Source: Aquimarina mycalae (lineage in GTDB: Bacteria > Bacteroidota > Bacteroidia > Flavobacteriales > Flavobacteriaceae). Taken from it: a stretch of DNA of 64,000 bases. Shown piece by piece: positions 1-64,000 of the stretch. The position numbers were made by a program, and so were the translations under genes. The stretch covers positions 248,001-312,000 of the forward strand of contig NZ_JARYGY010000007.1 of the NCBI RefSeq assembly GCF_029906345.1. Direction: 5' to 3'. The notes under the pieces are model-generated. The model saw only the letters and a program-made list of their open reading frames with translations. It was not told where the DNA came from and made no database searches. Each line of letters begins with the position of its first letter. Within the stretch, counting starts at the first letter, position 1.

Positions 1-912
1 GGCGCCGAAATGCATAGTAGAATTTCTGGAGTTTCTGATTACTTGGCAGAGGATGAACTCGATGCTATTAGAATTGCAAGAGAGATCATGGCCTTTATTC
101 CAGAACCAAAACCACATTTAGTACCAGAACAACCAATAAAAGAGCCACTTTTTTCTGCAGATGAGATTCTTGGAGTAGTTCCTGTAGATACCAAAACACC
201 TTTTGATATTAGAGAATTAATCATGCGAATAGCAGATGGTTCAGAGTTTTCAGAATTTAAATCTGAGTATGGAAATACTATGGTATGCGGATGGACAAAA
301 ATACACGGATATCCCGTAGGAATTCTAGGCAATAATGGAGTTATTTTTTCAGAATCTGCTAATAAAGCAGCGCAATTTATACAATTATCCAATCAAAAAA
401 ATATTCCATTATTATTCTTGCAAAATACTACAGGTTATATGGTAGGTAAAGCTTATGAAGAAGGAGGTATTATTAAGAATGGAGCTAAACTTATTAATGC
501 CGTTTCTAATAGTAAAGTACCCTCGATAACTTTAATGATTGGTTCCTCGTTTGGTGCTGGAAATTATGGTATGAACGGAAGATCTTATGAGCCTAATTTT
601 CTCTTTGCATACCCAAATTCAAAGATTGGAGTAATGGGATCTCAGCAGTTAGCTGGTGTGATGCGTATTATTCAAAAAACTTCAGCTAAGGCAAAAGGGA
701 TTCCTTACAATGAAGACCAGGCAAAAATGATAGAAGGAATGCTTATCGCAGAAGCCGAGTCAAAAGCTTCGTCTTGGCATTCTACATCAGAATTGTGGGA
801 TGATGGAGTCATAAACCCTAAAGAAACCAGAAACTATTTAGGTTTTTCTTTGGCCGTATTGTATAACCAGGAAATAAAAGGAGCTAGTAGTTATGGTGTC
901 TGGAGACATTAA
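1..912 (+). CDS. Acyl-CoA carboxylase, carboxyltransferase (beta) subunit, 3' part
   Basis: This is the C-terminal 303 residues of a biotin-dependent acyl-CoA carboxylase carboxyltransferase; the reading frame is open from base 1, so the true start lies outside the window. It would transfer carboxylate from carboxybiotin to an acyl-CoA, working with the biotin carboxylase encoded next. The sequence shows the crotonase-like carboxyltransferase fold: GAEMHSRISGVSDYLAEDE at the left edge, NTTGYMVGKAYEEGG, and FGAGNYGMNGRSYEPNFLF, motifs shared by methylcrotonoyl-CoA, geranyl-CoA and propionyl-CoA carboxylase beta subunits. The company it keeps (crotonase, acyl-CoA dehydrogenases, BKACE) fits a methylcrotonoyl/geranyl-type substrate better than propionyl-CoA, but substrate is inference. 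The gap to the next gene is 15 bases. Confidence 0.93.
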   Translation, partial: GAEMHSRISGVSDYLAEDELDAIRIAREIMAFIPEPKPHLVPEQPIKEPLFSADEILGVVPVDTKTPFDIRELIMRIADGSEFSEFKSEYGNTMVCGWTKIHGYPVGILGNNGVIFSESANKAAQFIQLSNQKNIPLLFLQNTTGYMVGKAYEEGGIIKNGAKLINAVSNSKVPSITLMIGSSFGAGNYGMNGRSYEPNFLFAYPNSKIGVMGSQQLAGVMRIIQKTSAKAKGIPYNEDQAKMIEGMLIAEAESKASSWHSTSELWDDGVINPKETRNYLGFSLAVLYNQEIKGASSYGVWRH

Positions 913-927
913 GATCCTATTACAAAT

Positions 928-2907
928 ATGAAAAATATCAATACCATATTAATTGCGAATCGAGGAGAAATTGCCTCGAGAATTATCCGTACCTGTAAAA
1001 AGATAGGTATTACTTGTGTTGCAGTATATTCTGAAGCGGATAAAAATGCACCATTTGTTAAACAAGCAGATTTGGCAATCCATATTGGAGATCCAGAACC
1101 ATCTAAGTCATATTTGGATCAAGATAAAATCATTGCAGCAGCATTACGTTCTGGCGCAGATGCCATACATCCTGGATATGGGTTTTTATCAGAAAACGCT
1201 TCATTTGCTCAACGATGTTTTGATGAAGGGATTATTTTTATTGGCCCAAAACCAGAGGTTATTGAATCCATGGGATCCAAGTCCCATGCAAAAATGATTA
1301 TGGAACAATCAGGAGTTCCAGTAATACCAGGATATAAAGGAAAAGCGCAATCGGATGCAATTTTAAGAGAAGAAGCTTTAAAAGTTGGGTTTCCATTATT
1401 GTTAAAAGCAACTGCTGGTGGTGGTGGAAAAGGAATGCGCATCGTATATGAAGAAAAAGATCTTGAAAATGCAATTGCTTCTGCAAAAAGAGAAGCAAAA
1501 AACGCATTTGGTGATGATGAATTACTGATCGAAAAATACATTGAATCTGGAAGACATATTGAATTTCAAATTTTTGGAGATCAACATGGTAATATCATCC
1601 ATTTATTAGAAAGAGAATGTACTATCCAAAGGCGTTACCAAAAAGTAATTGAAGAAAGCCCTTCTCCTGTAATGACCGATGCACTAAGAACAAGCATGGG
1701 TGAAGCTGCGGTTTTAGCGGCTAAATCTTTGAACTATGATAATGCAGGAACTGTAGAATTTATTTTTGATGATAAAACCCAGAACTTTTATTTCCTGGAA
1801 GTGAATACCAGATTACAAGTTGAGCATCCAGTAACGGAGGCGATTACAGGGCTTGATTTAGTGCAGATGCAAATAGAATCTGCTAAAGGACTTCCGTTAC
1901 TAATTAGACAAGATGAAGTCAAAGCAAATGGCTATGCTATTGAAGCTAGATTGTATGCAGAGGATGCCGCTAATAATTTTGCGCCTGTAACAGGAACCAT
2001 TCATACGTTTGAATTTTCTAATATAGAAGGACTTCGAATAGAATCAGCAATCGAATCAGGATCAGAGATCTCAATGTTTTATGACCCAATGATTGCCAAA
2101 ATAATTGTAAGTGATACAGATAGAGAATCTGCACATAATAAACTTAGCTATGCACTTAAACACTTAGTTTGTCAAGGAACCATAACAAATCAAAGCTTTT
2201 TGCAAACCCTGCTTCAGCATGAAGATTTTAGAGCAGGAAAATATGATACTCATTTTATTGATAAACGGATCGATCTTTCCAAATTAAATAACCTAACCAA
2301 AAACCATATAGAGGAAATAGCCTTAGCGGCTACTCTATATAGCTGGAATGAAAGAGAAGTTTCAAGAAAAACACTAAGAAGTCTTCCTTCAGGATGGAGG
2401 AATAATTTTTACGAGTACCATAAAGAAATTTTCCTTATCAATGATCAGGAAGTAATTGTTCAATATAGATTCTTGGATAATAATTTTACTGTAATTATTG
2501 ATGAAAAAGAAACTGAAGCAAATATTATTGACGTAGATCAAAACTTGATTCGTCTTAATATTAGTGGTTTGCAAAAAAGCTTTTCAATACTGAAAGTGAA
2601 TAATGATTATTATGTACACGCTGCAGATATTGGTAATGTTAGTGTGATTAAAAAAGATCGCTTTCCAGCAAAAGAAAAAGAAAAGGTAAATGGAGGATAC
2701 GAATCCCCTATACCTTCACAAATTGTCAAAATTCATATTGCTACAGGTGAACAGATTACAAAAGGAGATCCATTATTAGTACTTTCTTCTATGAAAATGG
2801 AAACAGTGATTGAAGCAGATGAAGATGGTATTATAGAAGAAGTATATGTAGAAGAAGGAAATAATGTAGAAGCTGGTTTTTTACTGTTAAAAATTAATAA
2901 AAATTAA
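928..2907 (+). CDS. Acyl-CoA carboxylase, biotin carboxylase + biotin carrier subunit
   Basis: A 659-residue protein that carboxylates its own biotin with ATP and bicarbonate and passes the carboxylate to the carboxyltransferase encoded upstream. The N-terminus (ILIANRGEIASRIIRTCKK) starts the biotin carboxylase domain, the glycine-rich GGGGKGMR loop of the ATP-grasp fold lies near residue 165, and EVNTRLQVEHPVTE near residue 295 is the active-site signature. A biotinyl domain fills the last 75 residues, with the biotin site SSMKMET and the acceptor lysine at K623. This two-in-one layout is that of methylcrotonoyl-CoA and geranyl-CoA carboxylase alpha subunits (LiuD/AtuF type). The stop is separated from the next start by only 2 bases, so translation is probably coupled. 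Confidence 0.95.
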   Translation: MKNINTILIANRGEIASRIIRTCKKIGITCVAVYSEADKNAPFVKQADLAIHIGDPEPSKSYLDQDKIIAAALRSGADAIHPGYGFLSENASFAQRCFDEGIIFIGPKPEVIESMGSKSHAKMIMEQSGVPVIPGYKGKAQSDAILREEALKVGFPLLLKATAGGGGKGMRIVYEEKDLENAIASAKREAKNAFGDDELLIEKYIESGRHIEFQIFGDQHGNIIHLLERECTIQRRYQKVIEESPSPVMTDALRTSMGEAAVLAAKSLNYDNAGTVEFIFDDKTQNFYFLEVNTRLQVEHPVTEAITGLDLVQMQIESAKGLPLLIRQDEVKANGYAIEARLYAEDAANNFAPVTGTIHTFEFSNIEGLRIESAIESGSEISMFYDPMIAKIIVSDTDRESAHNKLSYALKHLVCQGTITNQSFLQTLLQHEDFRAGKYDTHFIDKRIDLSKLNNLTKNHIEEIALAATLYSWNEREVSRKTLRSLPSGWRNNFYEYHKEIFLINDQEVIVQYRFLDNNFTVIIDEKETEANIIDVDQNLIRLNISGLQKSFSILKVNNDYYVHAADIGNVSVIKKDRFPAKEKEKVNGGYESPIPSQIVKIHIATGEQITKGDPLLVLSSMKMETVIEADEDGIIEEVYVEEGNNVEAGFLLLKINKN

Positions 2908-2909
2908 CT

Positions 2910-3728
2910 ATGGATTTTTTTGATACTGCACTCATTAAAGATGCACTGAACCAAAAGTATGCTTTTGTGAAGTTAAAGGTAGAAGATCATGTAATGACCT
3001 TAACCTTGGATAGAACTGAGAAGAAAAATGCCATACATCCTCAGATGGTTCAGGAAATCGCGTTTGCAATGCAATTTGCTAAACAAACTAATACAATTAG
3101 AGCGATAGTTATAGATGCTGCAGGAGATGTGTTTTGTGCAGGTGCTGATTTAAAAGCTTTTATGGGAATTGTTGGAGAATTCGAATCCTCTATTCCACTG
3201 GCAAAAGAAGAGGTGCTTATAGGAGAGCTTTTTAACAAAGTACATAAACCCATTATTACAAAAGTAGAAGGCAAAGTATTGGCAGGAGGTTTTTTCTTTC
3301 TGGCAGGAGCTAATTATGTAGTATGTAATGAAGGAATTACATTAGGATTGCCAGAGGTTAAAAGAGGCCTGTTCCCATTTCAGGTAATGGCTGCGTTGTT
3401 AGAAATAATGCCGAAACGAGCAGTAGTTGATTGGTGTATAAGAGGATATGATCTGGATGTAAAAGATGCGAAAAACTTTGGATTGATTACGCACATTACA
3501 ACTCCAGATACAATGAAAAAAACTGTTGAAGATATACTTAGCGATATCAAGATAAATTCTCCCACAGCAATTCGATTAGGCTTGGAAGCCTTGGATACAA
3601 TAAATGAACAAGCATCGACGCATAAATATCTTATGGAGATGCTTCAAAAAACGGTGAGTTCTAAAGATGGACAGGAAGGATTACTTGCTTTTAGACAAAA
3701 AAGACAACCTGTTTGGACAGGAGAATGA
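2910..3728 (+). CDS. Enoyl-CoA hydratase/isomerase (crotonase) family protein
   Basis: A 272-residue crotonase-fold enzyme, likely hydrating the carboxylated enoyl-CoA made by the preceding carboxylase, the step done by LiuC or AtuE in related pathways. The oxyanion-hole segment FCAGADLKAF lies at about residues 75-84. The second active-site region reads GGFFFLAGA...GLPEVKRG. Aligned by eye to rat crotonase, the Glu164 equivalent is present (E149) but the Glu144 equivalent is phenylalanine (F129). Many family members that are isomerases or special hydratases keep only one acid, so the exact reaction is uncertain. It sits in the middle of the operon with short spacers (2 and 19 bases). Confidence 0.88.
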   Translation: MDFFDTALIKDALNQKYAFVKLKVEDHVMTLTLDRTEKKNAIHPQMVQEIAFAMQFAKQTNTIRAIVIDAAGDVFCAGADLKAFMGIVGEFESSIPLAKEEVLIGELFNKVHKPIITKVEGKVLAGGFFFLAGANYVVCNEGITLGLPEVKRGLFPFQVMAALLEIMPKRAVVDWCIRGYDLDVKDAKNFGLITHITTPDTMKKTVEDILSDIKINSPTAIRLGLEALDTINEQASTHKYLMEMLQKTVSSKDGQEGLLAFRQKRQPVWTGE

Positions 3729-3747
3729 AAATAAAATTTAAGAAGAT

Positions 3748-4617
3748 ATGCCTTTTAAAAAAATGATTCTTTCAGCAGCTCTTACAGGAGCAGCAACAAA
3801 TAGAACACATTGCCCAGACATACCATATACTCCTCAGGAGTTAGGGTTAGAAGCAAAACGTGCGGTAGATGCAGGAGCAGCAATCGTTCATATTCATGCT
3901 AGAGAAGATAATGGTATGCCCAGTTGGAGAACAGAAGTATTCGAACAAATTACCCAAGAAGTTCGAAAACATTGCCCTGATGTAATTATTAACTACTCTA
4001 CAGGAGCTATTGGGCTTTCTATAGATGATAGACTAAAACATTTGCCAGTTACAAAACCAGATATGGCTGCGTTCAATATGGGAAGTATGAATTATGCCAT
4101 TTTTTCTAAAAGAGCTAAACAATTTATTTGGAATGGTGTTTTTGAAAATTCGTATGATGATATGATCAAGGTAGTTACTACCATGAATGAGCATAATATT
4201 TGCCCAGAAATGGAATGTTTTGATACAGGACATATCAGAAATGCAGAACCTCTAAAATCAATGGGACTTTTGCCAGATAATGCTTGCTATAGTTTAGTGA
4301 TGGGAGTAATGGGAGGAATACCAGCAACTGCAGAAAATCTAATCCATCAAATAAAACAGGTTCCCGACGGAGCTTTTTGGCAATCTATAGTCATTAGTCG
4401 CAAACAATGGCAACTCTCTGCCATTGCCGCCGCAATGGGAGGGAATTTTAGAGTAGGATTAGAGGATAATTTTTATTTGCCTAATGGAGATATGGCAAAA
4501 TCTAATGGAGAACTAGTAGAAGCTGGAGCTTCCTTGGCCAGAATGATCGGAAGAGAAATTGCTTCTATAGAAGAAGCAAGAGCAATGCTTAATATTCCAA
4601 AAAAAGTAAATGCATAA
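3748..4617 (+). CDS. Beta-keto acid cleavage enzyme (BKACE, DUF849 / Kce family)
   Basis: A 289-residue TIM-barrel protein of the BKACE family, whose founder is 3-keto-5-aminohexanoate cleavage enzyme (Kce) of lysine fermentation. The family condenses a beta-keto acid with acetyl-CoA and splits it to acetoacetate plus a new acyl-CoA, using a divalent metal. The metal-binding pair is visible as VHIHARE (H48, H50), and the third ligand is the glutamate of VGLEDNFY (E239). Length is typical. BKACE members act on many different beta-keto acids, and nothing here fixes the substrate; the operon suggests a keto acid made after carboxylation and hydration of a branched enoyl-CoA. Calling it Kce itself would be over-annotation, since no other lysine fermentation genes are nearby. 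Confidence 0.92.
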   Translation: MPFKKMILSAALTGAATNRTHCPDIPYTPQELGLEAKRAVDAGAAIVHIHAREDNGMPSWRTEVFEQITQEVRKHCPDVIINYSTGAIGLSIDDRLKHLPVTKPDMAAFNMGSMNYAIFSKRAKQFIWNGVFENSYDDMIKVVTTMNEHNICPEMECFDTGHIRNAEPLKSMGLLPDNACYSLVMGVMGGIPATAENLIHQIKQVPDGAFWQSIVISRKQWQLSAIAAAMGGNFRVGLEDNFYLPNGDMAKSNGELVEAGASLARMIGREIASIEEARAMLNIPKKVNA

Positions 4618-4619
4618 TT

Positions 4620-5426
4620 ATGTTTAAGTCAGATACATTTAAAGACAAAGTAATATTAGTAACAGGAGGAAGATCAGGCATAGGTTTTCAGATTGCTAAG
4701 GATTTTTTGCAACTTGGAGGAAAGGTAATTATATGCTCTCGAAAAGAGGATCAACTTAAAACCGCTGCCGAAGAATTATCAGCATATGGTGAGTTGTCCT
4801 ATAAAGCTTGTGATATTCGCAATACTGATGAGATTCAGTCACTTGCCACTATGATAAAAGAGAAATATAAAGGATTAGATATTTTGATTAATAATGCAGG
4901 AGGTCAATTTCCTGCTTTGGCAGAATATATTAATGATAAAGGTTGGAATGCGGTGATTAATAATAACCTTAATGGAACATTCGCCATGACTAGGGAAATG
5001 GCGAATGCTTTTTTTATTCCGCAAAAGCAAGGAGTAATTGTCAATATTATCGCTGAGGTATTGCGCGGATTTCCAGGAATGGCACATACGGGAGCTGCAA
5101 GAGCTGGAGTCGAAAATCTAACCAAAACACTAGCTCAGGAATGGAGTGATTTCAATATAAGAATCAATTGTGTAGCACCTGGAATTATAGAATCAAGCGG
5201 ATTGGATAATTACCCGAAACAGATTCAGGATATGTTTGAAGAAGCACAAAAAGCTATTCCTTTAAAAAGGTTTGGTAAAGTAGAAGATGTTTCAAATGCG
5301 GTAACATTTTTATCAAGTCCTATGTCAGCATATATTACTGGAGTTTCATTATATGTCGATGGAGCGCAACATTTAGGGTTCGATAAGATGGGCTTGGCGA
5401 ATGTACTTAAATCATTTATGAATTAA
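4620..5426 (+). CDS. SDR family oxidoreductase, 2,4-dienoyl-CoA reductase-like
   Basis: A 268-residue short-chain dehydrogenase/reductase with the N-terminal dinucleotide motif VTGGRSGIG and the LINNAGG motif. The classical catalytic YxxxK is missing. The equivalent stretch is MAHTGAARAGVENL, which matches the dienoyl-CoA reductase/peroxisomal trans-2-enoyl-CoA reductase group (normally AHxGxAKAG), but the group's conserved lysine is arginine here (R161). The downstream VAPGII segment and a near-C-terminal DGAQHLG are typical. It probably reduces or oxidises a CoA-linked intermediate of the operon pathway with NADP(H); AtuG-like enzymes of terpene catabolism belong to the same broad group. 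It starts 2 bases after the BKACE stop. Confidence 0.85.
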   Translation: MFKSDTFKDKVILVTGGRSGIGFQIAKDFLQLGGKVIICSRKEDQLKTAAEELSAYGELSYKACDIRNTDEIQSLATMIKEKYKGLDILINNAGGQFPALAEYINDKGWNAVINNNLNGTFAMTREMANAFFIPQKQGVIVNIIAEVLRGFPGMAHTGAARAGVENLTKTLAQEWSDFNIRINCVAPGIIESSGLDNYPKQIQDMFEEAQKAIPLKRFGKVEDVSNAVTFLSSPMSAYITGVSLYVDGAQHLGFDKMGLANVLKSFMN

Positions 5427-5431
5427 TTTTT

Positions 5432-7210
5432 ATGGAACCTAAACTAGAAACAATTAAAGGTGGTGAGTTTTTGATCAAAACGAGTAATCCTAATACCGTG
5501 TTTACTCCTGAAGATTATACAGAAGAACATCATATGCTTCGCGAAGCTATTCGGGATTTTTTAAATAAAGAAATAGAACCGCTTAAAGAAGTTTTTGATA
5601 GTAAAAAAGGAACCGAAATTGCTCCTGAAATATTAGAAAAACTTGGAGAATTAGGGTTTTTGGCAATTTCAGTTCCCGAAAGTATCGGAGGAATGGGATG
5701 TGATATCAAAACAGATTTAGTAGCTTCAGAAATCATGTCTGATAGTTTTTCTTTCTCTCAAACCTTAGGAGTACAAAGAGGATTGGGTGTCAATACCATT
5801 TTGTTTTATGGAACAGCACCCCAAAAAACTAAATATCTGGATAATATTCTATCTGGAAAACTAAAATGTTCATATTGCTTGACAGAACCAGGAGCTGGAT
5901 CCGATGCTAATTCTGGTAAAACAAAAGCTACCATAAGTGAAGATGGCACACATTATATCCTCAATGGTCAAAAAATGTGGATTACCAATGCTGGTTTTGC
6001 AGACGTCTTTTCGGTGTTTTGTAAAATAGAAGATGATGAAAATTTATCCTGTCTTATTGTAGAAAAAGAATGGGGAGTAATGTTAGGCGCAGAAGAGAAC
6101 AAATTAGGAATACATGGTTCTTCAACAAGACAGGTGTTTTTCGAAAATGTAAAAGTACCTGTAGAAAATCTACTGGGTGAGAGAAATAAGGGATTCAAGA
6201 TTGCAATGAATGCTCTTAATATGGGACGTCTGATGATCGGTGTAGCGGGATCTGCAATCGCAAAAAGAGGGTTTAAATTGGGTGTACAATATGCGAATCA
6301 GCGTATACAGTTTAATAAACCAATTGCATCCTTTGGAGCTATCCAAGAAAAAATAGCCAAAATGGCAACCGATATTTATGCTATCGAATCGGGATGGAAT
6401 CGATTAGGAGGTGATATGGATACGCTTTATGACGAATTTAGAGCAGAAGGTTTAGATCCATTATTAGCGAAACAAAAAGTTGCTCAGGAATTTGCTACAG
6501 AATGTGCTATCGTAAAAGTCTTCGGGTCTGAAGTAGAACAATATGTAATTGATGAGGCATTACAGATTCATGGTGGAATGGGGTTTTCTGGAGAAAGTGA
6601 AATCTCTATGCATTATAGAAACATTAGAGGTAACAGAATCTATGAAGGCACGAATGAAATCAATAGATTGGTAATTCCAGGAACGATTCTTAAATATGCA
6701 CTTAAGGGAAAACTACCATTAATGGAATCCGCAATGCAGGCTTTCCAGGATTTACAGTCAGGAAACCTAAAACCCGCAGATAGTAATAAACCATTTGGAG
6801 AATATGCGTTTGAATTTTTAGAAAACTGTAAGAAATCTGCTTTACTAATAAGTGGGCAGGCAATGCAAAAATTTCAACAGGATATTCAGGAAGAACAGGA
6901 AGTATTATCAAGGTTGGCAGATATTATTTCGCAAATATATATACTTGAAGGAGTCATACTTAGAACACTAAAAAGTAAAGAACAACATCAAAGTGTTCGA
7001 GAAGCGATAAGTTCTAACTGTATGAATAATGCTGCTGATCTGATTAGAGTAGCGGCTAAGGAAGTAATTTTTGCCGCTTCTGAAGGAGATATGAGACTAA
7101 TGAGCCTTAAAGCAATTCATAAATTATTACAGCTACCTGCACGTAACATTATTATGGATAGAAGAACAATTGCAACGCATTTTATACAAGAAAATCAGTA
7201 TAAAATCTAA
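5432..7210 (+). CDS. Acyl-CoA dehydrogenase, VLCAD-like with C-terminal extension
   Basis: A 592-residue FAD-dependent acyl-CoA dehydrogenase. It shows the signatures CYCLTEPGAGSDANSG and WITNAGFADVF of the middle domain and QIHGGMGFSGE plus RIYEGTNEINRLVIPGT of the C-terminal domain. The glutamate of YEGT (E405) is the catalytic base position of MCAD/VLCAD. About 160 further residues follow the core, as in VLCAD/ACAD9 proteins, where the tail helps dimerisation or membrane contact. It would introduce the alpha,beta double bond in an acyl-CoA and pass electrons to ETF. The start ATG lies 5 bases after the SDR stop. Substrate chain length cannot be read from the sequence. Confidence 0.93.
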   Translation: MEPKLETIKGGEFLIKTSNPNTVFTPEDYTEEHHMLREAIRDFLNKEIEPLKEVFDSKKGTEIAPEILEKLGELGFLAISVPESIGGMGCDIKTDLVASEIMSDSFSFSQTLGVQRGLGVNTILFYGTAPQKTKYLDNILSGKLKCSYCLTEPGAGSDANSGKTKATISEDGTHYILNGQKMWITNAGFADVFSVFCKIEDDENLSCLIVEKEWGVMLGAEENKLGIHGSSTRQVFFENVKVPVENLLGERNKGFKIAMNALNMGRLMIGVAGSAIAKRGFKLGVQYANQRIQFNKPIASFGAIQEKIAKMATDIYAIESGWNRLGGDMDTLYDEFRAEGLDPLLAKQKVAQEFATECAIVKVFGSEVEQYVIDEALQIHGGMGFSGESEISMHYRNIRGNRIYEGTNEINRLVIPGTILKYALKGKLPLMESAMQAFQDLQSGNLKPADSNKPFGEYAFEFLENCKKSALLISGQAMQKFQQDIQEEQEVLSRLADIISQIYILEGVILRTLKSKEQHQSVREAISSNCMNNAADLIRVAAKEVIFAASEGDMRLMSLKAIHKLLQLPARNIIMDRRTIATHFIQENQYKI

Positions 7211-7223
7211 AAAGAATATAATC

Positions 7224-8729
7224 ATGAATAGCTATTATTTTGATGAAGGGCATACTCTATTTAGAGAAAGTCTTAGGGCTTTTTTACAAAAAGAAGTGAT
7301 ACCAAATATTGACCAATGGGAAGAAGATCGACGTATACCGAGAGAAATATGGAAAAAAATGGGACAGATGGGTTTTCTTGGACTCTCTTACCCAGAAGAA
7401 TTTGGTGGAGCAAACCTTGATTTTTTCTATGATGTCATATTTGTTGAAGAAACTGCCAAAGTATTTTCAGGAGGATTTGCAATTACTCAGGCAGTAGTTC
7501 AATACATGTCAGGACCTTATATTTTGAAATATGGTTCTCAACAATTAAAAGAAAAATACCTTCCAGGAATTATCTCTGGTGAAAAAATCAGTTGTATTGG
7601 TATTTCTGAACCATCGGCTGGATCTGATGTCGCTAATATAAAAACAACAGCAATTCTGGATGGAGATCATTATATTCTTAATGGTTCGAAAACATTTATC
7701 ACCAATGCCATCTATGGAGATTTTGTGATATGTGTTGTAAAAACTGACCCCAAAGCAGGTCCAGAAGGAGTAAGTTTATTGATTGTAGATTTAGATAAAG
7801 AAGGGGTTTCTAGAACCAAATTAAAGAAATTAGGATGGCATGCTTCGGATACCGCAGAATTGGCATTTGATAATGTCAAAATACCTAAGGAAAACCTTAT
7901 TGGAGAAGAAGGACAAGGTTTTTATTATTTAATGGGTGGTTTACAAGTAGAGAGATTGGCGGGAGCGATTATGGGATATGCTGCCTGTGAAGCTGCGATG
8001 GGATATACACTACAATATATGTCCGAAAGATCAGCATTTGGCAGACCTATCAATAAGTTTCAGGTGTTAAGACATCGAATGGCCCAATTAGCTTCAGAAG
8101 TAGAAGCTTGTAAACAATTTGTATTATACTGTTCCAGATTAAATAATGATGGTAAGTATGCCGTAAAAGAATGTTCAATGGCAAAATTATTGGCAACAGA
8201 ATTGTCAGATAAAACAATGACGCAATGTTTACAATCTTTTGGAGGATATGGATATATGGAAGATTTTAAAATAGCCAGAATGTTTAGAGATAGCAGAATT
8301 GGAACTATAGGAGGTGGGACTTCAGAGATTATGAGAGAAATCATTGCAAAAATGGTCATCGATGATGTTTCTTATCAACAAGCGAATAAAAAAGAGGTAA
8401 ATAGTAATAATAATAACGAAAATAAGATTATGAGTAAAATAGAAAATGTACTTGAAACAATTCAGGAAAAAGCAGGAAAAGCAGATAGTTTACAAAATAC
8501 GCTGAAGTTTAACTTTGGAGAAGAGCAATTATACATCGATGGAACGGGTGATAAGAACCTTGTTTCTGTTGAAGATAAAGCAGCAGATTGTCAGGTAGAT
8601 GTAGAGTTTGACGATTTTATGGCATTGATCAAAGGAGAGCTTAATCCTATGGGAGCTGTAATGAACGGTAAAGTGAAAATTAAAGGTGATATGGGAGTTG
8701 CTATGAAATTACAGTCCCTGTTCGCCTAA
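7224..8729 (+). CDS. Acyl-CoA dehydrogenase fused to SCP2 sterol/lipid carrier domain
   Basis: A 501-residue fusion. Residues 1-385 are an acyl-CoA dehydrogenase of the IVD/LCAD type, with ISEPSAGSDVANIKT, FITNAIYGDFV and IGGGTSEIMREI. The likely catalytic base is E243 in GLQVERLAGA, the position used in isovaleryl-CoA and long-chain dehydrogenases, not the YEGT position of the preceding gene. Residues about 386-402 are an Asn-rich linker, and from M403 (ATG at 8430) to the end is an SCP2 domain that binds fatty acyl or sterol-like ligands. I chose the ATG at 7224 because MNSYYFDEGHTLFRE starts at the conserved family N-terminus and lies 13 bases after the previous stop; an upstream ATG at 7170 would overlap the previous gene. 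SCP2 could start separately at 8430. Confidence 0.92.
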   Translation: MNSYYFDEGHTLFRESLRAFLQKEVIPNIDQWEEDRRIPREIWKKMGQMGFLGLSYPEEFGGANLDFFYDVIFVEETAKVFSGGFAITQAVVQYMSGPYILKYGSQQLKEKYLPGIISGEKISCIGISEPSAGSDVANIKTTAILDGDHYILNGSKTFITNAIYGDFVICVVKTDPKAGPEGVSLLIVDLDKEGVSRTKLKKLGWHASDTAELAFDNVKIPKENLIGEEGQGFYYLMGGLQVERLAGAIMGYAACEAAMGYTLQYMSERSAFGRPINKFQVLRHRMAQLASEVEACKQFVLYCSRLNNDGKYAVKECSMAKLLATELSDKTMTQCLQSFGGYGYMEDFKIARMFRDSRIGTIGGGTSEIMREIIAKMVIDDVSYQQANKKEVNSNNNNENKIMSKIENVLETIQEKAGKADSLQNTLKFNFGEEQLYIDGTGDKNLVSVEDKAADCQVDVEFDDFMALIKGELNPMGAVMNGKVKIKGDMGVAMKLQSLFA

Positions 8730-8741
8730 ACAAAATATAGT

Positions 8742-10163
8742 ATGGTCACTGATATACAGGAAACATCTATTTCAGATATACAAGCTATATATGCTGAACA
8801 GAAATCTTACTACAGAACCGTTGGAAACTCTAGCGCCTCTGATCGTATTAAGAAACTGAAGAGATTTCAAAAAAGCATTCTAAAATTCAGAAAAGAATTG
8901 CAAGATGCTATGTGGAAAGACTTTAGAAAACCTGCTGCAGAAGTTGACCTTACAGAAATCTATCCAGTACTTACTGAGATCAGATTTGCCTTGAAACATT
9001 TAAGGGATTGGATGAAGCCAACTCATGTGTCTAGTCCAATAACAATGATAGGAACTTCATCCTGGATTCAATATGAACCAAAAGGGATGTGTCTTATTAT
9101 TGCTCCCTGGAATTATCCAATGCAACTACTTTTTGCCCCTTTAGTATCGGCAATTTCCGCAGGGAATACAGTTATTCTTAAACCTTCAGAATTTACTTCT
9201 CATACCGTAAATGTGATGAAAATAATTATTGAAGAAGCCTTCGAAGGGAAGGAAATTGCTATTGTAGAAGGCGGTGTACAAACATCCACCGCCTTATTGG
9301 ATATGAAATTTAGTCATATCTTTTTTACAGGAGCACCAGAAATTGGTAAAATTGTAATGTCTGCTGCCGCTAAACATTTATCTAGTGTCACGTTAGAATT
9401 AGGAGGAAAGTCTCCTACGATTATAGATGAAACGGCAAATATTAAATCTATAATACAAAGAATTACTTGGGCTAAGTTTGTCAATGCAGGGCAAATTTGT
9501 ATTGCTCCTGACTATGTGCTTGTTCACGAAAGCAAAAAAGAAGAGCTGGTTCGGAACTTATCTGATCAAATCAAAAAACATTACGGTAATGACGCGATGC
9601 AATCTCCTGATTATCTGAGGATCATAAATGCGAAGCATTTTTTTAGATTAAAAAAGTATTTAGAAAACACGATAAAACAAGGTGGTAAAGTAGTTTATGG
9701 AGGCACTTTGGATGAGACCGAAAATTATATTGAACCAACTATAGTTACAGATCTTCCGCTAGATTCTGATTTGATGAAATATGAAATTTTTGGTCCAATT
9801 CTACCTATAATCACTTATAGTGATAAAGAAGATGTGATAGAACTAATCAATTCTAGAGAAAAACCACTGTCTTTGTATGTATACAGTCGGAGTAAAAAAA
9901 ATATTAAATATTTTATGAAGAATACAAGTGCTGGAGGTTCTTGTATTAATATGTCTGCTGTTCATGTGGGAAATCCTAATTTGCCTTTTGGAGGAATAAA
10001 TAATAGTGGAATAGGCAAATCCAGAGGACATTATGGTTTTATAGAGTTTACTAATGAACGGGCGATGTTTCGTCAAAAATTACCAAGCGCTATTCAGTTG
10101 ATGACTCCACCATATACTGGTTTTAAGCAAAAATTGATTGATTTAACGTTGAAATATTTTTAA
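8742..10163 (+). CDS. Class 3-type aldehyde dehydrogenase
   Basis: A 473-residue NAD(P)-dependent aldehyde dehydrogenase of the class 3 (fatty aldehyde) group, shorter than the 490-500 residue classes. The catalytic cysteine is C253 in NAGQICIAPDY and the general-base glutamate E219 in LELGGKSP. PWNYPMQLLFAPL and KPSE are the usual cofactor-side motifs. The C-terminal residues after 450 are hydrophobic and basic (GFKQKLIDLTLKYF), reminiscent of membrane-associating tails of this class. As last gene of the operon, 12 bases after the SCP2 fusion, it would oxidise a fatty or terpenoid-like aldehyde to the acid that then enters the pathway as CoA ester. No acyl-CoA ligase is visible here; it may lie upstream of the window. 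Confidence 0.93.
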   Translation: MVTDIQETSISDIQAIYAEQKSYYRTVGNSSASDRIKKLKRFQKSILKFRKELQDAMWKDFRKPAAEVDLTEIYPVLTEIRFALKHLRDWMKPTHVSSPITMIGTSSWIQYEPKGMCLIIAPWNYPMQLLFAPLVSAISAGNTVILKPSEFTSHTVNVMKIIIEEAFEGKEIAIVEGGVQTSTALLDMKFSHIFFTGAPEIGKIVMSAAAKHLSSVTLELGGKSPTIIDETANIKSIIQRITWAKFVNAGQICIAPDYVLVHESKKEELVRNLSDQIKKHYGNDAMQSPDYLRIINAKHFFRLKKYLENTIKQGGKVVYGGTLDETENYIEPTIVTDLPLDSDLMKYEIFGPILPIITYSDKEDVIELINSREKPLSLYVYSRSKKNIKYFMKNTSAGGSCINMSAVHVGNPNLPFGGINNSGIGKSRGHYGFIEFTNERAMFRQKLPSAIQLMTPPYTGFKQKLIDLTLKYF

Positions 10164-10198
10164 GGTTTACGATCTATTAAAACTGCGAATGATATTTT

Positions 10199-10666
10199 TT
10201 ACCATGTTTTATATGGATGTTTACTCAATTGAGAGTTGTAATATCTGGGATCACCAGTAACTTCTTTTCCTAACCAATCTGGTTTTAAAAATGCTTCATT
10301 TTCATTAGATAATTCTATTTCTGCAACAATCAGACCTTCATTTTCATCATAAAACTCATCTACTTCATAGATGTGATTTCCTATTGCGATTTCGTAGCGA
10401 GTTTTTGAGATGACACCTTTTTCGCATAATTGTAATAGTGCTTTTGCTTCTTCGTGATCTATTTCTTTTTCCCATTCAAACCGAGAAGTACCCGAATCAT
10501 TGCTTTTTCCTTTGATTGTTAAGAATCCTTTTTCTTCTTTGATTCGAACTCTTACCGCACGTGTTGGGTTAGAATTTAGATATCCTTGCGAGATGCGAGT
10601 GCTCTTTAGAGCTTCTTTTTTAAAGGCTTCAGAAGCTACTAGAAATTTACGTTCTATTTCAATCAT
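10199..10666 (-). CDS. CYTH domain protein (triphosphate tunnel metalloenzyme)
   Basis: A 155-residue protein of the CYTH / triphosphate tunnel metalloenzyme superfamily. The diagnostic ExExK motif is at the N-terminus (IEIERKF, residues 2-8), followed by basic and acidic strand residues RVRI, FLTIKGK, EWEKEI, EVDEF and AEIEL that line the tunnel. Small bacterial members of this type hydrolyse inorganic triphosphate or related organic triphosphates; others are adenylate cyclases, so the substrate is open. I place the start at 10666 (MIEIERKFLV) because CYTH proteins begin right at this motif; an ATG 60 bases upstream is possible. It is the last gene of a minus-strand group, 90 bases after the DUF2911 gene. 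Confidence 0.85.
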   Translation of the reverse strand: MIEIERKFLVASEAFKKEALKSTRISQGYLNSNPTRAVRVRIKEEKGFLTIKGKSNDSGTSRFEWEKEIDHEEAKALLQLCEKGVISKTRYEIAIGNHIYEVDEFYDENEGLIVAEIELSNENEAFLKPDWLGKEVTGDPRYYNSQLSKHPYKTW

Positions 10667-10756
10667 TTGTAGTATATGATATTGATCTTTGTTATCAGTA
10701 TAGATTCCAGACATTATGTTTTTCAAATCTAATGTCTAGAATCTATAAAATGCTTT

Positions 10757-11590
10757 TTATCTAGACCATTTTTTGATATTTTTTTCATTTAACCTTACTA
10801 AATCTTTATTTCCTGCTTTTTTAGAGAGTGTCAAAGACCTTTTAGCTACTATTATTGCTTCTGGTTTTCTATCCAGATCTGCTAGAATTAATGATTCTCT
10901 ATATACCTGAAAAAACAATGCATTTTTACTAGCTGTAACTTTTTGTATATACTCCAGAGCTTTATCCAAGTCCTTTTGTGCTTCGTGTAAATATAACGCC
11001 GCTAGGAAATAATCAAAATCAGTTGGGCCAGAAAATGCTTTTTCGATATTGTTCATTGTTTTTGTGTGTGTATCAAACTTTAATGGTAGTACTATTTTGG
11101 TTTGATCCCAAGCAAAAATAAGTTTTGAGCTATCCAATGTGATTTGATCAACATAAATCAAAAATGTTTCTAAAGGTTCATTTTGTATAATGCTTTTAGA
11201 AGTAAAACTAGCAATGGGTGTTCGATTTACATAGGTATTCCAATTGCTGGATTCGTAATCGTATAAATGAACTTCCCAGATACTTATTCCAGGTTTGGTA
11301 AGAATAGCGTATGTTCCTTTTTTTACAGGTGTTTCAAAAATCGTAACATCATCATCAAAAGTAATTTTTGTTGCTGCATTGGCACCAGTTCTCCATAACT
11401 CATCATAAGGAATGATGCCTTGTTCTCCAAAAATAGTTCGACCTCTTTTACTAGGCCTGGAGTATTCAATTTCGATTTCGGTCAACCCAATAGTTTGTGT
11501 CGTTTTTGAGTATGGACTTAATGCAGGAACAGTAAGTTGTGCATGTGCGCTTACAACAGTAATTATACTGAGAAAAAATATTTTGAACAT
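10757..11590 (-). CDS. DUF2911 domain secreted protein
   Basis: A 277-residue exported protein. Residues 1-17 (MFKIFFLSIITVVSAHA) form a Sec signal peptide. The body matches DUF2911 proteins of Bacteroidota: LTVPALSPYSKTTQTIGLTEIEIEYSRP with the recurring RPSKRGR and ELWRTGANAATKI segments, then a beta-rich region. The C-terminal 80 residues look like one or two TPR-like helical hairpins (FDYFLAALYLHEAQKDLDKA). The molecular role is not known. It lies 23 bases downstream of a membrane AraC regulator and in the same direction, so the two are probably co-transcribed. Confidence 0.82.
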   Translation of the reverse strand: MFKIFFLSIITVVSAHAQLTVPALSPYSKTTQTIGLTEIEIEYSRPSKRGRTIFGEQGIIPYDELWRTGANAATKITFDDDVTIFETPVKKGTYAILTKPGISIWEVHLYDYESSNWNTYVNRTPIASFTSKSIIQNEPLETFLIYVDQITLDSSKLIFAWDQTKIVLPLKFDTHTKTMNNIEKAFSGPTDFDYFLAALYLHEAQKDLDKALEYIQKVTASKNALFFQVYRESLILADLDRKPEAIIVAKRSLTLSKKAGNKDLVRLNEKNIKKWSR

Positions 11591-11613
11591 AGTTTTTTGA
11601 TATTTTAATATGA

Positions 11614-12717
11614 TTAAAGACGTGCGAAATACTCTTTTGGAGTAGTTCCCATTAGATCTTTAAATGATTTGTTAAATGTAGTTTTAGAGTTGAAACCTGC
11701 TTCCTGAGCAAGACCAAAGAAGGTCATGTTTTTAGCTTGATCGGTTTTCGCTAAGGCAATAAATTCTTTGATTCGATAATAGTTTACATACTCAAAAAAG
11801 TTCATTCCGATTCTTTCATTGAGTAAGCGGGCTATTTCTGGGTTACTTACACCCAACATTTCTGCTAATTCCGATTTGAGCAGTTTCCTGTTTAAATAAG
11901 GTTTCCTTTCCTCCATTAAATGCTCTAATCGAGATTTTAAACTATCTAACTGTAGGTTTGATAATTTGGATTGTGCATATTTTTTATGAGTTATTAGTAA
12001 AGGAACCTTGAATAGATCAGGTTCTTTCATACCATAAAAAGTAATAAACAGAATGATGAGAGCAATACTTATCCATATGACTTGCCAAGCGGATTTATCT
12101 AGGAATTGGTATCCCATCAGCCAATAAATAAACATGCTAAACCAACAAAGTAGACAGATTCCTATGCCTATCAGAAAATTCATGAAAAACTGAGATTTTA
12201 TGGTAAAACTTAATTCATTTTGGATGTCTTTTCTAAATTTTAAGAATATTCTAAAACTTAACACCCAGTAGGTGATATTAAATAATAATCCGATGGCAAT
12301 AAAAAATAAGGTAAATCTAAACTGTTCACCACTTTCTAGTCGTTCTTGTAATACCGTATCCGATGGTAAGATAAAAGCAATGGTTACAAATGTATTGTAT
12401 ACCAAAGCAGGGACATAATGGAGTAATTCTTTATAAGAGTATTGTTTGTTCAATAGACTAGATCTGGTAAACAAATAGATCGTAGCACCAAACAGCAAGG
12501 TAGCAAACTCAGAAAATATTACCCAACGATAATTGTCGCCAAAAAACCCCGAAATATATAGTACGCGTCCTGTTAATCCGATAGCAAGAACAAGTACAAG
12601 GAAAGCTATATAGCTATTAATACTTTTTCTTTTTTTGGAAGAGAAAATATAGATAAATAACAAAAATAGACTTTGAAAATATCCAAAATAAACAAGTTGA
12701 TTTAGGAATGATTGCAT
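11614..12717 (-). CDS. AraC-type transcriptional regulator with membrane N-terminus
   Basis: A 367-residue protein. Residues 1-235 contain about seven hydrophobic membrane segments, for example LFLLFIYIFS, YIAFLVLVLAIGLTG and VIWISIALIILFITF. Residues 265-367 carry an AraC double helix-turn-helix, with LLKSELAEMLGVSNPEIARLL as first and FGLAQEAGFNSKTTFNKSFK as second recognition region. It would sense a signal at the membrane and bind DNA in the cytoplasm; this architecture is common in Flavobacteriia. A paralogue with the same layout lies at 43039-44154. Neighbours are a secreted barrel protein upstream (33-base gap) and DUF2911 downstream, likely one operon. Confidence 0.87.
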   Translation of the reverse strand: MQSFLNQLVYFGYFQSLFLLFIYIFSSKKRKSINSYIAFLVLVLAIGLTGRVLYISGFFGDNYRWVIFSEFATLLFGATIYLFTRSSLLNKQYSYKELLHYVPALVYNTFVTIAFILPSDTVLQERLESGEQFRFTLFFIAIGLLFNITYWVLSFRIFLKFRKDIQNELSFTIKSQFFMNFLIGIGICLLCWFSMFIYWLMGYQFLDKSAWQVIWISIALIILFITFYGMKEPDLFKVPLLITHKKYAQSKLSNLQLDSLKSRLEHLMEERKPYLNRKLLKSELAEMLGVSNPEIARLLNERIGMNFFEYVNYYRIKEFIALAKTDQAKNMTFFGLAQEAGFNSKTTFNKSFKDLMGTTPKEYFARL

Positions 12718-12750
12718 ATTCGTGAGATCTGTTTTTTGGCTTTTAATATA

Positions 12751-13449
12751 CTAGTTTAGGACAAATTGATTTACGTGTAATATACCTTTATGATTCATTT
12801 TAAGATTTTCTTCGTAGAAGGCATCAAATTCTTTTTTGCTTTCCCATTGAGTAATAATCAATAAATCAGGATTATGATAATATCCAATAGGTGATTTGCC
12901 ATTGGTTAGTTGAATAATTTTTTTTCCTCCTTTTGCGGTTGATTTTTGTAACCAAAGTTCTGTGAATTTTTTAAAAGATACGGCATCTTTTTTCCAATAG
13001 GATGTAGCTACATTATATTTATTTCGATCAATTTTAAAAGAAACATCTCTAGGCATTTCGTAATAGGTTAAACTAAATAATGACCAGATGTTTCTGCGTT
13101 GTACATGAAAATCTGGAACGACACTCTCAATTTCTGAAATAAATTGTTCACGATTTTTTAGGTCATTCCATTTACCGAATATAAAATTTGCAGGTTGAAT
13201 ATTTCCTTGCGTAGTTTCTTTAATACCAAAAGCTGGCATTGGTGTATATGTTTTTTTGAATGCAACAGGAAAAGCTGTTTTTTTGTATTTGTCAAAGTCC
13301 TTTTCGGTTCCTGACTTTGTCGTCAATAAAAGAATATCTAATATTTCTCCTTTCTTAAAGCTAAAGGATTTTACTGTAGATTGAGCAAAAACACCTGTTG
13401 ATACCAAAAAAGTAAAGCATACCAGATAGTGGGTTTTTAAAAGCTTCAT
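12751..13449 (-). CDS. Secreted protein, possible dimeric alpha/beta-barrel (ABM/NIPSNAP-like)
   Basis: A 232-residue exported protein with a signal peptide ending at about VFAQS (residues 1-24). Two similar stretches, FGIKETTQG...FGKWNDLKNREQFISEI and IGYYHNPDLLIITQWESKKEFDAFYEE, each look like a ferredoxin-like strand-helix unit ending in W, as in antibiotic biosynthesis monooxygenase and NIPSNAP domains. I do not recognise a named family and see no catalytic residues. It is first in a minus-strand group with the AraC regulator and DUF2911 gene, and a good promoter lies just upstream. The function is unknown. Confidence 0.6.
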   Translation of the reverse strand: MKLLKTHYLVCFTFLVSTGVFAQSTVKSFSFKKGEILDILLLTTKSGTEKDFDKYKKTAFPVAFKKTYTPMPAFGIKETTQGNIQPANFIFGKWNDLKNREQFISEIESVVPDFHVQRRNIWSLFSLTYYEMPRDVSFKIDRNKYNVATSYWKKDAVSFKKFTELWLQKSTAKGGKKIIQLTNGKSPIGYYHNPDLLIITQWESKKEFDAFYEENLKMNHKGILHVNQFVLN

Positions 13450-13482
13450 AATTGTTTGTTTTTAAATGATACATTTTTTTGA

Positions 13483-13511
13483 CAAATGTAGAAGCTGTTA
13501 TAAATATTCAA
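13483..13511 (-). promoter_or_regulatory. Bacteroidota-type promoter of the 13449 group
   Basis: Read on the minus strand, TACATTTG (13483-13490) fits the -7 consensus TAnnTTTG, and TTG at 13509-13511 lies 18 bases upstream as the -33 element. The start codon is 33 bases further downstream. This would drive the four genes 13449 to 10199. Confidence 0.6.
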
Positions 13512-13552
13512 TACTAATAGGAGCTCAGAAAGATACGGATACGGTATATGAA

Positions 13553-14224
13553 CTAATTATAACTGGTTTTTTCTTGTATTGCTTTGATTTTATCAGAAAC
13601 CACTCTAATATCTTCATATGTATGATTTGCCAACCAAATCATACTTGAAACAATTGTTTCTGGATTAATAGATCTATATTTTTTTAGTGAACCAATTAAT
13701 AAAGGATCAATGATCTTCATTAGCTGTTTAAAGAAATATTCTCCTGTTCTTTTTTCATTTCTTTTACCTCCAATTAATGATGGTTGCAGAATATGTGTTT
13801 TAGAGATTTCTAGATCCAAAACAGCTTCTTCCATTTCTCCTTTGGTACGATTATAAAACACACGGCTTTTTGGATCAGCTCCCAAGGCAGAGACTACTAT
13901 AAAGGTTTTAATATTGTTTTGTTTACAAAGTTGAGCTGCGGTTACCGGAATACCATAATCAATGGTACGATATAAACCTTTGTCAGGTGTCTTGGCATTA
14001 GTAGTTCCGATGCAACAAAAAACTTCATCACCTATAAAATCAGAAGTTACAGTTTGTAGTTGAAGCATATTAATCAAATATTCTTCAAGTTTAGGGTGTG
14101 AGATTCCTACTGTTTTTCTGGAAAATAATTTGATATGATCATATCGATCATCTTTAAGTAATTTTTGTAAAAGAATTCCTCCAGTTAAACCTGTTGCACC
14201 AAGTATAATAGCAGTTTTAGACAT
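13553..14224 (-). CDS. NAD(P)-binding Rossmann protein (HTATIP2/CC3-like atypical SDR)
   Basis: A 223-residue atypical short-chain dehydrogenase-like protein. The dinucleotide motif ILGATGLTGG is at residues 7-16, a region VFCCIGTT follows, then SALGADPKSRVFYNRTKGEMEE, where YxxxK-like spacing (Y..TKG) fits the HTATIP2 (CC3/TIP30) group. The last third includes LQPSLIGGKRNEKRTGE, typical of the same group. The substrate is unknown; such proteins act as oxidoreductases or simple NADPH sensors. I chose the ATG at 14224 because MSKTAIILGATG is the natural family start; longer upstream starts would run over the dinB start on the other strand. Confidence 0.8.
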   Translation of the reverse strand: MSKTAIILGATGLTGGILLQKLLKDDRYDHIKLFSRKTVGISHPKLEEYLINMLQLQTVTSDFIGDEVFCCIGTTNAKTPDKGLYRTIDYGIPVTAAQLCKQNNIKTFIVVSALGADPKSRVFYNRTKGEMEEAVLDLEISKTHILQPSLIGGKRNEKRTGEYFFKQLMKIIDPLLIGSLKKYRSINPETIVSSMIWLANHTYEDIRVVSDKIKAIQEKTSYN

Positions 14225-14286
14225 GTTAAATTCATTTATTTTGTAAAGGTATACAAAGAGCATTATTACTTTAGTCAAAGAAGCTA

Positions 14287-14294
14287 TAAATTTG
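14287..14294 (+). promoter_or_regulatory. Promoter -7 element of dinB
   Basis: TAAATTTG matches TAnnTTTG and lies 20 bases upstream of the dinB TTG start, leaving a leader of roughly 15 bases. No clear TTTG is seen at the -33 distance. It supports the TTG start chosen for dinB. Confidence 0.45.
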
Positions 14295-14314
14295 TAGTAA
14301 AGAGTATATCCTTT

Positions 14315-15421
14315 TTGGAAGAGCAAGTATCACATAAAAAAATCATACACGTTGATATGGATGCGTTTTACGCTTCTGTAGAGCAAATGGATAATCCTGA
14401 ACTTAGAGGAAAGCCATTGGCTGTTGGTGGAGGCGGAAAACGTGGAGTTGTTAGTGCTGCGAGCTATGAGGCACGTAAATTTGGTGTGCGTTCTGCTATG
14501 CCTGGTTTTACCGCTAGAAAACTATGTCCAGAATTACTGTTTGTAAGGCCAAGATTTGATCGGTATCAGGAAATTTCTAAACAGATCCGTAAGATATTTT
14601 TTGACTATACAGATTTAGTGGAACCTCTATCATTAGATGAAGCGTATCTTGATGTTACTGAAAATAAAAAAGGAAACCCAAGTGCCTCTTTAATCGCTCA
14701 GGAAATCAGACAACGAATTTTGGATGAAGTAGGATTAACAGCCTCAGCTGGGATATCGATTAATAAATTTATTGCAAAGGTAGCGAGTGATTATAATAAA
14801 CCTAATGGTCAAAAAACTGTAAATCCAGAAGAAGTACTAACCTTTCTAGAAGATTTGGATGTAAAAAAATTCTATGGAGTAGGTAAGGTTACACAAGCCA
14901 AAATGTACCAAATGGGGATTTACACTGGAAAAGATTTAAAAACCAAATCTGAAGAGTTTCTAATTCAGAATTTTGGAAAATCTGGTGGACATTATTATAG
15001 AATTGTAAGAGGGATTCATTTAAGTGAGGTAAAACCAAATAGAGAACGAAAGTCGCTTGCGGCAGAAAGAACTTTTAATGAGAATATTTCTTCAGAAATA
15101 TATATGCTTGAGCGACTAGAAAATATAGCCGAAGAATTACAAAAACGATTAAAACGAAGTAAAGTAGCTGGAAGAACGGTAACTTTAAAAATTAAATATA
15201 GCGATTTTACACTTCAAACCCGAAGTAAGACATTACCTTATTTTGTAAGTGATGCAGCCATATTATTAGAAACAGCAAAAGAGCTGTTGTATCAGTCAGA
15301 AATGAAAAATTCTGTTCGGTTACTAGGAATTTCACTTTCTAACCTGAATACAGGTAAGAAAGACCAAAAAAAGAAGGAAAAAGAAGAGATAGAAATCATT
15401 CAGTTACGGTTTGATTTTTAG
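14315..15421 (+). CDS. dinB: DNA polymerase IV (Y-family translesion polymerase)
   Basis: A 368-residue Y-family polymerase that copies past damaged template bases. The first catalytic motif IIHVDMDAFYASVEQ is at residues 10-24 and the second, SLDEAYLD, near residue 105, supplying the metal-binding acidic residues. The thumb helix-hairpin-helix region contains KFYGVGKVTQAKM, and the little-finger domain follows. The start is a TTG at 14315: no ATG lies between the promoter-like TAAATTTG and the first catalytic motif, and the product then has the usual short N-terminal tail. The C-terminus is Lys-rich and ends IIQLRFDF, which resembles a beta-clamp binding motif of the QLxLF type. Confidence 0.95.
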   Translation: MEEQVSHKKIIHVDMDAFYASVEQMDNPELRGKPLAVGGGGKRGVVSAASYEARKFGVRSAMPGFTARKLCPELLFVRPRFDRYQEISKQIRKIFFDYTDLVEPLSLDEAYLDVTENKKGNPSASLIAQEIRQRILDEVGLTASAGISINKFIAKVASDYNKPNGQKTVNPEEVLTFLEDLDVKKFYGVGKVTQAKMYQMGIYTGKDLKTKSEEFLIQNFGKSGGHYYRIVRGIHLSEVKPNRERKSLAAERTFNENISSEIYMLERLENIAEELQKRLKRSKVAGRTVTLKIKYSDFTLQTRSKTLPYFVSDAAILLETAKELLYQSEMKNSVRLLGISLSNLNTGKKDQKKKEKEEIEIIQLRFDF

Positions 15422-15474
15422 AAATAGCAACTTAAAAAAAGGAAGTTTTAATTAAGCCGTAATTTGTGCATATT

Positions 15475-16224
15475 ATGATCATTACTAGAAAGGTTACCAA
15501 TGGAGTTGTTGTTGCAACTATTGTATTGCTGATTTTATTTTTATATCGCCTTAGTCCCTATAAATTGGAGTTTTTAGGTCATTACGATAAAATATGGGCG
15601 CATAGAGTAAATAGTACAGAAAAACTGCATTCAGCATTAAAACACTACAAAGGAGTAGAGTTGGATCTTATTTATGATGCTGAGAAAGACTTTTTTGATA
15701 TAAATCATCCTCCTGCAAAAACGATCAACCTAAAATTCGAAGATTATATTGCAACTTTAGAAAAGTCGCAATATCCTCTATTATGGTTAGATATTAAAAA
15801 CTTAAAGAAAGATAATGAAACAAGTGTATTGAATAAATTGCTAGAGATTTTTAACAAAAGAAAATATCCGTTACAAAATGTTCTCATAGAAACACGCTAT
15901 TCGGATGCGTTGCCAATCTTTACTCAATCAGGATTTAAAACCAGTTATTATTTACCATATGGTTTAAGGAATAGAAATGAGGAAAAATTACAAGCTACAA
16001 TACAGAAGATTAAAAAAATTATTAATGAACAACCAGAAATAGGGATTTCTACTAATCATAAAGACTATCATATTATCAAAGAACATTTCCCTAACCGTAC
16101 AAAATATATTTGGATATTAGTTCCAATTATTAATATAGATTTTCTAACAACCAGAGAGATCTTAAATGATGATCATGTAGATGTGGTATTAGTTAATTAT
16201 GTGTCTTTAAGAGGAAACAGATAA
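15475..16224 (+). CDS. Membrane-anchored FAM151/GDPD-like TIM-barrel protein
   Basis: A 249-residue protein with an N-terminal membrane anchor (residues 8-26, VVVATIVLLILFLYRL). The rest resembles FAM151/menorin and glycerophosphodiester phosphodiesterase barrels: WAHRVNSTEKL, then GVELDLIYD, then FDINHPP, then LLWLDIKNL. The spacing of H-VNS, E-D, HPP and LD-K matches what I remember of FAM151 proteins; GDPD enzymes use H and E-D pairs in similar places. Catalytic activity is not assured. I prefer the ATG at 15475 to an in-frame GTG nine bases upstream. It stands alone between dinB and a convergent aminotransferase. Confidence 0.6.
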   Translation: MIITRKVTNGVVVATIVLLILFLYRLSPYKLEFLGHYDKIWAHRVNSTEKLHSALKHYKGVELDLIYDAEKDFFDINHPPAKTINLKFEDYIATLEKSQYPLLWLDIKNLKKDNETSVLNKLLEIFNKRKYPLQNVLIETRYSDALPIFTQSGFKTSYYLPYGLRNRNEEKLQATIQKIKKIINEQPEIGISTNHKDYHIIKEHFPNRTKYIWILVPIINIDFLTTREILNDDHVDVVLVNYVSLRGNR

Positions 16225-16235
16225 ATGGTGTTATT

Positions 16236-17381
16236 TTAAATCTTACACAAAACCTCGGCAGCACGTTTTAATGTATCATCGGTTTTTGCAAAACAAAATC
16301 GTAATACTTGATCATCCTGTTGATTGAGGTTAAAAACAGAAACAGGTATGGAAGCGATTTTATATTCTTTTGTTAGCCTTTCGGCGAAAGCCACATCACC
16401 TTCATCTGTGATAGCAGTATAATCTAACAATTGGAAATAGGTTCCAGATGCTGGAGTGTATGAAAATCTAGAATCTTTGATCAGCGATAAAAACAAATCT
16501 CTTTTTTCCTGATAAAAACTTGGTAACGATGTGTAGTTTGCTGGGGTTTTTAGATATTCTGCTAAAGCCCATTCTATGGGATGATTACTACAGAATACAT
16601 TAAACTGGTGTACTTTTCTAAATTCGCTCATTAAATCTTTTGGTGCTATGCAGTACCCCATTTTCCATCCAGTGATATGAAATGTTTTTCCGAAAGAAGC
16701 AGTAATGAATGCTCGTTCTGCTAATCCAGGAAATTTAGCTACACTTTGATGTTGTTGCTCATCAAAAATGATATGCTCATATACTTCATCACTAAGCAAA
16801 ATGATATCGGTGTCTTTGAGTAAGCTTTCTAATTGAATCATATCCTCTTTAGATAGAATTGTTCCACTAGGATTATGAGGAGTATTAATAATCATCATCT
16901 TTGTTTTTGAAGTGATTTTGGTGGCAACCTCTTGCCAGTCAACTGTGAAATTAGGTGCTGACAACTGAATTGGAACGACCGTTCCGCCATAAAGTGCCAC
17001 AGATGGTTCATAAGAATCATAAGCAGGTTTAAAAACAATTACCTCATCACCTGGATTTATAAAAGCCGAAATAATAGTAAAGATTGCTTGAGTTGCACCA
17101 GAAGTAATGGTAACTTCAGTTTCAGGATGATAATTACTGTTATATAAGAAATTGGTTTTTTCTGCAATAATTTCTCTTAAAGATTGTAAACCAGGCATTG
17201 GAGCATATTGATTATATCCTTTTTGCATAGCAGTAGTAACTAAATCAATAAGCTTCTTGTCGGTTTCAAAATTTGGAAAACCTTGTGATAGATTAATTGC
17301 TTGATGTTTTGCAGCTAATTTACTCATTACCGTAAAGATAGTCGTAGATACATTTGGCAATTTAGAATGGATGTTTCTCAT
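16236..17381 (-). CDS. PLP-dependent aminotransferase, methionine aminotransferase type
   Basis: A 381-residue fold-type I aminotransferase. The start NLSQGFPNFETD, the NTPHNPSG segment near residue 166 and the PLP lysine K232 in SFGKTFHITGWKMGY place it with the YbdL/kynurenine aminotransferase group. Members transfer amino groups from methionine, glutamine or aromatic amino acids to 2-oxo acids, and in several bacteria serve the last step of methionine salvage. Substrate preference cannot be read here and no other salvage genes are near. It is convergent with the FAM151-like gene, with only 11 bases between. Confidence 0.9.
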   Translation of the reverse strand: MRNIHSKLPNVSTTIFTVMSKLAAKHQAINLSQGFPNFETDKKLIDLVTTAMQKGYNQYAPMPGLQSLREIIAEKTNFLYNSNYHPETEVTITSGATQAIFTIISAFINPGDEVIVFKPAYDSYEPSVALYGGTVVPIQLSAPNFTVDWQEVATKITSKTKMMIINTPHNPSGTILSKEDMIQLESLLKDTDIILLSDEVYEHIIFDEQQHQSVAKFPGLAERAFITASFGKTFHITGWKMGYCIAPKDLMSEFRKVHQFNVFCSNHPIEWALAEYLKTPANYTSLPSFYQEKRDLFLSLIKDSRFSYTPASGTYFQLLDYTAITDEGDVAFAERLTKEYKIASIPVSVFNLNQQDDQVLRFCFAKTDDTLKRAAEVLCKI

Positions 17382-17411
17382 ATATATAAATCAAAAAAAG
17401 AAGGTATAAAA

Positions 17412-17434
17412 AAACCCTGATAATTTCAGGGTTT
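17412..17434 (-). terminator. Rho-independent terminator after Cys-rich peptide gene 1
   Basis: On the minus strand AAACCCTGA and TCAGGGTTT form a 9-bp stem with a 5-base loop, followed by a run of T. It lies 25 bases past the stop of the peptide gene at 17459-17638 and separates it from the aminotransferase. Confidence 0.75.
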
Positions 17435-17458
17435 AAATGCGAGAAATAATTTTTATGT

Positions 17459-17638
17459 TTAAAATATATGGCAATAACCTTGGTGACATCTATCGGAAAA
17501 ATCACCTGTTACATCCCAACAATCTTGCGTGGTGGCACAACGAATATTTGTTCTACAGTAATATCCTCCAGTAATAGATTGCTTTTCTGATTTGTCTAAT
17601 TTTGAAACGTTATTTAGTTTTAGAATTTTTGATAACAT
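17459..17638 (-). CDS. Cys-rich double-glycine leader peptide (bacteriocin/RiPP-like precursor), copy 1
   Basis: A 59-residue peptide read by hand. Residues 1-25 form a leader: MLSKIL at the start and LDKSEKQSITGG before the expected cut after G24-G25. This leader type is cut by the peptidase domain of bacteriocin-type ABC exporters. The core (26-59) begins YYCRTNIRC and holds five cysteines at 28, 34, 40, 51 and 56, three of them spaced C-x5-C-x5-C, and ends CHQGYCHIF. It is a close paralogue of the next gene. No modifying enzyme, immunity gene or exporter is encoded in the window, so function (toxin, signal or modified natural product) is open. The coding call is strong because sequence and length are conserved between the copies. 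Confidence 0.75.
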   Translation of the reverse strand: MLSKILKLNNVSKLDKSEKQSITGGYYCRTNIRCATTQDCWDVTGDFSDRCHQGYCHIF

Positions 17639-17778
17639 AATTTTGTGTTTTAAATTATTGCTGTTTTGCCTAATTCTATGAAAAGGTTTTCAGCTTACTC
17701 TTGTTAAAAATTAAGTATTTGTAATACAATGATTTTTAGCTCAAAGTATATCGAAATCACTGTTGATATATTATATGT

Positions 17779-17949
17779 TTAATATATATGACAATACCCT
17801 TCGTGACATCTATCAGCACCTGCTTCCCAGCAATCTTGAATTGTAGAACAACGGATATCCGTTCTGCAGTAATAACCTCCATTAATCGACTGCTTTGCTG
17901 TTTTGTCTAATTTTGTAACCTCTTTTAATTTTAAAATCTCTGATAACAT
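17779..17949 (-). CDS. Cys-rich double-glycine leader peptide (bacteriocin/RiPP-like precursor), copy 2
   Basis: A 56-residue paralogue of the peptide at 17459-17638. The leader reads MLSEIL then LDKTAKQSINGG with the double glycine again at 24-25. The core keeps YYCRTDIRC, QDCW, DRCH and GYCHI, with cysteines at 28, 34, 40, 48 and 53; the only length difference is three residues between the third and fourth cysteine. The 18 bases before both start codons are nearly the same (AATTTAAAACACAAAATT), so the untranslated leader was duplicated with the gene. The changes between copies are spread over leader and core, and the cysteine frame is kept, which suggests selection on the peptide. Confidence 0.75.
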   Translation of the reverse strand: MLSEILKLKEVTKLDKTAKQSINGGYYCRTDIRCSTIQDCWEAGADRCHEGYCHIY

Positions 17950-18085
17950 AATTTTGTGTTTTAAATTAATGATATTATTTACCTACTCTGTTCAAAGGTT
18001 TTCGGTTTCCCCTTATTAATCAAGTGCACATCATGCAGTAATTTTGATACCAATGTATACCTAAATAAATGTTGGAAAAAATGAA

Positions 18086-18115
18086 ACACCCGTATTTTAT
18101 TTAAAATACGGGTGT
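18086..18115 (-). terminator. Strong hairpin terminator after lanthipeptide-like gene
   Basis: A perfect 14-bp stem, ACACCCGTATTTTA with its complement, and a 2-base loop lies 40 bases past the stop of the 18156-18314 gene. A T-rich stretch follows on the minus strand. It would isolate this gene from the downstream Cys-rich peptide gene. Confidence 0.75.
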
Positions 18116-18155
18116 AAAAATAACATCGAATGATGGAGGTGTTTTTTTGCTAAAT

Positions 18156-18314
18156 TTAAAATACGTTATCACAAACGCAAATGCTCTCATGAGTACCCAT
18201 ATCAGGTTCGATTACTATGCAATCTCCGCCTTTTATTTTATACATAGAATTTGTATTAATCTTAGCTATAGTAAGCTTTTTTAAGGTAATTGTCTTTTGT
18301 TCTTTTGTTTTCAT
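18156..18314 (-). CDS. Lanthipeptide-like precursor peptide with GG leader
   Basis: A 52-residue peptide. The leader (1-30) has ITLKKLTIAKINTN followed by KIKGG. An L-x-LKKxTIxxI stretch is the leader pattern that marks many Bacteroidota class I lanthipeptide precursors, and the double glycine at 29-30 is a usual cleavage site. The core (31-52) contains three cysteines (32, 46, 48), one Thr (41) and one Ser (44), so at most two thioether rings could form. The start at 18314 is preferred to an ATG 24 bases upstream because MKTKEQK is the family start. No LanB/LanC-type enzymes are in the window, so modification would have to occur in trans. Confidence 0.68.
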   Translation of the reverse strand: MKTKEQKTITLKKLTIAKINTNSMYKIKGGDCIVIEPDMGTHESICVCDNVF

Positions 18315-18547
18315 GATTATAATATTTAAGTGAAACAATGAATATTAAATCAAGGTACTTTTAATACTTGTCAAATCATAAACTAGTAACCGTAATTTAA
18401 ATAAATTAAGGTAGAGTTTAATGATTAGTTTAGAGAGCTTTTTTTGGAATGCAAACTTGTTGAAAATGGTATTTAAAATACATGTTGTATGACTCTAACA
18501 TGCTTTAAATTAAAAAGAAAGAAGATTTTTTAAGCTTCTATAAGCTC

Positions 18548-20227
18548 TTAATTGTCTATCTTATTTGAGTTTATTTTTTTTATATAATAAGAAGGATTTA
18601 TACCTGTTTTGGATTTAAAATGTTTAGTAAACGAATTATCCGTTTTATATCCAATTTCTAAGGCAATTGATTTGACAGAAAATGACCTGAATTTTTTGTC
18701 GTTCTTTAATCTTTTTAGGGCATATTCGATTCTTAGATCATTAATATAATCGTTGAAACTTTCAGCTTTATGCGTTTTAATGATTTTAGATAAATAGGTA
18801 GTATTGGTTTTTACTTTTTTGGACATTGATCTTAAATCACAATCGGTATTTAAAAAAAACTCTTGAGTTTCTAGCTTATGTAATCCATTAAGGACATCAT
18901 TTACTTTCTCATCATTGATTACGACTGTTTGTATTTTTGTGTGGTTCTTTTCTTTGGATTCTAAGGCATTTATTTTTTGTATTAATGTGTCAAAATGCAC
19001 TTTATTATTTTTTTGCTTTCTGAAATATTTAAAAAGGATGAACATCAAAAAAGCACAGACAAATAGTAGTATGAAGAACACATACTCCTTATAACGCGCT
19101 TTTAATGTGTTTTCTAGTTTTTGAGTATCTTGTTTATGTAATTTAGTTACAGTTTTGTTTGTTGCATCCTGAAGCTGTGCTTGTAGTGCTACGACTTTCT
19201 CCAGATATATTGATTCCTGTTTTTTGTCAATTACTTTATAGCATTTTGCAAATAATTTATTAATATCTATAAATCGTATGTTTCTTGAATCTTTTTCTTC
19301 TAACAGTGATTCGGTATTTTTCAAGTAAGAAATGGCTTTATTATATTCTTTTTGCTCATAAAAACAACTTGCCAAAAAATAATAAAGGTTTAGTATTGAA
19401 TTTTTTTGAGTAATCTTTTTATTTATCAGAATATCCTCAGCTAAATAAAGATGATGTAATGCTTGAGGTAATTTATTTCTATTAAATGCTACAATGCCTT
19501 TTTTGGTCAGTAAATCAATATGTCCAATAGAATAATCCAAAGGTTTAGACATTGCTATACCGATGTCTGCATAATGTAGGACTGAATCATATTTTTTTTG
19601 ATCAAGATACGTCTCACTAATTATGGTAATAAAGTTAACGTGATCAATACTGTTTTTATAAGACGAATTTTCAATAAGCAATAAAGCATTTTTACAAACC
19701 TCTAACGCTTTGTCCAACTGCTGCATTCTTCTAAGAATCATTGCCATTCCTGAATTTACTGCGAGTTCATATTTTATATTTTTATTCTTTTGTAAAATTT
19801 TCAGCGCGAGATCATAAGAATCTAGGGATTTTTGATTTTTCCAGTCTTTTAGATAAGCATTTCCTAATTTTATATAACATTTAGATAAAAACGTATCGTC
19901 CTCTATTTTTTTTGCAAGTTTGGCGGTTTTGTTTAAATAATAAACACTACGTTCATATTCCTCTTTTTTATAAAAGAATAAAGCTATACTATAGTGTTGT
20001 TGTGCTAAAATTAGATCACTATCCGAAATTTTGTTAAGGGCAATTTCATAGATTTTACTTTCTTCAAGGGTAGAATGTTGTATGTATTCTATTAATTGCT
20101 TAGGGGATTTTGTGGTTAAACTATCTTGATTATTTGGTTTAACTCCAATAGCGAATGCACTTTTACCAAAAAATAATAAGGGAATAAGAAAACAGGTTGC
20201 CAAAAATTGTTTCGTCAAAAAAGTCAT
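18548..20227 (-). CDS. TPR-containing membrane AraC-type regulator
   Basis: A 559-residue sensor-regulator. A signal peptide (residues 1-26, ending FAIGV) is followed by about eight TPR-like helical repeats (residues 40-350, e.g. YIKLGNAYLKDWKNQKSLDSY), a coiled stretch, one transmembrane helix near residues 385-405 (YVFFILLFVCAFLMFILFKY), and a C-terminal AraC DNA-binding domain (TYLSKIIKTHKAESFNDYIN, then SIALEIGYKTDNSFTKHFK). The TPR part faces the periplasm and the DNA-binding domain the cytoplasm. This layout is common in Flavobacteriia and the ligands are unknown. It is transcribed toward the peptide genes and might control them, but no binding site is recognised. Confidence 0.88.
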   Translation of the reverse strand: MTFLTKQFLATCFLIPLLFFGKSAFAIGVKPNNQDSLTTKSPKQLIEYIQHSTLEESKIYEIALNKISDSDLILAQQHYSIALFFYKKEEYERSVYYLNKTAKLAKKIEDDTFLSKCYIKLGNAYLKDWKNQKSLDSYDLALKILQKNKNIKYELAVNSGMAMILRRMQQLDKALEVCKNALLLIENSSYKNSIDHVNFITIISETYLDQKKYDSVLHYADIGIAMSKPLDYSIGHIDLLTKKGIVAFNRNKLPQALHHLYLAEDILINKKITQKNSILNLYYFLASCFYEQKEYNKAISYLKNTESLLEEKDSRNIRFIDINKLFAKCYKVIDKKQESIYLEKVVALQAQLQDATNKTVTKLHKQDTQKLENTLKARYKEYVFFILLFVCAFLMFILFKYFRKQKNNKVHFDTLIQKINALESKEKNHTKIQTVVINDEKVNDVLNGLHKLETQEFFLNTDCDLRSMSKKVKTNTTYLSKIIKTHKAESFNDYINDLRIEYALKRLKNDKKFRSFSVKSIALEIGYKTDNSFTKHFKSKTGINPSYYIKKINSNKIDN

Positions 20228-20617
20228 TTATTTAAAATTCGATAATTTCTCAAAAATAGTGTTTTTCGTTTTTCAAATGTACGACATACTTAAAGCGAGC
20301 TTAATGTATGATAGTAATTTGTTATTTTCTAAACAATGGTATAATAACTTTAATATAGACAGATTTGTTTGCGATGTAGTTGCATTAATCACATGATATG
20401 TAGTGTCGTACAAAGTAAGATTAACATAATTATAAAAATTAGTATTGCTTTTTGTTCAAAGTTAACACTATATTTCAAACGATTTCGTAATGAACGGTCA
20501 ACAAAATTTATAATCTATTTTAATTCATTATAAATACCGTATTATAAAGCTAAAACCTTGTTAAAAACAAGTTTGAATCTTACTTTTGCTAATCAAAATT
20601 TTAAACATTCTTAAATA
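20228..20617. other. Intergenic region between TPR/AraC gene and sdhC
   Basis: These 390 bases separate divergent genes and are AT-rich. The right end holds the sdh promoter. On the minus strand near the regulator start there are TACATTTG- and TATTTTTG-like -7 elements but no well-spaced -33 element. I see no RNA gene or small coding frame. Confidence 0.5.
20558..20588 (+). promoter_or_regulatory. Promoter of sdhCAB
   Basis: TTG at 20558-20560 and TACTTTTG at 20581-20588 are separated by exactly 20 bases, matching the Bacteroidota consensus TTTG-N19-21-TAnnTTTG. The sdhC ATG is 29 bases downstream. The -33 element lies inside a small inverted repeat, CTTGTT-AAA-AACAAG (20557-20571), which could be a regulator site. 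Confidence 0.75.
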
Positions 20618-21289
20618 ATGAGTGGATTGATTAAATCTTCAATAGCTAGAAAGGTTGCGATGGCACTTTCGGGACTTTTCTTAGTATTCTTCTTATTACA
20701 ACACTTTACCATCAATTTTACTTCTGTTTTTAGCCCAGATACTTTTAATGAGTTATCTCATTTTATGGGTACCAATCCAGTGGTTCAGTTTGCGTTACAA
20801 CCAGTACTGATTTTTGGTGTGATTTTCCATTTTGTAATGGGATTTGTTTTAGAAATAAGAAATAGAAACGCCAGAGCAGTTAAATACGCTAAATATAGCG
20901 GTGGAGCCAATTCTTCTTGGATGTCTAGAAATATGATTATTTCTGGATTAGTAATTTTAGCATTTTTAGGATTGCACTTTTATGATTTCTGGATTCCAGA
21001 AATGGTACATAAATATGTGGATTTTGCACCAGAAGATCCATCACGTTATTATCATGAGTTGACCGTAAAATTTGAAAGTCATATTCGTACTATATTATAT
21101 GTGATTTCTTTTGTGTTTTTGGCATTGCATCTATGGCATGGATTTGCATCTTCATTTCAATCTGTAGGATTCAATAATAAGTTTGCAGTAGGAGCCACAA
21201 AGTTTGCTAAGGTATTTGCAATTGTTATTCCCTTAGGTTTTATAATTGTTGCTATAATACTTCATCTTAATCATGTACTAAATAACTAA
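20618..21289 (+). CDS. sdhC: Succinate dehydrogenase cytochrome b subunit
   Basis: A 223-residue integral membrane subunit of complex II that binds heme and menaquinone and anchors the catalytic subunits. It opens [20 protein letters not shown] and contains five hydrophobic helices with histidines in or next to them ([35 protein letters not shown]), as expected for the single-polypeptide, di-heme type of Bacteroidota and epsilonproteobacteria. It is first in the operon, 10 bases before sdhA, with its own promoter. Confidence 0.95.
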
Positions 21290-21299
21290 AACCACTATT

Positions 21300-23315
21300 A
21301 TGTCAATTTTAGACTCTAAAATACCAGAAGGTCCACTGGCAGATAAGTGGACAAAACATAAAAACACAATTAACCTGGTGAATCCAGCTAACAAACGTAA
21401 TATAGATATTATCGTTGTAGGTACAGGATTAGCAGGAGGAAGTGCTGCGGCAACGCTGGCAGAACTTGGATATAATGTAAAAACATTTTGTTATTCTGAT
21501 TCTCCACGTCGTGCACATTCTATAGCGGCACAAGGAGGAATCAATGCAGCAAAGAATTATCAGGGAGATGGAGATTCTAATTACCGTCTTTTTTATGATA
21601 CTGTAAAAGGAGGAGATTATCGTTCCAGAGAAGCGAATGTATATCGATTAGCTGAAGTTTCGGGAAATATAATTGATCAATGTGTAGCTCAAGGAGTTCC
21701 TTTTGCACGTGAATATGGTGGACTACTGGATAACAGATCCTTTGGAGGAGTATTAGTATCTCGTACTTTTTATGCAAAAGGACAAACGGGTCAGCAATTA
21801 TTGCTTGGAGCATATTCTGCAATGAATCGCCAAATCAATAGAGGTAAGATAGAAGCTTTTAACCGCCACGAGATGTTAGATTTAGTGAAGGTTGATGGAA
21901 AAGCAAGAGGAATTATAGCTCGTAATCTGGTAACAGGAGAAATTGAACGTCATTCTGCTCACGCAGTGGTATTAGCATCTGGTGGATACGGAAATGTATT
22001 CTTTTTAAGTACCAACGCTATGGGAAGTAATGTGATGGCAGCATGGAGAGCACATAGAAGAGGAGCTTTTTTTGCAAATCCTTGTTATACACAAATTCAC
22101 CCAACTTGTATTCCAGTATCTGGAGATCATCAATCTAAGTTGACATTAATGTCAGAATCATTACGAAATGATGGTCGTATTTGGGTTCCTAAAAGAATAG
22201 AAGATGCAGAAGCAATTCGTGCTGGGAAATTAAAACCAACGCAATTATCTGAAGAAGAAAGAGATTATTATTTAGAACGTCGTTATCCAGCATTTGGAAA
22301 CTTGGTTCCTCGTGATGTAGCGTCAAGAGCTGCTAAGGAACGATGTGATGCTGGTTTTGGAGTGAATAAAACTGGTGAAGCAGTATATCTTGATTTTGCT
22401 TCGGCAATTCAGCGATATGGAAAAGAAAAAGCGTTGACTTCGGGGATTCATAATCCTACTGCAGCGCAAATATTAGAACTAGGAGAAAAAGTTATCGAAG
22501 ATAAGTATGGTAACTTATTCCAGATGTATGAGAAAATTGTAGATGAAAACCCATATAAATCACCAATGATGATTTATCCTGCTGTACATTATACTATGGG
22601 AGGTCTTTGGGTAGATTACAATTTACAAACTACCGTGCCAGGATGTTATGCGGCTGGAGAAGCCAATTTCTCTGATCACGGAGCAAATAGACTAGGAGCC
22701 TCAGCATTAATGCAAGGATTGGCTGATGGATATTTTGTATTACCATATACTATTGGAGATTACCTATCTCATGATATACGTACAGGTAAAATACCTACAG
22801 ATACAGCAGAGTTTGATCAAGCAGAAAAAGATGTAAAAGATCGGATTGAGAAATTAATGGGTGGATCTGGAGAGCATTCTGTTGATTATTACCACAAGAA
22901 ATTAGGTAAAATCATGTGGAATAAATGTGGAATGTCTCGTAACGAAAAAGGATTAGAAGAGGCGATTGATGAAATTGTTGCTTTAAGACAAGATTTCTGG
23001 AAAAATGTGAAAGTTCCTGGAACTGCAAATAGTATGAATCCAGAATTAGAAAAAGCAGGAAGAGTAGCAGATTTCTTAGAATTAGGAGAGTTATTTGCAA
23101 AAGATGCATTAAATCGTAATGAATCTTGCGGAGGACACTTTAGAGAAGAATCTGTAGAGCAAGATGGAGAACAAAAAGGAGAAGCACTTAGAGATGATAA
23201 AAACTTTAAGTATGTTTCTGCTTGGGAATACAAAGGAGAACCTAAAGATGCAGTATTGCATAAAGAAGATTTAGCGTTCGAAAATATTGAATTAAAAACA
23301 CGTTCTTATAAATAA
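21300..23315 (+). CDS. sdhA: Succinate dehydrogenase/fumarate reductase flavoprotein subunit
   Basis: A 671-residue catalytic subunit that oxidises succinate to fumarate on covalently bound [22 protein letters not shown] near residue 40 is the FAD dinucleotide motif. The histidine of [15 protein letters not shown] (H73) is the covalent FAD attachment residue. [24 protein letters not shown] and [12 protein letters not shown] are conserved substrate/FAD segments. Length and motifs fit the Bacteroidota menaquinone-linked enzymes. It lies between sdhC and sdhB with spacers of 10 and 7 bases. Confidence 0.97.
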
Positions 23316-23322
23316 AAAAGCT

Positions 23323-24069
23323 ATGAATCTTACATTAAAAATATGGCGTCAAAGTGATGCTAAAGCACAAGGAAAGATAGTAGAGTATCCGATATCTGGA
23401 ATAGAAGGAGATATGTCTTTTTTAGAAATGCTAGACGTGTTAAATGAAGAACTAATTACAAAAGGTGAAGAACCTGTAGTGTTTGATCATGATTGTAGAG
23501 AAGGAATTTGTGGTGCTTGTTCACTACAGATTAATGGAGAACCTCATGGTCCAGATAGATTAGTAACTACTTGCCAATTACATATGCGTAAGTTTAATGA
23601 TGGAGATACTATTTTTATAGAGCCATTTAGAGCAAAGGCATTTCCTGTGGTTAAAGATTTAATGGTAGACAGAAGTGCTTTTGATAGAATCCAGCATGCA
23701 GGAGGATATATTTCTGTAAATACTTCTGGTAATACTATCGATGCAAATGCAATTCCAGTTAACAAAGATAATGCAGATGATGCATTTGCCGCAGCAACAT
23801 GTATTGGTTGTGGTGCTTGTGTTGCTGCCTGTAAGAATGCTTCTGCAATGTTGTTTACCTCGGCAAAAGTATCGCAATACGCATTGTTACCGCAAGGACA
23901 GGTAGAAGCTACCGATCGTGTAATGGCAATGGTAAATCAAATGGATGAAGAAGGTTTTGGTAACTGTACCAATACAGGAGCTTGTGAGATCGAATGTCCT
24001 AAAGGAATTTCTTTAGAAAATATTGCACGAATGAACCGAGAATATCTAAAAGCAAGTTTGAAGGGATAG
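23323..24069 (+). CDS. sdhB: Succinate dehydrogenase iron-sulfur subunit
   Basis: A 248-residue electron-transfer subunit. The N-terminal [2Fe-2S] ligands are in [11 protein letters not shown] and a later TTCQ; the C-terminal domain holds [13 protein letters not shown] and [14 protein letters not shown] for the [4Fe-4S] and [3Fe-4S] clusters. It links the flavin of SdhA to the heme/quinone of SdhC. It is the last gene of the operon and is followed by a terminator hairpin. Confidence 0.97.
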
Positions 24070-24092
24070 CTTTCATTCTTAATCATATTATT

Positions 24093-24124
24093 AAAACTCC
24101 ATATCTGTCAAGATTTGGAGTTTT
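24093..24124 (+). terminator. Terminator of the sdhCAB operon
   Basis: AAAACTCCA pairs with TGGAGTTTT to give a 9-bp stem with a 14-base loop, followed by further T residues. It lies 23 bases after the sdhB stop and before the convergent gene at 24158. Confidence 0.75.
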
Positions 24125-24157
24125 TTTTGAAATAAATTCAATGCAGAAAACTGTTTT

Positions 24158-24976
24158 TCATAATAAGTTTAAACCTCTTTTAAAAGTATAATTCAATACA
24201 TCCTGAACATTGCTTGAATCAATAACCTTGCCTTTAGAAGAAGTTTCAAAATCATAATCAGGAATAGGTAATTCCATTTGCTTACAAATTGTACTATAAT
24301 ATTCAGATTTCAGAGGGTGATCAGGGTAAGATGCATTAAAAGTATTGTTCCAACTATCAGTTTCAATAATTTTTTTAATGATACCTATACAATCTTCTCT
24401 ATGAATTAAATTTACTGGTGCGAGCGGATTTTTGATGTTTTTTCTTTTGGACAACATAGTTGCTGGATGTCTTCGCTCATCAAATAAACCTGCAAATCGT
24501 AGTATAGTGGTTTCAAAATTTTGATTGTTTAACAGTATTTGTTCGGTTTCTATTAATTGTTTTCCAGCATTTGAAACTGCATTAGGGATCGTTTTCGAGG
24601 AGATCATAGGAAAACCATCAAGATCAGCAAAAACAGACGTAGAACTAATAAAAAGCACTTTCTCGATCGTTGATTGTTCAATTCTTGGGATCAAACTTTG
24701 GATTTTGCCAACAAAATTGCTTTCTGGGTTTCTTCTTAAACCAGGAGGGATATTGATAATAAGAATTTCACTTTCGTCTAAAAAAGAATCAATGGAACCT
24801 TTAGGGCCATTTTCTGTTATGCTTACTTGATACGAAGCAATATCTTTTTCCTGTAGTTGTTTTAATTTAGTTTCAGAGGTTGTTGAACCTTTGACTTTAT
24901 AATTTTCATCAAGTAAGGCTATAGCTAAAGGAAATCCTAGCCAGCCAGTACCCATGATGCTAATCTGTTTGCTCAT
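24158..24976 (-). CDS. NAD-dependent epimerase/dehydratase-like protein (YeeZ group)
   Basis: A 272-residue Rossmann-fold protein. The N-terminus ISIMGTGWLGFPLAIALL carries the nucleotide-binding glycines (GTGWLG), SSTSVFAD is the strand with the conserved serines, and LRFAGLFDERRHP matches the extended SDR group of which E. coli YeeZ is a member. The usual YxxxK of epimerases is not seen, so catalysis is uncertain. Its first 17 bases overlap the end of the M28 peptidase gene, so the two are translated from one message. Confidence 0.8.
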   Translation of the reverse strand: MSKQISIMGTGWLGFPLAIALLDENYKVKGSTTSETKLKQLQEKDIASYQVSITENGPKGSIDSFLDESEILIINIPPGLRRNPESNFVGKIQSLIPRIEQSTIEKVLFISSTSVFADLDGFPMISSKTIPNAVSNAGKQLIETEQILLNNQNFETTILRFAGLFDERRHPATMLSKRKNIKNPLAPVNLIHREDCIGIIKKIIETDSWNNTFNASYPDHPLKSEYYSTICKQMELPIPDYDFETSSKGKVIDSSNVQDVLNYTFKRGLNLL

Positions 24977-27359
24977 TAGTTTCAGATATGTTTTGTGATG
25001 TTTTTGAATCTATATTAGTAGAATCTGTTATTTTCTCTACATATTCTAATGTTAATGTTTTTTTAATAATGATCGCATCATTAAGCACAAAAGGTTTTGG
25101 AATCATCGTTTCAGGACGCTTAGGCACCGACAATAGCTCACTTTCCAATAGATCATATGAAGATTCATATAACACAATCTCTGGAATAGAATCTTTATGG
25201 AACTGCATTCTAAGTTCTAATGGTTCATTGTTTACCAGGAAATATGTCAACAATCTGTTGTTCCAGCGTTTTGTGAAAGCATTATATATTGTTCCGTCTT
25301 TATGTTTTACGTCTTTAGGCGCAACTCCATTCGCCTGCAAACTTTTAAAATTAAAAGATTTATCCATAAATAGATCAATACGATTTACATTTCTTTGTGG
25401 CCGTATACAAACATCTAGAAATCTTATATCTCCTTGTATGCTGTCAAAAGAAGTTTCTACTTTGGATGATTTAATTTCTTTAACATTAGTTTGATTAATA
25501 TAATTAAACGAACTACTGTATTTGCTTTCTATGGTATTTTGATTCCAATCTTTTGCAAGATTCTTAAGGCGATCAATGTGGTTTTTTGTCCAAGAGTCTA
25601 ATGTATAATCATAAGATCCCCAATATGCTTTATTTTGATCCTCGTGTATAAGGTATACTAAACTATTTTGTTTTTGTCTTTCTTCATTAAAATCAGCTTT
25701 AAAATGCGAAGCTCCCAGACATATCAATGCTAATACAAAAGCGATAGTTCCCAGCATACTCTTTTTAGTATAGAAACCTAGCACAGGTAACAGTAGCGTA
25801 CATAATAATACCGTTAGTGCCGAAGAAGCAAATACTATTTTTAGTCCCAATGCCACAGGAAAAGACGCTATAAATGGAACAATCAGAAAAATGGAAGGTA
25901 AACATAGCACTAACATTAACAAAGGAAAAGGCTTCTTTTGATTAATAAGAACAAATAGACATAAAAGACAAAGAAGTACTGGTATGATAAAATAGCTTGC
26001 TCCTTCTAAGTAGAGTGCTGCTGCGCCGCAAATTATAATCCAAAAAAACAATGGAGCAATCAGGATACTTGGAAGTTCTTCTACATTATCAAAGATGCTA
26101 TATACTTTAAAGAAAGCAGCAATTGCTAGTAATACGGCGGCAATAATATAATAATAACCATTATACGGAAACCCATGTAACATATCTTGATATTCGGGAT
26201 ATATTATTAAAGCTAATTTCCATAATCCAAAACCGAGAACACCTGCTAAACCAACAGAAATGACAAATGCTAAAAATCCACTTCCAACTTCTCCGAAATT
26301 GATGCGAAATCTTGCTTTTCCATATACAATCAAGCCGATAAATAAAAAAACCGCTAATCCCAGTAATGGAAAAATCCAATCAAAGGGATACTTAATAATC
26401 TTGAAAACAGGAGCGTTAAAATATAGATAATCTTCTTCTGATGTAAGATCTGTAATATCGGCATCAGAAAAATAAGTTAATAGTGGCATCAAATAACTTC
26501 CTTGATGTTGTAACGTATTTAAATCAAGATTTTGCCAGGTATCATTAGCAGTATGATAATCAAAGTGATCATCAATAAAGGCAAAATTATACCCTTCTAT
26601 ATTTCCGTGTTTTCTAAAAACGGTCAAATCAGTATCATTAGGAAGTAATTTATAAATGCTGTAGGCTAATGAATTTGTCACAGGAAATTGAGGATCTGCT
26701 TTGATGAATTCTTCAATCATTTTTCCGTTTTTCCCATTAGTTTCCATTAACATAAAGGAATTTCCGCCGCTTCCTCTGGCTTCGAAGTTTAATACCAGTC
26801 CTACATCTTTTGCCCAAGCATGTTCTGATACAAATAAATCAGCTCCGTTTAAGCCTAGTTCTTCTCCATCGGTGATACAAATAATAATATCATTCTTAGG
26901 TGTTTTATTTTGCGATAGATAAGCTCTTATTCCTTCTAAAATTGTTGCAACACCACTTCCTGCATCACTGGCACCATATGATGAGTGTTGACTGCTATCA
27001 TAATGAGAAAGTAATAGTAATGCTTTACCTTCTGAAGAACCTTTGATTTTGGCAATGATATTTTGCGGTTTACTAATGCTTCCTCGATCACTAGCAGAAT
27101 ATCCTTCTTGAATTTCTACAGTTAGCCCTAGTTTTTTGAGTTCTTCTTCGATATAGTTTTTAACCTCTTCGTGTCCTGGACTTCCTAAGTAATGAGGTTT
27201 GTTGGCAATGTTTTTTACATGTGCTAAAGCGCGCAAAGTAGAAAATTCCTGATCTGGAGTGTCCATACCCGAAATTTGTTGCGGCATACTACTATAAATA
27301 GTATACCAAACAGATAAAAGAATAAGTATAAGTGTAAGTACTGAAAGAATCTTTTTCAT
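24960..27359 (-). CDS. M28 family membrane zinc peptidase
   Basis: A 799-residue protein: an N-terminal signal anchor (residues 4-22), an M28 aminopeptidase domain (about 50-310), then eight or so hydrophobic helices (about 330-560) and a C-terminal periplasmic beta-rich domain. Zinc ligands and catalytic residues are visible as LLSHYDSS (H119), GASDAGSG (D132), TDGEELG (E166/E167), NFEARG (E193) and DYHTANDT. The layout is that of the ERMP1/vacuolar membrane protease group. It would trim peptides outside the inner membrane. It is followed, with a 17-base overlap, by the YeeZ-like gene. Confidence 0.9.
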   Translation of the reverse strand: MKKILSVLTLILILLSVWYTIYSSMPQQISGMDTPDQEFSTLRALAHVKNIANKPHYLGSPGHEEVKNYIEEELKKLGLTVEIQEGYSASDRGSISKPQNIIAKIKGSSEGKALLLLSHYDSSQHSSYGASDAGSGVATILEGIRAYLSQNKTPKNDIIICITDGEELGLNGADLFVSEHAWAKDVGLVLNFEARGSGGNSFMLMETNGKNGKMIEEFIKADPQFPVTNSLAYSIYKLLPNDTDLTVFRKHGNIEGYNFAFIDDHFDYHTANDTWQNLDLNTLQHQGSYLMPLLTYFSDADITDLTSEEDYLYFNAPVFKIIKYPFDWIFPLLGLAVFLFIGLIVYGKARFRINFGEVGSGFLAFVISVGLAGVLGFGLWKLALIIYPEYQDMLHGFPYNGYYYIIAAVLLAIAAFFKVYSIFDNVEELPSILIAPLFFWIIICGAAALYLEGASYFIIPVLLCLLCLFVLINQKKPFPLLMLVLCLPSIFLIVPFIASFPVALGLKIVFASSALTVLLCTLLLPVLGFYTKKSMLGTIAFVLALICLGASHFKADFNEERQKQNSLVYLIHEDQNKAYWGSYDYTLDSWTKNHIDRLKNLAKDWNQNTIESKYSSSFNYINQTNVKEIKSSKVETSFDSIQGDIRFLDVCIRPQRNVNRIDLFMDKSFNFKSLQANGVAPKDVKHKDGTIYNAFTKRWNNRLLTYFLVNNEPLELRMQFHKDSIPEIVLYESSYDLLESELLSVPKRPETMIPKPFVLNDAIIIKKTLTLEYVEKITDSTNIDSKTSQNISETNEQTD

Positions 27360-27673
27360 CAGTTACGAGTTTGTTTTAGTTAGTATATGTGAAGATATAT
27401 GTGGTAAGATGTTATTGTAAAAAATGGTGAATAATGTATGCATTGTAAATGAACTCACTTTTGTCATTTTGACTTTTATTCCTTTCATTTATTTAATATC
27501 CTTTTAAGATTGATTGTATAATCATTACTTTTTTAGATAATAACTAAAATTTAAGCATTTTATTAGTTTTGATAAAGGTAGTAAAATAAGATTTTACCCT
27601 AGTAAATGCAGAAATTCTATTGATTAAGTAATTGAAAATGACTATATTTAAGATTCACTAAATCACTATTATT
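27360..27673. other. Intergenic region between M28 peptidase and CBS genes
   Basis: A 314-base AT-rich divergent region. Its right end has a possible promoter for the CBS gene; nothing else is recognisable, and no short reading frame resembles the peptide precursors seen elsewhere. Confidence 0.45.
27620..27650 (+). promoter_or_regulatory. Possible promoter of CBS-domain gene
   Basis: TTG (27620-27622) is followed after 20 bases by TATATTTA (27643-27650), one base off TAnnTTTG, and the ATG lies 23 bases further on. Confidence 0.4.
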
Positions 27674-28144
27674 ATGGGAATTATAAGTTTTCAGGGCGCA
27701 AGAACCAAGGTAAAGAAGCAAGATGATACGCCAATTAAAGTTTCGGATTATATGACCCGAAAATTAATTACGTTTACTCCACAACAATCAGTGTTGGAGG
27801 TGATGGAGACGTTAGTAAAACATAAAATTTCTGGTGGACCTGTGGTGAATGAACAGAACGAATTATTAGGAATTATTTCTGAAGGAGATTGTATTAAGCA
27901 ATTAAATGAAAGCCGATATTATAACATGCCTATTGATGACGCTAATGTAGAAAGGTTTATGGTAAAAGATGTAGATACCATCGATGGAAACATTAGTATT
28001 TTTGATGCAGCTAATAAGTTCTTAGAAACTAAAAGAAGGCGTTTTCCAATTATAGAAGATGGTAAACTCGTAGGGCAAATTAGTCAAAAAGATGTGATGA
28101 AAGCTGCGCTAAAAATGAATAGCCAACATTGGAGGGATATATAA
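27674..28144 (+). CDS. CBS domain pair protein
   Basis: A 156-residue protein made of two CBS motifs: VSDYMTRKLITFTPQQSVLEVME with GGPVVNEQNELLGIISEGD, and VERFMVKDVDTI with RRFPIIEDGKLVGQISQKDVM. Such stand-alone pairs bind adenine nucleotides and regulate partner proteins. No partner is evident: it is a single gene, and its stop is only 2 bases from the stop of a convergent gene. Confidence 0.9.
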   Translation: MGIISFQGARTKVKKQDDTPIKVSDYMTRKLITFTPQQSVLEVMETLVKHKISGGPVVNEQNELLGIISEGDCIKQLNESRYYNMPIDDANVERFMVKDVDTIDGNISIFDAANKFLETKRRRFPIIEDGKLVGQISQKDVMKAALKMNSQHWRDI

Positions 28145-28146
28145 AT

Positions 28147-28845
28147 TCAATGCAATGATGTTTTCTTTGATTCTTGTGCTTTTGGATCATCTGTTATAAT
28201 CAGTTTGTTTTCGCCATCACCAGATATGAATAAGCTTTTTGAGGAATATTGATCAAAATTATGATCAGATTCTTTCCACTTTGCTGTACCCATAATTGTG
28301 ATGTTTTCTCCAACCTCTATAGCTCCTTCTTTATATCTGATACTTTTATTAAATCCTAAAAAACCAGTACTTTCTCTTCCGTGAGAACGTAGATAATTTT
28401 CTAGAAATTCTGGAGCATCATTCCAGGTTCCTGAAGAATGTTCAACATCTTTATTTAGATAGATACGCTTGTTTTTATTAGGAACATTAGTGATTACAAT
28501 AGCTTTTTCTGTCTGACTTTCAATTATAAAATCCTGAAATTTATGTTCTTTAACAATAGTATGCCAATGACTGCTTTTACCACTACTTCTTTTTTCTTGG
28601 ATTTCTACCTGATAGTACACGCATTTTCTTTTTCCAATAGGGGATACTAACGAGGTGTCATTGGATATAGCTTTTCCCTTTATTTTTACATATTCATTGT
28701 CTTTAATTAAGCCAATTCGTTTAAAAGGGTGTTTTTTAAGTGCTCTAAGGATTCTGTTTTTATTAGAAAAATAATAACCAATAGTAATTCCTGTTGCTAT
28801 TAGGATAATTCCAATTCCAAAAACAGTTATGATTCCATCATTCAT
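28147..28845 (-). CDS. GIDE-domain-like membrane protein (MULAN/E3-like, no RING)
   Basis: A 232-residue protein with one N-terminal membrane helix (residues 5-26, IITVFGIGIILIATGITIGYY). The remainder resembles the GIDE/BAM domain found between the membrane helices of mitochondrial ubiquitin ligase MUL1 and in many bacterial proteins: KIKGKAI, PIGKRKCVYYQVEIQEKR, WHTIVKEHKFQDFIIES and VGENITIMGTAKWKE. No RING finger and no second membrane helix is present, so ligase activity is not expected. The role in bacteria is not established. It ends 2 bases from the CBS gene and is transcribed with the upstream minus-strand genes. Confidence 0.7.
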   Translation of the reverse strand: MNDGIITVFGIGIILIATGITIGYYFSNKNRILRALKKHPFKRIGLIKDNEYVKIKGKAISNDTSLVSPIGKRKCVYYQVEIQEKRSSGKSSHWHTIVKEHKFQDFIIESQTEKAIVITNVPNKNKRIYLNKDVEHSSGTWNDAPEFLENYLRSHGRESTGFLGFNKSIRYKEGAIEVGENITIMGTAKWKESDHNFDQYSSKSLFISGDGENKLIITDDPKAQESKKTSLH

Positions 28846-28864
28846 TAAAATACTTTTTTAAAAT

Positions 28865-29215
28865 TTAATTGCTCCTTTTTACTAATGCGTAATATTCGTT
28901 TTCCAAAGGAAGATATCCTTGGTCATACACAAAATAATAAATGGTGCCAACCTTAGTAGTGTAGATACTGGTGAAAAACTGAAAATCAAACCCTTTAGAG
29001 ATCAGTTTTGATTTGGTTGTTTTTGTTTTTTCGTTAGGATTTAGTTCTTCCAGGATTCTATAATTCTTCCGAAGGCGGTTGTTGATATTTCTTACCAGAT
29101 TTTTACTGTCTTTATTGAGTTTATTATTAAACGCGTTTCGACAATAGTCGCTACAGAATTTTTTATCGGCTCGTCCGATTATTTTTTCTCCGCATTCTGG
29201 GCAATCTTTTTGCAT
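28865..29215 (-). CDS. Small zinc-ribbon protein
   Basis: A 116-residue protein with an N-terminal treble-cysteine zinc site: CPECGEKIIG followed by KKFCSDYCRNAFNNK, where C-x2-C and C-x3-C would hold one zinc ion. This resembles the DUF2116/FYVE-like short zinc ribbons. The rest is basic and helical (NINNRLRKNYRILEEL) and ends in a strand-rich part. A nucleic-acid role is plausible but unproven. I take the ATG at 29215 (MQKDCPECG) since the extra upstream residues are not conserved-looking. Confidence 0.72.
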   Translation of the reverse strand: MQKDCPECGEKIIGRADKKFCSDYCRNAFNNKLNKDSKNLVRNINNRLRKNYRILEELNPNEKTKTTKSKLISKGFDFQFFTSIYTTKVGTIYYFVYDQGYLPLENEYYALVKRSN

Positions 29216-29266
29216 AGTAATATAATTAGATGGTCTAAGATACATCATTTAGCCGTTTACAAACGA

Positions 29267-30169
29267 TTAAAAGAAAATATCCTGAGCGAGTCTATACGTA
29301 TTAGCGTGTGCTTCTATAATAATTTTGATATCCTTAGAATATCCTCCACCCATTGAGCACATTACTGGGATAGATAGATCTTTGCACGTTTGTAATACAA
29401 AACGATCTCTTTCTTTACAACCATCAATTGTACAGCTCAATTTACCCAGTTTATCCGAAGCTAAAATATCTACTCCAGATAGATAATATATAAAATCTGG
29501 TTTTTCTGATTGGATAAGTCTAGGAAGTGTTTCTTTTAGAATATTTAAATACTCTTCATCTTCAATTCCATTGTCTAATGGAATATCCAGATCCGATTGT
29601 TCTTTTTTAAAAGGATAATTAGAAGCGCCGTGCATGGAGAATGTAAAAACGTCTGGGTTTTTCTCAAATATTTCTGCAGTTCCATTTCCTTGATGAACAT
29701 CAAGATCTACTATTAATATTTTCTTTGCTAACCCTTGATTAATCAAATGCTTTGCTCCAATAGCTTGATCGTTTAGTAAGCAAAAAGCTTCTCCACGATT
29801 CGTATATGCGTGATGCGTACCACCTGCAATATTCATAGCAATTCCATATTCGATTGCATATTCTGAAGCCTTAATGGTACCATCCGCAATAATCACTTCG
29901 CGATCAACAAGTTCTTGTGATAAAGGAAAACCTATTTTACGTATCGATTTACGATCTAAGGCAAGCTCTGTAAGCTCTTTATGGTATTCTTGTGTATGAA
30001 CCTCTAAAATGGCACTAGCATCTGGAATTTGTGGCTTAAAAAAGTTCTCTTTAGAACAAGTGCCTTCATGTAATAATTGTTTAGGCAGTAATTCATACTT
30101 GATCATCGGAAAACGATGTCCTTCTGGCAATGGATGTGTATAGATTGGATGATATGCTATTTTGAGCAT
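29267..30169 (-). CDS. Histone deacetylase family (acetylpolyamine amidohydrolase-like) enzyme
   Basis: A 300-residue arginase/deacetylase-fold enzyme that removes acetyl groups from small amines or lysine side chains using zinc. The active-site histidines are H119/H120 in GGTHHAY; zinc ligands are D157 and H159 in VDLDVHQGNGT and D234 in SGVDIL; GGGYS near residue 275 is the position of the catalytic tyrosine. It belongs to the bacterial class with FCLLND and is annotated as histone deacetylase family in many genomes; true substrates are probably acetylated metabolites. It lies 6 bases downstream of the secreted protein gene and 51 bases before the zinc-ribbon gene. Confidence 0.92.
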   Translation of the reverse strand: MLKIAYHPIYTHPLPEGHRFPMIKYELLPKQLLHEGTCSKENFFKPQIPDASAILEVHTQEYHKELTELALDRKSIRKIGFPLSQELVDREVIIADGTIKASEYAIEYGIAMNIAGGTHHAYTNRGEAFCLLNDQAIGAKHLINQGLAKKILIVDLDVHQGNGTAEIFEKNPDVFTFSMHGASNYPFKKEQSDLDIPLDNGIEDEEYLNILKETLPRLIQSEKPDFIYYLSGVDILASDKLGKLSCTIDGCKERDRFVLQTCKDLSIPVMCSMGGGYSKDIKIIIEAHANTYRLAQDIFF

Positions 30170-30175
30170 AGCGTA

Positions 30176-31687
30176 TTATTCTTGGAATCGATATAACTCA
30201 TAGACTCTTTTTTTGGTATCAAAAAAACCATAATGCAATCTATTCTTGTGTAAAAAGATGTTAACTGCTTTGATTTTAATACTTAAACTGTCTTCAAAAT
30301 CATATAATCTATCATAACTATTCTTTTTAATATCTCCTTGGATGTGATCAAAATTGGCATCAAAAAGACAATTGATATAGGTAGATTTTGTAGAAGTATA
30401 ACTATTATAATTATAAAAAGTAGGATTAAAACTAACCCATGCACTAGTTGAATTACCAATGGTGCCATTTACACCAAAACCATTGCTAAATCCGTTACCA
30501 AAACCAGCCGTTCCTGCATATCCATTATTTGTAGTGATGTCTTTTGTGCCTCCAAGTACTATATTATACTCATCATCCACTTTGTACACTGAAATCCCTA
30601 GGTTAGATGAAGATATTTTTCTAAGATACTTTGCGGTTTTCTCGATTTCTCTAACTCGATTTTCTGAAAAACCAGGTAATATACCTCCACCTTCTTGTAT
30701 GATAGGTGAATTTTTAAACCGAATAGTATCTTCTTTAGTTATTTTATATTCTTTAATGAATTTTTCGGTCTTAAGATCTAATACGGTAAATTTCATTTTT
30801 TGATTAGAACTAGCAATCTGAAAAAGCTTATTGTCGAAGATGTATGAATTACTTTTACGGTATCCTTTTTCAGTTTTAGCTGGCTTATTGTACGATTTTA
30901 CATAGCCTTTAAATGTATCCAAATCGATAAAACATAGTTGCGTTTTTTCATGGCTATAGTCAAAACTAAAGATCAGTTGATTCTTAAACTGATATAATTT
31001 ATTTTCTTTAGAAGTTGTTTCAATCACATTGGGGTTATTTCCTTCTATTTTTTCAACATCCACTAATGAGCGTAATGTTCCTGCTGTATCAGGAAGCAAC
31101 AAATAATATGCTGTAATGGTATGATTTCTACTTTCTGGATTTGGGTATTCTAATTCCTTTAGAGAAATTACATTTTTAGTAGGTGTAAACTGCTCATCAA
31201 AAGTATAGATGTTAAAGTTCGAAGATTTTTTTGAGATAGTGATTAGATGAATTTTATTATTATGTACAATGCTTTCTACATATTTTTCGCCTTTAATTTT
31301 AAAATCTAAGAAAGTGTTTTTAGTTGTATTGGTTTTAAAATCAAAAGTTTGCACACCAAATTTTGTGCTCCAACTATCACTAAAAAAAATAGAATATTTA
31401 TGATCCTCTATATTATAGCCTAAAATATACTTGTATTTAGAAGGAATCGTTTTTGCAGAAATTTTAGCTTTATTAGTGTAATTACTATCTAATAAGTGGG
31501 CATGAAACTGTCTGCCTTCTTCTAATAAGAGCATTAAATCACCCGTAATTTGATTAGGTAATGCATACGATTCCTTTCCAGATTGAAATTTCACAAAACC
31601 ATCTTCTAGTTCCAGTACCCGTTCTTGGGCAATGATAATAGTACTGATGTAAAATATACTAACCAATAATGCAATTTTCTTCATCAT
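30176..31687 (-). CDS. Secreted protein of unknown function
   Basis: A 503-residue exported protein with a signal peptide in residues 1-21 (ALLVSIFYISTIIIAQ). The body has many short beta strands with repeats of the type YKYILGYNIEDHKYSIFF, KLYQFKNQLIFSFDY and KLFQIASSNQKMKFTVLDL, which suggests a beta-propeller-like fold. A Gly/Asn-rich stretch near residues 395-420 (GYAGTAGFGNGFSNGFG) is low complexity. I do not recognise a family. Two ATG codons in a row precede the lysines; either may start. Confidence 0.7.
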   Translation of the reverse strand: MMKKIALLVSIFYISTIIIAQERVLELEDGFVKFQSGKESYALPNQITGDLMLLLEEGRQFHAHLLDSNYTNKAKISAKTIPSKYKYILGYNIEDHKYSIFFSDSWSTKFGVQTFDFKTNTTKNTFLDFKIKGEKYVESIVHNNKIHLITISKKSSNFNIYTFDEQFTPTKNVISLKELEYPNPESRNHTITAYYLLLPDTAGTLRSLVDVEKIEGNNPNVIETTSKENKLYQFKNQLIFSFDYSHEKTQLCFIDLDTFKGYVKSYNKPAKTEKGYRKSNSYIFDNKLFQIASSNQKMKFTVLDLKTEKFIKEYKITKEDTIRFKNSPIIQEGGGILPGFSENRVREIEKTAKYLRKISSSNLGISVYKVDDEYNIVLGGTKDITTNNGYAGTAGFGNGFSNGFGVNGTIGNSTSAWVSFNPTFYNYNSYTSTKSTYINCLFDANFDHIQGDIKKNSYDRLYDFEDSLSIKIKAVNIFLHKNRLHYGFFDTKKRVYELYRFQE

Positions 31688-31770
31688 GTGTCTTCGGTTT
31701 ATTAATTAGTGGCGAAAATTTATAAAATGTTACCTCAGCTTTAGGCGAATTTTCGGTTGGAGAATTGTAA

Positions 31771-33837
31771 TTAACTAATTACAGCTCCTGGATTTACTCC
31801 ATCTTCATCAGGATTTAGAAATACTAGTTTTCCGTTTGGAGTTTCAGTCATTAAGATCATTCCTTCGCTTTCTACACCACGAAGTTTTCTTGGAGCTAGA
31901 TTTACCAGAACTGTTACTTTTTTACCAATAAGATCTTCTGGTTTAAAATGTTCTGCGATCCCTGAAACGATCGTTCTAATATTTATTCCTGTATCTACTT
32001 TAAGCACTAGCAACTTTTTTGCTTTAGGCATCTTTTCAGCTTCAACAATAGTTCCAATACGCAGGTCCATTTTGGTGAAGTCTTCAAAAGTAGCAGTTTC
32101 TTTTTGAGGTTCGATCGTTTTGTTTTCGGCTTCGTTAGCTTTTTTAGTAGCTTCTAGTTTATCCAATTGTTTTTGGATGTCAGTATCTTCTATTTTAGAA
32201 AATAACAGCTCTGCCTTTCCTATTTGATGACCAGCAGGAAGTAATACTTCTTTAGTTGAAATATCGTTCCAGGTAGATGCTGTATCAAGTTCGGAATGAC
32301 AAAGTATAGATTTTAATTTCTTACAAGTAAAAGGTAAAAATGGTTCTGATAAGGTTGCTAAAGCCGCCGCAACCTGTAAACCAACATACATGATTGTTTT
32401 TACGCGTTCTGGATCTGTTTTAATTAGTTTCCAAGGTTCTTCATCTGCCAAATATTTATTACCTAATCTAGAAACGTTTAATAGCTCTTGAGATCCTTCT
32501 CTAAAACGATAGCGTTCTATAGAACTGCTAATAACTCCTGGATAGGCTCTTAATTCAGTTAACGTTTGCAAGTCTACTTCAGAAAATTCATTAGGAGTAG
32601 GAACTACACCATCATAATATTTATTGGTCAATACTACGATACGATTGATGAAATTACCGAAGTTACCTACTAATTCGTTATTGTTTCTATCTTGAAAATC
32701 TTTCCATGTAAAATCGTTATCCTTAGTTTCAGGCGCATTAGCGGTTAACGCGTATCTTAACACGTCTTGTTTGTCTGGAAAATCTTCTAAATATTCGTGC
32801 AACCAAACTGCCCAGTTCTTAGAGGTAGATAATTTATTACCTTCTAGATTTAAGAATTCATTAGCAGGAACATTTTCTGGAAGGATATAACTCCCTTCTG
32901 CTTTCAGCATACTCGGAAAAATAATGCAGTGAAAAACTATATTATCCTTACCAATAAAATGTACTAGTTTAGTGTCTTTATCTTTCCAGTAAGGTTCCCA
33001 ATCTTTTCCTTCTCTATCTGCCCATTCTTTAGTAGAAGAGATGTATCCAATTGGAGCATCAAACCAAACATATAGCACTTTTCCTTCTGCTCCTTCTACA
33101 GGAACAGGGATTCCCCAATCTAAATCACGAGTAACGGCTCTTGGTCTTAACCCATCATCTACCCATGATTTAATCTGACCATAAACATTAGTTTTCCAAT
33201 CTTTTTTATGACCAACTAGTACCCATTCTCTAAGAAAATCTTCATATTGATCCAGTGGCAAAAACCAATGCTTGGTTTGTTTTAGTGTTGGCTTTGCTCC
33301 AGAAATTGTTGATTTTGGGTTTATCAGGTCTGTAGCATTTAGAGAACTACCACAGTTTTCACACTGATCTCCATAGGCTTCTTCATTACCACATTTTGGA
33401 CAAGTACCTGTTACGAATCTATCTGCAAGAAATTGATCTGCTTCTGCATCGTATAATTGTTCGGACGTTTCTTCAATAAATTTCCCATCTTCGTATAGTT
33501 TCTTGAAAAATTCTGAAGCAGTTTCGTGATGAATAGGAGCAGAGGTTCTCGAATAATTGTCGAAGGTAATTCCAAAGTCTTCAAAAGACTTTTTAATGAT
33601 AGCATGATACTTGTCAATGATTACTTGTGGAGAAACTCCTTCTTTTTTTGCACGCATCGGAATAGCAGCACCGTGTTCGTCACTACCACAAATAAAGGCA
33701 ACGTCGTTTCCTGTTATTCTAAGATATCTGGAATAAATATCGGCTGGAACATAAACTCCAGCTAGATGACCTATATGAATTGGGCCATTTGTATAAGGTA
33801 ATGCTGATGTAATTGTATATCTTTTTGGTGCGCTCAT
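31771..33837 (-). CDS. metG: Methionyl-tRNA synthetase
   Basis: A 688-residue class I aminoacyl-tRNA synthetase that charges tRNA-Met. HIGH is at residues 21-24 (PIHIGHLAG), the KMSKS-type loop is KLSTS at 335-339, and the zinc knuckle CPKCGN...CENCG lies near residues 145-160. The C-terminal 110 residues are the tRNA-binding OB domain ([20 protein letters not shown]). I chose the ATG at 33837 ([10 protein letters not shown]), which fits family starts; an upstream in-frame ATG at 33876 would add a hydrophobic stretch and sits across the likely promoter. Confidence 0.96.
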
Positions 33838-33858
33838 AATGCTTGTAAAAATAAGGCA

Positions 33859-33866
33859 CAAAGGTA
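33859..33866 (-). promoter_or_regulatory. Promoter -7 element of metG
   Basis: On the minus strand TACCTTTG fits TAnnTTTG, 21 bases before the metG ATG. A TTTG at the -33 distance is not obvious. Its place supports the shorter start. Confidence 0.5.
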
Positions 33867-33990
33867 ATAAAGACAACGATAAATTAGCAGGGTTTGTTTA
33901 ATTAATACGAATCTTATTTAATGCATTCCAGTTAAAGTCTTTGGATATGTTTAATCGTGAAATGAATGAATAATATTTTATAAAAAGAAA

Positions 33991-34022
33991 AGCAGTACCA
34001 AGTTTATTTTTCTGATACTGCT
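33991..34022 (-). terminator. Terminator after the first DUF1501 gene
   Basis: AGCAGTA and TACTGCT form the base of a hairpin that extends to ten pairs with one mismatch; on the minus strand it is followed by TTTTCTTTTT. It lies 27 bases past the stop at 34050. Confidence 0.65.
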
Positions 34023-34049
34023 CACTATAAAAATAGTATTTTAAATCTG

Positions 34050-35663
34050 TTATAAGATCATAACAGGTTTACTATAACGATTTTTGCCTTTGGTAATTCT
34101 ATAGGCATAAAACCCTTCAGATAGTGTTGTCTGAGCAGCTTCTTTTACGTTGATTATATGTTCTCCTTCTAATAACATTTCATTTTTTAAGTTTGCTATT
34201 TTTTGCCCACTCATACTAAATAAATCTACATTTACATGACCAGCTTGAGCGTTGGTAATATGAAGAAAAGATTGGTTATTGGTATAGGTAACTGTGTGGT
34301 TGAAATTTTCAAAATTTGGAGTTTCATCATCTGTACCTAGGTTATTACAATTAAAACCAAGATTCATAGAGTTGTATTGTTGACCTAGAAGAGTTTGATC
34401 CACAAGTTCGCTGTCTATACATAACCATTCTTTCATAATTGAGGCATAAACCTGTCTAAAATCATTTGTATTGTAGAGGTTACCATTGTTATTTAAATTT
34501 GATAAATCTGGATGATCTCCAATAAAACCATTTCCATCCAATCCAGTTCCAAAAAGCATCATAGGCGCTGCAGTTCCGTGATCTGTTCCTCGTGATCCAT
34601 TCTCTTTTACTCTTCTTCCGAATTCAGAAATTGTCATAGAAACTACTTTGTCATCCCATCCAGCATCTTTAAGATCATCATAAAAATATGACATGGTCTC
34701 AGATAATTGGGTCATCAATTCTTCTTGTCTATTTAATTGGTCATTATGAGTGTCAAAACCGCCAAGAGTTACAAAATATACTTTAGTTCCTAAGTTTCCT
34801 TTTATTAGACGAGAAACAACACTTAATTGTTGTGATAATCTATTGTCAGGGTAATTCCCAAAATCAGAAGTACTTTCATATGCATCGTTAATTACGCCAG
34901 CATAAGTAAATGTTGTGTTCGCCACTCCTTTTAAGTACCCCACTTTCTCTCCATGAGTACAGTCTGGAAGATTACTTAGGTCATAAAGAGATCCGTTTTG
35001 AGCTATTTCATATAACTTTCTAGGATCTGCCACAGAAAAGGCGAAATTGTTTTGGTCTCCATTAAATATAAGATTACCGCTACTTCCTATCTGTATAGCC
35101 GCAGGTCGCTCAGGTGGGTTTAGTAAATAATCGGGATATAAGTTTTCGAAATATCTTCCCATCCAACCAGTACTTTCTTGATCAGTTACATCAGAGGTTG
35201 CCCAAATATCAGAACCTGTAAAGTGTGATAATGCACTTTGTTCGTATCCAACACCATGAACTATTTTCATCTGACCATCTCCCCATAATTTTTCAAATTT
35301 ATTTGCATAATTAGGCATTCCATAGTCATCATTAAGATTGAATAACTGATTTTGCGGGATTCTTATATTAGGCCGAGCATTGGCGTAAGTGTCGTATTGG
35401 TTAATTGGGATTACAGTATTTAATCCATCATTTCCACCCTTAAGTCTTACAATTACAAGAACTCTATCTGTTTCTGATTCGTTTAGAGCAGCGGATAAAG
35501 GTGAAGGCTTTGATACAGATAAAGCCGTATTTGCAAAAGCTACTGTACCTCCACCAACGATTCCTAAAGCTTGAAGAAATGAACGTCGGTTCCATTTTTT
35601 GTGTTCTTGATTATTACAACTACCAGATTTTGGTGTGAAATTTTTATAATGAGAGTCGCACAT
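34050..35663 (-). CDS. DUF1501 protein with Tat-like signal and type IX sorting domain, copy A
   Basis: A 537-residue exported protein of the DUF1501 (alkaline phosphatase/sulfatase-like) family. The N-terminus holds a twin-arginine motif, KKWNRRSFLQALG (R26-R27), then a hydrophobic glycine-rich segment. Family blocks include VIVRLKGGNDGLNTVIP, VHGVGYEQSALSHFTGSDIW, VTLGGFDTHNDQ and SEFGRRVKENGSRGTDHGTA. The last 70 residues (VDLFSMSGQKIANLKNE to YSKPVMIL) are a type IX secretion type A sorting domain. The substrate is unknown. It follows its DUF1800 partner by 6 bases and is paralogous to 37456-39090. Confidence 0.9.
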   Translation of the reverse strand: MCDSHYKNFTPKSGSCNNQEHKKWNRRSFLQALGIVGGGTVAFANTALSVSKPSPLSAALNESETDRVLVIVRLKGGNDGLNTVIPINQYDTYANARPNIRIPQNQLFNLNDDYGMPNYANKFEKLWGDGQMKIVHGVGYEQSALSHFTGSDIWATSDVTDQESTGWMGRYFENLYPDYLLNPPERPAAIQIGSSGNLIFNGDQNNFAFSVADPRKLYEIAQNGSLYDLSNLPDCTHGEKVGYLKGVANTTFTYAGVINDAYESTSDFGNYPDNRLSQQLSVVSRLIKGNLGTKVYFVTLGGFDTHNDQLNRQEELMTQLSETMSYFYDDLKDAGWDDKVVSMTISEFGRRVKENGSRGTDHGTAAPMMLFGTGLDGNGFIGDHPDLSNLNNNGNLYNTNDFRQVYASIMKEWLCIDSELVDQTLLGQQYNSMNLGFNCNNLGTDDETPNFENFNHTVTYTNNQSFLHITNAQAGHVNVDLFSMSGQKIANLKNEMLLEGEHIINVKEAAQTTLSEGFYAYRITKGKNRYSKPVMIL

Positions 35664-35669
35664 GATTTT

Positions 35670-37130
35670 TTATTTAAGTTGGAATTCGGGGATTGTTATA
35701 AGAAATTGTAAAAGCCTATATACCTGTCTGGGAGCTGTTTCCCAATCAAGATTCCAAGTGCCATCTTCAAAATAATTTTCAGGAACTTGGTCTTTAAAAA
35801 TTTCTAAACCTTGACTGTATTCTGTAGCACTGATAAGCTCTTTGGATAAAAAATTATCCATAATCTGTCTAGATACCAACGTTACATCATTAGAATTTTC
35901 ATCAACTATAGCCTTGCCAATTACTCTAAATTGCTCTTCATTATGTCTCCAAGCTCTCCATAGATACCAACCGATTCTATCCCATCGTGTAGTGATTGTA
36001 CTGGAGTCTATCCAATCTTTATCCCCTTGCCAACCAGCCACATCTACTGGCTTCAATAACTCTTGTCCTAATTCTTGACATCCTCCTCGTATTTTGTTAT
36101 TAAATTCAAAATCTGCAGGTAATTCAAAATCTAAGTCTTTAAAAAAGTTTATTTGTACATCTACTGGACTTTTAATGTGCACTCCTAAGCTTCTTTGATC
36201 AAAGAAATGCTCACTTTTAAATAATTGTCTTAATACAGGAGCTATTTCAAAGTTGTTATCTAAAAAAGTTTGAGCAAGTTGATTGACAATATCTTCATTT
36301 ACTAGAGGACTGATAAAGTAGCGATAGAATTTACCACAAATAAATTGTGCTATTTGCTCAGGCCTTTGTTCAAATAGAATTCTGATTACATCATAATAAT
36401 CCCAGTTACCTGTTTGACCAAAAATGGTCTTCTCATCATTATCAAACTTGTTTTCATCAAAAGTAATTGGACCCCAACGTTTTTCCCTTTCGTTCCAACC
36501 TGTTAATGCTCTAGCTGTTTCTACAATATCGTTTTGTGTATATCCATTATCTACTCCTAAGGTAAAAAGTTCATAAAGTTCTCTTCCATAATTTTCATTA
36601 GGTTTATTTTTTGTGTTCTCATAACCATTTAGATAAATGAGCATAGCAGACGAAAGTCCCATATCACTACTGAAATCCTTAAAATTACCTAAGCAATGAA
36701 GTTGTAATAAATTGTAATACTGAAACATATAAGCAGGACTTTGATATGTATTATCTTCAGTTACAAAGTGATTACTCCAAAATAAGGTAAGGCGATCTCT
36801 AAGATTATTTTGAAACATATCAGCTACCATTTGATTTTTCCAATCTCTTCTATATTCAAAGGGATTTTCTGGAGTAGCATCAAAGTCATCTTTTATCCAA
36901 TAACCCCATTCCGGCGCAGGCGTAGGATTTAGGTTTACGGCTTCATCAATTAGGGTATCAATTAAATCTGAAGGATTTTGATTGAGTGCACTATTTACCA
37001 TCTCTGGAGTAGCACCAAAACCAAGTCTTCTATACAAATGATTAACCTTTTGTCTATTCCAAGGATTAGTGCCAGTTGGTGAATAGGTAGTTAATGAAGC
37101 AACATTACAAGAAGTATTTGTTGTTATCAT
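35670..37130 (-). CDS. DUF1800 family protein, copy A
   Basis: A 486-residue protein of the DUF1800 family, which nearly always pairs with DUF1501. Typical blocks are NHLYRRLGFGATPEMV near residue 30, LTLFWSNHFVTED, NENYGRELYELFTLGVDNGYTQNDI and ARALTGW. There is no signal peptide: the N-terminus reads MITTNTSCNVASL and no hydrophobic segment follows, although the DUF1501 partner is clearly exported. Family function is unknown. It is the first gene of its pair and a paralogue of 39098-40642. Confidence 0.9.
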   Translation of the reverse strand: MITTNTSCNVASLTTYSPTGTNPWNRQKVNHLYRRLGFGATPEMVNSALNQNPSDLIDTLIDEAVNLNPTPAPEWGYWIKDDFDATPENPFEYRRDWKNQMVADMFQNNLRDRLTLFWSNHFVTEDNTYQSPAYMFQYYNLLQLHCLGNFKDFSSDMGLSSAMLIYLNGYENTKNKPNENYGRELYELFTLGVDNGYTQNDIVETARALTGWNEREKRWGPITFDENKFDNDEKTIFGQTGNWDYYDVIRILFEQRPEQIAQFICGKFYRYFISPLVNEDIVNQLAQTFLDNNFEIAPVLRQLFKSEHFFDQRSLGVHIKSPVDVQINFFKDLDFELPADFEFNNKIRGGCQELGQELLKPVDVAGWQGDKDWIDSSTITTRWDRIGWYLWRAWRHNEEQFRVIGKAIVDENSNDVTLVSRQIMDNFLSKELISATEYSQGLEIFKDQVPENYFEDGTWNLDWETAPRQVYRLLQFLITIPEFQLK

Positions 37131-37455
37131 ACATAGTTTGAGTTAGTTGAAAATTTACGTTAGTTTATGTTGGTAAAAACGTAATTATCTGACAGTTAGT
37201 TTCTTGTTAAGAAACATTTAGCCATAATTATGAAAATTTTTGATATTGTTTATGTTATTACAATTTGAGATAAAAATGAATTTAAACTAATCATTTAAAA
37301 CATATTTACAACCACTTTTTTAGTATTCGAGTATTATGAATTAGTATGTGTAGATTTCAAGCCAAAGTTTGTTTGTGATTGTAGTATTACAAAATAAAAC
37401 CCTTAAGTAGTATAACTACTTAAGGGTTTTATTTTTATTGAATAATTCTATTGAT
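37131..37455. other. Intergenic region between the two DUF1800-DUF1501 pairs
   Basis: A 325-base AT-rich stretch. It holds the strong terminator of the second pair at its right end and presumably the promoter of the first pair at its left; TAAATTTT on the minus strand about 30 bases before the 37130 start is only a weak -7 match. No coding frame is seen. Confidence 0.5.
37396..37430 (-). terminator. Long perfect hairpin terminator after the second DUF1501 gene
   Basis: AAAACCCTTAAGTAGT and its exact complement form a 16-bp stem with a 3-base ATA loop. T-rich tracts lie on both sides, so it could end transcription in both directions; its place 25 bases past the stop at 37456 makes it the terminator of that operon. 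Confidence 0.85.
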
Positions 37456-39090
37456 TTAAGAAATCAACAGGGATCTGCTAAACTCACCTGTACCAGTTTC
37501 AATTCGGTACACATATTGACCCGTACTTAATCGTGTTCCTGCGGATTCTCGTACATCAATAACGTGCTGTCCTTCCAGAAGCATTTCATTTCTAAGTGTG
37601 GCCACCTTTTGACCAATAATATTAAATAATGTAATATCTACATGAGTAGTTTCTGGATTATTAATATTAATAAAGGTTTGACCACCATCATAAGTTACAA
37701 TATGAGATAGTGTTTCTCCATCCCCAGGAATATTAGTAGTTGGACCACCACAAGTAAAGCCTAAATCAAGTGAATCAAATTCTGCACCTAGTAGCGCTCT
37801 ATTCACCGTGTCTGGGTCAATACATAACCATTCTTTCATTATAGTAGAATAGATTTGTCTAAAATCATTAGTGCTTTCTGCATTAAAACCTACTGTTGGA
37901 TTTGAAGGAAGTGTAGGATGCTCTCCTATAAATCCATTGCCATTAAGTCCTGTTCCAAAAAACATCATCGGAGCAATAGTACCATGATCTGTACCAAGAG
38001 AACCATTTTCGACTAATCTTCTTCCAAATTCAGAAATTGTCATGGTCAATACTTTATCATCCCATCCAGAAGCTTGTAGATCTGCATAAAAATTACTAAT
38101 TCCTTCAGAAAAAGAATTTAGTAATTGTTGATGTCGTTGTATTTGATTGTTATGAGTATCAAACCCTCCAAGCGTAACCATATAGACCTTTGTACCAAGA
38201 TTTCCTTTGATTAGCCGAGCTACAATTCGCATTTGTCTTGCAAAATTGTCATCTTCTAAATACCCTCCAAAATCTGTAGATCTATTGAAAGCTGCAGAAA
38301 TCGCCTCAGCATATGTATAAGTAACATTAGTACTTTCTCTTATAAAATTTAATCGATCACCATAAGTGCAATCAGGAGCTGGGTCTAAACTGTATCCTAA
38401 GTTATCTATATATTGTTCTAATCTTCTTGGATCAGAAATAGCAAAAGAGAAATCATTTTCAGGTCCTCTAAAAATTAGATTTCCAAGACTACCTATTTGA
38501 ATGGATGGAGGACTTTCTGGTGGATTAGTGATATAACTAGGGTATAATTCTTGAAAATACCTACCCATAAACCCAGATCGTTCTTCTTCTACCAGATTGG
38601 TATTGGCCCAAATATCAGTTCCTCTAAAATGTGATAATGTTTGATCTTCATAACCTACTCCATGTGCAACTTTCATCTGTCCGTCTCCCCATAAATTTTC
38701 TAATTTATTCATAGGTTTTGGCATTGCATATTCATTTTCCTCTAGATTAATAAACTCACTAGGAGGAATCTTAATTAGAGGCCTTGCGTTTGCATAAATA
38801 TCATATTGATTGACAGGAATAATCGTGTTGTAACCGTCATTTCCTCCTCCTAATCTACAAATGATTAATATTTTATCAGTTTCAGCTTGACTTAAAGCAA
38901 GTGATAGTGGTGATGGTCGGGAAACTGTAAGATTCGTATTCGCTAACATCATAGAACCTCCACCTACAAGACCTAAAGCTTGTAAAAATGATCTACGATT
39001 CCATTTTTTATGTTCATCAGGATTACAAACTCCTTCTTTAGAATTGTTTTCCGTTTCTTTTATATTTTTTGGGTGATGCGTATTACACAT
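37456..39090 (-). CDS. DUF1501 protein with Tat-like signal and type IX sorting domain, copy B
   Basis: A 544-residue paralogue of 34050-35663. The twin-arginine motif is KKWNRRSFLQALG at residues 28-40 (R32-R33), followed by LVGGGSMMLANTNL. The family blocks LIICRLGGGNDGYNTIIP, VTLGGFDTHNNQ and SEFGRRLVENGSLGTDHGTI are present, and the C-terminal 75 residues (DITLFNIIGQKVATLRNE to EFSRSLLIS) are a type A sorting domain of the type IX pathway. The start at 39090 (MCNTHHPKN) aligns with copy A; a longer form would run into the upstream DUF1800 gene. The gap to that gene is 7 bases. Confidence 0.9.
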   Translation of the reverse strand: MCNTHHPKNIKETENNSKEGVCNPDEHKKWNRRSFLQALGLVGGGSMMLANTNLTVSRPSPLSLALSQAETDKILIICRLGGGNDGYNTIIPVNQYDIYANARPLIKIPPSEFINLEENEYAMPKPMNKLENLWGDGQMKVAHGVGYEDQTLSHFRGTDIWANTNLVEEERSGFMGRYFQELYPSYITNPPESPPSIQIGSLGNLIFRGPENDFSFAISDPRRLEQYIDNLGYSLDPAPDCTYGDRLNFIRESTNVTYTYAEAISAAFNRSTDFGGYLEDDNFARQMRIVARLIKGNLGTKVYMVTLGGFDTHNNQIQRHQQLLNSFSEGISNFYADLQASGWDDKVLTMTISEFGRRLVENGSLGTDHGTIAPMMFFGTGLNGNGFIGEHPTLPSNPTVGFNAESTNDFRQIYSTIMKEWLCIDPDTVNRALLGAEFDSLDLGFTCGGPTTNIPGDGETLSHIVTYDGGQTFININNPETTHVDITLFNIIGQKVATLRNEMLLEGQHVIDVRESAGTRLSTGQYVYRIETGTGEFSRSLLIS

Positions 39091-39097
39091 AAGTTTA

Positions 39098-40642
39098 TTA
39101 TTTAAGTTGGAATTCAGGGACTTCATCGATATGACTAAGCAAAGCATATAACTGATCAGAGACTCCTGATAAATCTAGAGTCCAAAGAAAAGGAGCAACT
39201 GCGCCTGGTTCATAATAGTTGTCGGGATAAAACTCTTTAAAAACAGCTAAAGCTTCTTCAAAAAGTATTTGATCCTCTAGTCCTCTCGGTAAAAAATAAT
39301 CTAAAATTGCTTTTACAACAATATTTACCTGTTCACCTTGTAAACTATTATTAACAACTCCATCAGCTAATGTACCTATCGGAAGTCCATTTAAGAAGTT
39401 GCTGAATTGTGCTTGATCTTGTGCATAAAAAGTATCGAGAATATTTTGAATTCCTTCCCATCTACCTATTAAATAATCTGGACTAATCCAATCTTCATCT
39501 CCTTGCCAACCTTCAACATCAATAGGATTTAACACTTCTTGTCCTAAAGTTGTGGTTCTACCCAATAAAGAATTTAAAGAGTCAATACTTGGTGGTGACT
39601 GAAAATTTAATTGATTAAAAGAAGTTACCAGTAAATCAATAGGACTTTTTATGATTGCCCCAATTGCTTCTTGATCAAAGAAGTGTTGGCTTTTAAAAAG
39701 CTGACGTAATACGGGTGCGATTTGAAAGTTATTATCAATAAATGTTTGCGCCATTTGCGCGACGATTGCCTCATTACAGGTAGGGCTTACGAAATAGGTG
39801 TATAATTTTCCGCAAATAAAGTTCGCAATGAGTGCTTGTCTCTGTGTAAATAGATGAGCAATCACATCATCAGCACTCCCAAGACCGTAATATCCAAAAT
39901 TAGCTGATTGCCCAAAAATTGTTTTGGTCTCATTACTAAATTGACCAGGATTAAAAGTAATAGGCCCCCAAGCAATATCATTAGTTTCTACCCATCCTGT
40001 AATCGCCTTTGCTGTTTCAATAATGTCATTTTCATCGTATCCATTATCTACTCCAAGTGTAAATAATTCATACAGTTCTCGAGCATAGTTTTCATTGGGT
40101 CTATCTCTGGTATTTTCATCACCATTAAGATATACCAACATTGCAGAAGAAATTCCGATATCGTATACAAATTGTCTAAAATCACCAAGAGCGTGAAATT
40201 GAAGGAGATTATAATATTGATATTGATATGCAGGACTTCTATAGGTATCGTCTTCAGTAACAAAATGATTACTCCAGAATAATGTTAATCGATCCCTTAA
40301 TCCATTTTGCAAGAAATCAAATATCATTTGTCTTTTACCTTCATCTTGATAGAATCCAACGGTATTGTTTTCATTTGCCATTTCGGCAGCTTCAAATTGA
40401 TCTCGGTTCCAAAAGCCCCAAGTCGGAGCAGGAGTGGGAACTGCAGCAATGGCTTGATCAATAAGTGAATCAACAAGTGCAGATGGATCGTTTTGAGTTA
40501 AAGCATTTAATACTTCGGTCTTAGTCGCTCCAAAAGCAACTCGGCGGTATAAATGATTTATTCTACTTACATTCCAAGGGTTCTCAGCGGTTGGAACATA
40601 GGGGTCTAACGATGCTAAGTTACAAGAAGTATCAGAGATCAT
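39098..40642 (-). CDS. DUF1800 family protein, copy B
   Basis: A 514-residue paralogue of 35670-37130, a little longer because of insertions near residues 100 and 400. It shares NHLYRRVAFGATKTEVL, LTLFWSNHFVTEDDTY, NENYARELYELFTLGVDNGYDENDI and AKAITGW. As in copy A no signal peptide is present and the start reads MISDTSCNLASL, which matches copy A; an ATG six bases upstream is also possible. It leads the second DUF1800-DUF1501 operon. Confidence 0.9.
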   Translation of the reverse strand: MISDTSCNLASLDPYVPTAENPWNVSRINHLYRRVAFGATKTEVLNALTQNDPSALVDSLIDQAIAAVPTPAPTWGFWNRDQFEAAEMANENNTVGFYQDEGKRQMIFDFLQNGLRDRLTLFWSNHFVTEDDTYRSPAYQYQYYNLLQFHALGDFRQFVYDIGISSAMLVYLNGDENTRDRPNENYARELYELFTLGVDNGYDENDIIETAKAITGWVETNDIAWGPITFNPGQFSNETKTIFGQSANFGYYGLGSADDVIAHLFTQRQALIANFICGKLYTYFVSPTCNEAIVAQMAQTFIDNNFQIAPVLRQLFKSQHFFDQEAIGAIIKSPIDLLVTSFNQLNFQSPPSIDSLNSLLGRTTTLGQEVLNPIDVEGWQGDEDWISPDYLIGRWEGIQNILDTFYAQDQAQFSNFLNGLPIGTLADGVVNNSLQGEQVNIVVKAILDYFLPRGLEDQILFEEALAVFKEFYPDNYYEPGAVAPFLWTLDLSGVSDQLYALLSHIDEVPEFQLK

Positions 40643-40748
40643 AGGCAATAGGTTTTATTAGTGTGTAAAAGGGACGAATTTCACTGTAATATAATAGTTT
40701 AGAACGAAAACATTTGTTATTTAGTATTTTAAAATGAAAAAATAAGAA

Positions 40749-41645
40749 ATGTTAACACCAGTTTTTGTAAAAAAAGGGGATAGAATCGCCATAGTTTCCA
40801 CAGCAAGAAAGATTGTTAAAAAAGAAATTGATGAAGCAATTAAGATATTAGAGCAGTGGGGCTTAGTTCCAGTTATTGGTGCTACAATAGGATTAGAAAA
40901 AAATCAATTTGCTGGTACTGATGAAGAAAGAAGGTTGGATTTTCAAAACATGTTAGATGACGAAATGATCAAGGCTATATGGTGTGCTCGTGGTGGATAC
41001 GGAACTGTTAGAATAATAGATCAACTTGATTTTTCTAATTTTAAAAAGCAACCTAAATGGATTATAGGATATTCTGATATTACGGTATTACATGCACATA
41101 TTCATAATTTTAATATAGCAACCATTCATGCAGCGATGCCTGTTGATATTCATAAAGGAACTAAGGATGCGATACAATCCTTAAGAGGTATTTTGTTTGG
41201 TAAAACGATGAGTTATACTATTCCTGTTTCAAAAGAGAATAGACAAGGAAATTGCAAGGGAAAACTTATCGGAGGTAACTTGTCTATTTTATATTCACTA
41301 TGTGGATCTGTCTCTTCATTAGATACAAAAGGTAAAATTTTATGTATCGAGGATTTAGATGAGTATCTATACCATATTGATAGAATCCTGCAGAACCTAA
41401 AGAGAAATGAATATTTCAATGATTTATCGGGATTGATTGTAGGTGGAATGACCAAAATGCATGATAATAACATACCTTTTGGTAAAAATGCAAAGGAGAT
41501 TATTCTAGATGTTGTAAAAGAATATGATTTTCCTGTAGTTTTTGATTTTCCGATGGGACATATAGAAGATAATAGAGCTTTAATAATGGGAACTGAGGTT
41601 TCTATAGAAATGAATAAGAAAGAAGTTACAGTAACATATAGTTAA
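40749..41645 (+). CDS. LD-carboxypeptidase (peptidase family S66)
   Basis: A 298-residue serine peptidase of family S66, which includes LdcA (removes the terminal D-Ala from murein tetrapeptides) and MccF. The catalytic triad is visible as S109 in IIGYSDITVLH, E201 in CIEDLDEYLYHIDR and H271 in FPMGHIEDN. No signal peptide, so it acts in the cytoplasm on recycled muropeptides or similar. The yraN gene follows after 2 bases, so the two are co-expressed. Confidence 0.93.
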   Translation: MLTPVFVKKGDRIAIVSTARKIVKKEIDEAIKILEQWGLVPVIGATIGLEKNQFAGTDEERRLDFQNMLDDEMIKAIWCARGGYGTVRIIDQLDFSNFKKQPKWIIGYSDITVLHAHIHNFNIATIHAAMPVDIHKGTKDAIQSLRGILFGKTMSYTIPVSKENRQGNCKGKLIGGNLSILYSLCGSVSSLDTKGKILCIEDLDEYLYHIDRILQNLKRNEYFNDLSGLIVGGMTKMHDNNIPFGKNAKEIILDVVKEYDFPVVFDFPMGHIEDNRALIMGTEVSIEMNKKEVTVTYS

Positions 41646-41647
41646 TA

Positions 41648-42007
41648 ATGGCAGTACATAATACACTTGGAAAAGAAGGAGAAAAACTGGCAGTTGATTT
41701 TTTGAAGAAATCTGGATATTCTATCTTAGAACAGAATTACAGATATCTTAAAGCTGAAATTGATATTATTGCAAAAAAAGAAGATGTCATTATTGTAGTT
41801 GAAGTAAAAACACGAAGTACTCCTGACTTTGGGAATCCACAAGATTTTGTTAAACCTAAACAAATACAATTGTTGGTAAAAGCAATTGATCATTATGTAG
41901 TAGAAAATGACCTGGATGTTGATGTTCGTTTTGATATTGTTGCAATTATAAAGAATAAACAAGGAACTAAAATTGAACATCTGGAGGATGCATTTTATCA
42001 TTTCTAA
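41648..42007 (+). CDS. yraN: YraN family (UPF0102) protein
   Basis: A 119-residue protein of the YraN family, a restriction-endonuclease-like fold of unknown role often near DNA repair or cell wall genes. GKEGEKLAVDFLKKSGY opens the family domain, and the nuclease-like core is AEIDIIAKKEDVIIVVEVKTR, which I quote only in part as AEIDII and VVEVKTR, with acidic residues and lysine in the D/E-x-K arrangement. Length is typical. It is preceded by the LD-carboxypeptidase gene with a 2-base gap. Confidence 0.92.
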   Translation: MAVHNTLGKEGEKLAVDFLKKSGYSILEQNYRYLKAEIDIIAKKEDVIIVVEVKTRSTPDFGNPQDFVKPKQIQLLVKAIDHYVVENDLDVDVRFDIVAIIKNKQGTKIEHLEDAFYHF

Positions 42008-42039
42008 TAAGATCACCTACATTAAATTAGCTTGTATAT

Positions 42040-42936
42040 ATGAAGTATCGTCAACTTGGTAATTCTGAATTAAAAATTAGTGAAATATCCTTTGGGTGTA
42101 TGTCTTTAAAAGACAATTCCAATACGAATCGAAATCTTATACAAATAGCTATCGACAAAGGAATCAATTATTTTGATACAGCGGATATATATCAAAATGG
42201 TCAAAATGAAATAATGCTTGGTCAAGCTGTTAAAGCCGTCCGTGATAAAGTAGTTTTAGGTACCAAAGTAGGAAATCAACCTCGACAAGATGGAAAAGGT
42301 TGGGATTGGAACCCGAGTAAGAAATATATTATACAATCGGTTGAGAAGAGTTTAAGCAGATTACAAACAGATTATATCGACCTATATCAATTACACGGCG
42401 GAACCATTGATGATCCTATGGATGAAACTATAGACGCTTTTGAAATCTTAAAAAAAGAAGGAAAAATAAGATATTATGGGATTTCATCTATACGGCCTAA
42501 TGTGATTAGAGAGTTTATAAAACGATCTAATATTTCAAGTGTAATGATGCAATATAGTCTTTTGGATAGGAGACCAGAAGAATCTTGTTTAGAGTTACTA
42601 AAAAATAATAATATAGGCGTTCTAACAAGAGGAGCTATAGCCAAAGGATTACTAGCTGGTAAACCTGAAACGGATTATTTAAATTATTCTAAATCCGAAG
42701 TGTCAAAAACACTCCACACAGTGAAAGCGATTTCTGCTAAACAAAGAACTATGTGTCAAACTTCTATTGGATTTGTACTAGCACAACCCGCAGTTACATC
42801 ATCTGTAATGGGTGTCAGGACCGAAGAACAGTTTTTGGAATGCTTAGGGACATTTAATAATAAGCTGTTATCTGATATAGAATTAAAATTACTTCGCCAG
42901 AGTAATACACCAGATGTATATATTAAACATCGATGA
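42040..42936 (+). CDS. Aldo/keto reductase
   Basis: A 298-residue NADP(H)-dependent oxidoreductase with a TIM-barrel fold. The catalytic tetrad is D46 and Y51 in FDTADIYQNG, K76 in LGTKVGNQ and H119 in YQLHGG. The C-terminal part has the usual cofactor loop and VMGVRTEEQF. Substrate unknown. It lies 32 bases after yraN and may belong to the same transcription unit. Confidence 0.93.
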   Translation: MKYRQLGNSELKISEISFGCMSLKDNSNTNRNLIQIAIDKGINYFDTADIYQNGQNEIMLGQAVKAVRDKVVLGTKVGNQPRQDGKGWDWNPSKKYIIQSVEKSLSRLQTDYIDLYQLHGGTIDDPMDETIDAFEILKKEGKIRYYGISSIRPNVIREFIKRSNISSVMMQYSLLDRRPEESCLELLKNNNIGVLTRGAIAKGLLAGKPETDYLNYSKSEVSKTLHTVKAISAKQRTMCQTSIGFVLAQPAVTSSVMGVRTEEQFLECLGTFNNKLLSDIELKLLRQSNTPDVYIKHR

Positions 42937-43038
42937 AATATCTAATCTAAAAAAGCAAATAAAAAGTATTAGTATATCCATTCGGTCGAAAAAAGCACTA
43001 TTTTAAACTAGCTTTACGAATTAACTCAATATCATTCT

Positions 43039-44154
43039 ATGCTTTCTTTCGAATTTATAGACCTTATTTTATTTCTGGGAATAAGTCAGGGAATTTTTTT
43101 AGCAATCACAATTCAGGTGATTCAGAATAAAAACAAACCAGCAAATAAAATACTTAGTATTATTCTTCTGATTTCGGTATTAATGTTAATAGGGAGAATG
43201 ATCTTTTTAAAGTACCTAACGATTTCTTTATTTCTATATACCATTCTTATTGATTCAGTGATTTTTATCTTTGGACCGCTATGCAATATATATATTAGAA
43301 GATTGACCTTGTATGAAGTTAAGAACTACGAACTTCCCTGGTTTCATTATATTCCTTTAGTACTTCATTTGTTTTTCTTTGTTTATATAGCATCTTTCAG
43401 TTCTGAAATGTTTGCAAAAAAAGTAACGGATGGAGATTTTAATATACATTTTATTATTATTGAAGGAGCAGGGATTGTTTCGAACCTAGTATACTGGTTT
43501 TTAAATGTGAAGCTGTTACAAAAGTACGTTCGAGCAGAAAAACAGAATGTTTCTTTTAGCCAAAATTTAGTTACCTTTCTAAAATACTTTTATGTATCCG
43601 TAGGGATTTTTCTAGGTCTTTGGGTGATTAGCTTTATCTCTGCTAAATTCTTTGATCACTCATTATATCCAATAGGCTATGATTGGCTTTGGGTAGGAAT
43701 TTCGGTTTTTATATTCGTGGTAGGTTATTATAGTCTAAAGGAACCAGAGCTTTTCAGGATTCCATTATCTAATGAAAAGCAGAAGATAAAACGTTTACCC
43801 GAAAGTGAGATTTTTTCTATTGGAAATCAACTGAAACATTTGATGGAAAAAGAAAAAATATTCTTAAAATCAGATCTTACACTTCGTGAACTTTCAGAAA
43901 AATTAGATACTTCTACTCATAATATTTCCTGGTTTCTGAATAACATTGTAAAGAGCAGTTTTTACGACTATGTAAACCATTATAGAATCAAAGAGTTTTT
44001 ACAAAAAGTAGCGCAAGGAGCACATCTGCAACATACGATTCTTGCCATTTCTATGGAAGTTGGATTTAATTCAAAATCGACTTTTAATAAAGCTTTTAAG
44101 TTGGAAATGAAGGAAACACCCAGTAATTATATAAAAAGGGAAAAAGTAGCTTAG
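43039..44154 (+). CDS. AraC-type transcriptional regulator with membrane N-terminus
   Basis: A 371-residue regulator with the same architecture as the gene at 11614-12717: about seven hydrophobic helices in residues 1-240 (for example IIIEGAGIVSNLVYWFLNV and WLWVGISVFIFVVGYYSL), then an AraC DNA-binding domain from about residue 270 (DLTLRELSEKLDTSTHNISW and ISMEVGFNSKSTFNKAFK). A lipoprotein of the NHL/SMP-30 type follows 91 bases downstream in the same direction and is a likely target or partner. The signal sensed is unknown. Confidence 0.87.
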   Translation: MLSFEFIDLILFLGISQGIFLAITIQVIQNKNKPANKILSIILLISVLMLIGRMIFLKYLTISLFLYTILIDSVIFIFGPLCNIYIRRLTLYEVKNYELPWFHYIPLVLHLFFFVYIASFSSEMFAKKVTDGDFNIHFIIIEGAGIVSNLVYWFLNVKLLQKYVRAEKQNVSFSQNLVTFLKYFYVSVGIFLGLWVISFISAKFFDHSLYPIGYDWLWVGISVFIFVVGYYSLKEPELFRIPLSNEKQKIKRLPESEIFSIGNQLKHLMEKEKIFLKSDLTLRELSEKLDTSTHNISWFLNNIVKSSFYDYVNHYRIKEFLQKVAQGAHLQHTILAISMEVGFNSKSTFNKAFKLEMKETPSNYIKREKVA

Positions 44155-44245
44155 AGATCCCTTTAAAATAAGTTCGAATTTATCCAAAACGTCGATTTTT
44201 TAGCATTCTGAATATACTTTTCGGAAAACTTTAAAAATCATACAA

Positions 44246-45181
44246 ATGAAAAAATTTATTAAGAATGCAAGAATTAAAGTGATTACACTTTTTACATTAC
44301 TAGGGGTTTCTGCAGTATTAATTTCCTGTTATGGAGATGGGTTGGATCCAGACTTAGAAGTAGAGACGTTAGTGTCAGATTTTGCTGGGAATGATGCAAT
44401 TACTGTAGATAAACAAGGAAATGTTTACGTCTCAGAATATGGACAATTTGTGAATACTGGAGGAAATGGAACCAGAGTTTTTAAAGTATCACGGAATGGA
44501 GATGTAACAACATTTTTATCTAATCTATCAGGGCCTTTAGGAAATGTAATTGATCATCAAGGTAATTTCTATGTTAATAATGCAAATAATACAGTAACAG
44601 GAGAGGTGCTAAAAGTAGCTCCTGATGGAACGAGAACTGTGTTAGCTGTAATAGATGGTTGGCCATCAGGATTAGCATTAGACAAGCATAATAATGTATA
44701 TGTTTCTAATTTTTTGTCACCTACAGTGCATAAGATTACCCAAGAAGGAGAAGTAACGGTGTATGCCACTGATCCAAGATTAGCAGGTGGAGTGGGAATC
44801 GATTTTGATCGTAAAGGAAATTTAATTGTCGGAAATTTTAGCACCGCCGATATTTTGACCATTGATAAAAATGGAAATGTCTCTTTAGTAGCAAATATAC
44901 CAGATGTTGTGGTAAATGGTTTTGGAATCGGATACATTACGGTAGTAGGTAATACAGTTTTTGCCACAGGAATTGCAGTGAATAAAATCTTTAAAGTATC
45001 TCTAAATGGAGAAGTAGAAGTATTTGCAGGAAATGGTAATGCAGTTTCTGCTGATGGAACATTATTAGAAGCTTCTTTTAATGGACCAAATGGTATTACC
45101 TCGGATAAGTATACAAAGTCTCTTTATATATCTGAGTTTGGTGGAACAGGAGCAGTAAGAAAGATTAAATTAAAATATTAA
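44246..45181 (+). CDS. NHL/SMP-30-like beta-propeller lipoprotein
   Basis: A 311-residue lipoprotein. The signal peptide ends in the lipobox LISC, making C28 the lipidated residue. The mature part contains about five repeats of the kind NAITVDKQGNVYVSEYGQF, GNVIDHQGNFYVNNA, LALDKHNNVYVSNF and NGITSDKYTKSLYISEFGG, the strand pattern of NHL/SMP-30 propellers. Such proteins bind small ligands or act as lactonases; no metal-binding triad can be assigned with confidence. It lies downstream of a membrane AraC regulator. Confidence 0.85.
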   Translation: MKKFIKNARIKVITLFTLLGVSAVLISCYGDGLDPDLEVETLVSDFAGNDAITVDKQGNVYVSEYGQFVNTGGNGTRVFKVSRNGDVTTFLSNLSGPLGNVIDHQGNFYVNNANNTVTGEVLKVAPDGTRTVLAVIDGWPSGLALDKHNNVYVSNFLSPTVHKITQEGEVTVYATDPRLAGGVGIDFDRKGNLIVGNFSTADILTIDKNGNVSLVANIPDVVVNGFGIGYITVVGNTVFATGIAVNKIFKVSLNGEVEVFAGNGNAVSADGTLLEASFNGPNGITSDKYTKSLYISEFGGTGAVRKIKLKY

Positions 45182-45256
45182 TTTCATTTAACGGGGAATT
45201 TTCCTCTTTTATTTGTACTTTGATAGTTTAAAAAATTAATCTTAAAACCTAATAGT

Positions 45257-45427
45257 ATGTTACAAACAATTTTAAATCATCAAGGAGTACAACCACTTAA
45301 CAAAGATCAACAACAATCTATCAATGGAGGAGGAGGATTAAATTCTTTTTGCCATTCTGGAGATGATTGTGATTATCCATATGTTTGCGCAGGATGTATT
45401 TGCAGACCAGTAGGTGGACCTGTTTAG
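45257..45427 (+). CDS. Cys-rich double-glycine leader peptide (bacteriocin/RiPP-like precursor), copy 3
   Basis: A 56-residue peptide read by hand. The leader starts MLQTIL and ends LNKDQQQSINGG, with the double glycine at residues 24-25, exactly as in the two peptides at 17459 and 17779. The core (SFCHSGDDC, PYVCAGCICRP) has five cysteines at 32, 38, 44, 47 and 49; the first three keep the C-x5-C-x5-C spacing of the other copies, and the whole looks like a small disulfide-knot or metal-binding peptide. It stands alone between the lipoprotein gene and a terminator. Export by a bacteriocin-type ABC transporter is expected from the leader; function is unknown. Confidence 0.72.
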   Translation: MLQTILNHQGVQPLNKDQQQSINGGGGLNSFCHSGDDCDYPYVCAGCICRPVGGPV

Positions 45428-45463
45428 TATTAATATATAATTTGAAAGGCTAATTCAAATAAT

Positions 45464-45498
45464 AAAAAGATCGGAGCAATTAATACTCCGATCTTTTT
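45464..45498. terminator. Bidirectional terminator between peptide gene and DUF2268 gene
   Basis: AAAAAGATCGGAG and CTCCGATCTTTTT form a 13-bp stem with a 9-base loop, with A and T tracts on either side. It sits between convergent genes and can serve both. Confidence 0.85.
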
Positions 45499-45503
45499 TG
45501 TTA

Positions 45504-46412
45504 CTATTCGTTATGATAATGACTTGATCCTAGTATTTTTTCAGAACTATAATTAATCCAAAGCTCAGGTTTGATAGATGTGTCTTTTGATAATCCACTA
45601 TGTACAATATCATAACCCAAACTATAACCGCCCCACATTGGAAACCTATCAGAACCAAAAATAACTTCAGCCTGAAAAGCAAAATCCTGACTATCTAGAT
45701 GAGGTTGTAGATTTTTCCATAATGCTTGTTTTTTTTCCTTTGTTAATGCTTCAGTCCATTTTGTTTCAACCTTAGGATATAATAATTTCGCGAAATAATC
45801 TCCTCTTCCCTCAAAAACTAAATAATCCAGAAGTGTCCATTTTGTTATACCAGCTAGGTTTTCTTTAGTCCAATACGTATGGTTATATTCATGCGCAATT
45901 GCATAAGATAGCGTTTCTTCCCAACCATTAACTGTGGTGTCAATATTAATTAGAATTTGTTTGCTTCCAGCTGTAAATCCGAAAACGCCGTTCATATCCT
46001 CACTCATCATTTGTAACTCAGAACTAGGTGGTAAAACATATACTGTGATTCCATCATTTTTAAGCAACTTGTTGGATTTTTCCAATGCTTTTAAAATCTT
46101 CTTTTCAATTTGTTTTTTATTAGATGTAATTCCTTCCAACGTTTTTTGAAGATAAGAAATGTCTAATGATGGCCTGGCTAAATCTTCATATACAAAAGGA
46201 GCATATTCACTTTTCATAAAGAATTTATTAAAAATAGGTGTTCTTACTTTTTCAAGATAAAGATCTTTTAGGTTTTCATTATTTGCTTTGGCTGCGGTAA
46301 TGTATTCATTAAAGTATTCTTCCATAAAAACAACTTTATGGTTTTTTTCTTGGGCAATTACCGATGAACAAATCAGTAATGTGATGTAGGTGTAAATAAT
46401 GTGATTTTTCAT
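45504..46412 (-). CDS. Secreted DUF2268 family zinc protease
   Basis: A 302-residue exported protein (signal peptide residues 1-20, ending SSVIAQ). The zinc-binding HExxH is HEYNH (H174, E175, H178) in YAIAHEYNHTYW, and GVFGFTAGSKQILINID before it matches the DUF2268 predicted Zn-dependent protease family. YLVFEGRGDYFAKLLYP, with E following the HExxH by about 30 residues, may supply the third ligand. The target is unknown. It is a single gene, convergent with the Cys-rich peptide gene. Confidence 0.85.
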   Translation of the reverse strand: MKNHIIYTYITLLICSSVIAQEKNHKVVFMEEYFNEYITAAKANNENLKDLYLEKVRTPIFNKFFMKSEYAPFVYEDLARPSLDISYLQKTLEGITSNKKQIEKKILKALEKSNKLLKNDGITVYVLPPSSELQMMSEDMNGVFGFTAGSKQILINIDTTVNGWEETLSYAIAHEYNHTYWTKENLAGITKWTLLDYLVFEGRGDYFAKLLYPKVETKWTEALTKEKKQALWKNLQPHLDSQDFAFQAEVIFGSDRFPMWGGYSLGYDIVHSGLSKDTSIKPELWINYSSEKILGSSHYHNE

Positions 46413-46499
46413 GTATTAATTTTTTAAAATTAGACAAAGGATTCCTAGTCATTGAGTATTAACTCAATGATATTTTTAGAGCATTAAATAAAGTTTAGA

Positions 46500-47342
46500 C
46501 TAAGAGGTCAATAGTGTTTTTTCTTTAGCTTTGATCATTTCACAAACCTTAAAGAGAAGAATAATTTCTAATAAAATGGTTGGGGTAAGAAATACTAGAC
46601 CAACAATCGAAAGAAGGATAGTGGTCAAGAATGCATAGGTTATAATTTCGAAAACCGCAGTGACTGTTGCAATGGTTCCCAAAGCATTCTGAAGTCTAAA
46701 AACTGATATTCCGAACAAGATTCCTATAATTCCATAGGTCATAGATTCAGCTCCAATTATGATACGATAATCAAAGTCACCAACATATAGAGATATGATG
46801 TCAAAACTATAAAATAGTATAGTAACGAATATAAACATGAATGCTGTGATTTTAAGTAAGTAGTTGTTGAAAATTTTTCCTGTAAGCACAAATCCACGCG
46901 TAAAAAGCACTATTGCAACTAGTAATGTTATTTTTAGGAAAACATATGCAAATTGATTTATAATCATTTGATCTTCCTCATATCTGTAATAATCTGCAAC
47001 AATTTCAACAAAACCAAGTAGAAAATATATAATGCCACTAATCCAGGCTATATTGAGTTGTCTTGTTAAAAAACCAGCTTCTTTTTCATCATCTATTTCG
47101 AGCAGGAATAACTTTTTGAATTCTTTTGTAATTTTAGGTTCTTCTGTGGAAATTTTTTCGAGATCATAATCTAGAACAGATAGAATTGTTTTTATAGTAT
47201 AGCTTCTTGGCATTACTTCTCCTGCTTCAATTCGTTGTATCGTTCTTACACTGATATTACATTGTTCTACCAGCTCTTCTTGCGTGAGTCCTTTCGATTT
47301 TCTGATTTCAGAAATTTTCTGTCCTAGTTCTGGCTGTTTCAT
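46500..47342 (-). CDS. XRE-family transcriptional regulator with membrane C-terminus
   Basis: A 280-residue protein. Residues 1-70 are a Cro/CI helix-turn-helix (KISEIRKSKGLTQEELVEQC, VRTIQRIEAGEVMPRSYTI). Residues 100-275 contain about six hydrophobic helices (for example ISGIIYFLLGFVEIVA and ITAFMFIFVTILFYSF). It may sense a membrane signal. The start at 47342 (MKQPELGQ) is where I expect the family to begin; ATG codons 18 and 30 bases upstream in frame are possible. Confidence 0.85.
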   Translation of the reverse strand: MKQPELGQKISEIRKSKGLTQEELVEQCNISVRTIQRIEAGEVMPRSYTIKTILSVLDYDLEKISTEEPKITKEFKKLFLLEIDDEKEAGFLTRQLNIAWISGIIYFLLGFVEIVADYYRYEEDQMIINQFAYVFLKITLLVAIVLFTRGFVLTGKIFNNYLLKITAFMFIFVTILFYSFDIISLYVGDFDYRIIIGAESMTYGIIGILFGISVFRLQNALGTIATVTAVFEIITYAFLTTILLSIVGLVFLTPTILLEIILLFKVCEMIKAKEKTLLTS

Positions 47343-47469
47343 GATTTTACTTGTTTTCATTTTGTTCAGCAATATTAGTTTTCAGAATTAAGTTCTCAAA
47401 TTTTTTAGTTTGTATTTAACCCGACATTTGCCCGACAAACCAGTAATAGTAATGGTTTTACAAGAATCG

Positions 47470-48372
47470 TTACTTATTTAAAAATGTATAGATTTCAGAT
47501 AAATATTCTTCTTTTTTATCTAACCAACCATAATGTCCGCATTCATCTAATAGTACTAATGTAGAATTAGGAAATATTTGATGTGCTTTTATAGCTGTTT
47601 TTTGATCGATAATATCTTGTTTTCCTTGAATAATAAGAACTGGCTTTTGAAATGATTTTAGAACTTCAGTGCAGTCATACTTAATACTACGCAAGTTTTG
47701 AAAAACCAACATATTGATAGTGCTGTTTCCTTGTGTTAATCGTTCTGCAATGGTAGGAACATGTGTTTTGTCAACTACGTATGCAGGAGCTAATGCTTTT
47801 CCTCTTTGTAAACGAGCGGTATAAGTAGTGTCTCCCTGATTAATTTTTTGTGTCCATTTCTGAAGGTTTTTAGTTTCTTCTTTGGAGAGTTTATCTGCTA
47901 TATTTTGTCCTACATAGTTAAGTAATTCTAAATCTAAACCGCCAGAAGCAGAGAGGATTAATTTATTAATTCTATTTGGATGTTTTGATGTATAATAGGA
48001 GGCGAGAATACCTCCGAAAGAATGTCCCATTACTGTCCAATTTTCTAATCGTAAATATTTCCTTAATTTTTCTATATCCTCTATCATCAAATCCATTGTA
48101 ATGGTTTCACTAGAAACGGATTTTAAACTTGAATCCCCAGTTCCTCTTTGATCGTAAATAATGGTTTGATGATTTTTAGAAAGTAATGTTGCAATCGCTC
48201 TAAAACCTCTACTATTCATTCCTGGACCACCATTTATGATAAGTAGCGGGTCTCCTTCTCCAAAAGTTTCATAATAAATCTTAGAAGAATGATTGTCGAC
48301 ATATCCATTGTTTTGAGCTAATAAAACAATCGAATTGAATATTGACAGTACTATAAAAACTAGGTTTTTCAT
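47470..48372 (-). CDS. Alpha/beta hydrolase, proline iminopeptidase-like, exported
   Basis: A 300-residue serine hydrolase with a signal peptide (residues 1-20, IVLLAQ). INGGPGMNSRGF is the oxyanion-loop motif HGGPG-like of family S33, the nucleophile is S118 in MGHSFGG, the acid lies in IIQGKQDII and the histidine in DECGHYGWLD near the end. It would cleave N-terminal residues from peptides or a small ester in the periplasm. It is separate from its neighbours by about 70-100 bases. Confidence 0.88.
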   Translation of the reverse strand: MKNLVFIVLSIFNSIVLLAQNNGYVDNHSSKIYYETFGEGDPLLIINGGPGMNSRGFRAIATLLSKNHQTIIYDQRGTGDSSLKSVSSETITMDLMIEDIEKLRKYLRLENWTVMGHSFGGILASYYTSKHPNRINKLILSASGGLDLELLNYVGQNIADKLSKEETKNLQKWTQKINQGDTTYTARLQRGKALAPAYVVDKTHVPTIAERLTQGNSTINMLVFQNLRSIKYDCTEVLKSFQKPVLIIQGKQDIIDQKTAIKAHQIFPNSTLVLLDECGHYGWLDKKEEYLSEIYTFLNK

Positions 48373-48442
48373 CTATTGTATGTTGAAATACTACCTAAAA
48401 ATACCAAAAAAAGATATAGTGTTAACCTATAACAACAGGATC

Positions 48443-50476
48443 TTATTTAGAGCAAGTACGATATCCACCTTGTCGATATTGAATTGTTTTACTTTTTGAA
48501 TCTGCCCAAACCAATGTTACTGTTTTTCCATCTCCACAGATTGAAATAGGATTATCTGGAACGATATTAACATCATTCATAGACTCTTCCTTTGTCCATC
48601 CAGCTTGATCTAATGTTCCATATCCATTTGAAAGTTCATTTGTCGCCGAATAAATTCCTGTGAGACCAAAAACTTCGGTATAAGCATTTGTTATATCTGC
48701 ATAACCTCCTCCGTGTACTAAATGTATTTCTCCAGATACCGTTGCCATGGTCATTTGCCCAATATTTTGGTATTTATTTCCCAAACTAGCCATTTTTTTT
48801 GAAAAATTTCCAACGGGATAATCTGTAACAGACCATTGATGTAACGAAGTATTGTTTTCTGGTGCTGGATTGCCTTGAAAATCTACAGCGTCAAATGCAT
48901 TGAATGCTCCTACGTTATAAGAAGTCATTCGCATATAACGGGTATTTCTCTCTTTATAGACTAAAAAAAGAGATGCACCTAGTTGTCCTAATGTCATGGG
49001 ACCATCTGTTAACTGATTTACGGAAATAACGCTATTAGAAAAACCATTTGCATTTCCTTGCATAGATTGTATAAACCCATCAGACGAAACCCAACATAGC
49101 ATCAATTTATGAGTAGCATCTACCATATCATAATAGGTAGTAATCGCAAAACCTCCTGATGTTTTTTGTTGTAATGATTCCGTCTTTGACCATTTCTTTT
49201 TAGAGTAGTTATAGCAGTTTGATAAGATTTCGCCATCGATTCCTGTATGAATCAATACAGTAATATTATCTATAGTAGTCAATGCTATTGTTCCTTTTGT
49301 TGTTATTTCTAAAGGATTAGGCTGACTCCAGCCAGATGAGGTAAAAAAACTATCAAATAGTTCACCATTACTATTAGAAAACATCATATGTAAGCCAGTT
49401 GTTCCTTGTGTAATTGCTAATGCGTTTCCAGTAGGGAAATCAGTGGCAGTAGGTGGATTCCATTTAAAAGATTCTCCCCAAAGAAAACGAAACCAATTCG
49501 CACCATAATCATTCTTATATAATGATTCTAACTGAAAATTCTCTTGTACTGTACGTATGAGGTTGTAGTGATTGTAAGGAGTAGATATTACAGTTCCTGG
49601 TGTAATCATATCTCCTAGAAGTACTGTGTATATTTGATTAGGGCCATCATAATTGGTGTCATATCCAACCGCATTAAAATCGGCCTCATCAAAAGTAATA
49701 ACGATCAATGTTCCTTTAGGTACATTAGATGCTGCCCATGCTTTTTTTGGATCAGTTAGGAGAAGATCTATGTCTAGATTTAAACCCAAAGAATCTAATC
49801 CTGTTGAAGTTCCTTCCTGGATATCAGTGGTAGCAATATTGCCTAGAAACACGTGTTCTAACCAGGCAGATAGTTGAGGTACTAATTGTGTACGTGGATC
49901 GGTATCAATATGAGTATTATATAGATAATGTCCATCGTTCCATATATCAGGAGTGAACCAACTGTATTCAGGTAGAGATTGATTGGATACATCCTTCCAA
50001 AAATCAATATCGCTTACAATCTTATTCCATCTTCTTTCTTTTTTTTGAATTGTATGAAAAGAAGCAAAAGCATTATGCTTACGATAATATCGAGACAATT
50101 GTTTGGCTCCTTTTGGTGGATATTGATTGATTGGTTGTTCTTTTTCAGGATATGTAGATTTTGACCATTCTTTTTTCCAAGGTTCACCTGGATAAGCTTC
50201 CATATAGGCTTTCCAGGATATATTTTTGGCTTCTAATACATCTACTAGTGTTTGTTGCATTAAGGGAGTCGAAGGAGGTGTGTCATTGGTGACATTGCAG
50301 ATTTCGCCTGCCAATGAAGCTATGTAATTAGTTTGAGATGGATGAAATGCACCAAAATAATTGGACATTTCTGCTCCTACTTTTGCTAATTTCTTTAAAA
50401 AAGGATTTTGCATTACATAGCTTCTGTATTGATTTTCAAACATTACGGTAATGATACGATCAAAAGGTTTTTTCAT
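48443..50476 (-). CDS. Phosphoesterase family protein with C-terminal propeller-like domain
   Basis: A 677-residue protein. Residues 1-330 match the phosphoesterase family of phospholipase C and acid phosphatases (PF04185 type): FDRIITVMFENQYRSY with the metal-binding E-N, HPSQTNYIASLAGE with the likely catalytic threonine, and VITFDEADFN. From about residue 345 to the end come repeated short strand units (MMFSNSNGELFDSFFTSSGW, CWVSSDGFIQSMQGNA) like those of fucose-binding lectin propellers. No signal peptide is present at the start MKKPFDRII, unlike secreted relatives. Substrate unknown. Confidence 0.82.
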   Translation of the reverse strand: MKKPFDRIITVMFENQYRSYVMQNPFLKKLAKVGAEMSNYFGAFHPSQTNYIASLAGEICNVTNDTPPSTPLMQQTLVDVLEAKNISWKAYMEAYPGEPWKKEWSKSTYPEKEQPINQYPPKGAKQLSRYYRKHNAFASFHTIQKKERRWNKIVSDIDFWKDVSNQSLPEYSWFTPDIWNDGHYLYNTHIDTDPRTQLVPQLSAWLEHVFLGNIATTDIQEGTSTGLDSLGLNLDIDLLLTDPKKAWAASNVPKGTLIVITFDEADFNAVGYDTNYDGPNQIYTVLLGDMITPGTVISTPYNHYNLIRTVQENFQLESLYKNDYGANWFRFLWGESFKWNPPTATDFPTGNALAITQGTTGLHMMFSNSNGELFDSFFTSSGWSQPNPLEITTKGTIALTTIDNITVLIHTGIDGEILSNCYNYSKKKWSKTESLQQKTSGGFAITTYYDMVDATHKLMLCWVSSDGFIQSMQGNANGFSNSVISVNQLTDGPMTLGQLGASLFLVYKERNTRYMRMTSYNVGAFNAFDAVDFQGNPAPENNTSLHQWSVTDYPVGNFSKKMASLGNKYQNIGQMTMATVSGEIHLVHGGGYADITNAYTEVFGLTGIYSATNELSNGYGTLDQAGWTKEESMNDVNIVPDNPISICGDGKTVTLVWADSKSKTIQYRQGGYRTCSK

Positions 50477-50976
50477 AGGATTGGTTATTAGCTACTAATT
50501 TTATGCTGTTACGACCTTTAATAATTACACATACATATCGGAATGCATATATTATTTAGAATAAAACATACAATAGTTCTCCTATGTGAATTTCAAAATT
50601 GTGATTGCGAAGTTCACTTTAGAGAAACCATAAACGTCTATCGTTTAAGCTCAATTATGTACTTGAGATATGGTGGGAGTAAGTTATGCTAAGCTATAAA
50701 AATTATCTGAAATTTAAGGTGTGGGGATTAAGTTTTTTAGCTATTTTTTCCCTATAAATTATCTCTTAAATTTATAGAAGTGAGACTTTAATTGTTTCTC
50801 TAATTACTTAATCATTTAGCAAACCTTAACAAGAAGAAAGATTATCTACAGATTCATTATTTTGAGTTAAAATGGACAATAGAATTCATGAAAATAATCA
50901 GAATACTTATCTTTTTCATTTTGAATAGATTTAGAAAAAGGTTGGAGAATTTGTTTTTTACTTCAATATTTACAAA
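50477..50976. other. 500-base intergenic region
   Basis: An AT-rich divergent region between the phosphoesterase and acyltransferase genes. I see an imperfect 9-bp inverted repeat, GTGAATTTC (50586-50594) and GAAGTTCAC (50609-50617), which could be an operator or a weak hairpin. No convincing TAnnTTTG promoter, RNA gene or peptide-like short frame was found. Confidence 0.45.
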
Positions 50977-52059
50977 ATGAAACTAACAATAGATCAAACT
51001 AATTTTTTAAAAGGGATAGGCATCTTATTAATAATGTTTCATAATTTTTTTCATTTACTGCCTCCATTTATTGGCGAGAATGAATTTGATTGGGATGCTA
51101 CAAGGGTGTATAAGTTAGGTACTACTTTATTTAATTCACCTTCTGCTTTTTTCAATATTGCCTTTAGTTATTTTGGCCATTATGGAGTGCAAATATTTAT
51201 TGTATTGAGCGGTTATGGCTTAAGCATGAAATATCTTCAGAATAATGAAAAAATTAAACTAGTTCCTTTTATGATTAATCGAGTTAGTAAATTATATCCA
51301 GTATACGTGCTATCAATTATTTTTTTAATAATAACCTTTTTATTAAGAGATTCTAGGGTTTTAAATGTTTACGAGATGCGTGATTTGCTTTTTAATCTTT
51401 CTTTCGTGAATAATTTTCTTCCAAACAAAGCACTTAATATTAATGGACCATGGTGGTTTTTCTCTCTTATCGTTCAATTATATGCTGTTTTTCCTTTATT
51501 CTTTTTCCTTTTGAAGGAGAAAAAAATGAAGTATGTACATGGAATAATTTTCCTAATCTTATTTTATTTAATATTTGTTTTTCTTCAACCCTTATTACTA
51601 AAATATGATTTAAATATTCTTTTTTTATTTCTAGGTCATTTACCAGAATTTGTTTTAGGAATGGTATTGGCTTTTAAACCAGAATTCTATAGAAAAAAAT
51701 ATTTTTTAATACTTCTTTCTATAGCCCTTTTTGTTTTGGGTAATTTTATAGAGTTTTTATTTCCGTTAACCTTTATAAGTATTTCTTTTTTTCTTGTTCG
51801 GAGTTTAATTTGGTTGGAGAACTATATTCATAATGCTATTAGAAGAAATATAATAACACTTGGTGAAATAAGTCTATATGTATTTGCTTTTCATGGCTTT
51901 TTACGACAACCATTTGCCCAATATAGTCAAGAGGCTTCGGAAACTATTAAAATAGTTTATGCAATTTTATTTTCTATAATAAGCCTACTAATTGCTTTGT
52001 TTGGAAAAAGAATAATTTTATTCATTAAAGCAAGAATTAAAATTAACAATAACGAATAA
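50977..52059 (+). CDS. Membrane acyltransferase (acyltransferase 3 family)
   Basis: A 360-residue integral membrane protein with about ten hydrophobic helices. The family signature is in the first helix, FLKGIGILLIMFHNFFH, where the His is proposed to be catalytic, and in IFIVLSGYGLSMKYL and NGPWWFFSLIVQLY. Such enzymes O-acylate sugars of surface polysaccharide or lipopolysaccharide. No polysaccharide gene cluster is near; the convergent neighbour is a lipid A-type phosphoethanolamine transferase. Substrate not inferable. Confidence 0.88.
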   Translation: MKLTIDQTNFLKGIGILLIMFHNFFHLLPPFIGENEFDWDATRVYKLGTTLFNSPSAFFNIAFSYFGHYGVQIFIVLSGYGLSMKYLQNNEKIKLVPFMINRVSKLYPVYVLSIIFLIITFLLRDSRVLNVYEMRDLLFNLSFVNNFLPNKALNINGPWWFFSLIVQLYAVFPLFFFLLKEKKMKYVHGIIFLILFYLIFVFLQPLLLKYDLNILFLFLGHLPEFVLGMVLAFKPEFYRKKYFLILLSIALFVLGNFIEFLFPLTFISISFFLVRSLIWLENYIHNAIRRNIITLGEISLYVFAFHGFLRQPFAQYSQEASETIKIVYAILFSIISLLIALFGKRIILFIKARIKINNNE

Positions 52060-52062
52060 CAA

Positions 52063-53667
52063 TTAATTATTCTGTTTGTTATTAAAGATTTTCTCGAATT
52101 TTTTATTTTTTTGAATTACCCTAGGTCTTTCAGTAAATTCTGAATTGAAAATACTTCTTCTCTTTTCGAAACGATCAAAAGAGATGTTAATTAGATCAGA
52201 AATTGAATGAATTAGATCATCGTTCATATATGGGTATGAGAGATCAAGTTTTAAGTTTTTACGTTCTTGATACTTGGGAGAAGTCCATAAAAGAAACGGT
52301 ATTTCATACATAGGTTTCGTAGGATTATCTTCAGAGTGACCGAAAAAGTCATTATCCTGATATACTTCTTCCCCATGATCTGAAAAATATAAAACACATG
52401 AAGCAATATTCTTAACACGTATTTTTTCTATTATTTCTCTTAGTATAAAATCATTGTACAATACCGCATTATCGTATTGAGCAATTATTTGTTCCTTAGC
52501 ACTGTTATTATTTTTAAAATGATTGAATTCTTTAGGATATCGTTTATCATAACTTACATGGGTTCCAGCAAGATGAATGAAAATTGCTTTTTTAGAAATG
52601 CTATCATTCAAAATTTTTTGAAAAGGAATAATTAGTTCTTCGTCAAAAGGTGTAGTATCTGTATCTATAGCAATATTTATAAACGTACTATAATCAGCAG
52701 CAGAGGAAATTTTGGTAATTAAGTTTTCATGGAATCCAACAGGTCTTTGATTTGAGATCCAATAGGTTTTAAAACCTGCTGCATTCATAAGTTGGATTAT
52801 ACTACCATTACTAGTATCAACTTCATTTTCATAATTAAGGAGTGTTAGCGTTTTAGTTAGAGATTCTATTGTAGCGGTATGTGGACTTATTACGTTCTGG
52901 AAGACAAAAAGCTCGTTTTTAATTTTATTCAGTCTTGGATTGGTATCTTTTTCATACCCATATAGACTCATTTTGTTTTTTGTAGTCGATTCTCCGATAA
53001 CAAAGATATATGTTTCCTCTTCGGCAATTTGATTTCTTTGTACGTTGGTAAAAGAACCATTTTGAGTATTCAGTTTAAAATGATCAAATTTTTTGGTTTC
53101 TTGTTGATATTGAACCGTTGCTTTTATAAGACGATAGGGAACATTATAAATAATTAATTTGGTGAGTTTTAAGAATACTAGTGACACTAGTAAAATACCA
53201 AAGAAACTCCCTAGTCTACGAGTTGTACTAAATTTAGGTAGAAAATTGTAATCATTGACGGTTTCTTTAGTTTTGATATAGCAAAATAATATGGTAACCG
53301 AAATTAACAAAGAAAAGCTCACAATGATTTTATCTAAATATGCGGCTATATACTCAGAGGTTTCAATTTGATTTGTTTCAAACAAAATGTATACAGCAGA
53401 GGCATTAAAATTAACACTATATAGATAATAAAATACACTCTCAAACCAGACGAATATTCCAAGAATAATATATGCTAACAAAAGAAGTATTTCTTTTGTT
53501 TTACTACTTCTGAAAAGACCAAGTATTAGTAATATAAGCGTGTAGAAGATTAAATTTTCAATTAAGTTATATACTCTGCTAATGCTGAATTCCTGAAATA
53601 TAATTTCAAAAAATAAAGCGAGTACAGCAGGAAAGAAATAAATAATTAAATAAAAATATTTTTTCAT
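52063..53667 (-). CDS. EptA-like phosphoethanolamine transferase (sulfatase superfamily)
   Basis: A 534-residue inner-membrane enzyme. Five hydrophobic helices (residues 5-180) precede a periplasmic sulfatase-fold domain. The nucleophile region is FVIGESTTKNKMSLYGY (E226, with threonines 228/229), and YFSDHGEEVY with a later FGHSEDNP supplies metal ligands, as in EptA and related transferases that add phosphoethanolamine to lipid A or glycans. Such a change alters charge and can give resistance to cationic peptides; that role is inference. It overlaps the mfd stop by 4 bases, so it is translated from the mfd message. Confidence 0.85.
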   Translation of the reverse strand: MKKYFYLIIYFFPAVLALFFEIIFQEFSISRVYNLIENLIFYTLILLILGLFRSSKTKEILLLLAYIILGIFVWFESVFYYLYSVNFNASAVYILFETNQIETSEYIAAYLDKIIVSFSLLISVTILFCYIKTKETVNDYNFLPKFSTTRRLGSFFGILLVSLVFLKLTKLIIYNVPYRLIKATVQYQQETKKFDHFKLNTQNGSFTNVQRNQIAEEETYIFVIGESTTKNKMSLYGYEKDTNPRLNKIKNELFVFQNVISPHTATIESLTKTLTLLNYENEVDTSNGSIIQLMNAAGFKTYWISNQRPVGFHENLITKISSAADYSTFINIAIDTDTTPFDEELIIPFQKILNDSISKKAIFIHLAGTHVSYDKRYPKEFNHFKNNNSAKEQIIAQYDNAVLYNDFILREIIEKIRVKNIASCVLYFSDHGEEVYQDNDFFGHSEDNPTKPMYEIPFLLWTSPKYQERKNLKLDLSYPYMNDDLIHSISDLINISFDRFEKRRSIFNSEFTERPRVIQKNKKFEKIFNNKQNN

Positions 53668-56600
53668 TCGCTATGTTGCTTGTTAGTAGATAAAAAACGA
53701 AAAGGTTCTAAAGCTTTCATTGCCTTGTTTACTGAATCAATATTTTCGAAGGTTAATAGTAATCTCAATCCATTTCTTGTGTTTTTTTCTTTCATTTTAC
53801 AAGTACCTGGATTTTGCTGCACGAATTGCAAGACCTTAGTGAAAGCAGGACTTTGATAAAAGCTGGATTGTTGATCACTTATAAAATATCCTATTAATTT
53901 ATGCTGTTTCATTATGATCTTTTCAAGACCAATAGATGTTGCAATCCATTTTATTCTAACAGAATTCATAAGATCGACAGCTTGATCTGGTAATTCACCA
54001 AAACGATCCATTAACCTTTTTTCATAAGCTTGTAATCCATCTTCTTCTTTAATCGTATTGAGTTCAGTATATAGATTAAGACGTTCTGTAATATTATTGA
54101 TATAACTGTCTGGAAATAATAACTCAAAATCAGTATCAATTTGAGTATCTTTTAAATACACCTTTTCTTTTTTCTCATCTTCATATAATGTTGCAAACTC
54201 ATTTTCCTTTAGTTCTTCGATTGCTTCATTCAGTATTTTTTGATAGGTATCAAAACCAATTTCATTGATAAAACCACTCTGTTCACCACCTAATAAATCA
54301 CCAGCTCCACGAATTTCTAAATCTTTCATTGCAATATTAAATCCACTACCAAGTTCAGAAAACTGTTCTAGGGCGGTAATCCGTTTTCTGGCATCTTCTG
54401 TCATTGCAGAATAAGGAGGAGTAATAAAATAACAGAAAGCTTTTTTATTACTTCTACCAACTCGACCGCGCATTTGATGTAGATCAGAAAGCCCGAAGTT
54501 GTTAGCATTATTAATAAAAATTGTATTGGCATTGGGTACATCCAATCCACTTTCTACAATAGTTGTAGAAATAAGCACGTCAAACTCGCCATTCATAAAA
54601 GAAAGCATAAGACTTTCTAACTTTTTACCTTCCATCTGTCCATGACCAATACCAATCTTAGCATCAGGAACAAGTCTTTGTACCATTCCTGCAACTTCTT
54701 TAATATTCTCTATTCGGTTATGAATAAAGAAAATCTGTCCACCTCGCTGAATTTCATAGCTTACCGCATCTCTAATAGTTTCTTCACTGAATCGAATTAC
54801 ATTGGTTTCAATTGGATATCGATTTGGTGGAGGAGTAGTGATGGTAGATAAATCTCGTGCTGCCATTAAACTAAATTGCAATGTTCTTGGGATTGGAGTA
54901 GCTGTTAACGTTAATGTATCTACGTTTTCTTTGATAGTTTTTAGTTTATCTTTTACAGAAACTCCAAATTTTTGTTCTTCATCAATAACCAGTAACCCCA
55001 AATCTTTGAACTTTACATTTTTGTTGACTAATTGATGTGTTCCTATAATAATATCAACTTTACCTGAAGCTAAATCTTCAAGGGTTTCTCTTTTTTGTTT
55101 TGCAGTTCTGAAACGGTTTACATAATCCACAACTACAGGGAAATCCTTCAATCGTTCTCTAAACGTTTTTGCATGTTGAAAAGCCAGAATTGTAGTTGGA
55201 ACAAGTACTGCAACTTGTTTTCCGTTATCTACAGCTTTAAAAGCTGCTCTAATGGCTACTTCGGTTTTACCAAAACCAACATCACCACAGATTAATCGAT
55301 CCATCGGTCTTTCACTTTCCATATCAGCTTTTACAGCTTCTGTAGCAGTACTTTGATCTGGTGTGTCTTCATAAATAAAAGAAGCTTCTAATTCATGTTG
55401 TAAATAGCTATCAGGATTGTATTGAAATCCTTTTTGTAGCTTTCGTTTTGCATATAATTGAATGAGATTAAAAGCAATATGCTTTACTCTTGCTTTGGTT
55501 TTTTGCTTTAATGTTTTCCACGCCTTCGAACCTAGTTTGTATATCTGAGGTGGTTTTCCATCTTTACCATTAAATTTAGAAATTTTATGTAGTGAATGAA
55601 TACTTAGATAAAGAACATCTCTTTCTCCATAAATTAATTTAATGGCCTCTTGTTTTTTGCCTTCAACGTCTATTTTTTGTAATCCACCGAATTTACCAAT
55701 TCCATGATCGATATGTGTCACATAATCCCCAACTTCTAGATTCGTAAGTTCTTTAAGGGTAATGGCTTGTTTTTTAGCATACCCACTTTTTAAATTGAAT
55801 TTATGGTATCGTTCAAAAATTTGATGATCCGTATAGCATACGATATTACGATCATGATCAATAAATCCTTGAAATGCTGAAAAAACAATGGTTTCATATT
55901 GTTTTACATCAAGATCCGCATCATCAAAAATATCATGAAAACGTTTAGCTTGCTGTTCACTTACGCAAAAGATGTAATTTTTATACCCATTTGCATAGTT
56001 TTCATTGAGGTTTTTAATGAGTAAATCAAATTGTTTATTAAAAGAAGGTTGAGGTTTAGTGTCAAATTTAATTGCATAATCAGCTTTGGTCAGTGGTCGA
56101 TTGCCAATTTCTACTAAGGTAAAATCCAGAAGTTGCTTTTTTATCAATGCTGAATTGGCAAAAAGCTCTTCTGGCGTTCCGTGTTTAATATCTTCAGAAA
56201 GTGTTTTAAAAGCCTCTTTGGCTTTTTCAAAATTTTTATCAATTCTTGCAGATAGTAAATCAATGTCTTTGGCAAAAACTACAGTTTTTGCATGAATATA
56301 TTTTAGGAAACTTTCTCGTGTTTCCTGCATTGCTTTGTTTTCTACATTAGGGATAATAGCAATCTTTTTAATTTGATCAGTAGACAATTGAGTTTCTACA
56401 TCAAAAGTTCTGATGCTATCCACTTCATCTCCAAAAAACTCTACACGATATGGTTCATCATTGCTAAAAGAAAAAACATCTACAATACCACCTCTTACAG
56501 AAAATTCTCCTGGTTCGGTTACAAAATCAACTCTTTGGAAATGATATTCGAACAGTACTTCATTTACAAAATCCAATGATAAAGTGTCACCAATTGTAAT

Positions 56601-57032
56601 TTTTAGAGTATTTTTTTCAAGCTCTTTTCTGGTAACTACTTTCTCGAATAAAGCATCTGGATAGGTTATAATCAGTGCTGGTTTTTTTCTAGAATTGATT
56701 CGATTCAATACTTCGGCACGTAATAAAACATTTGCATTATCGGTTTCTTCGATCTGATAAGGTCTACGATAACTACCAGGATAAAAAAGAACATTTTTAT
56801 CGCCCAATAATTGCTCTAGGTCATTGAGGTAATAAGCCGCCTCTTCTTTATCATTAAAAACACATAAAAATGGTTTTTCTGCTTGGTTAAAGGCATCTTC
56901 GATCACAAAGGATAATGAAGATCCAACAAGTCCCTGAAGATGCGTTTTTGTTTCAGATTGGGCAATAGCTTTCCCTAGTTTCTGTAATTGCAGAGACTGT
57001 GCAAAAGTTTGCGTGATTACTGTTTTACTCAC
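53664..57032 (-). CDS. mfd: Transcription-repair coupling factor
   Basis: A 1122-residue ATP-dependent DNA translocase that removes stalled RNA polymerase at lesions and recruits UvrA. The N-terminal part is UvrB-like, the RNA-polymerase-binding region includes LEVGDYVTHIDHGIGKFGGL, and the helicase core has GDVGFGKTEVAIRAA (Walker A, K589), VIDEEQKFGV (DEEQ box), LTATPIPRTL and QMRGRVGRSNKKAF. The start codon is GTG (57030-57032): no ATG is available before the conserved N-terminus, and the start lies 19 bases after a perfect promoter -7 box. Its last 4 bases overlap the eptA-like gene. Confidence 0.96.
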   Translation of the reverse strand: MSKTVITQTFAQSLQLQKLGKAIAQSETKTHLQGLVGSSLSFVIEDAFNQAEKPFLCVFNDKEEAAYYLNDLEQLLGDKNVLFYPGSYRRPYQIEETDNANVLLRAEVLNRINSRKKPALIITYPDALFEKVVTRKELEKNTLKITIGDTLSLDFVNEVLFEYHFQRVDFVTEPGEFSVRGGIVDVFSFSNDEPYRVEFFGDEVDSIRTFDVETQLSTDQIKKIAIIPNVENKAMQETRESFLKYIHAKTVVFAKDIDLLSARIDKNFEKAKEAFKTLSEDIKHGTPEELFANSALIKKQLLDFTLVEIGNRPLTKADYAIKFDTKPQPSFNKQFDLLIKNLNENYANGYKNYIFCVSEQQAKRFHDIFDDADLDVKQYETIVFSAFQGFIDHDRNIVCYTDHQIFERYHKFNLKSGYAKKQAITLKELTNLEVGDYVTHIDHGIGKFGGLQKIDVEGKKQEAIKLIYGERDVLYLSIHSLHKISKFNGKDGKPPQIYKLGSKAWKTLKQKTKARVKHIAFNLIQLYAKRKLQKGFQYNPDSYLQHELEASFIYEDTPDQSTATEAVKADMESERPMDRLICGDVGFGKTEVAIRAAFKAVDNGKQVAVLVPTTILAFQHAKTFRERLKDFPVVVDYVNRFRTAKQKRETLEDLASGKVDIIIGTHQLVNKNVKFKDLGLLVIDEEQKFGVSVKDKLKTIKENVDTLTLTATPIPRTLQFSLMAARDLSTITTPPPNRYPIETNVIRFSEETIRDAVSYEIQRGGQIFFIHNRIENIKEVAGMVQRLVPDAKIGIGHGQMEGKKLESLMLSFMNGEFDVLISTTIVESGLDVPNANTIFINNANNFGLSDLHQMRGRVGRSNKKAFCYFITPPYSAMTEDARKRITALEQFSELGSGFNIAMKDLEIRGAGDLLGGEQSGFINEIGFDTYQKILNEAIEELKENEFATLYEDEKKEKVYLKDTQIDTDFELLFPDSYINNITERLNLYTELNTIKEEDGLQAYEKRLMDRFGELPDQAVDLMNSVRIKWIATSIGLEKIIMKQHKLIGYFISDQQSSFYQSPAFTKVLQFVQQNPGTCKMKEKNTRNGLRLLLTFENIDSVNKAMKALEPFRFLSTNKQHSE

Positions 57033-57051
57033 GTAACAAAGATTTTAAGGG

Positions 57052-57082
57052 CAAATATAACAGCTATCTAATTGTATCCAAA
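57052..57082 (-). promoter_or_regulatory. Promoter of mfd
   Basis: On the minus strand TTTG (57079-57082), a 19-base spacer and TATATTTG (57052-57059) match the Bacteroidota consensus exactly. The GTG start is 19 bases downstream. This is the best promoter in the window. Confidence 0.8.
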
Positions 57083-57098
57083 AGGAGTATGTGATTAA

Positions 57099-58241
57099 TT
57101 AAGAGAATTGAGCTATTAATTTCTCGAAATCAATTGAAGTATTATAAACATTACAAGAAACGCGCATCGCATTTCCTCTAAATGAAACAAAAATTTGCTC
57201 ATCTTTGAGCTTGGTTTTTAACTTTTCTAAATTTAGATGCTCAGGAAGATAAATTCCAAAAAGATGATGTGCTCTGTAGTTGTCATCTTCAATAAAACAA
57301 TCTAACTCCCTAAGTTTTTTAATAGCATTTTGTGAGATGGTTGAACAGTATTTCTGAATGTTTTCAGGTTGCCATGTAATCAATTGCTCTATGGCTCTGA
57401 TCATCATTGGAGTTAGTACAAAGTTGCTAGATTCTCCAACTGAGTATCGCGCTGCTTTTTCTTGATATCGATCTTCATATGTTGTGAGACCAGAAAAATC
57501 TTCACTATTATATCGATTCATCCAATTATGTTCTATAGGAGTTCCGTTATTAAACGCATCACTGTAATAGGCCATTCCTATTGAATATGGACCAAGAAGC
57601 CATTTGTATCCTCCACAGATAAGCGCATCGGGCTCAATTTCTGTTATTGAAAAAGGGAAAGCACCCACACTTTGGGTTCCATCAATAACGAGCATAGCTT
57701 GTACCTCTTTGGTTTTTTCTCTAATGGCTTTAAGGTTAAATAAAGTTCCATCTGCCCAATGCACTTGCGGCATCGCTACAACAGCCGTTTTTTTAGTAAT
57801 TGCGTTTAGAATATTTTCGTTCCATAGCTTTCCTCTGTTCGGTAATTCGACGGGAGGTTTAATAACTTTGATGATCGCATCATTTTTCTTGGCAACCTCT
57901 TGCCAGATATAAACATTACTCGGGAATTGTTCGTCTACAAGTAAGATTTCATCTCCTTTTGTGATAGTGATATTATTAGCGGCGTTAGCAATACCATAAG
58001 ATACAGACGGGATAATTGCAGTATTTTGATAATCAGAGGCTTCAATTAAGGTGGCAAAACGCTGTTTTAGAACTTCTTTTTGATTAAAGAAATCTTCTGG
58101 TAATATTTCGTTGGGTTTACCTTTTCTAGTAACAGATTCTATTCCAATTTTAGTTACTGATTGCAGTTGCGGAGACATATAGGCTCCATTTAGGTAAGTA
58201 ATATTTTCAGAAAGGTCAAAAAGATGTTTTTGATTTTGCAT
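57099..58241 (-). CDS. Class V aminotransferase (kynureninase/cysteine desulfurase-like)
   Basis: A 380-residue PLP enzyme of fold type I, class V. The PLP lysine is K213 in CGGYKWLLGPYSIGMAYY, preceded by VIDGTQSVGAFPF with the PLP-binding Asp. The C-terminal part carries AMRVSCNVYN, typical of the group. It could be an aminotransferase, a desulfurase or a kynureninase-like lyase; the active-site cysteine loop of desulfurases is not evident. It is a single gene with 66 bases to the mfd start. Confidence 0.87.
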   Translation of the reverse strand: MQNQKHLFDLSENITYLNGAYMSPQLQSVTKIGIESVTRKGKPNEILPEDFFNQKEVLKQRFATLIEASDYQNTAIIPSVSYGIANAANNITITKGDEILLVDEQFPSNVYIWQEVAKKNDAIIKVIKPPVELPNRGKLWNENILNAITKKTAVVAMPQVHWADGTLFNLKAIREKTKEVQAMLVIDGTQSVGAFPFSITEIEPDALICGGYKWLLGPYSIGMAYYSDAFNNGTPIEHNWMNRYNSEDFSGLTTYEDRYQEKAARYSVGESSNFVLTPMMIRAIEQLITWQPENIQKYCSTISQNAIKKLRELDCFIEDDNYRAHHLFGIYLPEHLNLEKLKTKLKDEQIFVSFRGNAMRVSCNVYNTSIDFEKLIAQFS

Positions 58242-58386
58242 AAAACTTTATTTTGAAACTAAAATTACTTTATCTAAATAGATTGAAAAAGAGTTTGTGA
58301 AGATATTAAGAATCCTCCATTTTGAGGACGTAAAAAGGGATCCTAAAAAACCCTGATTTTAAATTTCAAAAGGATTTTAGTTTACT

Positions 58387-58394
58387 TATATTTG
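58387..58394 (+). promoter_or_regulatory. Promoter -7 element of terB-like gene
   Basis: TATATTTG followed by C fits TAnnTTTGc and lies 23 bases before the ATG. TTTC occurs where the -33 TTTG is expected, 20 bases upstream. Confidence 0.6.
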
Positions 58395-58417
58395 CGGCAA
58401 ATAAAATAAAAGAATAC

Positions 58418-58849
58418 ATGTCAATATCTGATTTATTTGATAGTGGGTTTCAGAAAAGAAACCAGGATCACTTTGCAGCAATCGTAAAAGTGGCGATGAG
58501 CGATGGAGTAATTACTGATGGAGAGAAGGCCTTTTTAGATAGGTTGGCTCGTAATTTAGATATTTCTGAAGAACATTATAAAGAAATCCTTAAGAATTAT
58601 CAATCACATCCTATTAATCCTCCTACAAGTTATGATAGAAGATTAGAGCGTTTATATGATTTATCTAGAATGGTATACGTAGATCATATAGAAGGTAATG
58701 CTGAGTTAGTGATTCTTGAGAAGTTGGGTGTTGGTCTTGGATTTAGTCCAGATAATGTAAAATATGTTATCGACAAAGCACTTAAATTGGTTCGCAAAGG
58801 TGTGGATAGTGATACTTTTGTTGAAGAAATAAAAAATATGAATCGATAA
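58418..58849 (+). CDS. TerB-family protein
   Basis: A 143-residue all-helical protein of the TerB/TerB-like family. VAMSDGVITDGEKAFLDRLARNL is the metal-binding acidic stretch (D-G-x-x-x-x-E-x) at about residues 26-48, and DHIEGNAELVILEKLGVGLGF is its second half. TerB proteins were first linked to tellurite resistance and are now seen as membrane-stress adaptors. It is a single gene, not part of a ter cluster. A shared terminator follows. Confidence 0.88.
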   Translation: MSISDLFDSGFQKRNQDHFAAIVKVAMSDGVITDGEKAFLDRLARNLDISEEHYKEILKNYQSHPINPPTSYDRRLERLYDLSRMVYVDHIEGNAELVILEKLGVGLGFSPDNVKYVIDKALKLVRKGVDSDTFVEEIKNMNR

Positions 58850-58878
58850 ATTATAGATTATTGATTTCGATTAATATA

Positions 58879-58909
58879 AAAAAAGCCGCTTTTATGAAGC
58901 GGCTTTTTT
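58879..58909. terminator. Bidirectional terminator overlapping the histidine kinase 3' end
   Basis: AAAAAAGCCGCTT and AAGCGGCTTTTTT form a 13-bp stem with a 5-base loop. The convergent kinase gene stops inside the hairpin: its last codons, for Ala-Ala-Ser, are part of the stem. Confidence 0.85.
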
Positions 58910-60430
58910 GGCTATTTGTTTTACTATTTTGTAAATAAGATCTTCTTGTTCAAATGGTTTAGCTATAAAGTCATCCATTCCTGATCGTAAACATTTGTCT
59001 CGTTCAACTTCTGTTGCTTTTGCAGTAAACCCAATAATCGGAACTTCAGAAATTACCTTATCTCCATAATTATTCCTGATCATATGAGTAGCTTGATATC
59101 CATCTACCTTTGATAGTTTTAAATCCATAAGCACTAAATCATAGTTCCTTCGTTCTAAGTAACTGATTGCTTCTTCACCATTAATTGCTACATCGACAAA
59201 GAAACTACCATGACTTATCAGTACTTTCATAATCAAAAACTGAGTTGCTTCTTCATCCTCTACTACCAATACCCTAAACTTCTTTTTAGTATCTGGAAGG
59301 TTGTATTTTTTCTTTCTTTTTTGAGGAGTAGATTTTGTGACATCAAATTTAAAAGGCAGTTTGATATCAAAGACAGTTCCTTTTTCGGGTTGACTGGTTA
59401 CTTTTATTTCTCCGTTAAGCAAGTCAACTAAGTCTTTTACAATAGCTAAGCCAAGTCCGGTTCCTGAGATCTGTTTATCTTCATTAAATCGAGTAAATCT
59501 ATTAAATATAGTTGCTAGATTTTCTTCTTGAATACCAAAACCAGTATCTTCGATCTTAAAACTTATACTAAGCTTGTTAGTTCGTTGGTAATTTTTGGTT
59601 ACAGAAAGACGAACGATACCTTGCTCTGTAAATTTAAAAGCGTTATTAAGTATGTTATTTAAAATTTGGTATACTCGAGTTCTATCTCCAATGATGTATT
59701 CCTGTATATTAGGATCAATATAAGTTTCAAATTGTAATCCTTTTTCCTCTGCTAACTTAGTGTAGGTTTCTTTAAAACCTTCCATAAGATTTACAAATAA
59801 AAATCGTTCATCCACAATTTTTATTTTACCAGATTCAATCTTAGCAATATCGACCATATCTCCAATCAACTCATTTAAATGGAGACTTTGCCTCTTGATA
59901 ATTCTAGCCAATTCTTCCTGTTCAAAACTTAAATTAGTTTTCTCAAGTATTTCGACAAATCCTAAAATACTGGTTAAAGGTGTTCTAATTTCATGATTAA
60001 TATTTGCAATAAAACTGTTTTTGAATTTTTCCTTTTCAATCAGAAACTTGTTTTTGAGCTCTAATTCTTTTGTTTTAAGGATAGATTCATTTTTTTGCTG
60101 GGCAATTTTATTAAGCTCATAATATTTTGAAGTATAATCAAATAAAATGATTGTAATTTCTTGAGCGTTTAATTTTATTGTAACGTCACAAATTTTTTCA
60201 AGTGCTCCATCATCTAGATGGATACAAGGGAAATTATAAGTAGTTTCATCTTTTTCAAAAACCTCGATAAATCCCTTTATAATTTCAAAAAAAGGATGGG
60301 CATCATAGATTGAGGATTGAAGGTTCCACTTGAATATATTAGAATCAGTTTCCTGAATAATTCCATCGAGATTAACTACGATACGTTGTGTTTTTTGACT
60401 AAATAGTAATTTGTCTTCTTGGTGAGCCAT
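58892..60430 (-). CDS. Hybrid sensor histidine kinase/response regulator
   Basis: A 512-residue cytoplasmic hybrid kinase without membrane segments. Residues 1-105 look like a degenerate PAS sensor, 105-140 a coiled linker, 140-205 the dimerisation domain with phospho-acceptor H146 in NINHEIRTPLTSI, 245-360 the ATPase domain (NNILNNAFKF, EDTGFGI, GTGLGLAI), and 385-505 a receiver with D436 in LMDLKLSKVDGY. No output domain follows, so phosphate may pass on to another protein. It starts 4 bases after the stop of a Ras-like GTPase gene, which suggests that the GTPase module controls the kinase. Confidence 0.92.
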   Translation of the reverse strand: MAHQEDKLLFSQKTQRIVVNLDGIIQETDSNIFKWNLQSSIYDAHPFFEIIKGFIEVFEKDETTYNFPCIHLDDGALEKICDVTIKLNAQEITIILFDYTSKYYELNKIAQQKNESILKTKELELKNKFLIEKEKFKNSFIANINHEIRTPLTSILGFVEILEKTNLSFEQEELARIIKRQSLHLNELIGDMVDIAKIESGKIKIVDERFLFVNLMEGFKETYTKLAEEKGLQFETYIDPNIQEYIIGDRTRVYQILNNILNNAFKFTEQGIVRLSVTKNYQRTNKLSISFKIEDTGFGIQEENLATIFNRFTRFNEDKQISGTGLGLAIVKDLVDLLNGEIKVTSQPEKGTVFDIKLPFKFDVTKSTPQKRKKKYNLPDTKKKFRVLVVEDEEATQFLIMKVLISHGSFFVDVAINGEEAISYLERRNYDLVLMDLKLSKVDGYQATHMIRNNYGDKVISEVPIIGFTAKATEVERDKCLRSGMDDFIAKPFEQEDLIYKIVKQIAKKAAS

Positions 60431-60434
60431 AACA

Positions 60435-60932
60435 CTAGGTGGTTAATTCCTTAGCAAGATCTAAGAAGAAATCTTGCACGTTTTTATTAGTTTTAGCACT
60501 AGTTAGGCAATCAAAATTGATATTTTGCTCCTTAAGTTTTTTTATAGTGTCCTTTTCGTTAACCTTATCCAATTTATTACCAATAACCTTGATATTTACT
60601 TTTGGGTGGTTTTTAGAAAGGTATGCTAAATCTTGATCCAAATTTTGGTAAGTGTCAATTCTGGTTAGATCAAATACGTAAATAAACGCATTAGATCCTA
60701 ATAGATATGATTTTCTAGTATCTTCAATATCTGCGTGACCTTCTGTATCCCAAATAATCATTGAGAGTTCTCTGCCGTCAGGCATTTCAACTACTTTCTT
60801 TTTAATCTGAACACCAAGTGTAACTTTATAATCTTCAGAAAATTCGTTGTCGATAAAACGTCTGAATAACGACGTTTTTCCAACACCAAAGTGTCCTAAA
60901 AGCACTACTTTTTTAGACAATTTCATCTTCAA
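60435..60932 (-). CDS. Small Ras-like GTPase (Rab/Arf-type domain)
   Basis: A 165-residue protein that is just a Ras-superfamily G domain. G1 is GHFGVGKTS (residues 13-21, Lys K19), G3 is WDTEGHADI (61-69), G4 is GNKLDK (118-123) and G5 is TSAK (144-147); a threonine in KVTLGVQI fits G2. The position of catalytic Gln61 of Ras is His (H66) and Ala59 is Glu (E64), which would predict slow intrinsic GTP hydrolysis. The first 20 bases overlap the 3' end of the roadblock/longin-like gene, the usual partner type for prokaryotic GTPases such as MglA. No lipid anchor motif is at the C-terminus. Confidence 0.9.
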   Translation of the reverse strand: MKMKLSKKVVLLGHFGVGKTSLFRRFIDNEFSEDYKVTLGVQIKKKVVEMPDGRELSMIIWDTEGHADIEDTRKSYLLGSNAFIYVFDLTRIDTYQNLDQDLAYLSKNHPKVNIKVIGNKLDKVNEKDTIKKLKEQNINFDCLTSAKTNKNVQDFFLDLAKELTT

Positions 60933-61737
60933 AATGTTTTTTTAATTTTTTGGTAAAAAGCTCACTATTTTCTATATCTCGTTTGGAAATATGATGTTGA
61001 GCAAAATCAATAATTTGATCTTCTAATACTTCCTTAAACATCATATTATATGCTCCAGAAATAACAGCGGCAATATAATACGAATAAAAATTTTGGATAT
61101 GAATTGTATACAATTCATATTCTATGGCTTCCAGATTTTGATTTCCTCCCTGAAAAGCATCTTCTACAAAACTCTTAATGGCTGTTAGCATACCTGCAAC
61201 CATATCTTTATCTACAGTACCTTCTCCTAATGGACTATAATCTGTTATGAGTAATCCAGAATCTTTTTCAACCACAAACATTTGGATTAACCTGGGTTTG
61301 GCATATTCTGATATGGCCAGATCGCCATCGCTAATTCCTTGTGCTCTGGCTTTGGTTCTTTTAAACCAATTTCTAAAAGAAAATGCTTGTTTGGTTTTTT
61401 TGTTAATGTTTTCACTTAAAAGTTTCATTTCATGAGCAATATATTTCTTTATCATCTTACCGATAATAGGAAATAATGCTTCTACAACTGCATCTTGTGA
61501 ATTCTTAATTTCTTCCTTTAGGGCTTCTGTAATTGTTGGTCCAAGAGTTTTTGGGATTTCTTGAACAAATTCATCCAATTTATCATCTATAATAGGATCA
61601 ACCTTGTGAGAAAGTTCTTGTTTTTGGTGAACAATTTTACTTAACTCATCTACTTTTCTAGCAATGGAATCTGCATACTCCTTTTCTTCAGTGAGAAGAA
61701 GTTCTTTAAGAATTTTGAGTTTATCCTGCTCTTCCAT
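60913..61737 (-). CDS. Coiled-coil protein with roadblock/longin-like C-terminal domain
   Basis: A 274-residue cytoplasmic protein. Residues 1-60 are charged helical (EEKEYADSIARKVDELSKI), residues 60-105 contain IIDDKLDEFVQEIPKTLGPTI and a helical IIGKMIKKYIAHEMK, and after a basic linker (RNWFKRTKARAQG) comes a C-terminal domain from about residue 150. That domain alternates strands and helices (RLIQMFVVEKDSGLLITDY, MLTAIKSFVEDAF, EYELYTIHIQNFYSYYIAAVISG) as in roadblock/LC7 or longin folds. By analogy with MglB it may regulate or hold the GTPase encoded next, with which it overlaps by 20 bases. The assignment is by fold pattern, not by a recognised family. Confidence 0.65.
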   Translation of the reverse strand: MEEQDKLKILKELLLTEEKEYADSIARKVDELSKIVHQKQELSHKVDPIIDDKLDEFVQEIPKTLGPTITEALKEEIKNSQDAVVEALFPIIGKMIKKYIAHEMKLLSENINKKTKQAFSFRNWFKRTKARAQGISDGDLAISEYAKPRLIQMFVVEKDSGLLITDYSPLGEGTVDKDMVAGMLTAIKSFVEDAFQGGNQNLEAIEYELYTIHIQNFYSYYIAAVISGAYNMMFKEVLEDQIIDFAQHHISKRDIENSELFTKKLKKHFEDEIV

Positions 61738-61755
61738 GTTTTTGGATAGATTGGA

Positions 61756-62109
61756 TTACTTTTTATTAATTTTTTCACCCATAGCAATCAAAAGATCACC
61801 TAATGTCTTTCTATCTACTTTTTTAGAATCCAGCATTTCTACTTTATCCGCCAGATTATCTTCTAATTCTGTGATTCTAATGTTTATATCAGTACTAAGG
61901 TTATCGATTGCTTGATTTAATTCTTTACGAGTATCGTCTATAAAATCTTCCAGCTCTCTTTTTTTAGAAGAAATATCTTTTTTTACTGTTTCGAATTCAG
62001 AATTATAAGCAGCAATGTTTTCTCCAAAAATCAGATTTTTTATTGCTTCTATTTTTGAGGATGGATCGTTTACTACTGGTTCTTCAACAGCTTTATTTTC
62101 TTTGGCCAT
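61756..62109 (-). CDS. Small coiled-coil protein, first gene of GTPase operon
   Basis: A 117-residue acidic protein. After a disordered start (MAKENKAVEEPVVNDPSS), residues 20-100 are almost all helical with heptad patterns (ETVKKDISSKKRELEDFIDD, ITELEDNLADKVEMLDSKK), which predicts a long coiled coil; the end DRKTLGDLLIAMGEKINKK is a short amphipathic helix. I recognise no family. It is 18 bases upstream of the roadblock/longin-like gene, which has similar DELSK-type helices, so the two may form a complex. A role as scaffold for the GTPase is inference from position. Confidence 0.65.
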   Translation of the reverse strand: MAKENKAVEEPVVNDPSSKIEAIKNLIFGENIAAYNSEFETVKKDISSKKRELEDFIDDTRKELNQAIDNLSTDINIRITELEDNLADKVEMLDSKKVDRKTLGDLLIAMGEKINKK

Positions 62110-62429
62110 TTTGGTTGATTTATATTGTTGTTTTATGAGCTACAGGTAAATTTAATATAAAAACATTAAAAATAGGAGTCATTGACTCATAATGTTATAT
62201 GTAAGCCACTTTTACTATAAATGTGATACGTTTATTTGCCTTAGAGTTTAAAAAATGGGTATGTAGGGGAAACTCTTATAATTTTGTTTTTTCTCTTACA
62301 AGAATACTAAAAATTAAAATTATTTAATCAATTTAAGGGTGATTTTTTGGAAATTCAGACGTCTATAGATCATTAAAAATAAACTCATAAGATAAAAAGA
62401 GCATCGATTTCTACAACTGAACAATTATT
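62110..62429. other. Intergenic region between fbp and the GTPase operon
   Basis: A 320-base AT-rich stretch between genes that run in the same (minus) direction. TAAATTTA on the minus strand, roughly 40 bases before the 62109 start, is one base off the -7 consensus and may drive the GTPase operon. I found no convincing terminator for fbp and no coding frame. Confidence 0.45.
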
Positions 62430-63440
62430 TTACGCTTCAGAAGATTTCATAAATTCCTCTACTTTTTCAACCATATTTTTGCTACCGCAAATAAACGGAG
62501 TTCGTTCATGCAGTTCTGTAGGTTTTATTTCTAAAATTCGCCTGAATCCATCACTGGCAAATCCTCCAGCTTGTTCTGCAATAAAAGCCATAGGATTACA
62601 TTCGTATAATAAACGAAGTTTTCCGTTAGGAGACTTAGAAGTACTAGGATACATATATATCCCGCCTTTAATCATATTACGATGTATATCACTAACTAAT
62701 GAACCAATATATCTGGAAGTATAAGGACGATCTTCTTTTTCTTCCTGACAGTATTTTATATAATCCTTGATCCCTTGAGGAAAATGAATATAGTTTCCTT
62801 CATTAACTGAATAAATGTTACCATCATCAGGAAATCTCATATTAGGATGTGATAAATAATACGTTCCTAAAGCAGGGTTTAATGTAAAACCGTTCACACC
62901 ATGACCTGTAGTGTATACTAACATTGTAGAGGTCCCATAAATAATATAACCAGCAGCAACTTGTAAATTACCAGGTTGTAAAAAGTCTTCTATAGTTACA
63001 GGTGTTCCTGTTGGGGTAACTCTGCGATAAATAGAAAAAATGGTTCCCACTGAAACGTTTACATCGATATTGGAACTACCATCCAACGGATCCATAAGAA
63101 CAACATAATTATTTCTATGATCGCTTTTCTGACCTTTTATTGTAATGAAATCATCATTTTCCTCGGAAGCGATACCACATACAATTTCTCTGTTAGTTAG
63201 TGTATTGATAAACGTTTCATTAGCAAGAACATCTAGTTTTTGTTGATCTTCTCCTTGGATGTTAGTCTCACCAATAGCTCCTGTAATATCAACCAAACCG
63301 GCCTTATTTACTTCATGGTTTACCATTTTTGCTGCTAAACGAATAGAATTGATTAATCTAGAAAGCTCTCCGCTAGCAAATGGAAAATCTTGTTGATTTT
63401 CAATAATAAACTCTCCTAAAGTTTGGTTTTTTCTCGCCAT
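62430..63440 (-). CDS. fbp: Fructose-1,6-bisphosphatase class I
   Basis: A 336-residue gluconeogenic enzyme that hydrolyses fructose 1,6-bisphosphate to fructose 6-phosphate. The metal-binding core is [20 protein letters not shown] near residue 115, and IASEEND before it supplies acidic ligands. The sugar-phosphate loop [21 protein letters not shown] and [20 protein letters not shown] follow, as in class I enzymes. I chose the ATG at 63440 ([11 protein letters not shown]) over one 24 bases upstream since it fits the promoter and family start. It is divergent from the GNAT gene. Confidence 0.96.
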
Positions 63441-63461
63441 CTTGGTAATGTTGATTTTGTG

Positions 63462-63469
63462 CAAAAGTA
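63462..63469 (-). promoter_or_regulatory. Promoter -7 element of fbp
   Basis: TACTTTTG on the minus strand matches TAnnTTTG, 21 bases before the fbp ATG at 63440; a TTG lies 18 bases upstream of it as -33 element. Confidence 0.6.
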
Positions 63470-63593
63470 TTATTTTTTAGATAACTACAACGTTTTCATA
63501 ACTCTAAATTGTTAAACTTTTTTAAGATTTATAAAAACATAAACAAGAGAAGTATAACATTAGAAAATTGTCTGTATTCTAATACATATTTTA

Positions 63594-63601
63594 TAGTTTT
63601 G
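63594..63601 (+). promoter_or_regulatory. Promoter -7 element of the GNAT gene
   Basis: TAGTTTTG matches TAnnTTTG 15 bases before the ATG at 63617. The nearest upstream TTG is 23 bases away, a little far for the -33 element. Confidence 0.4.
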
Positions 63602-63616
63602 ATAAACTTTAGATCT

Positions 63617-64000
63617 ATGGACTATTTAATTAGAGATGCAGTGGCCAATGATATGCCACAGGTTCTATCACTTATAGAAGAACTAGCAATTTTTGAAAAC
63701 GAGCCAGATGCTGTAGAAGTTACTACAGAAGAGCTGGTGAAAAATGGTTTTGGAGAACGGCCTCTGTTTCATTGTTTTGTTGCAGAAACAAAAGAGGAAA
63801 TCGTTGGAATTGCATTGGTATACTTCAGATTTTCTACTTGGAAGGGGCGAACCGTACATCTCGAAGATTTAATTGTTAGAGAATCGATGAGAGGCACTGG
63901 TATCGGAATGGCATTATATAAAAGAGTCATGCAGTACGGTAAGGAAAAGGGAGTAAAAAGGGTAGAATGGAATGTTTTGGATTGGAACAAACCAGCAGTA
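63617..64000 (+). CDS. GNAT family N-acetyltransferase (diamine acetyltransferase-like), 5' part
   Basis: The first 128 residues of an acetyltransferase that runs off the right edge; the frame is open to base 64000. IRDAVANDMPQVLSLIEELA is the first strand-helix, VGIALVYFRFSTWKGRTVHLED the central strands, and VRESMRGTGIGMALYKRVM the acetyl-CoA pyrophosphate loop (R-x-x-G-x-G). FSTWKGRTVHLEDL resembles spermidine/spermine N1-acetyltransferase relatives and the WNVLDWN end matches the same group. The substrate is thus likely a polyamine or thialysine-like amine, by family only. Confidence 0.9.
   Translation, partial: MDYLIRDAVANDMPQVLSLIEELAIFENEPDAVEVTTEELVKNGFGERPLFHCFVAETKEEIVGIALVYFRFSTWKGRTVHLEDLIVRESMRGTGIGMALYKRVMQYGKEKGVKRVEWNVLDWNKPAV

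Follow-up and report, generated by a model that had tools for sequence, protein, structure and literature searches.

Among the signaling systems built around small GTPases in bacteria, the closest described counterpart of the locus reported here was named Group 1 Rup by Wuichet and Sogaard-Andersen (2014; PMC4316618). As set out in the text of that study, such systems combine a GTPase lacking the Gln of the G3 motif with a linked coiled-coil protein, a linked conserved-domain protein that often bears a transmembrane (TM) segment and an OmpA domain, and an output module in whose N-terminal part a Gln is invariant, the outputs described being a diguanylate cyclase/phosphodiesterase or a kinase. 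The same text describes the GTPases as very similar to eukaryotic Rab, Ran, Ras, and Rho, leaves the partner domain unassigned, and states that experimental work on Rup proteins was lacking as of 2014. Within a window of 64,000 nucleotides from Aquimarina mycalae, we found a four-gene set that, compared with this text description, matches Group 1 Rup on the testable features. A first-pass annotation had taken the set to be possibly undescribed, knowing of no named system like it; it instead fits Group 1 Rup as named in PMC4316618, which is a little-studied but already catalogued kind of bacterial system. The annotation's reading of the set as a GTPase signaling module, in which the partner is longin/roadblock-like and a kinase provides the output, is supported, the partner fold being a prediction. 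We judge it somewhat better than an even prospect that the locus represents a Flavobacteriaceae version of Group 1 Rup and works by the mechanism outlined below.

Three features of the locus and its relatives seem to add to the 2014 description, specifically a longin-type partner domain, a paired duplication, and receivers with Lys in place of Asp. Relative to that description (in the text of PMC4316618), the conserved-domain protein of the window is soluble and predicted to be longin-like, where the wording “often” permits the absence of a TM segment and an OmpA domain; the output of the window is a soluble hybrid kinase; and the outputs of relatives further include sigma-54 activators and a class III cyclase. 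The bridge to the 2014 Rup set consists of Mesorhizobium only, a taxon named in PMC4316618.

Features of the four-gene locus, in window coordinates
Feature	Position	Strand	Remarks
Coiled-coil protein, first gene	61756-62109	minus	117 aa; soluble; coiled coil judged from sequence
274-aa partner protein	60913-61737	minus	N-terminal helices and predicted C-terminal longin/roadblock-superfamily domain
Predicted longin-like domain, residues 148-274 of partner	60916-61296	minus	
Rab/Ras-like GTPase, stand-alone, Group 1 Rup type	60435-60932	minus	165 aa from TTG; Pfam Ras
His codon where the G3 catalytic Gln is usual, GTPase	60735-60737	minus	Gln in 0/33 homologues
Hybrid histidine kinase, output module	58892-60430	minus	512 aa; soluble; HisKA, HATPase_c, Response_reg
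Kinase N-terminal domain, approximately residues 1-125	60056-60430	minus	AF2 order of elements; PAS-like, predicted
Invariant Gln111 codon, kinase N-terminal domain	60098-60100	minus	29/29 aligned proteins
Receiver domain, kinase residues 387-502	58925-59272	minus	Pfam Response_reg 5.3e-24
Phospho-acceptor Asp436 codon, receiver	59123-59125	minus	

The open reading frame list agrees with the annotated layout of four minus-strand genes with spacers of +18, −20, and +4 bases for the listed starts, and the highest Kyte-Doolittle 19-residue mean among the four proteins is 1.75, so that all of them look soluble. Matches to all four genes occur in the same order in 57 of the 58 relatives fetched, a count that includes L056 despite its split 274-aa gene, while the 58th (L055) runs off its contig end; chance clustering was rejected on this ground. 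In 47 of the 58, the 274-aa gene, the GTPase, and the kinase are separated from one another by no more than 120 bases. Conservation of the set beyond close relatives, on which the first reading depended, is borne out by plasmids of Nostoc, Mesorhizobium, and Rhizobium. With its own genome counted each time, the 274-aa protein was found in 65/66 genomes of the genus, 45/199 of the family sample, and 14/395 of the phylum sample. Stretches covered by longer ones (L059-L066) were left out of locus calling, as were weak GTPase matches (L067-L071) from further analysis, and split or stop-bearing copies of the 274-aa gene (L056 and the draft genomes G453 and G454) were kept unedited. Alignments A1 (35 rows) and A2 (21 rows) comprised the window and, respectively, 34 and 20 of the 58 loci; A4 had 27 rows, A5 drew its 26 rows from the 30 roadblock loci retrieved, and the GTPase and output-protein alignments had 33 and 29 rows.

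The GTPase proved to be stand-alone and Ras-like, as annotated. It matched Pfam Ras (PF00071) at 5.8e-31 and Roc at 1.2e-23, its best PDB matches were Rabs (E 7.5e-22), and eukaryote-like G1-G5 elements are present, among them GHFGVGKT (G1), WDTEG-H (G3), NKLD, and TSAK. Gln after the G3 motif occurs in none of the 33 aligned GTPases, and the window protein has His there. In relatives outside the genus, for which gene calling allowed only ATG starts, the protein mostly starts at the counterpart of codon 3 of the window gene, the ATG at 60926; this may be the true start, in which case the GTPase would have 163 aa and the overlap would be 14 bases. The GTPase appears to have duplicated together with the Gln-bearing domain of the output protein, as a pair. 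A contrary observation is that one locus (L057) falls among the first GTPases in one tree, but the N-domain tree places it with the other kinases (support 0.41).

The output protein was likewise correctly read as a soluble hybrid histidine kinase, with HisKA, HATPase_c, and Response_reg domains, no TM segment by hydropathy, and the key residues H146, N263, D392, D436, and K491. Gln111, invariant in the aligned output or N-domain proteins, was equated with the invariant Gln of PMC4316618 by its description there, not by the logo figure. The AF2 model orders the N-domain as β-β-α-β-β-β followed by a long helix, and Gln111 lies in this predicted helix, from which it could couple rather than catalyze. 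No Pfam family was matched by more than one of 26 members of the domain, and the list of PDB profile matches was headed by a sensor protein (E 1). Foldseek returned whole-kinase matches, some of them LOV and phytochrome kinases, and the VIA list was filled by kinase and receiver domains; it is these matches and the AF2 element order that suggest a PAS-like domain. The domain also stands alone (198-201 aa in L049, L050, and L052-L054; also L051 and L058 (116 aa)). In place of the kinase, a sigma-54 activator is found at two loci (L073, L076) and a class III nucleotide cyclase at another (L107), and at two loci (L077, L100) the kinase gene has a sigma-54 response regulator as its neighbor. At the position of Asp436, the phospho-acceptor is replaced by Lys in 10 of the 21 aligned kinases. 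The proposal that GTP gates a phosphorelay is possible for this genome; as a general function, a simple GTP-gated phosphorelay was rejected, because so many of the kinases lack the phospho-Asp and other outputs exist.

In the mechanism that we favor, the coiled-coil and partner proteins would form the sensing and scaffolding half, which a TM segment and an OmpA domain may tie to the envelope in many relatives and which would be soluble here. The longin domain would bind the GTPase, in the manner of longin and roadblock dimers, and control its nucleotide state as an exchange factor or a GAP platform. Once loaded with GTP, the GTPase would dock on the output protein at its N-terminal domain and thereby switch it, the target being the soluble hybrid kinase at this locus and a sigma-54 activator or nucleotide cyclase at others. 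As suggested in the text of PMC4316618, GTP hydrolysis may depend on the invariant Gln for its completion in trans, which would make the output protein both effector and timer.

An unlikely alternative, the strongest of those weighed, reverses this flow in the manner of conservons, with the kinase as input through a PAS-like sensor, the GTPase as output, and the longin-type protein as exchange factor. The GTPase is posited as the output in conservons, which lack a response regulator (per the text of PMC4316618); PAS, whose order of elements the N-domain resembles, is a common sensor fold; the N-domain stands alone in some lineages; and the receivers without a phospho-Asp imply that phosphotransfer to the receiver is not always the product. 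Against this, the sigma-54 activators and the cyclase that can occupy the last gene are usually pathway ends, as is the sigma-54 response regulator beside which some of the kinases lie.

The two remaining proteins have no Pfam family above its cutoff, Robl_LC7 being among those absent from the 274-aa protein. The first was annotated as a coiled-coil protein, which its sequence supports, and its relatives accompany the partner gene at 15 of 16 extra-family or plasmid loci (L101 is the exception); because the distant-locus profiles drew in part on the very loci they were used to search, and the searched sets were small, their E-values are not independent. The 274-aa protein of the window has neither a TM segment nor an OmpA tail (hydropathy, Pfam), aligns with the OmpA-bearing proteins of L073, L076, and L077, and has a counterpart at L107 annotated as an OmpA family protein. 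Its C-terminus, first described as roadblock/longin-like, is so by prediction: the AF2 model, built from close relatives and of low confidence (mean pLDDT 55; 47.9-55.0 across five models; 40-52 at residues 171-210), has the order β-β-α-β-β-β-α-α of the longin/roadblock superfamily. A fold search with this model gave longin-like matches, including structure entries of Mon1-Ccz1, TRAPP, and BLOC-3, under the tool's own warning that low-confidence models yield meaningless ones. The best VIA alignments were obtained with the untrimmed model, and none of the 50 VIA matches listed is a roadblock chain, which does not thereby exclude a roadblock.

Profile searches of the region found Fuz_longin_1 (0.012) and Intu_longin_1 (0.016), neither significant alone and both outscored by the unrelated Peptidase_M16_C (0.0057), and BET5 (0.6), adjoined in the list by serine racemase (E 0.77); the window sequence by itself matched no Pfam family. 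These longin-family scores and the low pLDDT would also suit another PAS-like or profilin-like α/β domain that resembles longin by chance, since PAS, profilin, longin, and roadblock share a common core (parts of PMC3521125 and PMC10933270), a reading that we consider quite improbable. Aligned by hhalign, the longin region gave 51.6% with the roadblock profile, a distant relation, and the controls gave 4.2% (longin region with GTPase), 0.22% (reversed longin profile with roadblock), and 0.07% (longin region with kinase N-domain). We retain the longin reading, by which the “domain of unknown function” of 2014 is predicted to belong to the longin/roadblock superfamily. In the parts of the open-access literature consulted, including PMC4917890 and PMC2651865, we found no longin fold for a Rup partner.

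Like MglA/MglB, the locus joins a small GTPase to a regulator of the roadblock/longin superfamily (predicted in the window). The comparison with that pair, made at first sight, fails in other respects: Rup is a separate GTPase family, placed in a clade not coupled to MglB (in the text of PMC4316618), the locus has a linked output module, and Robl_LC7 (PF03259) had no match in the genome at E 0.001. A motility or polarity module of this type controlling gliding, the role first suggested, is very improbable, since the GTPase with its longin/roadblock-type partner and the gliding genes (GldJ) of this genome would accord with it, but Robl_LC7 is unmatched in genome and protein, the best solved-structure matches of the GTPase are Rabs, GldJ occurs in 197/199 family genomes against 45/199 for the 274-aa protein, and relatives lie on plasmids of Nostoc and Mesorhizobium.

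Conservons (CvnA-D) also encode a kinase, a small GTPase, and a roadblock-type partner together (parts of PMC4316618 and PMC13343842), but CvnD is homologous to MglA and CvnB to MglB (text of PMC4316618), the latter without a Robl_LC7 counterpart in the window. Their kinase is a membrane kinase with a C-terminal LPxR, whereas that of the window is soluble and hybrid. Membership was rejected on the lack of Robl_LC7, on a kinase that has no TM segment and ends in a receiver, and on the absence of a CvnC-type family, which we take to be DUF742, from the Pfam families matched by the window proteins.

The eukaryotic Rabs and their longin exchange factors offer a further comparison, through the Rabs that are the closest PDB relatives of the GTPase and the Mon1-Ccz1, TRAPP, and BLOC-3 entries matched by the predicted partner fold. 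If the longin-type partner is real, it would link Group 1 Rup to the machinery that controls eukaryotic Rab switches, be relevant to the way in which Rab GTPases gained their longin regulators, and supply a concrete biochemical hypothesis as to which protein loads the switch and which resets it. The whole system of the window fits in 3.2 kb and is small and soluble, which would allow all four proteins to be produced and combined in vitro. More tentatively, and in our view somewhat unlikely, Group 1 Rup systems would be bacterial Rab-longin pairs, with a partner that is a true longin regulator of the Rab-like GTPase, homologous to the longin exchange factors of eukaryotic Rabs, and outputs serving as Gln-donating effectors. 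On this reading, the Rab and its regulator would trace back to a common source, either in a bacterial signaling cassette or together with one. The present set differs from the eukaryotic one in a longin sequence similarity that is not significant alone, and in being bacterial, soluble, and linked to a histidine kinase.

The four-gene module is real and conserved. All four minus-strand reading frames lie where the first-pass annotation placed them. The GTPase is Ras/Rab-like, with a Pfam Ras match (5.8e-31) and with Rab14, Rab1 and Rab12 chains as its best matches among solved structures, and the kinase carries HisKA, HATPase_c and receiver domains (Pfam) and no transmembrane segment by hydropathy. 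Neither the coiled coil nor the 274-residue protein (the partner protein) matched a Pfam family above its cut-off. Relatives called with ATG starts suggest that the GTPase begins at the ATG at 60926, in which case its overlap with the upstream gene would be 14 bases instead of 20. Elsewhere in this genome, outside the window, a further but weak GTPase match (E 1.1e-5; loci L072 and L080) sits within a 1110-residue reading frame whose product is perhaps a Roco-type protein.

Coordinates of the module genes, their neighbour and related features
Feature	Location	Strand
Coiled-coil protein	61756-62109 (whole module: 58892-62109)	minus
Partner protein (274 aa)	60913-61737	minus
GTPase	60435-60932	minus
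Hybrid kinase	58892-60430	minus
TerB-like gene	58418-58849	plus
Second GTPase match	G000:C26:12840-13175	
Stand-alone N-domain copy	L049:7295-7897	
Stand-alone N-domain copy	L051:6874-7224	

A scan of the genome collection gave 58 relative loci, most of them from Aquimarina and the others from Marinirhabdus, Aureisphaera, Aureitalea, Ulvibacter, Spongiivirga and MAGs. The order of all four genes is identical in 57, and the partner, GTPase and kinase genes are spaced at most 120 bases apart in 47. A TerB-like gene (Pfam TerB, 8.3e-7) is convergent with the kinase gene; 55 of the 58 loci have one on the strand opposite the module, and it may be a neighbour through synteny only. In locus L056 and draft genomes G453 and G454, the partner gene is split or its match contains in-frame stops, reflecting either assembly errors or decay. 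Counting the window's own genome, the partner-family profile matched 65/66 genus, 45/199 family and 14/395 phylum genomes. The role in surface gliding that had been proposed for the module is not supported, as GldJ matches occur in 197 of those 199 family genomes (190 above cut-off) against the 45 with the partner protein. The distribution of the module thus does not follow that of gliding genes, and it has relatives on Nostoc and Mesorhizobium plasmids.

Further loci were found in other genomes of the phylum and on plasmids of Nostoc, Mesorhizobium and Rhizobium. Among 20 profiled stretches, 13 contain all four parts, ten of them co-directionally as coiled coil, partner, GTPase and output, and three (L077, L099 and L100) divergently. 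Locus L101 has three parts, the coiled coil not being found there, and three genomes separate the coiled coil and partner (L103-L105) from the GTPase and two Gln-domain proteins (L074, L075 and L079). Wherever the set is split or divergent (seven cases in all), the break falls between the coiled coil-partner pair (in L101, the partner without a coiled coil) and the GTPase-output pair. At distant loci, coiled-coil and partner proteins seem, by eye, to start with a similar element (IRxLLFGxQ / LRxLLxGPE), and the two may share ancestry.

The N-terminal domain of the output protein (N-domain) is modelled with its elements in a PAS-like order, b-b-a-b-b-b, and behind them a 64-residue helix (100-163) that contains both Gln111 and the phospho-accepting H146, the latter present in 21/21 aligned kinases. 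Ten of these 21, those of L046-L054 and L058, carry Lys in place of receiver Asp436 and, by their residues, are a sister lineage with pseudo-receivers, which cannot be phosphorylated at that site; the relay residues of the window genome's kinase are intact. Elsewhere, L073 and L076 have a sigma-54 activator as their output, L096 and L106 an Hpt-bearing kinase, and L107 a class III cyclase; in L077 and L100 the output is a kinase, with a sigma-54 response regulator encoded next to it.

In five Flavobacteriaceae loci (L049, L050, L052-L054), a stand-alone N-domain protein is flanked by two GTPases, while in L051 and L058 a 116-residue N-domain protein precedes the single GTPase found. The midpoint-rooted GTPase tree groups the first GTPases with the window's (support 0.96) and the single GTPases of L046-L048, L051 and L058 with the second GTPases (0.97). 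The N-domain tree has the same split, placing stand-alone domains with the window's N-domain (0.80) and the L046-L054 and L058 kinases in one group (0.98). Only L057 is placed differently by the two trees, its position in the second being unsupported (0.41). Given these matching splits, GTPase and N-domain seem to have undergone duplication and loss in pairs, a pattern suggestive of a partnership between the two.

Most likely, the predicted longin-type partner protein and coiled coil would act in sensing or scaffolding and would set the nucleotide state of the GTPase, which would next act on the output protein's N-domain. Of 33 aligned GTPases, 30 have Phe at P-loop position 12, and in all 33 the G3 Gly is followed by N, E, F, H, S, T or G, never by Gln; hence, GTP hydrolysis probably needs a partner. 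The text of a 2014 survey suggests that a Gln is supplied in trans (PMC4316618).

That survey, by Wuichet and Sogaard-Andersen, defines the Rup family and its Group 1, whose neighbourhoods, as its text describes them, encode three further proteins: a coiled coil; a protein whose conserved domain is of unknown function and often has a transmembrane helix and OmpA after it; and an output module, either a diguanylate cyclase/phosphodiesterase or a histidine kinase, that bears an invariant Gln in its N-terminal region (PMC4316618). The same text reports the G3 Gln as absent from Group 1 GTPases and names Mesorhizobium loti as a holder (PMC4316618). Consistent with this, OmpA-bearing proteins (by Pfam) of L073, L076 and L077 could be aligned with the window's partner protein, a Nostoc plasmid match spans 94% of the L073 protein, and a Mesorhizobium sp. 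operon is annotated as hypothetical protein, OmpA family protein, Rab family GTPase and adenylate/guanylate cyclase domain protein. Further, Gln111 of the window's kinase marks the sole fully invariant column across 29 chosen output or N-domain proteins (hybrid and simple kinases, sigma-54 activators, cyclases and stand-alone domains). Because the tested features match, we file the module, with reservation, as Group 1 Rup by comparison with the survey's text. By the survey's text, this kind of module was thus catalogued in 2014, at that time without a characterised member; what we add, having not seen it in the literature found, is the longin fold predicted from a low-confidence AF2 model, the apparent duplication of GTPase and N-domain in pairs, and the degenerate receivers. 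Compared by description, the window's module shares with Group 1 Rup systems the coiled coil, the partner, a GTPase lacking the G3 Gln and a Gln-bearing output.
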